From assembly GCA_937891465.1 (NCBI GenBank), contig CALAHF010000004.1:1-41276 (forward strand): 41,276 bases of DNA, in the 5' to 3' direction. Shown here piece after piece: positions 1 to 41,276 of the stretch. The translations under genes and the position numbers were made by a program. Under the pieces are notes generated by a model. It had not been told where the DNA came from and did not search any database. It saw only the letters and a list, made by a program, of their open reading frames with translations. This stretch comes from an uncultured Verrucomicrobiales bacterium. GTDB lineage: Bacteria > Verrucomicrobiota > Verrucomicrobiia > Verrucomicrobiales > DEV007. How positions within the stretch are numbered: position 1 is the first letter of the stretch; each line of letters opens with the position of its first letter.

Positions 1-49
1 TTCACGAACCAACAGGCGTATGCCGGTCTTATTCGCCTGTTGAGCCGAA
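1..49. repeat. Palindromic repeat, locus A
   Basis: Imperfect palindrome with arms AACAGGCG (11-18) and CGCCTGTT (34-41). Its outer part, read on the minus strand, ends CCTGTTGGTTCGTGAA, the same end as the repeat copies near 6121 and 37586. It lies just downstream of the DUF6702 gene and has no T-run, so it is a family member rather than a classic terminator. It is diverged in the loop and may be cut by the window edge. Confidence 0.5.
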
Positions 50-55
50 ATAATT

Positions 56-607
56 TCATTCCGATTTCAGCACTTCTTGATCCTTCCCGCGGGAATAAAG
101 TTTCGCACCCGAATCGGCCTCGAATTCAAGAGTGGACACCTTTTTGCGAAACCGAACATTCACTGTGTTGAGCTGTCCTTTAACCGCATCGTGAAGGATG
201 GAGTTTTCGATATAGAATGATGCATTAGTCGGGGAGGGGATTTTGGTTTCCTGATAAATCCAGAGATATCCCCGTTCCAGCTCCTGTCCGACCAGCTTGA
301 GTTTTAGTTTGTTCGTTTTATCGATTGAAATCGCGAATCGTTCTGCTGCATAGTCGGAAAAGGCCTCACGTGCTTTGGCGGAGCGGGTGAGGTCAGCCCT
401 TGAATCAGTCGCTTTCTTCAAGGCGTGTTCTGCATCGTGCACATTAACACGATGGGCGATTTCCAGGTTGCCGGTCCGCTCGTTGTAAAAAATATCGGTC
501 AGCGCAGTTTTTTGTTCGTGGGCGATCAAGGACGAGGCTACTGCCACCGCAAAGAAACTTGCGAGAAGAAGCCGGATCGACCGCCGAACTCGCGAAGACT
601 TATTCAT
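56..607 (-). CDS. DUF6702 family exported protein
   Basis: Protein of 183 residues that begins with a basic stretch and a hydrophobic signal segment (about residues 10-28) ending near SSLIAHEQ. The mature part carries the DUF6702 pattern: an early H, then a YNERTGNLEIAHRV strand and a C-terminal NSILHDAV-x-QLNTVNVR segment. The function of the family is unknown; members are exported and often sit beside an M1 peptidase gene, as here. I chose the ATG at 607 because it overlaps the TAA of the upstream peptidase gene by 8 bases, which suggests translational coupling. A longer frame starting at 679 would place a lysine/arginine-rich tail before the signal peptide and is less likely. The family call comes from recognition of the pattern and could be checked by profile search. 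Confidence 0.7.
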   Translation of the reverse strand: MNKSSRVRRSIRLLLASFFAVAVASSLIAHEQKTALTDIFYNERTGNLEIAHRVNVHDAEHALKKATDSRADLTRSAKAREAFSDYAAERFAISIDKTNKLKLKLVGQELERGYLWIYQETKIPSPTNASFYIENSILHDAVKGQLNTVNVRFRKKVSTLEFEADSGAKLYSRGKDQEVLKSE

Positions 608-3080
608 CGTCCCCCTTCTTCGCCTTTTTGTCGTCTTTCTCTTCTTCCTCGTCGTCGCTTTTGAGTTCGGTTTTGACATCCTTCATGATGTCGCGACGAG
701 AGAATCCTGATCGCTTATCTTTGAATACTTCAATTCGCGATGGGATAATCTTTCTTGGATAGGCATTGTTGTTGATATTGGCATCGGCCGTTTCCCAATC
801 CGGATCAACTTCAACGCGGGTCAGTTTATCGCCTTTATCGAGAACAATCAGTTTGCGAACCGTCTTCGGATTACGCCGCCAAATTTCTGCGGGAATGTGG
901 AGCAGCTCCGTGCGTTCGTCTTCGAATTCCAATTTGAGAATAATCGGCATGACAAGGCCGCCAACATTTGAAAATTCCAGGACGAAGTAATTTTTGTCCT
1001 CTTTCACGGCTCGCTCCAACGCTTTTCGCTCCCAGTCCTCAAGCTTTTTGATGAGGCCTTGATATTCGTTCCGCTCTTTGTTCGTGACTGTAAAAATATC
1101 GTTTTCGTCATAAAAATCCGTCAGATCCGGATGGCGTTTTACCCATGGTTTAATGCCGTTTTCTTCATCCAGCCGAACTCCAACCTTTGCAGGTTTATCC
1201 GCTTCCTCCTGCCGACGACGGGTGAAATCGATGTCAGGATCTTTCGTGTCGAGCCGCAGTTGATAAATATGGTCGAGAGAAATGTCGACGTGATCGGTTG
1301 TGTAAAACCAGCCGCGCCAGAACCAGTCCAAATCAGTCCCGGAGGCTTCCTCCATTGTCCGGAAAAAATCGGACGGCGTCGGACGCTTGAATTTCCAACG
1401 CTGGGAAAACGTTTTCAGCGCGTGATCAAAGCGATCTCGTCCAAGAATCGTGTCGCGCAGAATATGTAGCGCTGCGGAAGGTTTTCCATAAGCGTTGGGG
1501 CCGAATTGCAAAATCGAATCAGACTGAGTCATGATGGGAACCTGATTCTCACTGATCATGTAAGGGACCAAATCACGTGCCAAAGAGCGAGTCCACGGCA
1601 TATCGGGATCCCATTCGTAACAGGCGACCGCGTCTAGAAAGCTGTTGATGCCCTCGTCCATCCAGGTCCATTGCCGCTCGTCGGAATTCACGATCATCGG
1701 GAAATAATTGTGGCCGACTTCATGAATGACAACACCAACGAGAAACAGCTTTTCAGACATTGAATAGGTTCGGTCGCCGTCGTCTTGCAAGTCGGTTCTC
1801 GGCCCGTTGAAAGTGATCATCGGATATTCCATGCCACCGACCGGACCATTGACTGATTGAATAACAGGGTAGGGGAAGTCGAACGAGAATCGACCATACA
1901 CTTCCATCGTATGAATAATGGCAGGGGTGGAATACTTCCGCCACAACTCGCCGCCTTCTTTAGGCCAGAATGACATTGCCATCACGGTTTCGATTTCCGC
2001 GTCCTTTTGCTGGTAGCCCTGAGCATCCCACATGAATTTTCGTGACGAGGCCCATGCAAAATCGCGAACGTTGTCGGCGACAAAGTGCCACGTCTTGGTT
2101 CCTTTTGGGGTGGAGCTTTCGTTTTTGAGTGCTTCTTCGGGAGTCACGACAAAGACCGGACGTTTTGCAGACTCTGATTCGGTCAGCCGCTTGCGCTGAG
2201 TTTCTGTTAGGGTTTCATCGGGATTTTGCAACACGCCGGTGGATGAAACAATATGATCGTCAGGAACGGTGATTGAGACATCGTAGTCACCGAACTCGAG
2301 AGTAAACTCGCCTCGCCCGAGGAACTCCTTGTTGTGCCAGCCTTCGTAATCGGAATAGGCCGCCATCCGGGGAAACCACTGAGCGAGAAGGAAAATATCA
2401 TTGCCTCCCTTTCGCTTGTCATCTGGGAAATGTTCATAGCCGGAGCGAGCTCCAATCGCATCCTCTTCCACAATGTTGTAGGCCCATTCGATTGAAAACG
2501 AAAGTTCTGCTCCCGGTGCCAACGGTATTTTCGGATCAATCCTCATCAGTGTGCCAACGATGGTATGATCGAGATCCGCACCGTTTTTCAATGTCACTGC
2601 AACAATTTCGAATCCGTAGTCGCGGTCGTCAAAGCCCTGCTGGCGACGCAATTCACCAAAGCTGAGTTTGGCGGGATCTCCTCCGCCGGGGGCTGCTGTC
2701 GCAGGTCCGCGACGACCGGTTCCGCCGAAATCAGACGTGAGTTCTTTGATCGAATCTTTCCGGAAAATATTCTGATCGAGATGTACCCATAGAAATTCGA
2801 GTGAGTCCGGCGAGTTATTTTTGTAGGTGATCGTTGCTGATGCAGAAAGTCGCCGCGCGGCTTCATCAAGTTCCACCTTGATCACATAATCCGCCTGCTG
2901 TTGCCAGTATTCATGCCCCGGTTGTCCGGCTGCATTCCGATAGGTATTTGGTGTTGGTAGAACCTCATCGAGTTGGCGAAATTTATCGATGAAGGATCCC
3001 TTGGTCTGTTGAATACCCTGGGTGAAGGCGGAGCTTGCGAGAGCAAAAACGAGGAAGGTGATTGAAAAAATGCGAATCAT
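600..3080 (-). CDS. M1 family zinc metallopeptidase (aminopeptidase N-like)
   Basis: Exported protein of about 826 residues. A signal peptide (FSITFLVFALASSAFTQG) is followed by the M1 N-terminal beta domain. The active site shows the substrate-binding loop GGMEYPM (family GxMEN, with Y for N) and the zinc motif HEVGH near residue 453, followed by DEGINSFL supplying the third ligand Glu. The C-terminus is an unusual acidic/lysine tail (DDEEEEKDDKK), probably disordered. The ATG at 3080 has a GGAG six bases upstream, whereas the alternative ATG at 3092 has none, so 3080 is preferred. M1 enzymes remove N-terminal residues from peptides; an exported form would act on peptides in the periplasm or outside. 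The 3' end overlaps the DUF6702 gene and the two are probably co-transcribed. Confidence 0.92.
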   Translation of the reverse strand: MIRIFSITFLVFALASSAFTQGIQQTKGSFIDKFRQLDEVLPTPNTYRNAAGQPGHEYWQQQADYVIKVELDEAARRLSASATITYKNNSPDSLEFLWVHLDQNIFRKDSIKELTSDFGGTGRRGPATAAPGGGDPAKLSFGELRRQQGFDDRDYGFEIVAVTLKNGADLDHTIVGTLMRIDPKIPLAPGAELSFSIEWAYNIVEEDAIGARSGYEHFPDDKRKGGNDIFLLAQWFPRMAAYSDYEGWHNKEFLGRGEFTLEFGDYDVSITVPDDHIVSSTGVLQNPDETLTETQRKRLTESESAKRPVFVVTPEEALKNESSTPKGTKTWHFVADNVRDFAWASSRKFMWDAQGYQQKDAEIETVMAMSFWPKEGGELWRKYSTPAIIHTMEVYGRFSFDFPYPVIQSVNGPVGGMEYPMITFNGPRTDLQDDGDRTYSMSEKLFLVGVVIHEVGHNYFPMIVNSDERQWTWMDEGINSFLDAVACYEWDPDMPWTRSLARDLVPYMISENQVPIMTQSDSILQFGPNAYGKPSAALHILRDTILGRDRFDHALKTFSQRWKFKRPTPSDFFRTMEEASGTDLDWFWRGWFYTTDHVDISLDHIYQLRLDTKDPDIDFTRRRQEEADKPAKVGVRLDEENGIKPWVKRHPDLTDFYDENDIFTVTNKERNEYQGLIKKLEDWERKALERAVKEDKNYFVLEFSNVGGLVMPIILKLEFEDERTELLHIPAEIWRRNPKTVRKLIVLDKGDKLTRVEVDPDWETADANINNNAYPRKIIPSRIEVFKDKRSGFSRRDIMKDVKTELKSDDEEEEKDDKKAKKGDDE

Positions 3081-3224
3081 GGAGGTCTCCATGAATGGCG
3101 AAAAGAAATCGTTTTGTCGACAGCAAAGAGTGCCTGCTGACAGATATTAAATCGATTTCAGCACGCGGTGGTATCTCGCCGAGCGGCCCAATCTCACGGA
3201 GAAGGCGAGTTTGTTTTTTCAAAA

Positions 3225-5954
3225 TCAGGTTGATGAAGTCTCAAGGACCTTGGAATCAGATTTTGAGCCTGATACTGCTGTGATTAACACTCGGGTCTTT
3301 GGCGCAACATCGATCAAACCGCGAACCGGCACTGTTCCATCAGCCAGACTTCGGGTCGCGCGAATGGTTTTCCCAGTTTCAACATCAACAATCCGAATAT
3401 CGGCGTTCGGGAGTGTTTTTACAGCTGCGATCTGACTGGAGGGCGCGCGTCCGGTTTCGCTCGCAGCGGTTTTTAATTCGCCCCCACCCCTTGGCTCCTT
3501 TTTCGGAGGGTCAATCAGGTTGCGGACACGCAATTCGATGGCTGGATCGGCTTGAGTTGGATCAAAATGCATTTCCATGAAATTCCAGTAAAACGGCTCG
3601 TCCTTATCGTGGGCACCAAGATTAGGGTCGGCAAATTCTTTGTGGTAAAGGGAATGCACGGTCAAGTCGCGCTCATCGAAATCTTTCATCTCTCGACCAA
3701 AACCGGGAATGCAACCCCGACCGCCGCTGCGGCCAATCGGCCCGAAGCTGGCTTCGACGACCCGATGCTCTTTATTTGTCATGATGCAGCCGTTGTGAAC
3801 GTCCCCATATACTGTCACGACACCGTCGCGCGATCCCAGGAGCTCGAGAACACGATCGGCCCCGGCTTTCACCCAGCCTGCGTAGTCCGCGACAACGCGA
3901 TCCCTTTGATCAAAAGGTTTGGTAACACCTTCGCCCCATTTTCGACCGGTCCAAATCGTGTGTAACCCGTTTACTCCAGTGAGACAAATCAATGGCGATG
4001 AGTCGGTGCGGATGACTTCCCTCAGCCAGGAAAACTGTTCCTCCCCAAGAAGGCTGCGAGTCGGGTCGGTTCGGTCGTAGAGGTTTTTAAAAGCGTCCCA
4101 ACCGGCGTCATCCCACATGTCGGTATCCTGCGAGCTGCGCCACAATCGAGAATCGCAAATCACGAAGGTAAAATCGCGGTTTGGCATTTTCCAGGCACGC
4201 CATTTTTTCGGATTTTCGAGTGGATCCACTTCCTCTTCGCCTGTTACGAGGTGATGCACGATCTGGAAATTGCGCCGCATGTAGGCTGGATCCTGTCCCA
4301 GTCCTTCGTGTGTGCGAATCGCAATTTGCTCTGGGCCTTTCACATCGTCCATCCCATAGTCGTGATCGCCGGGATTGATCACATTCCAGTGCCGCATCAT
4401 CTGCCAGCGGGAAGTCGGGCCGCAAATTGAATTTGTCACGACTTTGTAGGCGTCGTCGGTGCTCGGCGGATACAACACAAGTTCCATATACCAAACGTCA
4501 TCCTCCCAGACCATGACTTGAAAATCGTATTCTTCGAGGTGCTTGTAACTTTCAACTGAAGGCTGATCGCGAAACTGCCACTCTGCATTGCCTCCGATTA
4601 TTTTGAAGCCACCTTCGTCTGTGCGAGTTTGCAGTCCCGAAGTAAGCGCGTGGCAACTCAGGCCCGCTAAACGATACGGCGCGACCAACTGCGGAAGTCG
4701 CCCGACGTAGCTGCCCGATGCCGGAACATCGCCCACGAAACCGGTTCCAGGGCCGACCGCAGGAGTTCCGATTCGCTCATCAGTCGTCACGTTCTTCCCG
4801 TCTTTCCAAACGGTGTAATAATGAGTGGTGGCTCCGGGGTCATCGGGAAGCGTTGCCGTGATCACTGCCGTATTGCGACGCCATTCGTGATTCACGATTT
4901 CAGCACTTCCCGCTACCGGAACTTTCTCCCAACCACTTGCTGGATTCTCTTCTGTTGAAATTCGAATCTCGGCCTCCTCGCCATCGCTCGCAAAAAGGTT
5001 CATGAATTTCACCTGCCATTTTCCGTCGACCTCTTTGAGGGAATCTCCGTAGGCCCAGGAGCCCAGGGCTTCGCAGTGACCAACTTCAGTGGTCTGTTTG
5101 GATTCGGTGTTAACCGCGAATTCGTTGATCTCGAAATCGATCATTCCACGTGCGGCAATTCCGACGTAGCCCTGGACGTTTTTCCGGGCGGTTTTGATAG
5201 TCTTGGTTTCGACCTTTTTCCCGTTCACCTGAAATACAGTCACCACATTCACCTGACCGTCTGCAGGGCCGGTGACGCTCACCACGATGCGAAATGTGTC
5301 TCCAAGCTTCAAGCCGGGAGCTTCGTTAGTGGATTTGAAAGAAGCGTTTTTGGCCCTTTTTGCAGAGGCAAATCCAACTTCAAAAGTCCCAGTTGGCTCG
5401 GTGTCTTTCCATCCAGCAATTGCTGCGTTGCCTACCTTTTGATAGCTTTCGAAGAGCGCCTTCCCCCCGAAGGCAACACCAATCAGGCCGTGGCCCGGTG
5501 AATACATTTTCCAATCCGCCTTGTCCGCTTCGGGAATATCTGATGGCCGATTTCCGTGAAAAACGCCGCTCATTTCTACTGAGAAATCGGCTTTGAAATT
5601 TTGATCGCGCCGCCACAGAATCCCCACAGGGAGAGATGGATCGTATTCGGTTTCCATTCGACCCGATCCTTTCGGGTTGGAGCCTTTTGCTGAATGAAAA
5701 GGAAAGCCGGTTCGGCGTGCACGATCCCCGTAATTTTTGAGACGACGACGCAGCGCATTGCCTTTGATCTGCCAGTAGCCGGGGTTCTGAGACTCCCAGC
5801 CAAATCCATGATAGAGCGAGTCTGCCCGTTGAAAACTGTCGACCACCGTCAGATCTCCTGCCTGCGAAAACGCGTCCGTCGAGACCAAAGCAGACGCTCC
5901 GAGTGCGGTCGAAGTTTTAAGAAAATTACGGCGATCTGAAACTGGCGTGGTCAT
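3225..5954 (-). CDS. PhoD-like metallophosphatase with N-terminal lectin-like domain
   Basis: A 909-residue protein with a twin-arginine signal (RRNFLKTSTALGASAL) so it is exported folded. Residues about 33-285 (VVDSFQRADSLYHGFGWE, then YWQIKGNALRRR) look like a concanavalin-type jelly roll. They are followed by the PhoD-type catalytic part with NPGDHDYG, ICLTGVNGLH and GDVHNG, the last being the usual metal-binding GDxH. PhoD enzymes are calcium/iron dependent phosphodiesterases/monoesterases that free phosphate from organic esters. The usual PhoD length is about 450-550 residues, so the N-terminal jelly roll and an N-terminal beta domain account for the excess. The gene lies upstream of the M1 gene in the same direction, 144 bases apart. 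The exact substrate cannot be told. Confidence 0.85.
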   Translation of the reverse strand: MTTPVSDRRNFLKTSTALGASALVSTDAFSQAGDLTVVDSFQRADSLYHGFGWESQNPGYWQIKGNALRRRLKNYGDRARRTGFPFHSAKGSNPKGSGRMETEYDPSLPVGILWRRDQNFKADFSVEMSGVFHGNRPSDIPEADKADWKMYSPGHGLIGVAFGGKALFESYQKVGNAAIAGWKDTEPTGTFEVGFASAKRAKNASFKSTNEAPGLKLGDTFRIVVSVTGPADGQVNVVTVFQVNGKKVETKTIKTARKNVQGYVGIAARGMIDFEINEFAVNTESKQTTEVGHCEALGSWAYGDSLKEVDGKWQVKFMNLFASDGEEAEIRISTEENPASGWEKVPVAGSAEIVNHEWRRNTAVITATLPDDPGATTHYYTVWKDGKNVTTDERIGTPAVGPGTGFVGDVPASGSYVGRLPQLVAPYRLAGLSCHALTSGLQTRTDEGGFKIIGGNAEWQFRDQPSVESYKHLEEYDFQVMVWEDDVWYMELVLYPPSTDDAYKVVTNSICGPTSRWQMMRHWNVINPGDHDYGMDDVKGPEQIAIRTHEGLGQDPAYMRRNFQIVHHLVTGEEEVDPLENPKKWRAWKMPNRDFTFVICDSRLWRSSQDTDMWDDAGWDAFKNLYDRTDPTRSLLGEEQFSWLREVIRTDSSPLICLTGVNGLHTIWTGRKWGEGVTKPFDQRDRVVADYAGWVKAGADRVLELLGSRDGVVTVYGDVHNGCIMTNKEHRVVEASFGPIGRSGGRGCIPGFGREMKDFDERDLTVHSLYHKEFADPNLGAHDKDEPFYWNFMEMHFDPTQADPAIELRVRNLIDPPKKEPRGGGELKTAASETGRAPSSQIAAVKTLPNADIRIVDVETGKTIRATRSLADGTVPVRGLIDVAPKTRVLITAVSGSKSDSKVLETSST

Positions 5955-6033
5955 TCCTTTTTATAAACGCGCTCGACCTTGTTTGGGTAGCTGAAAACAG
6001 GCTTCCCGCACGAAAATGCGGTGGGCTGGACAC

Positions 6034-6071
6034 AAAAAAACGGAGCAGGATTTCAAAAAATCCTACTCCGT
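6034..6071 (-). terminator. Intrinsic terminator of the candidate selenoprotein gene
   Basis: Hairpin with arms ACGGAG+AGGATTT (6040-6053) and AAATCCT+CTCCGT (6058-6071), one mismatch, four-base loop. Read leftward it is followed by seven T residues (6040-6034). It ends the transcript that starts above 6557. Its 15 bases CCGTTTTTTTGTGTC on the minus strand are identical to the end of the pnp terminator. Confidence 0.88.
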
Positions 6072-6096
6072 TCTGAAATTTGGGGTTTCACGACTC

Positions 6097-6190
6097 AATC
6101 CTATTGATTCGTCGAACGCACCCTGTTGGTTCGTGAAGCCGTTTCGATCGAACAGGGTTGGTTCATCGAACATACCCCGTTGGATCGTGG
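6097..6190. repeat. Palindromic repeat, locus B
   Basis: Composite of the repeat family. The full unit CGATCGAACAGGGT (about 6145-6158), loop TGGTTCATCGAACAT, then ACCCCGTTGGATCG is preceded by a half unit ACCCTGTTGGTTCGTG (6120-6135) and a decayed half (CCTATTGATTCG). About 28 bases around GTGAAGCCGTTTCGATCG are identical to locus C inside the hydantoinase gene. It lies in the 3' untranslated part of the selenoprotein candidate, between its stop and its terminator. Confidence 0.85.
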
Positions 6191-6200
6191 CTTTACTTAT

Positions 6201-6557
6201 CTACAGCGCCACCAGCTTTTCCATGACGCCTTTGACCTTGCGCTTGCCATACATGTGGCCATCGACGGTCTCAACGATTTTTCCGCTAGCGTCTTTCCCG
6301 ACGATGCCGTGGACTTTCAGCTCTGCTTTTTTGATTTCTTCTGCGGAATTACCAGATCCTACTTTTACGGTCTCGATTGTGATTTTATCGCCGTACTCTT
6401 TTTTGAGATCATTAACTATGACCGTTATTTTTGCGCAAAGGGGTCATCCATCCAGGTAGTAATATGAGAGCTTCGCTTTTTTATCATCGGCATTTGCGAA
6501 CCCGAAGGTTACGAGCATTGCCAAGACCGGTATGAGGACTTTCCAGCATTTTGTCAT
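6201..6557 (-). CDS. Candidate selenoprotein: exported thioredoxin-fold protein with UxxC
   Basis: Read with UGA at 6446-6444 as selenocysteine this is a 118-residue protein. It has a signal peptide (MTKCWKVLIPVLAMLVTFGFANA, residues 1-23), a first strand KLSYYYLDG, then U38-P-L-C41, an amphipathic helix (ITVIVNDLKKEYGDK), a strand (ITIETVKVG) and a C-terminal HGIVGKDASGKIVETVDGH hairpin plus helix, ending at TAG 6203-6201. The UGA stands exactly where the first Cys of a thioredoxin CxxC is expected, and the frame continues intact for 80 codons with good protein-like composition. A SECIS-like hairpin follows (6407-6423). The gene has its own terminator at 6034-6071. Read conventionally it would be a pointless 37-residue peptide. 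It resembles small Cys-type thioredoxin-like proteins; no cis-Pro is obvious. The alternative is a pseudogene or a Cys-to-UGA sequencing error. Confidence 0.72.
6407..6423 (-). promoter_or_regulatory. SECIS-like hairpin downstream of UGA
   Basis: In the mRNA, GGUCAU pairs with AUGAUC (six pairs, one G-U) around the five-base loop AGUUA. The loop begins 26 bases after the last base of the UGA and has a G in its second position. This agrees with the general bacterial SECIS rule: short upper stem, small loop with G among its first two bases, about 16-37 bases after UGA. A lower stem UGACC/GGUCA starting at the UGA itself is an alternative pairing. Bacterial SECIS elements are loose, so this supports but does not prove selenocysteine insertion. 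Confidence 0.5.
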
Positions 6558-6652
6558 GGTGCTTTTTAATACACCGATTGAGAGCAGAAACAACCGACGC
6601 AAAAATGGCGGTAATATTGGCGTTAGGTTCAAATTGCTATAAATTATGGTAA

Positions 6653-7249
6653 ATGCAGAAATTAATCATCTACGGGGCAGTTCTCCTCGCCATTTTCAGC
6701 CTTTTCTACGGCGGAAGTGATGTGGTGCTTGGTCCCGGCGTCAAGGCTGCAGCAGCACCAATTCAGAATGCGATCAAATTTCCGGCTCCGATCTCGATGA
6801 AGGAATTTGCGATCACCCCGTTAGCGAGCTATTCGATCACCGCGAAAATTCTATCGCGCAAAACCTATCGGATGGGGCCGCAATCGGCGTTGTCGCCTTT
6901 CGATTTTGCATTGGGCTGGGGCAATATGTCGGATGAATCGTTCATTAGTCAGTTCGAGATCGGTCAATCGGGGCGTTGGTATAACTGGAGTATTCCGGGT
7001 GAGCCTCCGATCCCGATGAAAGAAGTCAGCCAAAGCAGTGCGAATGTGTATCTGATTCCTGCGAGTTCAGCAGTCAAGGCGGTGTTGGGAGACATGAAAC
7101 AAGGTCAGGTTGTCAGTCTGCAAGGGAAGCTCGTTCGCGTGGATTCTGCTGACGGTTGGCAGTGGGAAAGTTCGCTGACTCGTGATGATACAGGGAGCCG
7201 TGCTTGTGAAGTGTTTTACGTAGAGAGCGGCTTCACGGTGATTCACTGA
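6653..7249 (+). CDS. Membrane-anchored protein of unknown function
   Basis: A 198-residue protein with one N-terminal membrane segment (LIIYGAVLLAIFSLFYGG, residues 4-21) and a soluble remainder, so probably anchored and facing the periplasm. The soluble part holds PISMKEFAITPLASYSITAKILSRKTY, then PFDFALGWGNMSD and a QSGRWYNW segment, and ends with a small beta-rich region (VVSLQGKLVRVDS). I recognise this arrangement as a conserved hypothetical type but cannot name a function. It is transcribed away from the selenoprotein candidate; the two starts are 95 bases apart, so they may share a divergent promoter region. No clear ribosome binding site precedes the ATG. Confidence 0.75.
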   Translation: MQKLIIYGAVLLAIFSLFYGGSDVVLGPGVKAAAAPIQNAIKFPAPISMKEFAITPLASYSITAKILSRKTYRMGPQSALSPFDFALGWGNMSDESFISQFEIGQSGRWYNWSIPGEPPIPMKEVSQSSANVYLIPASSAVKAVLGDMKQGQVVSLQGKLVRVDSADGWQWESSLTRDDTGSRACEVFYVESGFTVIH

Positions 7250-7319
7250 TTTGAATCGAAGCACCAGTTTTTCGGGAATTTCCGTGACTTTAGCGTTGGC
7301 CTGAACGTAACCTCCCGAC

Positions 7320-7907
7320 GTGAAATTGGAGCACCCCGAACTCAACGCGTTATTAAAAACTGCATACTCAGCGGAGCGTGCGGCGTCGTTTGCATATATT
7401 GGACACGCAGGTTCGCTGCGGCGGAACCCGGAGGAGCGAGCGAAGGTTCAGGAGATCGAGCAGGATGAATGGAATCATCGCCGCGACGTGAAAGTCCTGA
7501 TGGACCGTTACGAGATTCCCGTTTCAAAATGGCTGGAACTGAAGTTTTTTACGATCGGTAAAGTCATCAGCCTGAGTTGTTATTTCATCGGTCGATTCAT
7601 GCCGTATTTTTTCGCGGGAAAATTGGAGAGCGGCAATGTGTGTGAGTATTTCGTGATGATGCAGATGTTTCACGATCTTGAGATCACGGAGCACGATGAA
7701 CTCCTTTACGAAATGGGCTTGAAGGAAAAGGAGCACGAGGTGTTTTTCGCGGCAATGATCAAAGACGCGCGATGGTTGCCGCTGTTCGAAAAGATTTTCA
7801 ACTGGGGTGAGGGCACCAGTTTGAACGACGTTGATATGGACGATCTGAAACCGGTCGAGGAATCAGGAAAATACTGCGAATCGCGGAAGATCAGCCCGCG
7901 TTCGTAA
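7320..7907 (+). CDS. Ferritin-like diiron protein (COQ7/rubrerythrin-like)
   Basis: A 195-residue all-helical protein. Carboxylate and histidine residues suit a ferritin-type diiron centre: E19 (SAERAA), E50-x-x-H53 (DEWNH), a Glu in ESGNVCEYF (E103 or E109), and E136-x-x-H139 (EKEHE). A central hydrophobic stretch (ISLSCYFIGRFMPYFFAG) resembles the membrane-contact helix of the demethoxyubiquinone hydroxylase (COQ7) branch. Such proteins hydroxylate quinone precursors or handle peroxide; which applies here cannot be told from sequence alone. It follows the unknown membrane protein gene by 70 bases on the same strand and is convergent with the PQQ-propeller gene. Confidence 0.75.
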   Translation: MKLEHPELNALLKTAYSAERAASFAYIGHAGSLRRNPEERAKVQEIEQDEWNHRRDVKVLMDRYEIPVSKWLELKFFTIGKVISLSCYFIGRFMPYFFAGKLESGNVCEYFVMMQMFHDLEITEHDELLYEMGLKEKEHEVFFAAMIKDARWLPLFEKIFNWGEGTSLNDVDMDDLKPVEESGKYCESRKISPRS

Positions 7908-7921
7908 AGTCGCAGTCTGGT

Positions 7922-9121
7922 TTACTTCGCAAATTTCCACAGCTTCTTGTCGCTGCGAATGTAGAGCGCATCTCCCGAAATCGAGGGTGTGGCAAGGATC
8001 GTATCGTTCAGTTCAATTTCGCTGACGACTTTGCCTTCCGCGCCGGTGATATCGATGACCTGGCCGATTCCTTTTTCGCTGAAAATATATAGGTGGCCAT
8101 TCTCGGCCGCGACGGGAGAGCTGCTGAACGGGCCTTTCAAACGAATCCGCCAGATGCGGTCGCCGGTTTCGGCATTGGCAGCAGTGAGCACGCCAGCGCG
8201 GTTGATCGTGTAGATTTTTCCATCGATGAAAATCGGACTGGCGGTGCCGGGGCCCTGGGCGGATTCGTTCCACAAAACAGCGGGATCGCCTCCTTTTTCA
8301 TCGGGAACAATCGCGGTGAGTCCATTTGAAGGAACGTAGATTTTTCCGCCCGAAGCAACGCTCGAAGGGGTGCCGGACGCGCCTTTGTTAAAATGGAAAA
8401 ACTGCGAACCGGTTGAAGGAACGAGGCCGTGAATGCCTTTGTTGGACTGAAGGGCGACGATTGTTTGATCGCCGAGTTTCAAGGTTGTGGGTGACGTCCA
8501 ATTAGAACCTTTGTGCCGATCCATTTTCCATTTGTTGGTTCCTGTTGCTGTATCGATGCCAAGGGCGAGCGATTGAGAATCGTTCTCGATTTGGGAAACC
8601 AAGGTGCCGTCCACTGCGATCGGCGATGAGGCCATTCCAAGTGAGTTCGAAGCATTCGGATAATCGAGCATCAGTCCACGCATCCATTTAGGATTGCCAT
8701 CGAGGTCAAACGCGAGAAGGTCGTTCGACGAAAACAGCGCGTAGACATGCGTGCCATCGCTCGCGGGCGTTGGCGCGGCGACGTTGGTCTTTTTGTTCGT
8801 CATCGTCCGGCCGGTGGCCCAGGCTTTACGCTCCCAAATTTTTGATCCATCAGCCGCTGAATAACAGATCACGTGGAGCTCTTTTTGATCCGGCCCACTG
8901 GCGGCGGTCACGATGACTTTATCGCCAATCACGATCGGACTGCCCAAACCGCGACCGGGAAGGTCAACCGACCACGCCGTGGTTTTTTCAGAAAGTTCGG
9001 TGGAGAGGTTTTTGTTTCCCTCAATAAATCCCGAGCCATTCGGGCCACGGAAGTTGAGCCAATCGGCCTGGGCTGAAAGGCTGAGGAAGATTCCAGCCAG
9101 TAGAAAGAAATTGGTTTTCAT
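7922..9121 (-). CDS. Secreted PQQ-like beta-propeller protein
   Basis: A 399-residue protein with a signal peptide (MKTNFFLLAGIFLSLSAQA) then WLNFRGPNGSG, the typical opening of planctomycete/verrucomicrobial outer-membrane-type PQQ propellers. Repeated blades follow the pattern hydrophobic strand, D/N-G, strand, W (for example DLDGNPKWMRG, DTATGTNKWKMDR, NAETGDRIWRIRL). These propellers resemble BamB and quinoprotein dehydrogenases, but no complete catalytic site is evident, so a binding or scaffold role is more likely. The gene starts 30 bases after the HEAT-domain gene and is probably in one operon with it. Confidence 0.88.
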   Translation of the reverse strand: MKTNFFLLAGIFLSLSAQADWLNFRGPNGSGFIEGNKNLSTELSEKTTAWSVDLPGRGLGSPIVIGDKVIVTAASGPDQKELHVICYSAADGSKIWERKAWATGRTMTNKKTNVAAPTPASDGTHVYALFSSNDLLAFDLDGNPKWMRGLMLDYPNASNSLGMASSPIAVDGTLVSQIENDSQSLALGIDTATGTNKWKMDRHKGSNWTSPTTLKLGDQTIVALQSNKGIHGLVPSTGSQFFHFNKGASGTPSSVASGGKIYVPSNGLTAIVPDEKGGDPAVLWNESAQGPGTASPIFIDGKIYTINRAGVLTAANAETGDRIWRIRLKGPFSSSPVAAENGHLYIFSEKGIGQVIDITGAEGKVVSEIELNDTILATPSISGDALYIRSDKKLWKFAK

Positions 9122-9151
9122 AAGAATAATTTTAAAAACGGTTCGCGGCTT

Positions 9152-10315
9152 TCACTTCTTTTTCGCCGGTGGCGCTACGACAGCCTTCTTTCGATTCGTC
9201 GCTAAAATTGCAGTTCCGGTGGAGTCACAGATTCGCAGCTGAAACTCCCACTGCACGGTCCAGCTTTCGTCGGTCTCATTCTGGCAGGCTTTTACAAGGA
9301 TGGTGTTGGTGCCTTTGCTGAGTCGAATCGGGAGGATGTATTGATCGATTCGAGCGCCCCGATGGTATTCGTCGCGGGCAAAAATCAGTTCACCATTGAA
9401 CCATATCTTCCACGCATTTTTGCAACCTAACCGAAGTTCTGCGGGCCCCGCTTCTGCTGCTTCAAACTCAGTGTGAGCATATCCGACGACTTCTTTCATC
9501 GATGTAAACGGCTTGTTGAAATCGATCATGCCGTATTCATCAGCAGACGTGAAAGCCACCCACTTTACTTTGGCGGTGCCTTTTCCGTCATAGGTTGCGT
9601 CGAGTTTGATTTCATTTTCGGGAGGGAAAACCGTGTCGTAACCCGCCCGCTCGCTGTTATCAAAAGGCCCGATCAATTTCCAATCCATTAAAAAACCAAA
9701 GTGTTTTGGTAGATTCACTTCCTGCCCGAGCTCGCGGAGCGTTTTGGTGATTTCATCAATTTGATCAACATCACGAGCCGCATTCAGGGCTTCCCGGTAT
9801 AGCTTGGCAGCAGCATCTTTATCTTTTTCGAGCTGGGCCTTTCCTGCAATCATGACACCGGTAACGGCTTCACGCCGAAGCGAAACGGCTGGGTCGTTGA
9901 TAAATCCGGGAACGAGTTTGCGAGCGCCTGCGCTATCTACTTGCGAAAGCAAATCGAATGCAAAACGGCGAGCTTGCGGGCTCCCACTGGTATTTAAAAC
10001 GAACGTGCCGAGCGAGTCGACCGGCAGCTTTTTCCCCGCAGCGAGTTCGTTTTCAGAAATCACTTCAACCGCAGAGCGCAGCATGTTTTTCGAAACAGGA
10101 CTGGCAGCTTCCATGGCTTGAAGCAGCGGCAAAATTGCTTCGCCGTCTGCCTTTGCAATGGCTTGCCATGCTGCGGTTGCTTCTTTGTTTCCTGCGCCTT
10201 CAGAGCCGATCGCCTGAATCGCAGCAATGTTATCGGCGAATGAATCTGGAAGTTCCGCGAACGACGCGGATGCAGAAAAAAGAATGGCAACGATGGTGGA
10301 TGCGGTGCGTTTCAT
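9152..10315 (-). CDS. Secreted HEAT-repeat protein with C-terminal beta-sandwich
   Basis: A 388-residue protein starting at the ATG 10315 with signal peptide KRTASTIVAILFSASASFAE; an upstream in-frame start at 10387 would only add an unlikely leader. Residues about 30-190 are alpha-helical HEAT-type repeats (AILPLLQAME, ARRFAFDLLSQVDS, AVSLRREAVTGVM). Residues about 200-370 form a beta-sandwich with WKLIGPFDNSERAGYDTVFP and a galactose-binding-like core (LRLGCKNAWKIWFNGE, GTNTILVKACQ). This pairing is common in secreted proteins of planctomycetes and verrucomicrobia and probably binds carbohydrate or protein partners. The tail is lysine/proline-rich. It precedes the PQQ-propeller gene by 30 bases, so they are likely expressed together. 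Confidence 0.8.
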   Translation of the reverse strand: MKRTASTIVAILFSASASFAELPDSFADNIAAIQAIGSEGAGNKEATAAWQAIAKADGEAILPLLQAMEAASPVSKNMLRSAVEVISENELAAGKKLPVDSLGTFVLNTSGSPQARRFAFDLLSQVDSAGARKLVPGFINDPAVSLRREAVTGVMIAGKAQLEKDKDAAAKLYREALNAARDVDQIDEITKTLRELGQEVNLPKHFGFLMDWKLIGPFDNSERAGYDTVFPPENEIKLDATYDGKGTAKVKWVAFTSADEYGMIDFNKPFTSMKEVVGYAHTEFEAAEAGPAELRLGCKNAWKIWFNGELIFARDEYHRGARIDQYILPIRLSKGTNTILVKACQNETDESWTVQWEFQLRICDSTGTAILATNRKKAVVAPPAKKK

Positions 10316-10401
10316 GAGCGCGAAGGATACGAAACGGGCAGGGGATGACAACTCGCCTTTTCGCGCTCGCTGATTGCCGAAGAGCATGTTTCAATTCCGC
10401 A

Positions 10402-10821
10402 ATGAATGTTATCCCGTTTACTCTCAAAAAAGCGATCGGTCAGCTTAGTGCTGGCCCCGGTCGGATGGTTTATGATCGGGTGACTGAGGCAATTCGCTTC
10501 GCGGGAAATTTTCGAGGTGATGCCGTTCAATTTATCGATGAGCCGCCCCCGATGATTGATCTGCCGCAAAAATCCGTCTCACGGATTCATTTCAAACCCG
10601 CACTTATTTTCGGCGGAGGGACTCTGGTGATTCGGCTTCGGAACGGAAAACGAAACGACTTTTTCGAAACATTCAGTGCCGAAGAAATCGAGATTCTCAT
10701 TCACCGGCGCGATGTCGAAGCCGTGAATGAACTCGTCACCGAAGTGAAATTTGATCTGTTCGACGACACCTTTGACGACATGCTGGAGTCGATGGATGAT
10801 TTGTTGGAGAGCGATAAGTAA
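10402..10821 (+). CDS. Hypothetical protein, small acidic
   Basis: A 139-residue protein I do not recognise. No signal peptide or membrane segment is visible. The middle has beta character (HFKPALIFGGGTLVIRLRNGK) and the C-terminus is strongly acidic (FDLFDDTFDDMLESMDDLLESDK), suggesting a cytosolic protein. I chose ATG 10402; the frame is open to 10345, but that start would come within 30 bases of the divergent HEAT-gene start and adds an odd cysteine-rich leader. It is convergent with the next gene (27 bases apart). Confidence 0.6.
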   Translation: MNVIPFTLKKAIGQLSAGPGRMVYDRVTEAIRFAGNFRGDAVQFIDEPPPMIDLPQKSVSRIHFKPALIFGGGTLVIRLRNGKRNDFFETFSAEEIEILIHRRDVEAVNELVTEVKFDLFDDTFDDMLESMDDLLESDK

Positions 10822-10847
10822 GTTAAAGACGGAAGATTTTGCTAACA

Positions 10848-11558
10848 TCACTCCGCACATTCACTCAGGTTCATCGCTGTCAGGTCATCAAAATAGATCG
10901 GCAATCCCGCATACGGTGTAGCCAGCACGCTGACTTTCCCTGACAGCTTTACGTCGGTGGCGATGTATTCGAGCTGATTCTGCTCCGGCTTCTCATCGCT
11001 TTCTGCCCAGATTTTTCCAGAGACGGTCCACGCGGTATCCGCAGGTTTTACGGTCAATTCCATGAAATGCCATTCGCCGGGACGCCAGTCAAAATCGACT
11101 GATTGCATGATATCGTCGCCTTTTTTAAGCTCGATTTTTTTGGTGACTCCCACCACGCGGAAATGGAATCCGTTTCCGCCATGAAGGCCCAAACCAAAGC
11201 GGGGAGCGGTGCGGCGTTTGCGATTCGCCTTCACTCGAACGGTCGCGGTGGCGCCTTCGCCTTTGACTGATTTTCCGAATTGAATTGAGGCTTCAACCAG
11301 CGGATCGGGCGACAACTGCAGAACTTTGGATCCGTCCAGCTCGATCACAGACCATTCGCCATCCAGCGCCATCCAGTTCGAAGGAATGTCACCGACTTCC
11401 AGATCGTTGAAGTCACTTTTGAAAAGCTCGTTTGAATTTGGCGGCGCGGTCTCCTTTTTATTTCCGTCTTTTTTCGCGTCATCTTGAGCGATCGAGAAAT
11501 GAGTGGTCAGCGAAAAAATGAGAGCTGTAAAAAATAAAGTCCGTCGGCAGGATTCCAT
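10848..11558 (-). CDS. Secreted LamG/jelly-roll-like protein
   Basis: A 236-residue protein with a signal peptide (CRRTLFFTALIFSLTTHFSIAQ). A short charged linker (DDAKKDGNKKETAPP) leads to a concanavalin-like jelly roll beginning FKSDFNDLEVGDIPSNW and continuing through WSVIELDGSKVL, FGLGLHGGNGFHFRVVG, WRPGEWHFMELTV and a final PIYFDDLTA strand. The pattern matches laminin-G-type domains in secreted planctomycete/verrucomicrobial proteins that often bind sugars. No catalytic residues were recognised. An in-frame start at 11600 is possible, but the leader it adds is not signal-like. It stands alone, 81 bases downstream of panD on the same strand. Confidence 0.65.
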   Translation of the reverse strand: MESCRRTLFFTALIFSLTTHFSIAQDDAKKDGNKKETAPPNSNELFKSDFNDLEVGDIPSNWMALDGEWSVIELDGSKVLQLSPDPLVEASIQFGKSVKGEGATATVRVKANRKRRTAPRFGLGLHGGNGFHFRVVGVTKKIELKKGDDIMQSVDFDWRPGEWHFMELTVKPADTAWTVSGKIWAESDEKPEQNQLEYIATDVKLSGKVSVLATPYAGLPIYFDDLTAMNLSECAE

Positions 11559-11639
11559 GCGCAGAAGGTGCCACAATCGGCGCGGCTTGCTACCGCACAA
11601 TCAGTTCCTTTCAGATAACAGGATTTGTCACGAAACAAA

Positions 11640-12014
11640 TTACGAAGCGGGGACCAACATTTCGGCCTTTTCGTGAAGGCGTTGAGTGATGCGATTTTCG
11701 TTGTCGACGAGGACGACTTTCGGTTCGACTGGCTTTTCGGTCAGTTCAAAGCCCATAATGATCACTTTCTCACCTTCGTTGATGAGGTGCGCGGCGGCTC
11801 CGTTGATTCCGATGATGCCGGAATTCCGTTCGCCTTCGATCACGTAAGTTTCGAGGCGTGCCCCTGTCGAGTTGCTGGAAATCAACACCTTCTCACCAGG
11901 CCAAAAGCCAACAGCATCCATCAACTCGCGATCGATGGTGATCGAGCCGACGTAATCGACGTTGGCTTCGGTCACCGTAGCGAGATGGATTTTTGAGCGT
12001 AGAAGGCTGCGCAT
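11640..12014 (-). CDS. panD: Aspartate 1-decarboxylase
   Basis: A 124-residue protein with all PanD hallmarks: SKIHLATVTEANVDYVGSITID at the N-terminus, then LISSNSTGARLETYVIEGERNSGIIGINGAAAHL. The proenzyme cleaves itself between G23 and S24 to make the catalytic pyruvoyl group on Ser24. It converts L-aspartate to beta-alanine for pantothenate and coenzyme A in the cytoplasm. Length is normal for the family (about 115-130). The other pantothenate genes are not in the window. It follows the hydantoinase-type gene by 59 bases on the same strand, which may be chance. Confidence 0.97.
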   Translation of the reverse strand: MRSLLRSKIHLATVTEANVDYVGSITIDRELMDAVGFWPGEKVLISSNSTGARLETYVIEGERNSGIIGINGAAAHLINEGEKVIIMGFELTEKPVEPKVVLVDNENRITQRLHEKAEMLVPAS

Positions 12015-12073
12015 GATTCAAGTTCGTTAAAACCGTGTCTCAGGACGCCATTAAGTCAACCCGCGACACTGGT

Positions 12074-15073
12074 TTAGAAACGGTTTTCGCTGTTTTGGTC
12101 ACAAACAAGCGATCCGTTCTCTGCTACGATTGCCGTCCAGCCTGATTTTAAATAAAGGGTTGAGAATGGATCTTGGATGACAACCGGTCCTCCGATCGAT
12201 TCTCCGATTCCGAGATCAGCCCGATTTACGAACGCACCCTGTTGGTTCGGCGAACATACCCTATTGGATCGTGAAGCCGTTTCGATCGAACAGGGTTCGT
12301 TCGATGAATCAACCCTATTGGATCGTTCCGCAACAACGACAACGCGCAGGGTCACGATTTCGAGGGCTCGATTTTCAGCGGAGGAATAGCCGAAGATGGA
12401 TTCGTATTCGGAGCGATAGGCCGCTGGGATTTGTTGGGGATCGTCGATTTCGAGAGTCAGTGTGGCGTCCTGACCTTTGAGGCGAACTTCGGCAATCTGG
12501 CGTCGGATTTGCGGATTAAAATCAGCGGGGCAGCGGAGGTCACGACTCAGTTTTTCGGCTGCTTTTTCTTTGAGTTCTGAAAGAGTTTTTGGAATCGTGT
12601 CGGCGATTTTGTCATAGGACTCGAGGATTTGGCGCTCCGCAAAGCGCTCAACCTCGGCTTGATGGAGTCCATATGCAGAAAGCACACCGGCTTCGCGAGG
12701 AATGATGATCGTCGCCATTGCGAGTCGCTCAGCAATATCGCAGGCATGAAGGGGGCCGGCTCCGCCGAAAGCGAGCAAAGCGTATTCTGCAGGATCAGCG
12801 CCGTCTTGAATGGAAATGGTGCGAATCGCGTCGGCCATTTGTTCGGTCGCTATTTCGGCGAGGCCGAGGAGGAAATCGGTTGGAGAGCCATCGCTCAATT
12901 CAGCGAGGGCGGTTTCGGCAGCCGCGACATTTTCCGCTGAAATCGGAATTCCAAAATTGTCGGGATCGATCCGATTGAGGAGTAAATTGACATCGGTGAT
13001 GGTGAGGGGGCCGCCGCTGCCGTAACAGGCCGGGCCGGGATCGGCGCCTGCGGACTCGGGGCCGACGCGGATTTCTCCGGTGGCTGGATGGCGGTAACAA
13101 ATGGAGCCTCCACCTGCTGCGACGGTTTCGATTTTCAAAGATGGAGCTAGCAATGTAGCATCACCGACGCGCTGCTCGAACTGATATTGAAAGCCGCCGT
13201 TTTCGGCATCGTAGCGGGCAACGTCGGTGGAGGTGCCGCCCATATCGAAGGTGATGATTTTCTGAAATCCGAGATCGCGCGCGATGGCGGCAGCTCCGGC
13301 AACGCCTCCGGCAGGACCGGAGAGAAGTGAATCTTTCGGGTGAAACGTGACCGCAGGTTCAAGGCCGCCCGCGCTGGTCATGAGGAGGAGCGGATTTTCT
13401 GGAACGGCGGGAAGTTCGGGTTCTTCTTCGGGAGCGATCGGTACGAGGACGTTGTCCCGATCGATCAACCAGGTATCGAAGATTCGGAAAACGCCGCTGT
13501 CATCGATGCGCACGTTGTCCGGCGTGACGTCGACCATTTCGAGTCCGTCGTCTCGATAATAAACGATGCCGTCGCCGGTTTCGAAGCCGAGTTTGTCCAT
13601 TTCATCCATGATTTCATCCGGATGCGGCTTTCTGCCAGCCACGAACGGCTGAACGGTGAGAACAACGCCACGACCTTCACGATTTCTGGCAAAGCCGAGG
13701 AATTCGCAGGCGGTTTTCGGGGTAAAAGCGTTGAATTCGACCCAGCGATGAAGGTATTGCCATGGGGTTTTCCACGGTAAACCGTATTTGTCACCGATGG
13801 TGAGACGGACGATGAGGTGATCGGCTTCAAACAGAAAAGCGCGGTGTTCGTTGCCGACAGATATGTGACCGGCGGCGCGACCGAGTTGGTCGATGTCTTC
13901 AATTTCCCAAAAAAGCCCGTTTTTGCGAGACCAGTGCTCTAGCTCGTCTTCTTGTCGCTCGATTCGGACTGCGTTTGCTTCGCTGTCGACGGCGGTCCAA
14001 ACTCCTTCATCATCTCCTGGTGTGAGCTGTGATTGGGCGCGAATGACTGGAACTGTCGGGTAGCTTCTTCCGCCGATACTTTCTGTAGCGGCTTGGTGGA
14101 GGAAGTTGGGTAGAGATTCACATTTTGATGGTACAGGATTTTGGTTAAGATTTCCAGAGCTTTCTAGCGGCTTGATCGCGTTCCGGACTTTGTCGACAAG
14201 GGCCCGCATCACCGGAGTGAGGTAGGCGTTGATCACAGCGGTTTCAGCTCGAGGCAGGATTTTGATGAGCGGCGCGAGTTTTGAACTGAGCGAAACGTGA
14301 TTGAATCCGTATTTTAGCAGTTTTTCCCGAATGATCCGTTCGTGGGCGGGATTTGCGTGACTGTGGAGTAAAGCGACGGCGGCAACGCGAATACCGTGCG
14401 CAAGGAGATCGGCTGCGATTCTCTCCAAGCCGCTGAGGTCGGGCGCTTCGAGAACCGTTCCGTCTGCGGCGAGGCGTTCGTCGATTTCGATAACGGTTTC
14501 GTAAAGTGGCTCGGGTCGGATGTGGTTGAGCGCAAAGAGATCGGGGCGGCGTTGATCGCGGATGACGAGGAGGTCGCGAAAGCCGCGGGTTACGAAAAAT
14601 GCGACCGGGGCACCTTTTCGTTCGAGCAGTGCGTTGGTTCCGCGCGTTGTGGCGAGGCGGAAATCGAGCGGTGGAAAAGCGGAGGTGAGACCTGTTCCGG
14701 TGAGAAGTCGCGCCCCGAGAACGGGGGCTTCTTCGTTGGTTGTTAGCTCGAGGCTTTTGGGTGAGGTCTCACGCAGAGGCGCGGAGACGCAGAGGATTTT
14801 TGTGGTGTCGTTCCAAGCGATGACGGCGGTGTTTTCTTCGATGGTGAAACCGTTGAAAAAGTCGTCGGGAGCGTTCCAGTTTTCGGGGATTTCGAGGCGG
14901 AAGGTGGTGGCGTCGATCTGCTCGGCGACGGCGATGCGGAGTTTGCCTGATGAGAGGACTTTGACGAGTCGCGGTTCGGAATCGCCCGGTGCAAGCGCCC
15001 AACAATCCGAGAACGTCCCGCCGGTATCGACGCGAATTTTCCAAAGTTGGGATTGATTTTCGGGATTGCTCAC
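12074..15073 (-). CDS. Hydantoinase/5-oxoprolinase A-type protein with inserted kinase-fold domain
   Basis: A 999-residue protein; ordinary HyuA subunits have about 650-720. Residues 1-302 and 559-999 are HyuA: RVDTGGTFSD (phosphate 1 loop), ATTRGTNALLER, INAYLTPVMRAL, then MTSAGGLEP, LLSGPAGGVAGAA, TFDMGGTSTDVA, GPESAGADPGPACYG and LLAFGGAGPLHACDIAERL. The family uses ATP to open cyclic amides such as 5-oxoproline or hydantoins and normally works with a HyuB subunit, which is absent here. Residues about 303-558 are foreign: a kinase-fold domain (listed separately) sits in the loop just before MTSAGG. Residues about 917-949 are translated palindromic repeat (locus C). The frame is nevertheless intact, so the protein may be made, but activity is uncertain. 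Confidence 0.85.
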   Translation of the reverse strand: MSNPENQSQLWKIRVDTGGTFSDCWALAPGDSEPRLVKVLSSGKLRIAVAEQIDATTFRLEIPENWNAPDDFFNGFTIEENTAVIAWNDTTKILCVSAPLRETSPKSLELTTNEEAPVLGARLLTGTGLTSAFPPLDFRLATTRGTNALLERKGAPVAFFVTRGFRDLLVIRDQRRPDLFALNHIRPEPLYETVIEIDERLAADGTVLEAPDLSGLERIAADLLAHGIRVAAVALLHSHANPAHERIIREKLLKYGFNHVSLSSKLAPLIKILPRAETAVINAYLTPVMRALVDKVRNAIKPLESSGNLNQNPVPSKCESLPNFLHQAATESIGGRSYPTVPVIRAQSQLTPGDDEGVWTAVDSEANAVRIERQEDELEHWSRKNGLFWEIEDIDQLGRAAGHISVGNEHRAFLFEADHLIVRLTIGDKYGLPWKTPWQYLHRWVEFNAFTPKTACEFLGFARNREGRGVVLTVQPFVAGRKPHPDEIMDEMDKLGFETGDGIVYYRDDGLEMVDVTPDNVRIDDSGVFRIFDTWLIDRDNVLVPIAPEEEPELPAVPENPLLLMTSAGGLEPAVTFHPKDSLLSGPAGGVAGAAAIARDLGFQKIITFDMGGTSTDVARYDAENGGFQYQFEQRVGDATLLAPSLKIETVAAGGGSICYRHPATGEIRVGPESAGADPGPACYGSGGPLTITDVNLLLNRIDPDNFGIPISAENVAAAETALAELSDGSPTDFLLGLAEIATEQMADAIRTISIQDGADPAEYALLAFGGAGPLHACDIAERLAMATIIIPREAGVLSAYGLHQAEVERFAERQILESYDKIADTIPKTLSELKEKAAEKLSRDLRCPADFNPQIRRQIAEVRLKGQDATLTLEIDDPQQIPAAYRSEYESIFGYSSAENRALEIVTLRVVVVAERSNRVDSSNEPCSIETASRSNRVCSPNQQGAFVNRADLGIGESIGGPVVIQDPFSTLYLKSGWTAIVAENGSLVCDQNSENRF
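12227..12326. repeat. Palindromic repeat, locus C, inside a coding region
   Basis: Two units of the repeat family: ACCCTGTTGGTTCG, GCGAACAT, ACCCTATTGGATCGTG (12236-12273), then CGATCGAACAGGGTT, 13-base loop, AACCCTATTGGATCG (12283-12325). It is read through on the minus strand as residues about 917-949 of the hydantoinase-type protein, including RSNRVDSSNEPC and RSNRVCSPNQQ, with no frame change. It lies in a linker near the C-terminus, where HyuA proteins tolerate variation. Confidence 0.88.
13400..14167 (-). other. Inserted polyvalent-protein-kinase-like domain
   Basis: Encodes residues about 303-558 of the hydantoinase-type protein. The pattern is that of small kinase-fold domains found in phage and plasmid polyvalent proteins and as free proteins in verrucomicrobia: GNEHRAFLFEADHLIVRLT (nucleotide loop and strand 3, with Arg423 where Lys is usual), TPWQYLHRWVEFN, FLGFARNREG, LTVQPFVAG, then the catalytic VDVTPDNV (D515, N520 at the normal spacing) and IFDTW (D533, like the DFG Asp). 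A proline-rich linker (EEEPELPAVPENP) returns to HyuA. The domain boundaries are approximate. Confidence 0.65.
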
Positions 15074-15187
15074 GAAAGACTTTTTGCCGAGGCTTGTGGC
15101 CTTGTCGAAGAAAGAAATCAGTAATTAAATGGATTGCTCGAAATTCGTTACAAAAACCTGAAAAAAGGTTATTCTGAACACGTAGCG

Positions 15188-15400
15188 ATGAATACTGAAA
15201 AGATAAATGTGCGGCCTGCTGGAGTGGAATTAAGGATGCCGCCAACGAACAAACGTGAACTGACGCATGAAGAGGCGTTGGATCAGGTTCGTCGACATCT
15301 TGGCGAAGAGAAGTTCGTGGGTGAGAAGTCCGTCCAGATGCGGGCAAATTATTCGACTCGGCATCATGTTGACACTGCAATCGTTTGCGAAGGAGATTGA
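15188..15400 (+). CDS. Small hypothetical ORF, doubtful
   Basis: Open frame of 70 codons from an ATG (MNTEKINVRPAGVELRMPP) to TGA, charged and without membrane segment. I do not recognise it. A second frame shifted by one (from about 15365) continues with another 43 codons of protein-like sequence, which could mean a frameshifted remnant. The gap from 15074 to 15735 otherwise holds only an ABC ATPase remnant and the pnp terminator, so this looks like a stretch of gene debris. Confidence 0.3.
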   Translation: MNTEKINVRPAGVELRMPPTNKRELTHEEALDQVRRHLGEEKFVGEKSVQMRANYSTRHHVDTAIVCEGD

Positions 15401-15486
15401 CGCTTCATCCGTAGATCGGGTTGTTTCGCAGTCCTCTAAAAAGGGTGGTGGCTGGTTAAATTGGGCGGCTAATTTAAATAGCCGAG

Positions 15487-15642
15487 TCAGGTGACTGGAT
15501 GCGGAGTTTCACGCGGCTCTTTGTGCATTAGACCGTCTTCTATTGCGTAGATCGTGCCGAACACATCCAGCGCACGATGGTCCTGAGTTACAATGATAAC
15601 GGCGGCTCCCTGTTCGTGGGCAACATTTGTAAACCTTCTTCC
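15487..15642 (-). pseudogene. ABC transporter ATPase, C-terminal remnant
   Basis: Reading leftward, about 50 codons give TNVAHEQGAAVIIVTQDHR followed by ALDVFGTIYAIEDGLMHKE and end at TGA 15489-15487. This is the switch-histidine end of an ABC ATPase of the LolD/MacB/DevA type: AVIxVTxDxR (usually THD, here TQD) followed by the D-x-IYxIEDG strand. Everything upstream (Walker A, signature, Walker B) is missing: an in-frame TAG at 15645 and the pnp terminator immediately follow. The fragment has no start codon. It is a truncated relic, not a gene. Confidence 0.7.
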
Positions 15643-15645
15643 CTA

Positions 15646-15685
15646 GACACAAAAAAACGGGGTTGGCTCTTTCGAACCAACCCCG
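15646..15685 (-). terminator. Intrinsic terminator of rpsO-pnp
   Basis: Perfect nine-base stem CGGGGTTGG (15658-15666) with CCAACCCCG (15677-15685), followed leftward by seven T residues (15657-15651). It lies 51 bases beyond the pnp stop. The hairpin core GGGTTGGCTC-TTTCGAAC is strikingly close to the repeat family loop (GGGTTGGCTC-ATCGAAC at 37568-37583). Confidence 0.9.
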
Positions 15686-15735
15686 CTGTTTCGTTTTAAT
15701 TAAAAAACGAAATGTGTTTGTCGCGAACGAACAAA

Positions 15736-17901
15736 TTAGGCGTTGTCGCCTTCGCTGTCGTCGCCGTCTTTGTTCAGCTCTGCTTCAGCTTCAACAGCGC
15801 GCTCAGCCATTGCTGCCTGACGGCTCATCTTAACGCGGCCGCGCTCGTCGACTCCGATGCACTTGGCCCAGATGACGTCGCCGACTTTAACAACGTCTTC
15901 GACTTTATCGACGCGGAAATCCGCAAGCTCGGAGATGTGAATCATGCCGTCTTTGCCGGGAAGCACTTCGATGAACGCACCGAAATTGGTGGTGCTCACG
16001 ATTTTGCCTTCGTAAAGTGCGCCAACTTCGATCTCAGCTGTCTGACGCTTCACAAGGTCGATGGCGCGGTTAAGCGCTTCGCCATGAGCTGCGTAAATCT
16101 GAACGGTGCCGTCGTCGCTGATGTTGATGTCAGCTCCGGTCTCGGCCTGGATGCCTTTGATGTTCTTGCCACCAGGTCCAATAAGCTCACCGATCTTCTG
16201 TGGATCAATTTTGATCGACTCGATACGTGGAGCATGTTCGCTGAGTGTCGCAGGAGCGTTGATAACGCTGTTCATGAACTCAAGAACTTTATGCCGTGCG
16301 GCAGTCGCTTTATCAACACCTTCGAGGAAGATCTTCATGTCGAGGCCGGGAAGCTTGAGGTCGAGCTGGTAACCGGTAACACCTTCAGACGTTCCACAGA
16401 GTTTGAAGTCCATGTCGCCGAAGAAGTCCTCAGAACCGATGATGTCCACGATCGTGACATAACGCTCGAGGTCGCCTGCGTCGTTGAACTCAGTAACAAG
16501 ACCGGAAGAGATACCTGCAACGGGGCGCTTCAATGGAACACCTGCGTCGAGCAATGACATGGTGCCTGAGCAAACAGACGCCATTGAAGTCGAACCGTTT
16601 GATTCCATAACCTCGGAAACAACGCGGATTGCATAAGGGAAATCAGCTTCGTCAGGAATCACTGGAGCGATCGAACGCTCGGCAAGTGCACCGTGACCAA
16701 TCTCACGACGGTTGAATCCACCCATACGGCCGGTTTCACCCACTGAAAATGGAGGGAAGTTGTAGTGAAGGATGAAACGCTTCTCGTCTTCACCACCGGC
16801 GTAGTTGTCGAGATACTGCTTCTCATCACCAGGAGCAAGCGTCGCGATGGCGAGTGCTTGAGTTTCTCCACGAGCGAAGAGAGCCGAACCGTGTGTGCGA
16901 GGCATCACGTTGGTTTCAGCACTAAGTTGGCGAATGTCATCGATGGTCCGTCCGTCGCAACGCTTACCGTTGTCGAGGATCGAAATCCGAAAGGCTTTCT
17001 TCTGAATGTAGTCAAAAGCTTGATCGATCGCGAAACTTCCTGATTCAGGAAACTTCTCTTTGATTGCTGCTTCCATTTCTTCACGAAGCACTTTCACTTT
17101 AGCGCCGCGCTCGTGTTTGGAAGGAGCATAAATCGCATCTTCGATGCGATCGCCGATAGTTGCGTAACCGAGCTCAAGAAGCTCGTCCTGTGCGGTGAGC
17201 ACTGAATATTCACGAGTCTCTTTGCCAACCTTAGCCTTGAGGCCTTCAATCGCGTCGAGGATCGGCTGAATTGCTTCTTGTCCGAAAAGGAGAGCTTTTT
17301 TGAAATCCTCATCAGGAACTTCATCACCCGCACCTTCGATCATGATGACTTTGTCACGAAGACCAACGTAAACCAAATCGAGATCAGACTCTTCACGAGC
17401 TTCAAAAGTTGGGTTAGCAACGAACTCACCATTTACACGACCCACGCGAACTGCCGCGATTGGAGCTGCAAACGGGATGTCCGAGATCGAAATCGCAGCC
17501 GAAGCTCCGTTGATCGAGAGGATATCCGCATCGTGAACGCCGTCAGCACTGAGAAGCAGTGTAACGATCTGTGTATCGTAGAAATAGCCTTTCGGGAAAA
17601 GCGGACGGAGAGGACGGTCAGTCATCCGGCATGTGAGAATTTCCTTCTCAGTCGGGCGACCTTCACGCTTGAAGTAACCACCGGGGAAACGACCCGCAGC
17701 AGCTGCTTTCTCTTTGTATTCGACAGACAGCGGGAACCAGTCCTGGCCATCACGAACCTTAGTTGACGATACGGCCGTAACCATAACGATTGTTTCGCCG
17801 ACCTGTACGGTAACGGCACCATCAGCAAGCTTGCCCATCTTGCCGGTTTCGATTTTCATGTCATGCCCGCCGACCTGGCAGGTTATTGATTCAATGCTCA
17901 T
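15736..17901 (-). CDS. pnp: Polynucleotide phosphorylase
   Basis: A 721-residue protein, normal for PNPase (about 700-750). Two RNase PH-like domains carry [33 protein letters not shown] and [12 protein letters not shown] in the first, and [22 protein letters not shown] and the [12 protein letters not shown] stretch in the second. A KH domain follows at about 560-624 ([16 protein letters not shown]), then an S1 domain at about 625-694 ([27 protein letters not shown]) and a short acidic tail. The trimeric enzyme degrades RNA 3' to 5' with phosphate, giving nucleoside diphosphates, and is a partner of the degradosome. The gene lies downstream of rpsO as in many bacteria. A purine-rich run (AAGAAAAGAAAA type) precedes the ATG. 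Confidence 0.98.
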
Positions 17902-17967
17902 AGTATTTTCTTTTTTCTTTCTTCTTTTAACGTAGGAATTTTTCTAGAACCCTTGGATCGTGTCGAG

Positions 17968-18039
17968 AAGTCTGGTTAGACTTTTGGATGAATCCCGAGA
18001 AGGGTTTTTTATAAAGCCAAACACTCTAAAACCGAGTGT
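17968..18039 (-). promoter_or_regulatory. Hairpins in the rpsO-pnp intergenic region
   Basis: The 252 bases between rpsO and pnp hold two hairpins: AAGTCT-GGTT-AGACTT (17968-17983) and ACACTC-TAAAACC-GAGTGT (18021-18039). On the transcript the second is followed by a weak U-rich stretch. In other bacteria this region holds an RNase III site and autoregulation of pnp; a similar role here is inference. Confidence 0.4.
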
Positions 18040-18153
18040 CCGGTGTGGGCTTTCTAAGCGGAGTCCCCAGAAACGTGAAAACCCGGAATCCGACTCACCA
18101 CTTTCGAAAAAGCAGCAAAAACGATCCGGGTAACGAGGGGAAAAGCGACGCGA

Positions 18154-18414
18154 TTAGCGACGCAATCCGAGAGACTTAATCACCGACTGATAACGCTCAT
18201 TGTCGGTCCGCACGAGATAATCGAGCAGTTTACGACGACGTGCTACGAGACGGAGAAGGCCGCGGCGGGACGAAATGTCCTTTGTGTGTGTGCCAAGATG
18301 GTCGGTAAGGTGAATGATCCGCTCAGTTAAGCGGGCAATCTGCACGTCAGCGCTGCCAGTATCGGCATCGTGCAAGCGGAGATCGGTTTTTTCTTCTGTG
18401 GCTGATTCACTCAT
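18154..18414 (-). CDS. rpsO: 30S ribosomal protein S15
   Basis: An 86-residue protein with the S15 signature: [28 protein letters not shown], then [20 protein letters not shown] and [15 protein letters not shown] at the C-terminus. S15 binds 16S rRNA in the central domain and organises the platform of the 30S subunit. Length matches the family (86-89), although an acidic N-terminal extension ([15 protein letters not shown]) is present. It is the first gene of the rpsO-pnp pair. It is divergent from the LON-domain gene; the 257 bases between carry their promoters. Confidence 0.98.
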
Positions 18415-18671
18415 TAGTTTTTGTAAAAATCGGCATCGCCTTGACGCCTTTTATTGGTTTCTGTCGTATTCAATTTTATTGGCCCGCACAAAATCATACA
18501 AAACCAGACATGCAATGGAAAATATGGCAGAAAAGTTTCAAATACCCAGCCTAAAAATCCTAGGTTTCATCAGCGCATGAGCAATAAATCGTTGTCATAT
18601 AGCCGTGCGACTGATTGATTCTTAATTTTCCCTTCGTTTCCGGCTTAAGCCCCTCTAATTTCCCCCCTCAA

Positions 18672-19301
18672 ATGCCCCGACCTGAAGACATCGAACTACC
18701 AAGCAAAATTCCCGCCATTGTGCTGGGGGGATGCACCCTGTTCCCTCATTGTTTGATGCCGCTTTTCATCTTCGAACAGCGTTATCGGGACATGTTGGAA
18801 TATGCCCTTGAATCTGACCGCGTTTTCGCCGTAGCCGCGGTTCCTCCGGGAATTGACCCCGATGAAAATCCCGAGTCCATCCTTTCCATCACCACCGCTG
18901 GCCTGATTCGGGCCTGCGTTCAGCATGAGGACGGCACCTCGCATCTCATGCTTCAGGGGCTAAAACGAGTCCGAATTACGGATTGGGATATCTCGCGTTC
19001 ATTTCGAATCGGAAAATGCGAGCCGGTCGAGTGCATCGACCGCGATACCGACAGTACCCGCGTTTTGGCCAACGATCTTATCGACATCACCACCCAACTC
19101 AGCGGGGAGGGGATGCCCATTTCAGAACGGGTTCAGGCTCACCTGCGCGGCGTCAAATGCACTTCCGCGGTTGCTGATGTCGTTGCGCACAATTTCGTGA
19201 GCGATCCGTTGCAGCGCCAAGTCATTTTGGAAACCTTAAATGTTCCCGAGCGGCTTCAGTTGCTGCACCAGCACGTTCATCAGATCATTTCCGGTGGGTA
19301 A
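18672..19301 (+). CDS. LON substrate-binding domain protein
   Basis: A 209-residue cytosolic protein made of the Lon N-terminal (LAN/PUA-like) domain alone: IPAIVLGGCTLFPHCLMPLFIFEQRYRDML, then VAAVPPG and TTAGLIRACVQHEDGTSHLMLQGLKRVRI, ending in a helical part. The ATPase and protease domains of Lon are absent, so it is not Lon itself. Stand-alone LON-domain proteins are widespread; their function is poorly known and probably lies in protein recognition. The start at ATG 18672 gives the normal domain edge; an in-frame TTG at 18615 adds an unlikely leader. Confidence 0.9.
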   Translation: MPRPEDIELPSKIPAIVLGGCTLFPHCLMPLFIFEQRYRDMLEYALESDRVFAVAAVPPGIDPDENPESILSITTAGLIRACVQHEDGTSHLMLQGLKRVRITDWDISRSFRIGKCEPVECIDRDTDSTRVLANDLIDITTQLSGEGMPISERVQAHLRGVKCTSAVADVVAHNFVSDPLQRQVILETLNVPERLQLLHQHVHQIISGG

Positions 19302-19326
19302 AAAGCTGAGGTTGGCGTTTTTCTAT

Positions 19327-19365
19327 TGAACAGGGGTTGTTCGGCGAATATACCCTGATTGCTCG
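19327..19365. repeat. Palindromic repeat, locus D
   Basis: Diverged single unit: GAACAGGGGTTGTTCGGCGAA, then TATACCCTGATTGCTCG. The middle GGCGAA-ATACCCT matches the first unit of locus C (GGCGAACATACCCT). It fills the space between the LON-domain gene and the vapC stop codon, both of which converge on it. Confidence 0.65.
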
Positions 19366-19366
19366 A

Positions 19367-19762
19367 TTAATAACTCTCGACAGTCAGGCCGTTGACTCGT
19401 TCAAAATGTGCCACGTTTCGAGTCACCAGCGGCAGATTTTCCTCAAGAGCGATTGCCGCAACCCAGAGATCATTTCCGCCGATCAAATTCCCGTTTTCCT
19501 TCATGCTGCGGTAAATTCTGCCATATTTTTTTGCAGCGCCAACACCGACTTCGAGAATTTCGTGTTGATGTTCGAGAGTTACGATTTCAGGAGCGCTGGG
19601 ATCACTAAAGCCTGCACTAAATTCCCCAAGAACGATTGAGGGGATCTTTAATATCACGTTCGGATTTTTCTTCAGCCAGGCAATTGCTTGCTGATTTCTC
19701 GCGTTCCGATGGCTTCGCTGAAGGTCGATCAGGAAGGTTGTATCCAAGATCGCTTCAGTCAT
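19367..19762 (-). CDS. vapC: PIN-domain toxin (VapC-like)
   Basis: A 131-residue protein, standard for VapC (about 125-140). PIN acidic residues are in place: D7 in AILDTTFLIDL, Glu in VLGEFSAG, Asp in GGNDLWVAAIAL, and the last LVTRNVAHFERV where Asn replaces the more usual Asp. VapC toxins are magnesium-dependent ribonucleases that cut tRNA or rRNA and stop growth. The ATG at 19762 lies in ATGACTGA, overlapping the antitoxin stop, typical of toxin-antitoxin pairs; the ATG just before (19765) is also possible. It is transcribed with the upstream vapB-type gene. Confidence 0.88.
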   Translation of the reverse strand: MTEAILDTTFLIDLQRSHRNARNQQAIAWLKKNPNVILKIPSIVLGEFSAGFSDPSAPEIVTLEHQHEILEVGVGAAKKYGRIYRSMKENGNLIGGNDLWVAAIALEENLPLVTRNVAHFERVNGLTVESY

Positions 19763-20003
19763 CATGTTCAGAATCCCAGATATCTTTGGGCGGTGAGTCT
19801 GCGTCTTGTGCTTCGTCGAGAAACGCAATATCAGCAGTCGAGTTGCTGTTCTCAACTCGGGAAAGCAAATCCAGCGAAGTTCCTGACTTTGGAGCCCATT
19901 CCGCACGGCAAATCACCTGCGAAAACGACTCTCGCTCCGCAGTCCGCGCATTGGTAAGCCGTTCATAAGCTTCCAAATTCACTGAAATGGTCTTTGTTGC
20001 CAT
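19755..20003 (-). CDS. vapB: Antitoxin of the VapBC pair
   Basis: An 82-residue protein. The N-terminus ATKTISVNLEAYERLTNARTAERESFSQVI looks like a ribbon-helix-helix (strand then two helices) DNA-binding domain of antitoxins. The acidic C-terminus (DAQDADSPPKDIWDSEHDD region) would wrap and block the PIN toxin. It precedes vapC with an eight-base overlap. Direct repeats that could be its operator overlap its start codon (20003-20024), fitting autoregulation. No orthologue was identified, so the symbol is by context. Confidence 0.82.
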   Translation of the reverse strand: MATKTISVNLEAYERLTNARTAERESFSQVICRAEWAPKSGTSLDLLSRVENSNSTADIAFLDEAQDADSPPKDIWDSEHDD

Positions 20004-20024
20004 GCATGCACAGTTGCATACACA
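20003..20024 (-). promoter_or_regulatory. Putative vapBC operator, direct repeats
   Basis: Two ten-base copies, TGCATGCACA and TGCATACACA (one mismatch), are spaced with a period of 12 bases and begin at the antitoxin start codon. Ribbon-helix-helix antitoxins usually bind paired short repeats of this kind. This is inference from position and repetition. Confidence 0.45.
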
Positions 20025-20086
20025 GGTCTAAAAATCAAGTGACATCGGACTGGGGAATAATTGGAAAGGTTTGATGGGAAGGTTGC

Positions 20087-20791
20087 TTACAGTTTCTTTA
20101 ACACCAAATCTTTATACTGAATCGTCATTGCAGGACCGGAGTGCAACTGAAGCGCTAGAATTCCGCTCTTCTCGGCTTCAGCTTCTTCTTGGTCGATTAC
20201 GATGGCAGTAGTCACGCCATTGATCCCGATTTCCAACACATTGCCGATAAATTTGATTTTATAATCCGCCCACTCGCCCTGTTTGTAATCGGCGAGCGCT
20301 TTTTCGGCCCCTTCGATTTTTTCCTCAGTGCGCGAACCATCGGCTGCAATGGTGGTTTTCATGCCCCGGCCGGCGAGCAGTTTGCGCGGGCTTTTTTCAT
20401 CATAAATACAACCGAGATACGGTGCATCGGGATGGGCGATGTCGCATTGGTATCCCATGACATGACCGTCGTCTTCGACCATTGAGCGAACCTGAATCCC
20501 TGCATTGGCTGATTTCCCACCTTCGATTCTGAATTTTAAAGTCAGTTCGAAGTCTTCGAGTTTTCCATCCTGCCAGACGAGGAATTGATTGTGTTTGCAG
20601 GGCTTTGCTTCGGATGAAACGGCGGTGATGGCTCCGTCTTTCACAGACCACCACGACATGTCCGGTGCGCTCCAGCCCTTGAGTGATTTTCCGTCGAAGA
20701 TGGCGCTACCTTCGGATTTTTCCTGAGCAATTGCCGAAACAGTTGAGCAAGCGAGGGCGACAAAGGCGATTGATAAAGCCGAGATTTTCAT
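20087..20791 (-). CDS. Secreted DUF1080 protein (3-keto-disaccharide hydrolase-like)
   Basis: A 234-residue protein with signal peptide (ISALSIAFVALACSTVSAIAQ) and a single DUF1080 domain: IFDGKSLKGWS, WWSVKDGAITA, DFELTLKFRI, NAGIQVRSM, GYQCDIAHPDAPYLGCIYDE, EWADYKIKFIGN and SGILALQLHSGPAMTIQYKDLVLKKL. The fold is a jelly roll; some members hydrolyse 3-keto-sugars and others probably only bind carbohydrate. The gene is alone on the minus strand and divergent from the DUF1501-sulfatase pair; 109 bases separate the starts. Confidence 0.9.
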   Translation of the reverse strand: MKISALSIAFVALACSTVSAIAQEKSEGSAIFDGKSLKGWSAPDMSWWSVKDGAITAVSSEAKPCKHNQFLVWQDGKLEDFELTLKFRIEGGKSANAGIQVRSMVEDDGHVMGYQCDIAHPDAPYLGCIYDEKSPRKLLAGRGMKTTIAADGSRTEEKIEGAEKALADYKQGEWADYKIKFIGNVLEIGINGVTTAIVIDQEEAEAEKSGILALQLHSGPAMTIQYKDLVLKKL

Positions 20792-20900
20792 GTGATCAGT
20801 CTGAGGTTGGGAGGAATTGAAATCAACCCTAATTGCGTAGGAGTCGCATCCCGCGATCTCTTACTATCCTGAACGGCGAATTCCCTTTAAGGTTCTCTCT

Positions 20901-22301
20901 ATGAGTCCCCGTTCCCGTAGAGATTTTCTGGTCGCATCAACAGCGGGGATTGCCGGCTTTCGTTTTGGAGCCTCGCAATCATTCGGTGCGTCGGAGGCGG
21001 TTTCAAGTCGAGCAAAGCCTGCGAAATCCACGATTTTATTTTTCCTCTGCGGCGGCGCCTCGCATGTTGATATGTGGGATTTAAAACCGGATGCGCCTTC
21101 GGAATATCGCAGCCCGTTTTTGCCAATCCGAACGGCGGCTCCGGAAATCAGAATCAGCGAACACCTGCCGATGACTGCCAAAGTCGCGGATAAGCTGGCC
21201 ATTATCCGCTCGGTAACCGATGGCGGGCGAGCCACGGGAGATCACCATGCGGGTTACTATTACAATTTAACCGGGCACGCGCCGGATCCCACGTTTAAGC
21301 GCGAGGGAAATGATCGTCGTCCTTACCCGGATGATTGGCCGTTTATGGGAAGTGTGATTGGTTCTCGTCGTGATCCGCATCCGAGCATGCCTCAGGTGAT
21401 TTCGCTACCGCACAAGCCAAGCCGCGCGCCTTATACCCGGCCGGGGCAGTTTTCGGGAAAGCTCGGGCCGCTTCACGATCCGTTGTATCTCATGGCCGAT
21501 CATGCGGAGCCGATGAATTTTTCCGCGCCATCGCTTACGCTGAATACGGATCTAGGACGCCTCGAAGATCGTGCTGAGTTGCTGAAATCGATCGACATTG
21601 CGCGTTCAGATTTTGATGCAACGGCAACGGCGCGTGATATGGCGGAGTATCAGCAAAAAGCGTTCTCGCTTCTTTCGTCATCCGGCACTTCATCAGCATT
21701 CGATTTGAAAGCGGAAGATCCAAAACTCCTGGAGCGCTACGGGTCGACGGTGAATGGGACCAGTTTGGTGATGGCGCGTCGGCTTGTTGAAGCGGGCGTT
21801 CCTTTTGTCACGGTGTTCTGGCGAGAGAATCAGGCAATCAAAACCAAATGTCGCAGCGCAGGCGGGTGGGACACGCACGGCAATAATTTCAATTGTCTCA
21901 GCGATCATTTGCTGCCGGAATTTGATCGGGGATACTCCGCACTGATCGAAGATTTGTCCGATCGTGGAATGCTCGATGACACGCTTGTTCTCGTCAGCAG
22001 CGAGATGGGGAGAAAGCCCAAAATTGGCGATCGGAGATCGGGTGGAGTAATCGGAGCCGGGCGGGATCATTGGACGGCGTGTCAAAGCGTCGTCATGGCG
22101 GGCGGTGGAATTCAGGGCGGACAGACGTTCGGAAAAACTGACGCCCGCGGCGAGTTGCCTATCGAAAATGTCATCAGTCCAGCCGACGTTACCAAAACGG
22201 TTTATCACGCTATGGGGATCAAGGATCTGCAGGCTGAAGATCGGGGCGGGCGACCATTTAACCTGCTAGATGAAGGGCGAGCTCTGGAGGAGCTTTTTTA
22301 G
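20901..22301 (+). CDS. DUF1501 family Tat-exported protein
   Basis: A 466-residue protein with a twin-arginine signal (SRRDFLVASTAGIAGFRFG), exported folded. DUF1501 features are clear: FFLCGGASHVDMWDLKPDAP, the HHAGYYYNLTGHAP pattern, GSTVNGTSLVMARRLVEAGVPFV, GGWDTHGNNF, and the LVSSEMGR motif plus GRDHWTACQSVVMAGGGI. The family is related to the alkaline-phosphatase/sulfatase superfamily by fold, but its activity is not established. It usually sits beside DUF1553 or sulfatase genes in planctomycetes and verrucomicrobia, and a sulfatase follows here after 118 bases that hold repeat locus E. Confidence 0.92.
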   Translation: MSPRSRRDFLVASTAGIAGFRFGASQSFGASEAVSSRAKPAKSTILFFLCGGASHVDMWDLKPDAPSEYRSPFLPIRTAAPEIRISEHLPMTAKVADKLAIIRSVTDGGRATGDHHAGYYYNLTGHAPDPTFKREGNDRRPYPDDWPFMGSVIGSRRDPHPSMPQVISLPHKPSRAPYTRPGQFSGKLGPLHDPLYLMADHAEPMNFSAPSLTLNTDLGRLEDRAELLKSIDIARSDFDATATARDMAEYQQKAFSLLSSSGTSSAFDLKAEDPKLLERYGSTVNGTSLVMARRLVEAGVPFVTVFWRENQAIKTKCRSAGGWDTHGNNFNCLSDHLLPEFDRGYSALIEDLSDRGMLDDTLVLVSSEMGRKPKIGDRRSGGVIGAGRDHWTACQSVVMAGGGIQGGQTFGKTDARGELPIENVISPADVTKTVYHAMGIKDLQAEDRGGRPFNLLDEGRALEELF

Positions 22302-22325
22302 TTTCGGAAGCGCGTTTTGCGCACA

Positions 22326-22413
22326 AACAGGGAGGACGCCGTTTCTTGACGGATCAACCCTGTTGCTCCACGATCAGACCCTGTTGATTCATCGAACCAA
22401 CCCTGTTTGATCG
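22326..22413. repeat. Palindromic repeat, locus E
   Basis: Three half units in tandem, ATCAACCCTGTTGCTCCACG (22353-22372), ATCAGACCCTGTTGATTCATCG (22373-22394) and AACCAACCCTGTTTGATCG, preceded by a lone AACAGGG (22326-22332). It fills the gap between the DUF1501 gene and the sulfatase and reaches to seven bases before the sulfatase ATG, thus taking the place of a ribosome binding site. Confidence 0.75.
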
Positions 22414-22419
22414 TAAAAA

Positions 22420-23985
22420 ATGAAAAAGTTATTTCTCGCCCTTTTCCTCGCTGCGCCCGTGTTTTCAACGGCCGCAGATAAACCGAATATCATTTTTATC
22501 CTCGCGGATGATCAGGGATTTGGAGATGTCTCAGCACTCAATCCGGAATCAAAAATTCCGACGCCGAATATCGATCGGATTGCGAAAGAGGGGATGATTT
22601 TTGAAGATGGGCATACGTCCTCGGGTGTTTGTACACCGACTCGTTATTCCGTTTTGACGGGACGTTATCACTGGCGGACCCGCTTGCAGAAAAGCGTGCT
22701 GGGTGGGTTTTCGGCACCGTTGATTTCAGAAGGGCGGCTCACAACGGCGTCTCTGCTGCGTGATTCTGGCTACAAGACGGCGTGTATCGGCAAGTGGCAC
22801 CTTGGATGGAGTTGGCCACTGAAAGAAGGTGGTTATGCGGATGATAAAGGAGATTTTTCGGGCAAGTTCCAGGACGGTTGGAAAGTCGATTACGCCGCTG
22901 AAATCAAAGGCGGACCAACGGATTTGGGATTCGACTATTTTTATGGAATAAGTGCTTCGCTCGACATGCCACCGTATGTTTTTGTGCGAAACAAAGTGCC
23001 GACCGAAATCGCGACCGTAGAAAAAGCCTTTCATCGCAAAGGACCTGCGGGCGTGAATTTTGAAGCGGTCGATGTGTTGCCGAACATTACAAAAGAAACC
23101 GTGAAATTCATCGGTGAGAATGCAAAATCAGAGAAGCCGTTTTACATTTATTTTCCGCTGAATGCGCCGCACACGCCGATCGTGCCTGATGAGAACTGGA
23201 AAGGGAAAAGTGGGGTCAATCAATACGGTGACTTCACGATGCAGGTCGATTGGACGGTTGGTGAAGTCTTGAAGGCACTCGATGATAACGGGATTGTTGA
23301 TGAAACACTGATTGTATTTACGACGGACAATGGGTGTTCGCCGCAGGCAAATTTTGCGGAACTCGAAGCAGCGGGGCACGATCACAATTACATTTATCGA
23401 GGCCACAAAGCGGATCTTTATGAAGGCGGTCACCGTGTGCCATTTGTGGTTCGTTGGCCCGAAAAAGTGAAGGCGGGAACGCGGACGAAACAGCTGGTTG
23501 GTCAGATTGATTTTCTGGCGACAACAGCCGAAATCGTGGGCGCAGAAATTCCCGAAGATGGTGGCGAAGACAGCGTTTCTTTTCTGCCTGTATTGCTAGG
23601 TTTGAATGATGCTCCGATTCGGGAATCGATCGTTTCTCAATCAATCGGGGGTCAGTTCGCGATTCGTGATGGCGATTGGAAGTTGTGCCTCTGCCCTGGG
23701 TCTGGTGGCTGGAGCGCTCCGCGTCCGGGAACTTTGGACATGTCGAAATTTCCTGCGATGCAGCTTTTTGATCTCTCGAAAGATCCCAGCGAAGAAAATA
23801 ATCTCATCGCCGAACATCCAGATCGCGTTGAGAAAATGAAGGGGATGTTAAAGGAGTTGATCGACAACGGTCGGACAACGCCCGGTCCCGTTTTGAAAAA
23901 TGATGTCGAAGAAATCGTGATGGTGAAGCCGATTCCTGCGCCTCGGAAAAAGAAGAAGCCTGCCGCAAAGAAGGCGAAGAAGTAA
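22420..23985 (+). CDS. Secreted formylglycine-dependent sulfatase
   Basis: A 521-residue protein with signal peptide (KKLFLALFLAAPVFSTAA) and type I sulfatase motifs: NIIFILADDQGFGD (metal ligands D30, D31), the C71-T-P-T-R75 core that becomes formylglycine, GKWHLG, HTPIVPDENW, TTDNG and the GHRVPFVVRWP motif. The tail is lysine-rich. Type I sulfatases remove sulfate esters from glycans or other substrates outside the cytoplasm. Several substrate-specificity residues lie in loops that I cannot assign, so the substrate is unknown. The FGly-generating enzyme is not seen nearby unless the FGE-like domain of the kinase at 29883-32621 counts. Repeat locus E lies directly upstream of its start and no Shine-Dalgarno is visible. 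Confidence 0.95.
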   Translation: MKKLFLALFLAAPVFSTAADKPNIIFILADDQGFGDVSALNPESKIPTPNIDRIAKEGMIFEDGHTSSGVCTPTRYSVLTGRYHWRTRLQKSVLGGFSAPLISEGRLTTASLLRDSGYKTACIGKWHLGWSWPLKEGGYADDKGDFSGKFQDGWKVDYAAEIKGGPTDLGFDYFYGISASLDMPPYVFVRNKVPTEIATVEKAFHRKGPAGVNFEAVDVLPNITKETVKFIGENAKSEKPFYIYFPLNAPHTPIVPDENWKGKSGVNQYGDFTMQVDWTVGEVLKALDDNGIVDETLIVFTTDNGCSPQANFAELEAAGHDHNYIYRGHKADLYEGGHRVPFVVRWPEKVKAGTRTKQLVGQIDFLATTAEIVGAEIPEDGGEDSVSFLPVLLGLNDAPIRESIVSQSIGGQFAIRDGDWKLCLCPGSGGWSAPRPGTLDMSKFPAMQLFDLSKDPSEENNLIAEHPDRVEKMKGMLKELIDNGRTTPGPVLKNDVEEIVMVKPIPAPRKKKKPAAKKAKK

Positions 23986-23989
23986 TTTC

Positions 23990-25207
23990 CTACTTCACGG
24001 CAATCTCGTCTTCATCGACGAGATCAATCGCGGGTTCGGGATATTCGTATGTCTTGCCTTCGTAGTTCCGAACGATAACGCGTTCTTCGTTTCGCTGAAC
24101 CATGTAATCGGGATTGATTGGAACTTTGCCGCCTCCTCCTGGTGCGTCGATCACATATTGAGGAATCGCGTAGCCACTGGTGTGTCCACGGAGGCCTTCG
24201 ATAATTTCAATGCCTTTGGCTACGGGAACTTGCAGGTGCGCTGAGCCTTCGATCAGATCCATTTGATACAAATAATAAGGACGCACACGACACATCAGCA
24301 GTTTGTGAACGAGACTGCGCATAATGTCGAGGTCATCGTTCACGCCTTTGATGAGCACGCTCTGATTGCCCAACGGAATACCGTGGTTGGAGAGGCGTTC
24401 GAGGCCTTCTTTAACTTCCATGGTCAGTTCGCGCGGATGATTGGCGTGAACGCTGAGGAAAAGCGGGTGGTATTTCTGCAACATCTGGCACAGCTCAGGT
24501 GTGATGCGCTGGGGTAAAAACAAAGGTATTCGCGAGCCGATTCTCAGAAATTCGATATGCGGAATTGCACGGAGACGACTGAGGATTTTCTCTAATTTAC
24601 CATCGGAAAGTAGAAGGGGATCTCCGCCTGAGAGCAACACATCGCGGACTTCGGTGTGTTCCTCGAGGTATTTGAACGCCGCCTCGTGATCCATGTCGAG
24701 TGTTTGCTCGCCCGCACCGCTAACGACGCGGCTACGAGTACAATACCGGCAATAACTGGCGCAGCGATCGGTCACTAGAAACAAAACGCGGTCCGGATAC
24801 CGATGAACCAAACCGGGAACGGGCATGTGGGAATCCTCGCCGCAGGGGTCGGACATCTCGTAATCGGCGATCCAGGTCTCTTCGACACGGGGAATAATCT
24901 GACGGCGGATTGGACAATTCGGGTTGTCCTTCTCAATCAGATTGAAGAAATGCGGCGTAATCGACATCGCCAACTTGTTGCCGGATAAAATTACGCCAGA
25001 GCGTTCTTCTTCGGAAAGCGTGATGTGTTTCTCGAGGTCAGCCAGTGAATTGATTCGGTTTTTCAGCTGCCATTTGTAATCCGCCCATGTTTCAGCCGGG
25101 ATGTCCTCTCCTTCCCAAAAACCGGGAGCATGGGATACAAATTTTTTCTCTACATCCTCAATCGGACTGGGGGCGGGCTCCATCACATTTGGTAAAATTG
25201 CAGGCAT
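23990..25207 (-). CDS. kamA: Lysine 2,3-aminomutase family radical SAM enzyme
   Basis: A 405-residue protein. Radical-SAM cluster motif C-x3-C-x2-C is present in RCASYCRYCTRSR. KamA-type residues for lysine and PLP are present: the YYLYQMDLIEGSAH segment (Asp matching the lysine-amine ligand), GHTSGYAIPQYVIDAPGGGGK (second Asp and the PLP Lys) and LLSGGDPLLLSD. The enzyme isomerises L-lysine to L-beta-lysine, which is used for osmoadaptation or lysine fermentation, or its relative EpmB beta-lysylates EF-P. No acetyltransferase (ablB) or epmA is adjacent, so the pathway is open. ATG at 25207 is preferred over the in-frame GTG at 25246. It converges on the sulfatase stop with four bases between. 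Confidence 0.88.
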   Translation of the reverse strand: MPAILPNVMEPAPSPIEDVEKKFVSHAPGFWEGEDIPAETWADYKWQLKNRINSLADLEKHITLSEEERSGVILSGNKLAMSITPHFFNLIEKDNPNCPIRRQIIPRVEETWIADYEMSDPCGEDSHMPVPGLVHRYPDRVLFLVTDRCASYCRYCTRSRVVSGAGEQTLDMDHEAAFKYLEEHTEVRDVLLSGGDPLLLSDGKLEKILSRLRAIPHIEFLRIGSRIPLFLPQRITPELCQMLQKYHPLFLSVHANHPRELTMEVKEGLERLSNHGIPLGNQSVLIKGVNDDLDIMRSLVHKLLMCRVRPYYLYQMDLIEGSAHLQVPVAKGIEIIEGLRGHTSGYAIPQYVIDAPGGGGKVPINPDYMVQRNEERVIVRNYEGKTYEYPEPAIDLVDEDEIAVK

Positions 25208-25365
25208 GGTCGTCTTTTTAGAAGAGTTAACGGCTGAGAAAGTCACTTTGGCCGTTGAGATGACGACTTTTCGGAGCCGAACTTACGGTTTTGTGAAATG
25301 AAGTCAAATCAGGGCGCGGAAGCCGGAAAACCTTGCGAATCACGGCAGAACGTCGATTTTCCGGA

Positions 25366-26166
25366 ATGAAACTCAGGGTTTTGTTCCTTATTTTTTCGGC
25401 ATTTACAATTATTTTGGCCGGATGCGAAAAAAAAGTCGATCCCGACGAGCCGAAGCCGCTTGTGGTTGGGATGGAACTATCTTATCCGCCGTTCGAAATG
25501 CGGGACACGAGCAATCAGCCTGATGGAATCTCGGTTCGCATGGCAGAAGATTTGGGCAAAATGCTCGGTCGACCGGTGGAAATCGAGGATGTGGCGTGGG
25601 ATGGAATCATTCCCGCCCTGAAAAGTGGGAAGATTGATCTGATAATCTCATCGATGACTCGAACTGTTGAACGTGAGCAGGTTATCGATTTCTCTGACGG
25701 CTATGTCACCAACGGGCTTTGCATGCTGGTGGCGAAGGATTCTGATATTGAAAGCGTGGACGATCTTTCTGAAAGTGGGGGAAAAGTCGCGGTGAAGCTT
25801 GCCACAACCGGGCATCAATGGGCAATGGGTCATCTCGAAGGAGTCGAGCTGGTTACGCTTGATGAGGCTGCGACCTGCGTTCTGGAGGTCGTTCAAAAAA
25901 AAGCGGATGCGTTTATCTACGATCAGATTTCGATCTATCAGCATTGGAAAAACAATCAGGATACGACTCGCCCCATTTTGAAGCCGATTCGCGAGGAGAC
26001 TTGGGCAATCGGAATTAAAAAAGGAAACGATGTCCTGAAAGCAGAAGTGAACTCGTTTTTGAAGCAATATCGCGAGGACGGAAAATTTGATAAGTTGGCC
26101 GAACGCTATATGGCGGAGGAAAAAAAGGCATTTCAGGAAATGGGAGTGCCCTTTATTTTTCACTGA
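25366..26166 (+). CDS. Solute-binding lipoprotein, family 3 (polar amino-acid type)
   Basis: A 266-residue lipoprotein with a type II signal peptide and lipobox LAGC (residues about 17-20). The family 3 binding protein body follows: VVGMELSYPPFEM, GISVRMAEDLGKMLGRPVEI, WDGIIPALKSGKIDLIISSMTRT, ERxxVIDFSDGY, KLATTGHQWA, DAFIYDQISIY and ETWAIGIKKGND. Such proteins capture amino acids or similar solutes for an ABC transporter, or sit alone as sensors. No permease or ATPase is next to it. It is divergent from kamA; an amino-acid link between the two is only suggestive. Its 3' end overlaps the next, convergent gene by 14 bases. Confidence 0.9.
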   Translation: MKLRVLFLIFSAFTIILAGCEKKVDPDEPKPLVVGMELSYPPFEMRDTSNQPDGISVRMAEDLGKMLGRPVEIEDVAWDGIIPALKSGKIDLIISSMTRTVEREQVIDFSDGYVTNGLCMLVAKDSDIESVDDLSESGGKVAVKLATTGHQWAMGHLEGVELVTLDEAATCVLEVVQKKADAFIYDQISIYQHWKNNQDTTRPILKPIREETWAIGIKKGNDVLKAEVNSFLKQYREDGKFDKLAERYMAEEKKAFQEMGVPFIFH

Positions 26167-26563
26167 GTTCTTCGCGAGTGCTGGTGATTTTCACTTTGAG
26201 ATTCTCCAGAAAAAACAATCCAATCCCGCTGAGGAGAAGGAGAAAGAAGAGTTGCCAATACGGGGCAAAAACGGCAAAAAGGCTGTCTTTTGCTCGAAAT
26301 TCAGGCATTTCGGCGACAAATCGCATGTGGTCGCCCCAGGCGGCGTCTGAGTTTTTCCAAAACGACCAGCGATTTTCATGATTCATGAATTTCGCTCCGG
26401 CTTGAAACATGGAACTCTCTGATTGGAATTGAAATATCCCGAACGGGGTTTCCACATTATACGAAGTCAGGTATCGAGTGCTTGCAAACCAGCCTACGAG
26501 CGTGACTACCACAAACAGAAATGCGGAAAGGCTCATTATGTGGCGTTTGGTAAAGCGAAGCAT
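26153..26563 (-). CDS. Small two-helix membrane protein, unknown
   Basis: A 136-residue protein with two probable membrane helices: residues about 11-27 (SLSAFLFVVVTLVGWFA) and about 101-119 (YWQLFFLLLLSGIGLFFLE). The loop between holds an aromatic-rich segment (ENRWSFWKNSDAAWGDHMRF). I do not recognise it. It converges with the solute-binding lipoprotein gene, overlapping its 3' end by 14 bases. A cytoplasmic charged tail (LKVKITSTREELSEK) follows the second helix. Confidence 0.7.
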   Translation of the reverse strand: MLRFTKRHIMSLSAFLFVVVTLVGWFASTRYLTSYNVETPFGIFQFQSESSMFQAGAKFMNHENRWSFWKNSDAAWGDHMRFVAEMPEFRAKDSLFAVFAPYWQLFFLLLLSGIGLFFLENLKVKITSTREELSEK

Positions 26564-26824
26564 TCTGTGTAAATCGATAATTCAAGTTTGTTGGATCAGT
26601 GCGAGTTCACTGAAAGCCGATTGACGTTTTTAGTTTAAATTGAGGCTTAATTCAAGTTTCGGACATTTGACGTTCCGGTGAAACGGAACTTGAGAACGAA
26701 TGCTTTGAATTCGTCACCATGCTTCTCATATAGTTCGCTTAGGTCGATACGGAATAAATGTCAGAAAATGTTTTCAGATGGCACGGGGTTTGCAACATTC
26801 TTGGTGAGACCTTGTTGCAACATT

Positions 26825-27743
26825 ATGAAATCAGAGGACCGAACTGCGGAGCTCGCTGAGAAGGTGGGCTATTCACCTGATCAAAATGCCGCGCATCAAT
26901 TTTTGACTGAACTGCGTACAAGGATCGCGACGCAACGTTTGCCCTATCAGCACGGAGTGGAGAAAGAAGCGTTGCAGAGTTTGTATCAAATATTCGGGCA
27001 GGCGAGAGAAATGATTAAAGCAAATTCCGGGTGTGAAGAATTTGCTGATTTGGCGATTCAGATGCTAAATCAGGATATTCGGCCGGTTACGGCGAAGTGG
27101 AACCGTCTGGAAGTTCGAGGGGATTTGGATTCGAGAGACGGTGCGGAGGAGTTCCGATCAGATCTGGAGAGGCTTCAGGAAAAATTGAAGGATGATTTAA
27201 AAAAGCTGCGTCAGATGGCTTACGGGAACGACAAGCCGGACAAAGAACTGGATGGGCCTTTTTCAGGGGAGCAACTGGAAGCGCTGTTTTCAAAATCGAT
27301 CGTCTATGGGATTCCTAAAATAGATCAAATCCAAGTAATGCATGAGGATTTGAAGAAGGTGAAAATCGAAACTGCAACCGTGGAGGATATCAATAGAGAG
27401 GAAAAGAAGACGATCGAGGAGCACCGCCGGTTGGTGAGGAGGCTTACCGATGAAGAAACTGAAACGGAGGGTTCAGATGCAGGAGTCGACGCCGTTGGCT
27501 TGGCCTGTTCGGGAGGAGGTGTTCGTTCGGAGACGTTCAGTCTTGGAGTTATTCAAGTTCTTGCGGAGAAAAAGCCTTCTCAGGCATGTAGATATCCTCT
27601 CAACGGTTTCGGGAGGTGGTTTCACGAATTCGAAGCGGAAGCACGTCCACAAGGGGATGCAATTTGGTTCTCGCTTACGAAGTTCTGGTAAGTCTGAGTT
27701 CGATCCGGGGTGCAGATCAATAAGTGCCGCGAAGATCTCTTAA
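26825..27743 (+). pseudogene. Patatin-like phospholipase, frameshifted and truncated
   Basis: The first 289 codons hold a helical N-terminal region (rich in E, K and R) and then VDAVGLACSGGGVRSETFSLGVIQVLAEK. This includes the patatin oxyanion G-G-G-x-R and the usual FSLGVIQVLAEK helix. After AEK the frame is lost. Shifting by one base at the five-A run (about 27569-27573) restores SLLRHVDILSTVSGGGFTNS, the next patatin block (VSGGGF, with the T-G/N-S loop after the oxyanion), but that frame also stops at 27743 after unrelated residues. Intact proteins of this type are far longer and hold the catalytic Asp downstream; here the rest is gone. It is therefore a broken gene, unless the shift is a sequencing error, which would not explain the early end. 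Patatins are lipid acyl hydrolases. Confidence 0.75.
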
Positions 27744-27880
27744 ATGTTTTTTCTTGGGAGGAGTCCTCCATGCAATGGGGGGCACCTAGCCGTTGCCGGC
27801 AGACCTGAGGCCAAAGCCAGCTAAAAAAGAAGGCAAAGAAGGCTTTGGATGACCTTTGATAAAACTTTGTTGGAAAAGTA

Positions 27881-29578
27881 TTAAGCGTCTCCCGCTGCTG
27901 CTGTATTCGTGAGAACCTCCGCGATCGTAGTGATACCTTCGGAGACTTTTTGCCAGCCGTAATTACGCAAAGTGATCATGCCGTTTATAGATGCCTGGTC
28001 ACGAAGCTGATGATAATTGGCATTTGCCGTAACGAGTTCCTGTAGAGCTCCGTTCATCAAGCAAATTTCGACGATAGCGAGTCGACCACGATAGCCGGTG
28101 TCGCGGCAAGCGCGGCAGCCTTTGGCTTCGAGGATGAGGTGCTTGTTTTCGAGGGGGAATCCAATGCTTTGCAAGTAGCTATCGTCGAGCGAGTCGTCCG
28201 GCACGGCGCAGTGTTCGCAGAGTTTTCTGACCAGACGCTGGGCGATGAATGCCTGAACGGAGGAGGCGATGAGAAACGGTTCAACGCCCATGTCGAGCAA
28301 TCGTGAAATACCGGCGACGGCGTCGTTGGTGTGCAGTGTGGAAAAAACAAGGTGACCGGTGAGGGCTCCACGAATTGCAATTTCAGTGGTTTCGAGGTCA
28401 CGCATCTCACCAACCATGATGATATTTGGGTCGCCTCGGAGAATACTCCGCAAACCGCCGGCGAATGTGAGGCCAATCTCAGGTTTCACAGCGATTTGAA
28501 TCACGCCGTCGAGTTTGTTCTCAACAGGATCTTCAATGGAAACGATTCGCGTGTCGACGGTGTTCAGTTCCTTCAAGAACGTATAGAGCGTGGTTGATTT
28601 ACCGGATCCGGTGGGACCGGTCACGAGAATGATGCCGTTCGGCTTTCCGAGAAGTTCTTTGATGGTGGCCTCGCTTTGCGCATCGAGCCCGAGCATGGAC
28701 ATGTCGAATTGTTGACGAGTCAGGAGACGCAGGGCAACGCTTTCCCCATTCACACTGGGAATCGTGGCGACACGAACATCAATAGGTTCGCCGTCGAGTT
28801 CGAGGTTGATTCGGCCATCTTGCGGCAAACGCCGCTCAGCGATGTCGAGCTGAGCCATGATTTTGAGACGTGAGATCAGAGAATTCTGCAGCGCACGAAT
28901 TTCAGGCGGCACAGTTACTGATTGAAGCGCACCGTCGACCCGATAGCGGATGCGAAGATTTTTTTCCAGAGGCTCGAGATGAATGTCTGTAGCCCGTTCC
29001 CGCAACGCTTCGCGGAAAATCTGGTTCACAAAATTCATGACGGATGCTTCTTCGTCATCCTCATCCAGTTGAGTCACTTCCTGTGCCAAATCGTCGTCAT
29101 TGGCCGATTGATCGCGGCCTTCTATGAGTTCGTCAAAGTGTTCCGCGCCAACGCCATAGCCGATCCGAAGGCCTTCCATAATTTGGTAACGGGTGGAAAC
29201 CACCCAGGTGACATCTTTCTGCAAATCTCGCCCGACGGACTGTTTCGCCTCCAAATCGAAAGGATCATAAGTCATCAGGCACATGTTTTTGCCATCGATC
29301 GAGGCAGGCAACAGGCGGTGACGCAGGGCAATTTTAGCGGGAAAGCGGTTGTGGAGTGGGCTGGTGAGATCGAGCTCAGATTCTTCCTGAAAATCGAGGC
29401 CTGTGGTTGCCGCGAGCGTTTTCGCAAAGAGCACTTCTTCGACCAATTCCGAATCAAGCAAAGCTTCTACCAGGGAAATGCGTTTGGCGACAGCATCTGC
29501 CAGAACGGCTTCGCACTTGGCGCGGTCGGTACAACCGGCCTTCATGGCGATATCGGTGATGAGTGGGACAAGGGTCAT
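27881..29578 (-). CDS. GspE/PilB-type secretion ATPase
   Basis: A 565-residue protein of the type II secretion/type IV pilus ATPase family. Features are an N-terminal MshEN/GspE-N-like domain (residues about 1-140), the ATPase core with TDIHLEP and VDG, Walker A GPTGSGKSTT (about 321-330), the Asp box (VSIEDPVEN), Walker B-like DPNIIMVGEMRD, the His box (TGHLVFSTLHTNDA), and a zinc-binding module (LCEHC ... GCRACRDTGYRG). It powers pilus or pseudopilus assembly at the inner membrane. No other pilin, secretin or platform gene lies nearby, so the cognate machine is elsewhere. An in-frame start at 29611 is possible, but ATG 29578 gives a normal N-terminus. Confidence 0.93.
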   Translation of the reverse strand: MTLVPLITDIAMKAGCTDRAKCEAVLADAVAKRISLVEALLDSELVEEVLFAKTLAATTGLDFQEESELDLTSPLHNRFPAKIALRHRLLPASIDGKNMCLMTYDPFDLEAKQSVGRDLQKDVTWVVSTRYQIMEGLRIGYGVGAEHFDELIEGRDQSANDDDLAQEVTQLDEDDEEASVMNFVNQIFREALRERATDIHLEPLEKNLRIRYRVDGALQSVTVPPEIRALQNSLISRLKIMAQLDIAERRLPQDGRINLELDGEPIDVRVATIPSVNGESVALRLLTRQQFDMSMLGLDAQSEATIKELLGKPNGIILVTGPTGSGKSTTLYTFLKELNTVDTRIVSIEDPVENKLDGVIQIAVKPEIGLTFAGGLRSILRGDPNIIMVGEMRDLETTEIAIRGALTGHLVFSTLHTNDAVAGISRLLDMGVEPFLIASSVQAFIAQRLVRKLCEHCAVPDDSLDDSYLQSIGFPLENKHLILEAKGCRACRDTGYRGRLAIVEICLMNGALQELVTANANYHQLRDQASINGMITLRNYGWQKVSEGITTIAEVLTNTAAAGDA

Positions 29579-29882
29579 TAGAAAATGAAATGGAGTGGTC
29601 GGACAAACCACAGTCTGCCAACAAGTCCAACCCCGTGCAACCCATTTGGTTTCGGGATTGGGGGAGGGGACTAAGAAGCGAGACTCAGTTGCTCATAGGC
29701 CGAAAATGGTTAATGGCGTTTTCTGGCGGGAGTGTCAGGAATTTTAAAGTTTAAATCTGAAAGTTGGGATATGCCGTTCCCTGACTCCTGACTCCTGAGC
29801 CCCATCTCTCAAGTCAGCGCTGGTAATTTATTAGTTTTTCTATACATTAATCATCATCGGCGCGGACAAAAACAGACCGGAC

Positions 29883-32621
29883 ATTCCTGATTTTGAGATA
29901 CTTGGTCGAATCGGCGGAGGGTCGTACGGTGAGGTGTATCTGGGACGTTCGATCACAGGCGTGTTGCGAGCGGTAAAAATTGTCCGGCGGGAGGATTTTG
30001 AACGTGATAAAACTTTTGAACGTGAATTCGAGGGAGTCGTTCGTTATGAGAAGGTTTCGCGAGGGCACATCGGCCTCGTCGACGTTTTTCACGTCAGTCG
30101 AAATGATGAGGAGGGATTCTATTACTACGTGATGGAATTGGCGGACGATTGCGAGGCTGGAGCGGAGGATTTTGAAATCGAAAATTACGTGCCACGAACT
30201 CTGTCGTCAGAATTGAACCGTCGGCGCCAGCATACGATCCAGGAGTGTGTCGAGATTGGATATCAGCTGGCTGAAGCGTTGGGCCATTTGCATCATGCCG
30301 GTCTGACGCATCGCGATGTGAAGCCTTCGAATATCATTTTTGTGAACGGAAAACCGCAGTTGGCGGATATTGGACTGGTCGCACGGACTGGCCAACTGAC
30401 GTTCGTCGGGACGGAAGGCTACGTGCCGCCGGAAGGACCGGGAACGAGTTCGTCCGATCTTTATTCGCTGGCGATGGTGCTTTATGAAATGGCCACTGGA
30501 AAAGACCGGCTGGAATTTCCGGAGTTGCCCACAAACATGGAGCTTCCCGTGACGATGAATCGTGATGAGTGGCGCGCTTTGAATTCAGTTATCTGCCGGG
30601 CGGGCGCACCTGATGCCCGAAAACGGTATGAAACGGGCGGAGCTTTCTCTGCGGTGTTGCGTGCAGTTATCTCTCAGGAAGAAACCGGTGCGACCGGGAT
30701 TGGGAAATACGTCGCGGTCGCGACGGCGCTGGCAGCAATTTTGGCGGCAGGAGGCTTCTTTGCGTGGAAGCAATTTCAACCGGATCGGGATCCGACGGAC
30801 AATATCGATTTTGCGCAGAATGGGAATCCTCAGACTGAGCCTGAATCCGGGAACGGTGGGACCGATAAACCTCTAGTGAATGGAATCGATGAAACTCCCC
30901 CGAGCAAGATGACAGCTTCGGAAAGTGAGAATTTGGCAGCAGCTGGGGCGCCTGTTTTTGAACCGTTTCAATTTCTACCGCTACCTGGATTTCGTCACGA
31001 TCAATTCGGAGCCGGATTGGGAGACGATGTGGTGATTTCCGATAAAGATTCGACGCCAGTTCCGCCCAAAACGGAAATGCCAGAGACGGTTCCAGCTTCT
31101 CCCACAGAACCTCCCGAGCCGCCGAAAAAGCCAATCGCACGCTACAAAGTGGTTAGTAATCCACGGGGTGCCTCGATCTGGCAGAATGGAAAAGTAATCG
31201 GACGAACGGGTTCTTTTTTGCAATTCGAGCCCGGCGAGGTGGAGCTGACTTTAAAATTTGAGGGCTATCACGATCTTGTTGTGAAACGAGATTTGAATGA
31301 CGGGTATAATCCGACGGAACTCGATTTGGAGATGCTGCGTGACCAGCGCCCATCTCCACCGAGCAATTGGCAGAACAGTCTCGACATCGTTTTTGAATAC
31401 GAACCGGTATTGGGAATTTTGATCTCCGAATTGGAAATCCGCCCCGAGGCGTTCACAAAATTTAATCTGGCTACAGGACGTCCGGAGGCAACCATATCGA
31501 AAGCGGGGGCGGCTTACGTTCCTGAGGATGGTGAGATGTTTGCGTTCTGTGATTGGATGACGAAGCGAGATCAGGATCGGGGATTTCTTGGTGAAGACCA
31601 GTATTTCGCACCTCAGCGATCAGGAACCGACGGCGAATCCGCCACGTTTTTCTGCAAAATTGATAACCGGTTTGGGACTGTGATGATCAACTCGGATCCG
31701 CCGGGAGCTGAGATTTTTAAAGACGGAATAATCATCGGGCAAACCCCGAAACAGATCGACCGCGTTCGGATTGGCCTGGTGAAATTCGAGTTGAGTCACC
31801 CTGGATTTGAACGCACTCCCGTTTCCGCCGAAGTTCGAACCAACACGCTGGAAACCATAAAGGCGAACCTGAAACGCGATGCTTCCGTCGTTTTTGATCA
31901 GCCGTGGGAAAACTCGCTGGGTATGAAACTTGTGCCGTTTGGCGAAATAATGGCTTCGGTTTATGAAACTCGGGTTTCCGACTACGAAGTTTTTCTCACG
32001 AGTGAGCCGGAAGGAATTACCCAGCCGCGCGTTGGTTTCAAGCAGGAGGAAAATCACCCGGTTGCAGGTATCAGCGTGAACGATGCGAGGGCTTTTTGCA
32101 AATGGCTCACGGAGAAAGACCGTGAAGCGGGATTGATTCAGCCCTATCACGAATATCGGTTGCCGACTGACTTGGAGTGGAGCGCGATGGCCGGGATACC
32201 AGACGAAAAAGGTAAGTCTCCTGATCAGCGGGATTCCCGAATTCTCGACATTTATCCGTGGGGAACCACGTGGCCACCTCCCGCAGGATCCGGTAATTTT
32301 GCGGATGAATCGGCGAAGTCGGAACTGTCTGTCATTCTCCCTGATTACAACGACACTTTTTCTACAACAGCACCGGTGGGGAGTTTCGAACCTCGCGAAA
32401 ACGGGCTTCACGATTTGTCCGGAAACGTTTGGGAATGGGTCGAAGAAGCCTTTCGCCCGGGATCAAAATTCATGACGGCCCGTGGCGGTGGCTGGGCCGA
32501 TGCCGAAAAAGATACCGTTCTCGCTTCTTATCGAAACGCGGTTGCCCCGTCGATCGCAAAGAGCAATCCCTACGGCTTCAACGTGTATGGATTTCGCTGT
32601 GTCCTGGCGAAAGTGAAGTGA
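29883..32621 (+). CDS. Transmembrane Ser/Thr kinase with PEGA and FGE-sulfatase-like domains
   Basis: Kinase domain: P-loop GRIGGGSYGEVYLG, AVK lysine (about 15 residues after GTG 29934), HRDVKPSNI catalytic loop, DIG in place of DFG, and GYVPPEG in place of APE. A single membrane helix follows (YVAVATALAAILAAGGFFAW). The extracytoplasmic part has a proline/acid-rich linker, two PEGA domains (NPRGASIWQNGKVIG and DPPGAEIFKDGIIIG), one degenerate FGE-like stretch, and a C-terminal FGE-sulfatase domain (NSLGMKLVPFGEI, HPVAGISVNDARAFCKWL, YRLPTDLEWSAMAG, GLHDLSGNVWEWVEE and GFRCVLAK). It should sense something outside and phosphorylate inside. The frame is open only back to TAG 29832, and the only starts before GTG 29934 are ATT/ATC/ATA. 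GTG 29934 would cut off the P-loop; 29883 (ATT) is shown as the best guess. Its second half is not a full FGE, so enzyme activity is doubtful. Confidence 0.8.
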   Translation: MPDFEILGRIGGGSYGEVYLGRSITGVLRAVKIVRREDFERDKTFEREFEGVVRYEKVSRGHIGLVDVFHVSRNDEEGFYYYVMELADDCEAGAEDFEIENYVPRTLSSELNRRRQHTIQECVEIGYQLAEALGHLHHAGLTHRDVKPSNIIFVNGKPQLADIGLVARTGQLTFVGTEGYVPPEGPGTSSSDLYSLAMVLYEMATGKDRLEFPELPTNMELPVTMNRDEWRALNSVICRAGAPDARKRYETGGAFSAVLRAVISQEETGATGIGKYVAVATALAAILAAGGFFAWKQFQPDRDPTDNIDFAQNGNPQTEPESGNGGTDKPLVNGIDETPPSKMTASESENLAAAGAPVFEPFQFLPLPGFRHDQFGAGLGDDVVISDKDSTPVPPKTEMPETVPASPTEPPEPPKKPIARYKVVSNPRGASIWQNGKVIGRTGSFLQFEPGEVELTLKFEGYHDLVVKRDLNDGYNPTELDLEMLRDQRPSPPSNWQNSLDIVFEYEPVLGILISELEIRPEAFTKFNLATGRPEATISKAGAAYVPEDGEMFAFCDWMTKRDQDRGFLGEDQYFAPQRSGTDGESATFFCKIDNRFGTVMINSDPPGAEIFKDGIIIGQTPKQIDRVRIGLVKFELSHPGFERTPVSAEVRTNTLETIKANLKRDASVVFDQPWENSLGMKLVPFGEIMASVYETRVSDYEVFLTSEPEGITQPRVGFKQEENHPVAGISVNDARAFCKWLTEKDREAGLIQPYHEYRLPTDLEWSAMAGIPDEKGKSPDQRDSRILDIYPWGTTWPPPAGSGNFADESAKSELSVILPDYNDTFSTTAPVGSFEPRENGLHDLSGNVWEWVEEAFRPGSKFMTARGGGWADAEKDTVLASYRNAVAPSIAKSNPYGFNVYGFRCVLAKVK

Positions 32622-32637
32622 GTAGTTCGGCAACAAA

Positions 32638-33021
32638 ATGAATCTTCGGCCTCAATATCCTTTGAAAGTGTCTGAAAGAGGGATTTTGACCTGGGATGTT
32701 ATTGGACTGATCAAGAAAGCATCTGATTTAACTCCCGTTGAGCTTGCTCTCTCGGAGATTTCGGAATTTGATAAGCCTCACTGGTTTCATCTTGAAGGTG
32801 ATTCCCCGACCTGTCGTAAAATTGCAGAGCATACCCGGGTCATTGAAGAAGCTGATCTTTCTTATCCTATCATCATTGACCACGAAGGAAATGTGATGGA
32901 CTGCATGCATCGCATCTGTAAAGCGCTCAATACAGGCCTGACGACCATCCTCGCATACCGGTTTTTAGAAGTGCCGGAACCCGATTATATTGGCGTTGCG
33001 CCGAAAGACCTTCCCTATTAG
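32638..33021 (+). CDS. ParB/sulfiredoxin-fold-like small protein
   Basis: A 127-residue cytosolic protein. The segment LSYPIIIDHEGNVMDCMHRICKALNTGLTTILAYRF has the shape of the ParB N-terminal/sulfiredoxin fold: a strand, the D-G-x-H-R loop (here DCMHR, with C where G is usual) and a helix followed by a strand. The fold is used for CTP/ATP-dependent enzymes and for nuclease-like or methylation-linked proteins. I cannot assign the function. It starts 16 bases after the kinase stop, so the two are likely co-transcribed. Confidence 0.6.
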   Translation: MNLRPQYPLKVSERGILTWDVIGLIKKASDLTPVELALSEISEFDKPHWFHLEGDSPTCRKIAEHTRVIEEADLSYPIIIDHEGNVMDCMHRICKALNTGLTTILAYRFLEVPEPDYIGVAPKDLPY

Positions 33022-33079
33022 CAAGCCATCGCCGATCGGAAAATAGCAGAAGATGCAAAATCTACCGACTGTTCAAGCT

Positions 33080-34012
33080 TCAGAGTTCAATTACCGAATC
33101 AGGCGAGTGCCCCGTCGGAGGATCTGATTCACCCTGTTCAGCCTGCTCCGCCTCCGGCGCCGGCGCTGCCATTTGTTTTCGAAGCGATGCCCAGGCCAGC
33201 CCGAGGCATTCATGAAATGCCATATCGGTTTTGTATAAATTGATGATTCGTGGAATAAACAGATCCGGCTCGCTAAAGTCGAACGTCACGAATCTAGGCC
33301 ACGCCCAGAAATCACAGGGAGCAGCAATCGGCTCATAACCGTAGCTTTTAAAAAGCGCGTAAGACCGCTTCATGTGACTGGCGGAGGTTACCAAAATGAA
33401 AGGCTCATCGCGGAGCATCGATTCCAAATACCGGGGATGATCTTTGGTGTCGCGGGATTTACTTTCTTGAAAAATCTGATCTGCTGGCACCCCGAAGAGT
33501 TCAGCCATTTGCATCATTCCATTCGTTTCATTAGGCCGTCCTGTCACAATGAGTGACGCTTCCGGAAATTTTTGATGCAGCCGAATGCCTTCCAAAATTC
33601 GTGCCGTCGTCGGTGGCTCCAACTGATTTGTAGGTGAACGATCTTTGTGAAAACGAGCTCCGCCGCCGAGGACAACAATGTGCTGCGGTTTTTCTTCAAA
33701 ACTGTCTGCAAAATTCGGCGAATCGACATTAGCCAGCGGAGCGTGTTCTTTCTCCAACGCATACAGCAATGAATCCGAGACGGGCCGAATGCTGCACATG
33801 TAGATGAAAAACACTCCGAAAATCACCATGAAAATCCCCAGGTCGCCCGCCACACGTTTTACTTTTTTCCACCATGGTTTGGGCTCTTTTTTCGGCTTCC
33901 TCCGCCAAAATACGAGCATTACCACCCCAAGCACAATGAACTCCAACCCAATCGTAATTGGGTTCAGATAGATCGTGACGATCTTTTTCAGAGCAAAGAT
34001 ATTTTCTTCCAT
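33080..34012 (-). CDS. YdcF/SanA-like (DUF218) membrane protein
   Basis: A 310-residue protein with two N-terminal membrane helices (residues about 17-36 and about 58-75) joined by a very basic loop (RRKPKKEPKPWWKKVKR). The DUF218 domain then follows: PQHIVVLGGG, TTARILEGIRLHQKFPEASLIVTGRPNE, TKDHPRYLE and FILVTSASHMKRSYALFKSYGYEPI. Family members act in envelope biogenesis (ElyC, SanA in enterobacteria); the biochemical activity is unclear. An acidic, proline-rich tail ends the protein. It is divergent from the oxidoreductase gene at 34172. Confidence 0.85.
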   Translation of the reverse strand: MEENIFALKKIVTIYLNPITIGLEFIVLGVVMLVFWRRKPKKEPKPWWKKVKRVAGDLGIFMVIFGVFFIYMCSIRPVSDSLLYALEKEHAPLANVDSPNFADSFEEKPQHIVVLGGGARFHKDRSPTNQLEPPTTARILEGIRLHQKFPEASLIVTGRPNETNGMMQMAELFGVPADQIFQESKSRDTKDHPRYLESMLRDEPFILVTSASHMKRSYALFKSYGYEPIAAPCDFWAWPRFVTFDFSEPDLFIPRIINLYKTDMAFHECLGLAWASLRKQMAAPAPEAEQAEQGESDPPTGHSPDSVIEL

Positions 34013-34171
34013 CGTGTGGCTGCCTTTATACGGAGGTTAGCACACGGAAAGGATAAATGGCATGGCGAAATGTGAGACGGATCGAAAAGTTATGTCACAA
34101 AATCTCACGCATTCGTGTCGCTTTCCCATTTACGAACAAGGAGTGACACTTAATCATACCTTAGAGCAATC

Positions 34172-35521
34172 ATGAGCGATCTTAAGAAAATCACCCCAGA
34201 ACCGTCGGCTCCTGTGGCCGACGCCACCCGACGCGATTTTGTCAAAAAAACTGCGGCGGCAACTGTTGCCGGATCGGCAATCGCATTTCCTTCCGTGAGC
34301 TTTGGTCAGGAAGCTGATCCGAAGAAACTCAAGATCGGTCTCATCGGTTGCGGTGGTCGTGGAACGGGAGCAGTGGCGCAAGCCCTCATGGCAGACGACA
34401 ACACGGAACTCTGGGCCCTTGGTGATCTTTACGAAGACAAAGCCGTGCTTCAGCTTCGTCAGCTCGCTCGCGGAAACCGAGCCGCTGCGGCAAAAGCTGC
34501 GCCGGATCTCGATAAGCGCATTTTTGGCGGACTTGATGCCTACCAAAAGGTGATGGATTCCGGCGTTGATGTCGTTCTTTTGACCACGCCTCCGGGTTTT
34601 CGCCCTCAGCATTTTCGCGCTGCAGTTGAGCGTGATCTCCACACGTTTGTAGAAAAACCATGCGCGACCGACGTTGCCGGCATCAAACACTTCCTCGAAA
34701 CCGGCGAAATGGCTAAAGCTAAGGACCTTTCTGTTCTCTGCGGATTTTGCTACCGCTATAGCGATTCTGCACGAGCGCTTTTTGAGCGTCTTCATGGTGG
34801 CGACATTGGTGACATCGTCTCGATTCACTCCACTTACTTTGCCGGTCCCGTAAAAGCGATGCCCGATCCAAGCAGCCGCCCCGCAGGGATGAGTGACGTT
34901 GAGTGGCAGATGAAAAACTGGTATAATTTCACATGGCTCAGCGGTGACGGACTTGTCGAGCAGGGCTGTCATAACATCGACCGCGTTGCCTGGGCATTTA
35001 ACGATGCCGATCCGATTTCCGCATTCGGAAGCGGCGGCCGGCAGCGTCCGAATTTCGAGGGCAATATCTACGATCACTTCAGCGTGACCTACGAATACCC
35101 GAATGACGTTAACGCTCACGTTCAGTGGCGTCAGTATGCCGACAGTTATAATTTCACGGGTGATACCATTGTTGGAACCAAAGGAATCGCAAAATACGGG
35201 ACCAATAAGGCCAGCATCTCAGGTGAGAACAAATGGAACTACCGCGCGCCGCGCACCCCGACGAACATGTATCAAATCGAGCATGACGAGTTTTTCAAAG
35301 CGATCCGAACCGGAAAGCGAAAGGACGACGAGAAGTGGGTCGCGCATTCGACGATGATGGCTCTTTTCGGTCGCGATGTTTGCTACAGCGGACAGCGCGT
35401 TAAGTGGGCCGACTACGCGGCGAGCGATCAGAAGCTCGTTCCGGACAATCTCAAGTGGGACGACGCACTTCCAATTCGCCCAATGCGGATTCCGGGCGTT
35501 GCAGAGACTCAAGGAGTCTAA
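34172..35521 (+). CDS. Tat-exported Gfo/Idh/MocA-type oxidoreductase
   Basis: A 449-residue protein with a twin-arginine signal (TRRDFVKKTAAATVAGSAIAF). The NAD-binding Rossmann domain opens with KIGLIGCGGRGTGA, followed by VDVVLLTTPPGFRPQHFRAAVERDLHTFVEKPCATD, the family EKP motif with the usual lysine. The second domain is alpha/beta (GDIVSIHSTYFAGP, TWLSGDGLVEQGCHNIDRVAWAF). Exported versions of this family are typical in planctomycetes and verrucomicrobia and act on sugars or inositols with bound cofactor. Substrate not identifiable. It stands alone, with repeat locus F downstream. Confidence 0.93.
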   Translation: MSDLKKITPEPSAPVADATRRDFVKKTAAATVAGSAIAFPSVSFGQEADPKKLKIGLIGCGGRGTGAVAQALMADDNTELWALGDLYEDKAVLQLRQLARGNRAAAAKAAPDLDKRIFGGLDAYQKVMDSGVDVVLLTTPPGFRPQHFRAAVERDLHTFVEKPCATDVAGIKHFLETGEMAKAKDLSVLCGFCYRYSDSARALFERLHGGDIGDIVSIHSTYFAGPVKAMPDPSSRPAGMSDVEWQMKNWYNFTWLSGDGLVEQGCHNIDRVAWAFNDADPISAFGSGGRQRPNFEGNIYDHFSVTYEYPNDVNAHVQWRQYADSYNFTGDTIVGTKGIAKYGTNKASISGENKWNYRAPRTPTNMYQIEHDEFFKAIRTGKRKDDEKWVAHSTMMALFGRDVCYSGQRVKWADYAASDQKLVPDNLKWDDALPIRPMRIPGVAETQGV

Positions 35522-35548
35522 TTTCGACTTCAATCAGAAGACAGTTTT

Positions 35549-35671
35549 ACGATCCAATAGGGTCGTAAGATGGCTTGCCAGTGGTCTGAGGATTCTCGCG
35601 ATGCAGAACCGGAAGACAGCCCTTATACAAACGTACAGGGTGCGTCCGACAAACAAACCCTGTTGCTTCGT
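35549..35671. repeat. Palindromic repeat, locus F
   Basis: Two parts: a half unit CGATCCAATAGGGTCG (35550-35565) and a full but diverged unit GTACAGGGTGCGTCCGAC, AAACAA, ACCCTGTTGCTTCGTAA (35633-35673). Between and around them I see no coding evidence. It lies between the oxidoreductase gene and the small lipoprotein gene. Confidence 0.65.
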
Positions 35672-35733
35672 AAAACGGCTCAACGACTTGCGGACTTGAA
35701 TTGTTAGCGGGTTTCGGTTTACAAATAAGACGC

Positions 35734-35907
35734 ATGAAAACAATCCATCTCTTTATCCTCAGCCTATTCGCCGGTGCACTGCTCACGAGCTGCGAAACTC
35801 AAAACGGCTCAGACGAAGGCGCGTATAGCTTTCCGTCGCCAGATCCATCGCGCACCGCAGCTGAATTGCAGAACACTCACAACCAGCTGCGTCGTCAGAA
35901 TCTTTGA
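35734..35907 (+). CDS. Small lipoprotein, unknown
   Basis: A 57-residue protein with a lipoprotein signal peptide (KTIHLFILSLFAGALLTSC; lipobox LTSC, Cys19). The mature part of about 39 residues (ETQNGSDEGAYSFPSPDPSR and so on) is polar and rich in Gln and Asn towards the end. I do not recognise it. Small verrucomicrobial lipoproteins of this size are common and usually uncharacterised. It is convergent with the DUF1080-SMP-30 gene. Confidence 0.65.
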   Translation: MKTIHLFILSLFAGALLTSCETQNGSDEGAYSFPSPDPSRTAAELQNTHNQLRRQNL

Positions 35908-35911
35908 TCAA

Positions 35912-37411
35912 TCAATGCGCAAGGCCGGGGACGCCGCAATTTTCAATCGCGTAAAATCCGGTCCGCGCGGTCACATAAAGTGTCGTGCCAACGAGCAGGC
36001 AATTGGCAGGTTTTTCGGGCGTTTTAAAGCGGCCGATTTCCTTTCCTTCGGGTGAGAAAACCACGATGTCTTCCCACGTGACGTAAAGGTTTCCATTTAC
36101 GTCGATGGACAACCCATCGCTCCCGATTGGAGCAAATTCGCGAGGATTGTTGATCTTGCCATCACCAATCACGTCGTATGCCATGATCTTTTCACCGGCT
36201 TGATCAGCTACGTAGAGCGTTTTAAAGTCAGGCGAGAAAATGATGCCGTTGGGCCGTTCCAGATCGCTGATCATCAACGTGGTTTTGTTTTTTGAACGGT
36301 CGATGTAATAGACGCCTTCGATCTCCATTTCCATGTCGTCGCGCTTGCCGTATCGGGGATCGGTGAAGTAAATCCCGCCGATCGTATCGATCGCGACATC
36401 GTTTGGCGAATTGAGTTTCTTACCTTCGAATGAATCGGAGAGAACGGTGATTTGATCTCCGTCCTGAATGGTGACTTGGCGATTGATGCCTTCGCAGAAG
36501 ATCAGGGAATCGTTTGCCGTAAAAAAGAGTCCGTTAGCGCGGCCCGTGTTTTCGCGATGGATGGAAATCTTCCCCGTTTTCGGATCGTAAATGTGAGTAC
36601 GCTCGTTGGGGATGTCATTGAAATATATCCGACCGTCAGGTCCAAGCGCAGGGCCTTCGGTAAATTTGTAGCCGTCACCGAGCTTCTCTACCGTCGCGTT
36701 CTTCGGAAATACGACAGCGTCAGCTGCGATTGTTGGTGCCTCAATTTCAGGAGATGGCTTGGGATTTTCCTGAAGTCGAATGTTGCGCCACCGGACCTGC
36801 ATGGCATCGGTGCGAGCGCCGACCCCGTGAACTTGCAGGGCGATGAAGCCTTCGGCTGTCATGTCATTTTTCAAATCAGCCGCCGGAATGCCATTCACCC
36901 ACGTGCAGATCCGATCGCCGATTGCTTCGATGCGGTAATGATTCCAGTCGTTTTGTTTGAAGGCATAGCGAGCTGCGAGATTGTCCCGCAAATCATTGAG
37001 CCATCCGCGACGACCTTCATCGTAAATACCGCCGCTCCATCCGCGCCGCGACGGATCGATTTCGACCTGATAGCCGTGGACCTGTCCTTTTTTATAGTCT
37101 GGCAGGCTGTTCGAGCGAATCTGCACACCGGAATTCATCGCCGGATCGACTTTGAATTCGACTTCCAAAACAAAGTCGCCGTAATTTTTATCCGTGCACA
37201 TGAACGAATTCGGCGTGTTCGGAACCGTCGTGCCGACAATCACGCCGCCGTCCTCGACCGTGTATTTTGCGACTCCGCCGCGCTGAGTCCAGCCAGTGAA
37301 ATCTTTACCGTTGAAGAGTTCGACCGATTTGGATTGCGCGGCGTCTTGTCCGACAAGCGCCGAGCCGGCGGTCGTGAGGGCGATAAAAAGCGTAAAAAAT
37401 TGAATTCGCAT
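35912..37411 (-). CDS. Secreted DUF1080-SMP-30 fusion protein
   Basis: A 499-residue protein with signal peptide (RIQFFTLFIALTTAGSALVG). Residues about 28-215 are a DUF1080 jelly roll (LFNGKDFTGWTQRGG, DFVLEVEFKVDPAMNSGVQIRS, GYQVEIDPSRRGWSGGIYDE, DWNHYRIEAIGDRICTWVNG). Residues about 240-495 are an SMP-30/gluconolactonase beta-propeller (FTEGPALGPDGRIYFNDIPN, GRANGLFF, LNSPNDVAIDTIGGIYFTDPRYG, RPNGIIFSPDFKTLYVAD). The propeller has the usual Glu, Asn and Asp metal positions. The pairing suggests coupling a sugar-binding or 3-keto-sugar hydrolase domain to a lactonase step in sugar oxidation. DUF1080-SMP-30 fusions are known in related bacteria. Confidence 0.9.
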   Translation of the reverse strand: MRIQFFTLFIALTTAGSALVGQDAAQSKSVELFNGKDFTGWTQRGGVAKYTVEDGGVIVGTTVPNTPNSFMCTDKNYGDFVLEVEFKVDPAMNSGVQIRSNSLPDYKKGQVHGYQVEIDPSRRGWSGGIYDEGRRGWLNDLRDNLAARYAFKQNDWNHYRIEAIGDRICTWVNGIPAADLKNDMTAEGFIALQVHGVGARTDAMQVRWRNIRLQENPKPSPEIEAPTIAADAVVFPKNATVEKLGDGYKFTEGPALGPDGRIYFNDIPNERTHIYDPKTGKISIHRENTGRANGLFFTANDSLIFCEGINRQVTIQDGDQITVLSDSFEGKKLNSPNDVAIDTIGGIYFTDPRYGKRDDMEMEIEGVYYIDRSKNKTTLMISDLERPNGIIFSPDFKTLYVADQAGEKIMAYDVIGDGKINNPREFAPIGSDGLSIDVNGNLYVTWEDIVVFSPEGKEIGRFKTPEKPANCLLVGTTLYVTARTGFYAIENCGVPGLAH

Positions 37412-37523
37412 GAGGAAAGATGGCGTTTTGAAGAAATGAAATCAACCTCGCGAATGGGTGAATTTACAGGATGGCGCTGGACGGCTCCGAACGATTGTGG
37501 CACGATTTTCTAAGCGCTACGAA

Positions 37524-38441
37524 ATGAAGGTGAATAATCGAATCAGCCGAATTTTTCGAACCAACAGGGTTGGCTCATCGAACATACCCTGTTGGTTCGT
37601 GGGGATTATTTTTGTGATGTGCTCAGGGTTTGTGGTGGGGCAGCAAACTTTGACCGATGGAAGCGACCCCGATATGTTGCGCGGATTGCAGGCTGTGAAG
37701 TTTGTGAAATTGCGTCCGCGACAGCAAACTATCCCTGCGAATTTTCTGAAGTTTTATCTGACTTTTCCCGAAAAAATGGAACGAGGTGTGGCTTTCGAGC
37801 ATCTTTCATTGTTGAAAGAGCTGAAACCTAGCAAGACTGAGCCGGTGCTCGAACCCTTTCGCGAAGTGGAGTTGTGGGACGAAACTGGAACGCGATTGAC
37901 GTTGTGGCTGCATCCGGGACGGCAGAAGCCAGGGGTGAATTTGAATGTGGAGTTTGGACCGATTTTGGAGTCGGGAAACATTTATCATCTCGTGGTTTCA
38001 AACGATTGGAAGACGGAGAAAGGCACTGAATTAGGAATTGATTCCGTTTTCTATCTGATGGCTGGTGCTTCAGATGTTCGCCAACCAAAACCGCAAAAGT
38101 GGGAACTGAAGGTGACTCCAGAACAAGTCGCAATTACGCCGTGTTGGAGCTGGAACCCACGAATTATCGACAAACTGGACCCAATGTCTTTTGTTAAACG
38201 AATCACGGTTCGAGACGCTGACGGGAAAGGCGTTCTGGTGATTGCTGACGGCGACCATTTGACAATTTCGCCTTTGAATAATAAAACTTTTTCGCCAGGA
38301 AAATATCAGCTCGTCGTGGATCCTAAACTGGAAGATTTAGCCGGAAACAGCGTGGGGCGGCCCTTCAATGTAGATCTGGAGAAGAATCCTGATTTTCAGG
38401 AGCGAACAGAACCGGTGATTTTGGATTTTGTAGTGAAGTAG
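37524..38441 (+). CDS. Exported protein with repeat-encoded N-terminus, unknown function
   Basis: A 305-residue protein. The ATG at 37524 gives MKVNNRISRIF, then RTNRVGSSNIPCWFV, which is translated palindromic repeat (locus G), and GIIFVMCSGFVVGQQ. The hydrophobic core of the signal peptide is thus partly made by the repeat (PCWFV). The only later ATG (37616) would leave a signal peptide too short to work. The mature part begins TLTDGSDPDMLRGLQ and has beta-sandwich character with an Ig-like segment near the end (NNKTFSPGKYQLVVDPKLEDLAGNSVG), a pattern typical of SbsA-type Ig-like domains. Function unknown. Confidence 0.75.
   Translation: MKVNNRISRIFRTNRVGSSNIPCWFVGIIFVMCSGFVVGQQTLTDGSDPDMLRGLQAVKFVKLRPRQQTIPANFLKFYLTFPEKMERGVAFEHLSLLKELKPSKTEPVLEPFREVELWDETGTRLTLWLHPGRQKPGVNLNVEFGPILESGNIYHLVVSNDWKTEKGTELGIDSVFYLMAGASDVRQPKPQKWELKVTPEQVAITPCWSWNPRIIDKLDPMSFVKRITVRDADGKGVLVIADGDHLTISPLNNKTFSPGKYQLVVDPKLEDLAGNSVGRPFNVDLEKNPDFQERTEPVILDFVVK
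37557..37599. repeat. Palindromic repeat, locus G (best copy)
   Basis: The most regular copy: perfect 14-base inverted arms CGAACCAACAGGGT (37557-37570) and ACCCTGTTGGTTCG (37586-37599) around a 15-base loop TGGCTCATCGAACAT. The loop is nearly identical to that at locus B (TGGTTCATCGAACAT). It is translated as part of the exported protein starting at 37524, in the same frame as locus C. Confidence 0.92.
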
Positions 38442-38457
38442 GTTGGACAAATTGATT

Positions 38458-39954
38458 TTAGGAGTTGCTCAATTCGAGATCCACCAGCACGCCGTCGGCT
38501 GGTTTGGTGGAAACCCCGGCGCTCGGACTGGTGTTTTTATTGACGGCTTGGATTTTGAAAATCTTCACGAGTGCTCCCACAACGAGACCAACTTCGAGAA
38601 GTCCGAGCGAACGGCCGGGGCAAAAGCGGGGACCGTGTCCGAATCCAAAATGCAGCATGTCTTTTGCTTTGGTTCCTTTATCTTCCATGACATCCCATCG
38701 TTCGGGGGCAAACACGTCGGCTGGATAGCCAGTGATTTCTTCACCCCAAAATTCTTCGCATCGATTGGAATGCCACACATCGAGGCGAATATGAGTGCCT
38801 TTCGGAATCATCATTTTGCGATCGTCTGAGGTCTCGACCCAGGTGTCGACGGTCGCTTTGCGTGGGAAAAAATAGAGGGCGGGGGTTAACCGGAGTGTCT
38901 CTTCGAGAACGCGATTCAGATTGGGAGCTTTTGTGAAGTCTTCGGGGTCGTAGACGTTAATATCTTTGACCTCGTCGTAGACTTTTGCCTGCCATTCGGG
39001 GCTGCGTGACAAATGAGAAATTGCCCACGTTGCGAACGAGGTGGTGGCTTCCATCGCACCAGCGAGGAAAACCCGGATGTTGCTGCGTAGGGCGTCGTCG
39101 GAGGCTTCGGATTTGAACTCACCCCACAAACCGCGTCCATCGGGGCGTCCTGAAAGGGCGATATCGGTCAGTTCTTCGAAAGCGGCGGCGTGTTTCTGAA
39201 GGGTGTCTTCGCCGCCAAATAATTTTCTCGCAAATGCCTGAGTCCGGGGCGCTACGGTATCTCGCACCATGTGATCGATCATGTAGACGAGCGCGGGAAC
39301 GAATCGGTCTCGCAGGGCTTCATACGATAAATCGGCCCCGAAAAAGTTGTTCACCAGCATTTCCAGCATGACGACCTTGATTTCTGGATCGAGTTCGACT
39401 GTTACTTGCTAGTTGCCGGAAGACTTCTGGAGAGATCTCAGGGCATCGAGGCGTTTGACGACTGTTTTTCGAAACGTGGTTTCAAAGCCGCGAAATTTCT
39501 GAGGTTGGAACAGGTTTGATTTGCTGAAGGGCTTGGCGACTAGACTTTTCTGGCGTCTCCAAATGGAACCATTGGCATAGAGCAGGGAGTCTTCACCGGT
39601 GGCGCGCGCGATCCCAGCGGTGGGGCTGGTATCACGATCAAATTGCCCGGGCTTATCGCCCGTGTCGGCCTGAATCGCTTTAATGATGGCCGGATCCCGA
39701 GTCAGGAGAACCGGAGGGAACCCAAACGCGTAAAGATAGCGATTGTGCTTTCTCCAACCGGAAATGTTTTCAGTTCCGTTGTAAAAAGCCTCAAAAATCC
39801 GAATCGGTTCCTTGTAATTCCACGGGAGTGGCACTGGCGCGGCAGGTCGGCCAAAAGCGAAGAGGGGAACTCGGCTCGGAAGGCAATCACCACCGAACGG
39901 ATTTTTGCGACTTAGTTGGTGGAGGATCCGTTTTCCGTAAAGAGGCAGCGACAT
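38458..39954 (-). pseudogene. Cytochrome P450 interrupted by one amber codon
   Basis: Both halves are in the same frame: residues from ATG 39954 to TAG 39411-39409, then QVTVELDPEIKVVMLE onward to the stop at 38458. Together they make about 497 residues, normal for a bacterial P450. The N-terminal half has PLPWNYKEPIRIFEAFYNG, the C-helix WRRQKSL and FQPQKFRGFE. The C-terminal half has the I-helix GAMEATTSF, the K-helix E-x-x-R (EETLR), the PERW motif and the haem-binding FGFGHGPRFCPGRS with its Cys. All key residues survive, so only one nonsense change (likely CAG to TAG) separates it from a working gene. P450s are haem monooxygenases. A split protein or readthrough cannot be excluded but is unlikely. 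Confidence 0.82.
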
Positions 39955-40039
39955 GTTAAAAGTGGGCCAAAGATTGATCGATGGAAGCACTTATAACATA
40001 GCCGCAGCGGGAGTGTTTCGGAAAGAACCTAAATCCGGT

Positions 40040-40444
40040 TTACTTCAAAAATCGATAGGTCATCGGATAGGCGTAAGGTTGTCCGTTGCTGGCGGCGATT
40101 GCGCCCATGATGGAACAAATAATCGAGATGATGGGAATGGCGATTACACCGATTATACCGACGACGACAATCGTCAGCACTGACGATATCAAAAAACCGA
40201 TTAGCATCGTCAGGTGAAAGTTAATGGCGTCTTTCCCGACAGCGTCCACTGCGGGAAGTTCATCTTTTTTGATCAACCAACAAACTAGCGGGCCGACGAT
40301 TCCCGGGACGCTCACCAGCATGCAAAGTCCGGAAAGGTGGGTATAAAGAACCCAGTCTTTAGACTTTTTGTCGGGAGGAGTGGGTTCAAATGAGGCGCGA
40401 GGTCCTTCTGGGGCGGGTGGAGGTGGTGAAGAGTCGGTCTCCAT
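40040..40444 (-). CDS. DUF4870 membrane protein
   Basis: A 134-residue protein. A proline-rich cytosolic N-terminus (METDSSPPPPAPEGPRASFE) is followed by the DUF4870 arrangement of helices: WVLYTHLSGLCMLVSVPGIVGPLVCWLI, a conserved DAVGKDAINFHLT segment, and a long hydrophobic stretch (LIGFLISSVLTIVVVGIIGVIAIPIISIICSIMG split by a short turn), then NGQPYAYPMTYRFLK. Function of the family is unknown. It is 118 bases from the ribBA start, on the opposite strand. Confidence 0.9.
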   Translation of the reverse strand: METDSSPPPPAPEGPRASFEPTPPDKKSKDWVLYTHLSGLCMLVSVPGIVGPLVCWLIKKDELPAVDAVGKDAINFHLTMLIGFLISSVLTIVVVGIIGVIAIPIISIICSIMGAIAASNGQPYAYPMTYRFLK

Positions 40445-40562
40445 ATGGATGACACATTGAAGGATAGAAAAAAGAAACGGAACTACAATTTCGGGCGTAT
40501 TTTGTAAGCCGGAACCGGCATTTCCTACTAAGTGGGAAGCATGTTAGATTAACGAACACATT

Positions 40563-41276
40563 ATGGAAACTCCTGAAACAGAATCTCCGTTCAGTCCGGT
40601 GGAAGAGCTCATTGCTGATATCCGCGACGGGAAGGTCGTCGTTATTTGTGATGACGAAGATCGCGAGAATGAGGGGGATCTAATCTGTGCGGCGGAAAAG
40701 GCCGGGCCGGAGGTGATTAATTTTATGATCACGCATGGGAGGGGACTCATTTGTGTGCCGATCCTGCCGGAAGCGGCTCAGCGTCTGAATTTGCCGCCGA
40801 TGGTGAGTCGAAATACGGAGACCTACGGAACGAATTACACGGTCGCAGTGGACGCGTCGCCCTCCCACGGTGTAACGACGGGTATCAGTGCTAAAGATCG
40901 CTCGAAGGCGGTAAAAGTGCTCGGGGATCCGTTGTCGGAGCCGGGCGATTTAGCACGGCCGGGACACGTGTTTCCGTTGCAGGCAAAGCCGGGCGGTGTT
41001 TTGCGCAGGGCAGGGCACACTGAAGCGGCGGTTGATCTTGCTCGAATGGCAGGGCTTGAACCTGCAGGAGTTATTTGCGAAGTGCTCGACGAAGAAGGTG
41101 AAGCGGCGCGGGTTCCTGAGTTGACCAAATTTTCGAAAAAGCACGGGCTGAAAATGGGAACGATTGGCGATATGATCGAATACCGCCGGAAGCAGGAGCG
41201 CCTGATAGAGCAGGTTGAGGTTGTGGATATGCCGACCGATTACGGGGTGTTTCAGCTTCACATGTTCGTTTCCACG
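40563..41276 (+). CDS. ribBA: 3,4-dihydroxy-2-butanone-4-phosphate synthase / GTP cyclohydrolase II (5' part)
   Basis: The first 238 codons of a gene running off the right edge. The DHBP synthase (RibB) domain is clear: VVICDDEDRENEGDLICAAE, MITHGRGLICVPI, DASPSHGVTTGISAKDR, RPGHVFPLQAKPGGVLRRAGHTEAAVDLARMAG and PAGVICEVLDEEGE. It makes the four-carbon precursor of the riboflavin xylene ring from ribulose 5-phosphate. After residue about 205 the sequence enters a second domain start (IEQVEVVDMPTDYGVFQLHMF), which suggests the bifunctional RibBA. No FMN riboswitch is recognised in the 118 bases upstream. Confidence 0.92.
   Translation, partial: METPETESPFSPVEELIADIRDGKVVVICDDEDRENEGDLICAAEKAGPEVINFMITHGRGLICVPILPEAAQRLNLPPMVSRNTETYGTNYTVAVDASPSHGVTTGISAKDRSKAVKVLGDPLSEPGDLARPGHVFPLQAKPGGVLRRAGHTEAAVDLARMAGLEPAGVICEVLDEEGEAARVPELTKFSKKHGLKMGTIGDMIEYRRKQERLIEQVEVVDMPTDYGVFQLHMFVST

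Follow-up and report, generated by a model that had tools for sequence, protein, structure and literature searches.

Within the 41,276-nucleotide stretch of DNA analysed here (the window), a gene on the minus strand very probably encodes a small exported selenoprotein, in which UGA at codon 38 would be decoded with the help of SelB and a SECIS hairpin, and in which a Sec-x-x-Cys pair on a thioredoxin (Trx) fold would perform selenol-based thiol-disulfide exchange in the periplasm. The frame (6557-6201, minus strand) begins with ATG, continues with 117 further codons, including one TGA (codon 38, 6446-6444), and ends with TAG; the 80 codons downstream of the TGA are open. With U written for TGA, the protein reads MTKCWKVLIPVLAMLVTFGFANADDKKAKLSYYYLDGUPLCAKITVIVNDLKKEYGDKITIETVKVGSGNSAEEIKKAELKVHGIVGKDASGKIVETVDGHMYGKRKVKGVMEKLVAL, and its N-terminus carries a plain signal peptide, MTKCWKVLIPVLAMLVTFGFANA, whose predicted removal leaves a mature protein of 95 residues. 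A preliminary description of this DNA had reported a lone in-frame TGA in a 118-codon frame, with a signal peptide before it and 80 codons after it, and all of its coordinates hold. The features of the gene are the following:

6201..6557, minus strand: putative selenoprotein gene encoding 118 residues, with Sec at position 38, followed by a TAG stop (reading frame; family comparison).
6489..6557, minus strand: predicted 23-residue signal peptide, cleaved after ANA (sequence; 45/45 family members have a hydrophobic stretch and, after it, an AxA-like site).
6444..6446, minus strand: UGA as candidate selenocysteine codon (Sec38; TGA at the same codon in 43/43 members from the same order and 42/42 genome_contigs loci).
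6435..6446, minus strand: putative redox motif U-P-L-C (Sec38, Cys41) at the start of helix 1 (Cys41 invariant; model strand 29-34, helix 39-55).
6407..6423, minus strand: putative SECIS apical hairpin GGUCAU-AGUUA-AUGAUC, 20 nt 3' of the UGA, loop xGUxx (loop GU in 45/45; pairing; peak of synonymous conservation).
6306..6311, minus strand: invariant His83-Gly84 codons, in the loop that corresponds to the cis-proline site of thioredoxins (45/45; alignment to Trx).
6255..6260, minus strand: invariant Gly100-His101 codons (45/45).
6037..6074, minus strand: intrinsic-terminator-like hairpin 3' of the gene (one found vs. 1.3 expected by chance).

The reading of the UGA was examined across relatives of the gene. 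A search of 384 class members returned one relative, from another family of the same order, which was 60% identical and carried TGA in the same place. A two-row profile search over 387 genomes of the order then yielded 43 members including the window's own gene, spanning two families and at least 10 genera, and each of them contained exactly one internal stop, always TGA and always at the same residue. In a scan of genome_contigs performed with the post-TGA sequence only, in order to avoid bias, 42 loci were recovered, all 42 with TGA at the Sec codon; their titles named Verrucomicrobiales, Akkermansiaceae, Roseibacillus, Rubritalea and, once, Lentisphaerales, many of them marine. This alignment-based scan succeeded where a single-sequence scan of genome_contigs had given no match, because the exact peptide patterns used in the latter were too specific. 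The two sets overlap, and their union comprises 45 non-redundant genes differing in DNA, none of which (0/45) has a cysteine codon (TGC or TGT) at the Sec position. No member was found in a phylum-wide sample of 388 genomes besides the gene of the source genome itself, and therefore the spread outside certain marine clades is patchy. Weak class-wide matches (L024 to L038) were dropped as ordinary thioredoxins, DsbA-like proteins or chance matches.

As is characteristic of bacterial selenoproteins, the in-frame UGA is flanked by conserved coding sequence on both sides. Downstream of the TGA, a median dN/dS of 0.18 (178 usable pairs) indicated purifying selection, and no other stops follow it in family members. 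Nine residues were invariant in a 22-row alignment, with Cys41 among the invariant positions. The UPLC motif, to whose first residue the TGA had earlier been assigned, is placed at Sec38/Cys41. A sequencing error in a TGC or TGT codon, a concern raised in the preliminary description, is excluded because the TGA is identical across dozens of independent assemblies. Taken at the level of sequence, these comparisons indicate that an amino acid is inserted at the UGA of codon 38.

The putative SECIS hairpin is 17 nt long (6423-6407, minus strand), starts exactly 20 nt past the UGA and has the loop AGUUA, with G at loop position 2. The minimal SECIS hairpin of E. coli has the same length, 17 nt, and its loop likewise contains G and U. 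More generally, bacterial SECIS elements share a small apical loop containing G (PMC1088965), a property also of the element found here, shortly 3' of the UGA. On its own, the hairpin did not fold with a better energy than shuffled sequences (z about -0.4), and a single sequence would thus not support it; the support comes from the comparison across the 45 genes. Here, the form GGUCAU-xGUxx-AUGAyC was kept in 45/45, every gene having G and U as the second and third loop bases. Across the six stem pairs, 97.2% of cells were paired, compared to 14-48% in slid controls in which the partners were shifted by 1 to 3 columns, and four cells had changed on both sides (U-A to C-G in three distinct rows, G-C to A-U in one). 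A sharp peak of synonymous conservation was also observed at codons +7 to +11, which are the hairpin-forming codons: Val +8 was GTC in 95% of pairs and Asn +11 was AAT in 100%, while at most other conserved Val positions only 22-41% of pairs shared a codon. The hairpin at 6407-6423 with a five-base, G-containing loop that had been noted before is confirmed, and conserved throughout the family. These observations bear on whether the UGA might be a real stop, owing to a pseudogene, a sequencing error or the presence of two separate frames. The unremarkable folding energy of the lone hairpin is what this reading has in its favor; against it stand the recurrence of the TGA in dozens of independent assemblies, purifying selection downstream and, within the hairpin, covarying pairs as well as synonymous conservation. 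We give it almost no credence, as conservation already refutes it.

With regard to the selenocysteine machinery, the source genome encodes selA (496 bits), selB (283 bits; 647 residues, with a SelB-type beta-barrel and the winged helices SelB-wing_2 and wing_3) and selD (278 bits), the latter as a fusion to a pyridine-nucleotide oxidoreductase. In this fusion protein (L020 1393-3639, minus strand, 748 aa), the oxidoreductase domain is N-terminal. The tRNA-Sec gene of the source genome is incomplete, being cut by the end of contig C113; its 89 nt are near-identical to the complete tRNA-Sec of a genus mate, with anticodon UCA. A full tRNA-Sec was present in 10/11 related genomes searched, one further observation being that genome G427 has two matches about 0.7 kb apart (C73:119883-119977 and 120585-120679), both above the Rfam cut-off. 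All four components for which the preliminary description had suggested a search are thus present, the tRNA gene being cut at the contig end. Further, selA was detected in 40/43 member genomes compared to 80/344 non-member genomes of the order (Fisher p 1e-19, a value that ignores relatedness); the three member genomes without selA are 54-72% complete.

Insertion of tryptophan or cysteine at the UGA, through a change of the genetic code or a suppressor tRNA, would likewise be in line with an in-frame UGA that is decoded. We nevertheless judge it very improbable. UGA acts as a normal stop, ending 9/28 window genes as well as several family members themselves, so that the genetic code is unchanged; the full Sec machinery is present and the family co-occurs with selA; and distant homologues carry cysteine, not tryptophan, at this position. 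A code change was rejected on the grounds of conservation, normal TGA stops and the Sec machinery.

These distant homologues (n=4) were found in genomes of the same family and show C-F-L-C, a C-x-x-C motif, in register with the Sec motif. They keep the His-Gly and the second His, have lipoprotein-like N-termini, match at E 1e-7 to 1e-11 and form one separate, long branch in the tree. One genome (G464) carries both the Sec and the Cys form. At the four Cys-form loci (L081, L082, L083 and L084), the motif reads FYxIPxCFLC within a lipoprotein-like protein, and at L081 and L082 an alpha/beta-hydrolase-like frame lies directly upstream. No close Cys orthologues were found in the sample. Cysteine among homologues, another mark of bacterial selenoproteins, is thus confined to distant lipoprotein-like relatives (0/45 close genes). 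Aligned across the UGA, as had been proposed, the family therefore retains Sec (UGA) in 45 close genes and Cys in distant ones. Since Cys stands in register in deep branches and is absent from the Sec clade, Sec and Cys appear to be exchanged across deep branches, with no reversion within the Sec clade in this sample. The earlier view that Sec is inserted is supported by the presence of the machinery, by homologues with Sec or Cys and by the recurrence of the TGA, with no refuting result, as far as sequence comparison can indicate.

The surroundings of the gene were also analyzed. In family neighborhoods, no conserved operon partner naming a substrate or an electron donor was found; family genes stand alone, and the context is uninformative on function because neighbors differ between lineages. 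The lineage-specific neighbors, presumably DUF1501, DUF1553 or cytochrome-type genes, are conserved only locally and are common in the phylum. Divergent from the selenoprotein gene, a 198-aa frame (6653-7249, plus strand) has no Pfam match. Downstream, the strong terminator previously said to close the gene does exist as a hairpin (6074-6037, 17 pairs and a T tail). It is, however, weaker and farther away than described, and the claim is only fair, because the hairpin begins 127 nt past the stop codon, with repeats in between, and about 1.3 such sites were expected by chance. The intervening copies belong to a dispersed repeat of approximately 49 nt with the core CGAACCAACAGGGT, for which 24 matches with up to 3 mismatches were counted vs. 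3 expected (6088-6190, 12226-12328, 19320-19368, 22357-22416, 35541-35673 and 37554-37602). Besides sitting just 3' of the selenoprotein gene, the repeat extends into ORFs, and similar peptide traces (SNRVGSSN) occur on another contig of the genome (L018).

The AlphaFold model of the protein had a pLDDT of 86.5 overall and of about 96 over the domain (residues 29-117), with the predicted topology strand-helix-strand-helix-strand-strand-helix. Foldseek and VIA-align identified a thioredoxin fold (Z 13.3, 87 residues, 1.6 angstrom), and a viral structure library matched only generic thioredoxins. The model places Sec38 and Cys41 where helix 1 begins. The family thus has the fold of thioredoxins (PF00085, TIGR01068), including the known Sec thioredoxins with U-x-x-C, and the same placement of a C/U-x-x-C active pair. 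Unlike thioredoxins, it has a signal peptide, an extra invariant Gly-His (Gly100-His101) and, in place of the cis-proline that precedes strand 3, the invariant His83-Gly84; the window protein has no proline after residue 39. In the fold searches, it was 10-24% identical to thioredoxins of solved structure, and none of the Pfam and NCBIfam models reached its cut-off for the window protein, PF00085 scoring 13.6 bits vs. the curated 23.5.

Based on this architecture, a periplasmic selenol-based thiol-disulfide reductase is the most likely function, a model-based proposal with metal binding as a live rival. By analogy with the known bacterial pathway, SelB would bring Sec-tRNA-Sec to the ribosome on the hairpin; the chain would then be exported to the periplasm and its signal peptide removed. 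Fold and motif suggest that the mature 95-residue Trx fold would present Sec38-x-x-Cys41 at the start of helix 1, where the selenol of Sec38 would attack an oxidized periplasmic substrate and Cys41 would resolve the selenenyl-sulfide. A membrane thiol donor, for example a DsbD/CcdA-type protein, might recharge the pair. The substrate, the donor and the reductase direction of the exchange are guesses. Both invariant histidines, His83 and His101, would be expected to lie close to the active site. A point against the redox interpretation is that the protein lacks the cis-proline that thiol-disulfide oxidoreductases typically have.

Alternatively, the selenoprotein might use Sec, Cys and the invariant His residues to bind a soft metal, for example Cu(I), in the periplasm, as a Sco-like chaperone or sensor. 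Sco copper chaperones likewise are exported Trx-fold proteins with a thiol pair and a His able to ligate metal. The replacement of the cis-proline by an invariant His-Gly, the second invariant Gly-His (45/45), the presence of both His residues in the Cys forms as well, and periplasmic export all fit such a role, which stays alive because the cis-proline, missing here, is proposed to keep metals from binding (PMC2757866). However, Sco proteins have a C-x-x-x-C motif and a larger domain, compared to U-x-x-C here, and there was no sequence match: no member matched SCO1-SenC at E 0.1, nor was any metal-chaperone family matched. Further, no metal gene adjoins the gene, and the His positions come from alignment rather than measured distances. 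We therefore regard metal binding as unlikely, and somewhat more unlikely in its specific form of a Trx-fold periplasmic site of Sec, Cys and invariant His that would be a selenium counterpart of Sco-type chaperones, in which Sec would appear obligatory because no close Cys version exists.

A further alternative is a selenoprotein peroxidase or another selenol reductase acting on small molecules (peroxide, methionine sulfoxide or arsenate) and not on protein disulfides. Enzymes of this kind typically contain Sec, as tabulated in PMC13188914, and the cis-proline is missing from peroxiredoxins too (PMC2757866). We consider this more doubtful again: no peroxiredoxin, GPx, ArsC or Msr model reached its cut-off, U-x-x-C is of the disulfide-exchange type, and the fold matches thioredoxins. 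The periplasmic thiol-disulfide reductase thus remains our preferred reading.

Regarding known selenoproteins, the sole selenoprotein models touching the window protein were SaoT, TsoX and the DF-family (NF040730, NF045809 and NF049942), all small Trx-like selenoproteins, with partial matches of 14-17 bits vs. cut-offs of 52-70. The family also weakly touches NF038096 (slr1796). GOS_C/Omp28_seleno (NF045500) is listed as a U-x-x-C protein with a Trx-like fold from marine metagenomes (PMC2398784, PMC13188914); identity with it was rejected, as this 377-position Omp28-type model gave no match to E 10 in the whole genome. The loosely defined 'Trx-like 3' group of the Global Ocean Sampling (GOS) survey (weak cd02950 match), compared by description only, is also marine, with U-x-x-C and weak Trx similarity. 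For that group, 183 Cys homologues vs. 212 Sec forms were reported in ocean data (PMC2398784), in contrast with the family described here, for which no close Cys form was found; the two may overlap.

A review of 2026 listed 119 prokaryotic selenoprotein families (PMC13188914), none of which matches by model or motif, and our literature searches turned up neither a paper on Verrucomicrobia in which this selenoprotein is described nor an existing family name. That this is a new family of Trx-fold U-x-x-C selenoproteins is supported but not proven. The preliminary description, which did not recognize a described selenoprotein family, accordingly stands with respect to Pfam, NCBIfam and the 119 families, and less so with respect to 'Trx-like 3', which might contain it. 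The family is uncommon in two respects: His-Gly occupies the cis-proline site, and close Cys orthologues are lacking. Two published discovery pipelines demand Cys or known Sec homologues (PMC1088965, PMC12013277) and probably pass the family over, because none are close here; this requirement may be the reason why it was overlooked.

A standard gene caller would truncate the protein at residue 37, and the family is widespread in marine Verrucomicrobiota, where little selenoprotein literature was found. As Sec is present in every close member, the family makes it possible to ask why Cys does not replace Sec, and, with His-Gly standing where thioredoxins have the cis-proline, redox and metal function can be tested against each other directly on a protein only about 95 residues long.

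Follow-up and report, generated by a model that had tools for sequence, protein, structure and literature searches.

A phage-type Kinase-PolyVal domain inside a verrucomicrobial HyuA enzyme suggests repeated hitchhiking in conserved genes

In an uncultured Verrucomicrobiales bacterium, the gene for HyuA, the alpha subunit of the ATP-dependent hydantoinase-oxoprolinase, carries a kinase-fold domain of the Kinase-PolyVal family between its two halves. The anatomy of the gene and comparison with its relatives, both read at the level of sequence, show an in-frame insertion into a HyuA loop, and a wider comparison shows that conserved proteins of Verrucomicrobiota that are unrelated to each other have captured domains of this family on at least five separate occasions. 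These findings suggest that Kinase-PolyVal repeatedly hitchhikes in genes that the cell cannot lose, an essential DNA ligase included. All positions below refer to the window, the whole stretch of 41,276 nucleotides that was analyzed, unless another contig or locus is named.

The HyuA gene is an open reading frame on the minus strand (12074-15073, 999 aa, GTG start) that is intact throughout, and in which Pfam recognizes Hydant_A_N (residues 107-255), Kinase-PolyVal (372-534) and Hydantoinase_A (559-809). Both HyuA domains are present in order with intact nucleotide-binding motifs, identifying the protein as a HyuA, and the motifs that flank the insert (Table 1) are intact by eye. The preliminary description of this DNA had reported that the HyuA motifs are split between residues 302 and 559 by ~255 residues in an unbroken frame; the Pfam domains indeed flank an insert of ~254 residues, between residues ~302 and 557, and the frame runs without interruption. 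The junctions between insert and HyuA read KP|LESS and PVPEN|PLLL. The five bases CCGCT occur near both junctions, too short a match to count as a target-site duplication. Codon usage is near native in the kinase part and atypical in the N-terminal linker, which comprises few codons, and was given little weight because an off-frame control scored almost as well. The same linker (residues 303-345) can be aligned with the N-terminal stretch of standalone proteins related to the domain. Elsewhere in the genome, searches found no second HyuA (at 1e-20), no second PF18762 domain and neither a further copy nor a donor of the insert DNA. One intact HyuB is encoded on contig C35 (L045, 4148-5695, G000), not adjacent to HyuA; in most relatives HyuA and HyuB are fused in one open reading frame of ~1240 aa.

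A separate feature of the C-terminal part of HyuA is a short interspersed repeat, in frame there (peptide RSNRV...NEP), of which further copies lie near 6104-6189, 22383-22413, 35549-35563 and 37579-37601; the HyuA orthologue of genome G001 carries a form of it in the corresponding position. We take it to be comparable to coding repeats such as the Rickettsia palindromic elements.

Table 1 Features of the HyuA gene and its insert in the window.
Feature	Position	Strand	Remarks
HyuA N-terminal part	14168..15073	-	residues 1-302; PF05378; DTGGTFSD and TTRGTNALLERKG
In-frame insert	13406..14167	-	residues ~303-556 (~254 aa); missing from all readable relatives
N-terminal linker of insert	14039..14167	-	residues 303-345; low model confidence
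Kinase-PolyVal domain	13472..13960	-	PF18762; residues 372-534
Glu409, family-specific Glu before strand 2	13847..13849	-	invariant in 56-sequence alignment A3
Arg423 at VAIK-Lys position	13805..13807	-	family mostly Lys, donor clade mostly Arg
Gln475, family-specific Gln	13649..13651	-	invariant in 56-sequence alignment A3
Catalytic-loop motif D515-x4-N520 (DVTPDN)	13514..13531	-	from alignment
Asp533, DFG-like Asp	13475..13477	-	from alignment
C-terminal linker of insert	13406..13456	-	residues 540-556; acidic, proline-rich
HyuA C-terminal part	12074..13405	-	residues 557-999 and stop; PF01968; MTSAGG, SGPAGG, FDMGGTSTDV, FGGAGPLH
Short in-frame repeat in HyuA C-terminal part	12209..12331	-	residues 915-955; distinct from kinase insert

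The insertion site is empty in relatives. A whole-protein search over 57 genomes (the window's own and 56 relatives) gave a HyuA match in 35, with the insert in the window's own genome only. The two halves of the window's HyuA share 42-65% identity with verrucomicrobial orthologues, and the matches of the relatives stop at about residue 300 and restart at 559-562. The site was readable, with both halves in one open reading frame, in 31 HyuA loci representing 28 genes (three were fetched twice), and in all 31, one of them from the same genus, 2-20 residues replace the 258 found here, in line with the earlier expectation of a short loop at this place. G001, the sole further genome compared from this genus, has YLTPVMESFIENIRAALPDQTPLHLMNSAGG at the insertion site, and on solved HyuA relatives the insertion point likewise falls in a short loop (7hk5, 224|238; 6yra, 233|243). 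The HyuA case, seen in one draft genome, appears to be unique. The hyuA gene of G001 (L044, 1509-3704) has an in-frame insertion of its own, ~30 residues long (LRGQSELASRPEHGRHGQRKASS), at a different site, before FDMGGTSTDV.

The insert matches the Kinase-PolyVal profile PF18762 with an E-value of 1.4e-14 (54.8 bits) in the whole protein and of 1.1e-15 (58.4 bits) when searched alone (cut-off 27), covering positions 2-154 of 160. The consulted part of Iyer et al. 2017 (PMC5512222) describes this family as kinases belonging to polyvalent proteins of phages and plasmids and gives as its traits a Glu before strand 2, a Gln, the catalytic residues, a final Asp and the lack of a C-terminal subdomain. 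The family residues Glu409 and Gln475 are present in the insert, as are the elements from which a kinase had originally been proposed, namely D515-x4-N520 (within VDVTPDNV), the DFG-like Asp533 (in 'RIFD') and the segments 'PFVAG' and 'FLGF'. The ATP-anchoring Lys of the VAIK motif is replaced by Arg423. This Lys is kept in all copies inside LigA, PurL, NspC and OppD (see below), and Arg occupies the position in the majority of donor-clade proteins, among them the viral one; Arg423 was thus most likely inherited and not acquired through decay. An Arg at the ATP-binding Lys position makes phosphotransfer by the HyuA copy doubtful.

For structure prediction, an AlphaFold model of the full protein from its single sequence was discarded (mean pLDDT 37), and in a joint HyuA and kinase alignment intended for a full-length model the kinases were misaligned onto HyuA, so modelling was restricted to the insert alone, using the 56-sequence alignment. 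The resulting model has a kinase fold with a mean pLDDT of 80, exceeding 90 across much of the domain, and ends shortly past the DFG-like Asp, as a compact kinase without the C-terminal subdomain. Its best viral structural matches are a phage polyvalent protein (3.5e-12) and a PolyVal Ser/Thr/Tyr kinase (5.3e-8). Matches in the PDB are weaker and nearly all kinases, the best being PknB in Foldseek (E 6e-3) and Aurora A in VIA (Z 8.1), and the VIA matches include the compact kinases OspG and NleH (Z 6.0-6.8). A PDB sequence profile search with the kinase alignment returned weak matches only; in several of them the D-N-D segment aligned with PI4/PI3 kinases and AKT. The insert is thus predicted to be a compact autonomous kinase fold related to those of phages. 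Both the profile search and the absence of a long loop from every relative bear out the kinase-fold insertion proposed in the preliminary description.

As for the mobile or phage-type source also proposed there, the nearest kin of the insert are standalone proteins and a phage polyvalent protein. In a tree of 95 domains, the insert falls in a clade of ten (support 100/99) together with standalone proteins and one viral polyvalent protein, which also has an InPase domain; the branch of the insert is long and its exact position within the clade is unsure. Standalone proteins of ~235-260 aa from other families of the order share 25-33% identity with the insert over most of its length. The tree and the structural matches to viral proteins agree with such a source. 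Direct searches for relatives of the insert in genome contigs, phages and plasmids found none. Searches with the insert in PHROGs and against the 2023 PADLOC library likewise gave no match, so that it does not correspond to a known anti-phage defence system of that library.

Domains of the same family were found in frame between the halves of three other enzymes, with the domain required to lie between matches to both host halves. They occur at 47 loci in LigA, 14 in PurL and 10 distinct loci (of 13 counted) in NspC, all from Verrucomicrobiota; the LigA figure combines 36 loci from named records, for the most part MAGs of Akkermansiaceae and Luteolibacter, with 11 from an unnamed set, between which overlap is possible. 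The insertion splits the adenylation domain of LigA at a loop equivalent to 159|164 of the E. coli enzyme, follows the first AIRS_C domain of PurL, and in the carboxynorspermidine decarboxylase NspC corresponds to 257|264 of 9eaf. Furthermore, three OppD-type ABC ATPases of Verrucomicrobiota carry the domain at their C-terminus, and GlgB (one locus, L229, likewise from this phylum) is probably a further host, graded only as probable because the stretch ahead of the domain is short and lacks a match to solved GlgB. Although the preliminary description knew of no fusion like that in HyuA, and the HyuA case itself still looks singular, the family resides in other enzymes as well, so that what looked like a single odd enzyme is better read as part of a recurrent capture of this domain. 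A Kinase-PolyVal frame that continues into a GFO/IDH/MocA oxidoreductase (L139, 853-3405) was not counted, as it could reflect either a fusion or accidental read-through.

In the tree, the domains of each host form their own clade (LigA, PurL and NspC 100/99; OppD 98/94), and these clades are placed separately among the standalone and polyvalent forms. Since each host's domains are a separate clade, at least five captures must have taken place, that in HyuA included. In the LigA loci L170-L209, the C-terminal linkers of the domain resemble translated short tandem repeats (SSTIQNSKFKIP, SPIPNPQSPIPNPQ) that stand directly before LEVRGEIF; these junction repeats may record how the linker grew.

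Purifying selection acts on the domains captured by LigA, NspC and PurL. In twelve pairs, all from these three hosts, dN/dS of the kinase part was 0.04-0.45, much like the values for the host part. Among the copies compared, 11 of 12 in LigA, 8 of 8 in NspC and 9 of 9 in PurL retain the catalytic residues. LigA is essential in bacteria, and in the single-contig genomes G119, G117 and G251 the split LigA is the sole LigA found. A LigA without the domain (G259) shares 97% protein and ~90% DNA identity with the domain-bearing LigA of G119, indicating that the domain is dispensable for its host. Two LigA copies depart from the general pattern: that of L093 (G117) keeps its frame and has lost both catalytic Asp residues and the Asn, and that of L208 is truncated, with an apparent in-frame deletion of the N-lobe. 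Passengers can therefore decay.

We consider it probable that the insert is an autonomous, phage-related kinase-fold module that conserved enzymes carry as a passenger. In this species, anatomy and comparison show that a complete Kinase-PolyVal domain entered HyuA in frame, at the loop joining the two halves; its clade otherwise comprises a phage polyvalent protein and standalone proteins (~237 aa) from related Verrucomicrobiales. Predicted to fold on its own, the domain would be a passenger of HyuA, which has kept its motifs intact and presumably remains active. As the domain is kept by selection in other hosts, which can dispense with it, a function of its own is the likeliest reason for its retention. 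This function would probably serve in the kind of conflict known for this family, against phages or mobile elements of other types, and the host gene may provide steady expression and protection from loss. With Arg423, the HyuA copy might act by binding of ATP or protein rather than by phosphorylation; alternatively, it may be a young insertion without function.

The latter view, generalized to a neutral event in this genome, would have a kinase gene land in a permissive loop of an enzyme that is not essential, its frame kept by chance and not yet decayed. Occurrence in one genome only, the lack of an adjacent HyuB, the atypical codons of the short N-terminal linker and the other in-frame insertions in HyuA of the genus (the ~30 residues of G001 and the short repeats) all fit such an event. 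We nevertheless judge it unlikely, as ~254 codons remain open without a stop, every family hallmark except the Lys is kept, the Arg is common to the donor clade and was not gained after insertion, and purifying selection acts on the domain in three other hosts.

Another improbable reading is control in cis, by which the domain would sense ATP or phosphorylate its own host enzyme. The position of the HyuA insert between the halves of an ATP-using enzyme and the conservation of the domain, in frame, in LigA, NspC and PurL would agree with it, but the hosts have no common substrate, pathway or fold, the insertion sites differ and a near-identical LigA without the domain exists, so cis control fits poorly. 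Arg423 further weakens the phosphorylation model for the HyuA copy. The preliminary description had envisaged an enzyme with two activities or under regulation; an inserted polyvalent-type kinase-fold domain stands, while that consequence is not supported, given Arg423 and the uncertain phosphotransfer. Finally, an assembly artefact joining a kinase gene to HyuA is very improbable: the draft genome comprises 229 contigs and is known from assembly alone, but both junctions are in frame in one intact gene with HyuA alignment continuing on each side, the insert is present just once in the genome, and the architecture recurs in other genomes and hosts.

Domain insertions are usually presented as single events. 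One domain family inside at least four unrelated conserved enzymes of one phylum (LigA, PurL, NspC and HyuA), with others likely, provides a naturally occurring set of cases in which to study how entire domains get into genes in frame. It raises the questions of whether conflict proteins find shelter in essential genes and which cellular role phage-type kinases play, and it is a warning for annotation, as such open reading frames bear misleading single-function names. More tentatively, and less likely than not, the passenger explanation might extend to a protein-level hitchhiker of Verrucomicrobiota that settles repeatedly in permissive loops of enzymes the cell cannot spare, comparable to inteins but without splicing; hitchhiking Kinase-PolyVal domains perhaps form a defence reservoir. 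Residence of the family inside housekeeping enzymes is absent from the consulted part of PMC5512222, and a literature search, with subscription journals mostly outside its scope, found no report of recurrent Kinase-PolyVal capture. The family is known; its repeated residence in housekeeping enzymes appears to be new, although an earlier report may exist.

With Kinase-PolyVal as described in the consulted part of PMC5512222, the insert shares the sequence family, the compact fold, the Glu and Gln, the D-x4-N motif, the final Asp and the occurrence in Verrucomicrobia; it differs in having Arg for Lys and in lying inside a cellular metabolic enzyme, whereas that account places the family in large phage or prophage proteins and standalone proteins. 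Compared with typical HyuA proteins (PF05378 and PF01968; 7hk5, 6yra), both domains and their motifs are intact, but a ~254-residue insert occupies the loop between the halves, and hyuB lies on contig C35, unlike the mostly fused genes of relatives. Inteins are also in-frame inserts in conserved genes of unrelated hosts, some of them essential; an intein was rejected here, as the insert matched no Hint or nuclease family and lacks splice residues (a first Cys/Ser, and His-Asn before Cys/Ser/Thr), and in contrast to an intein it must remain in the mature protein. The Rickettsia palindromic elements and similar in-frame coding repeats likewise enter unrelated genes in frame and spare the host protein, but they are short repeats, whereas here a whole domain of ~200 residues was inserted and is under selection in several hosts.
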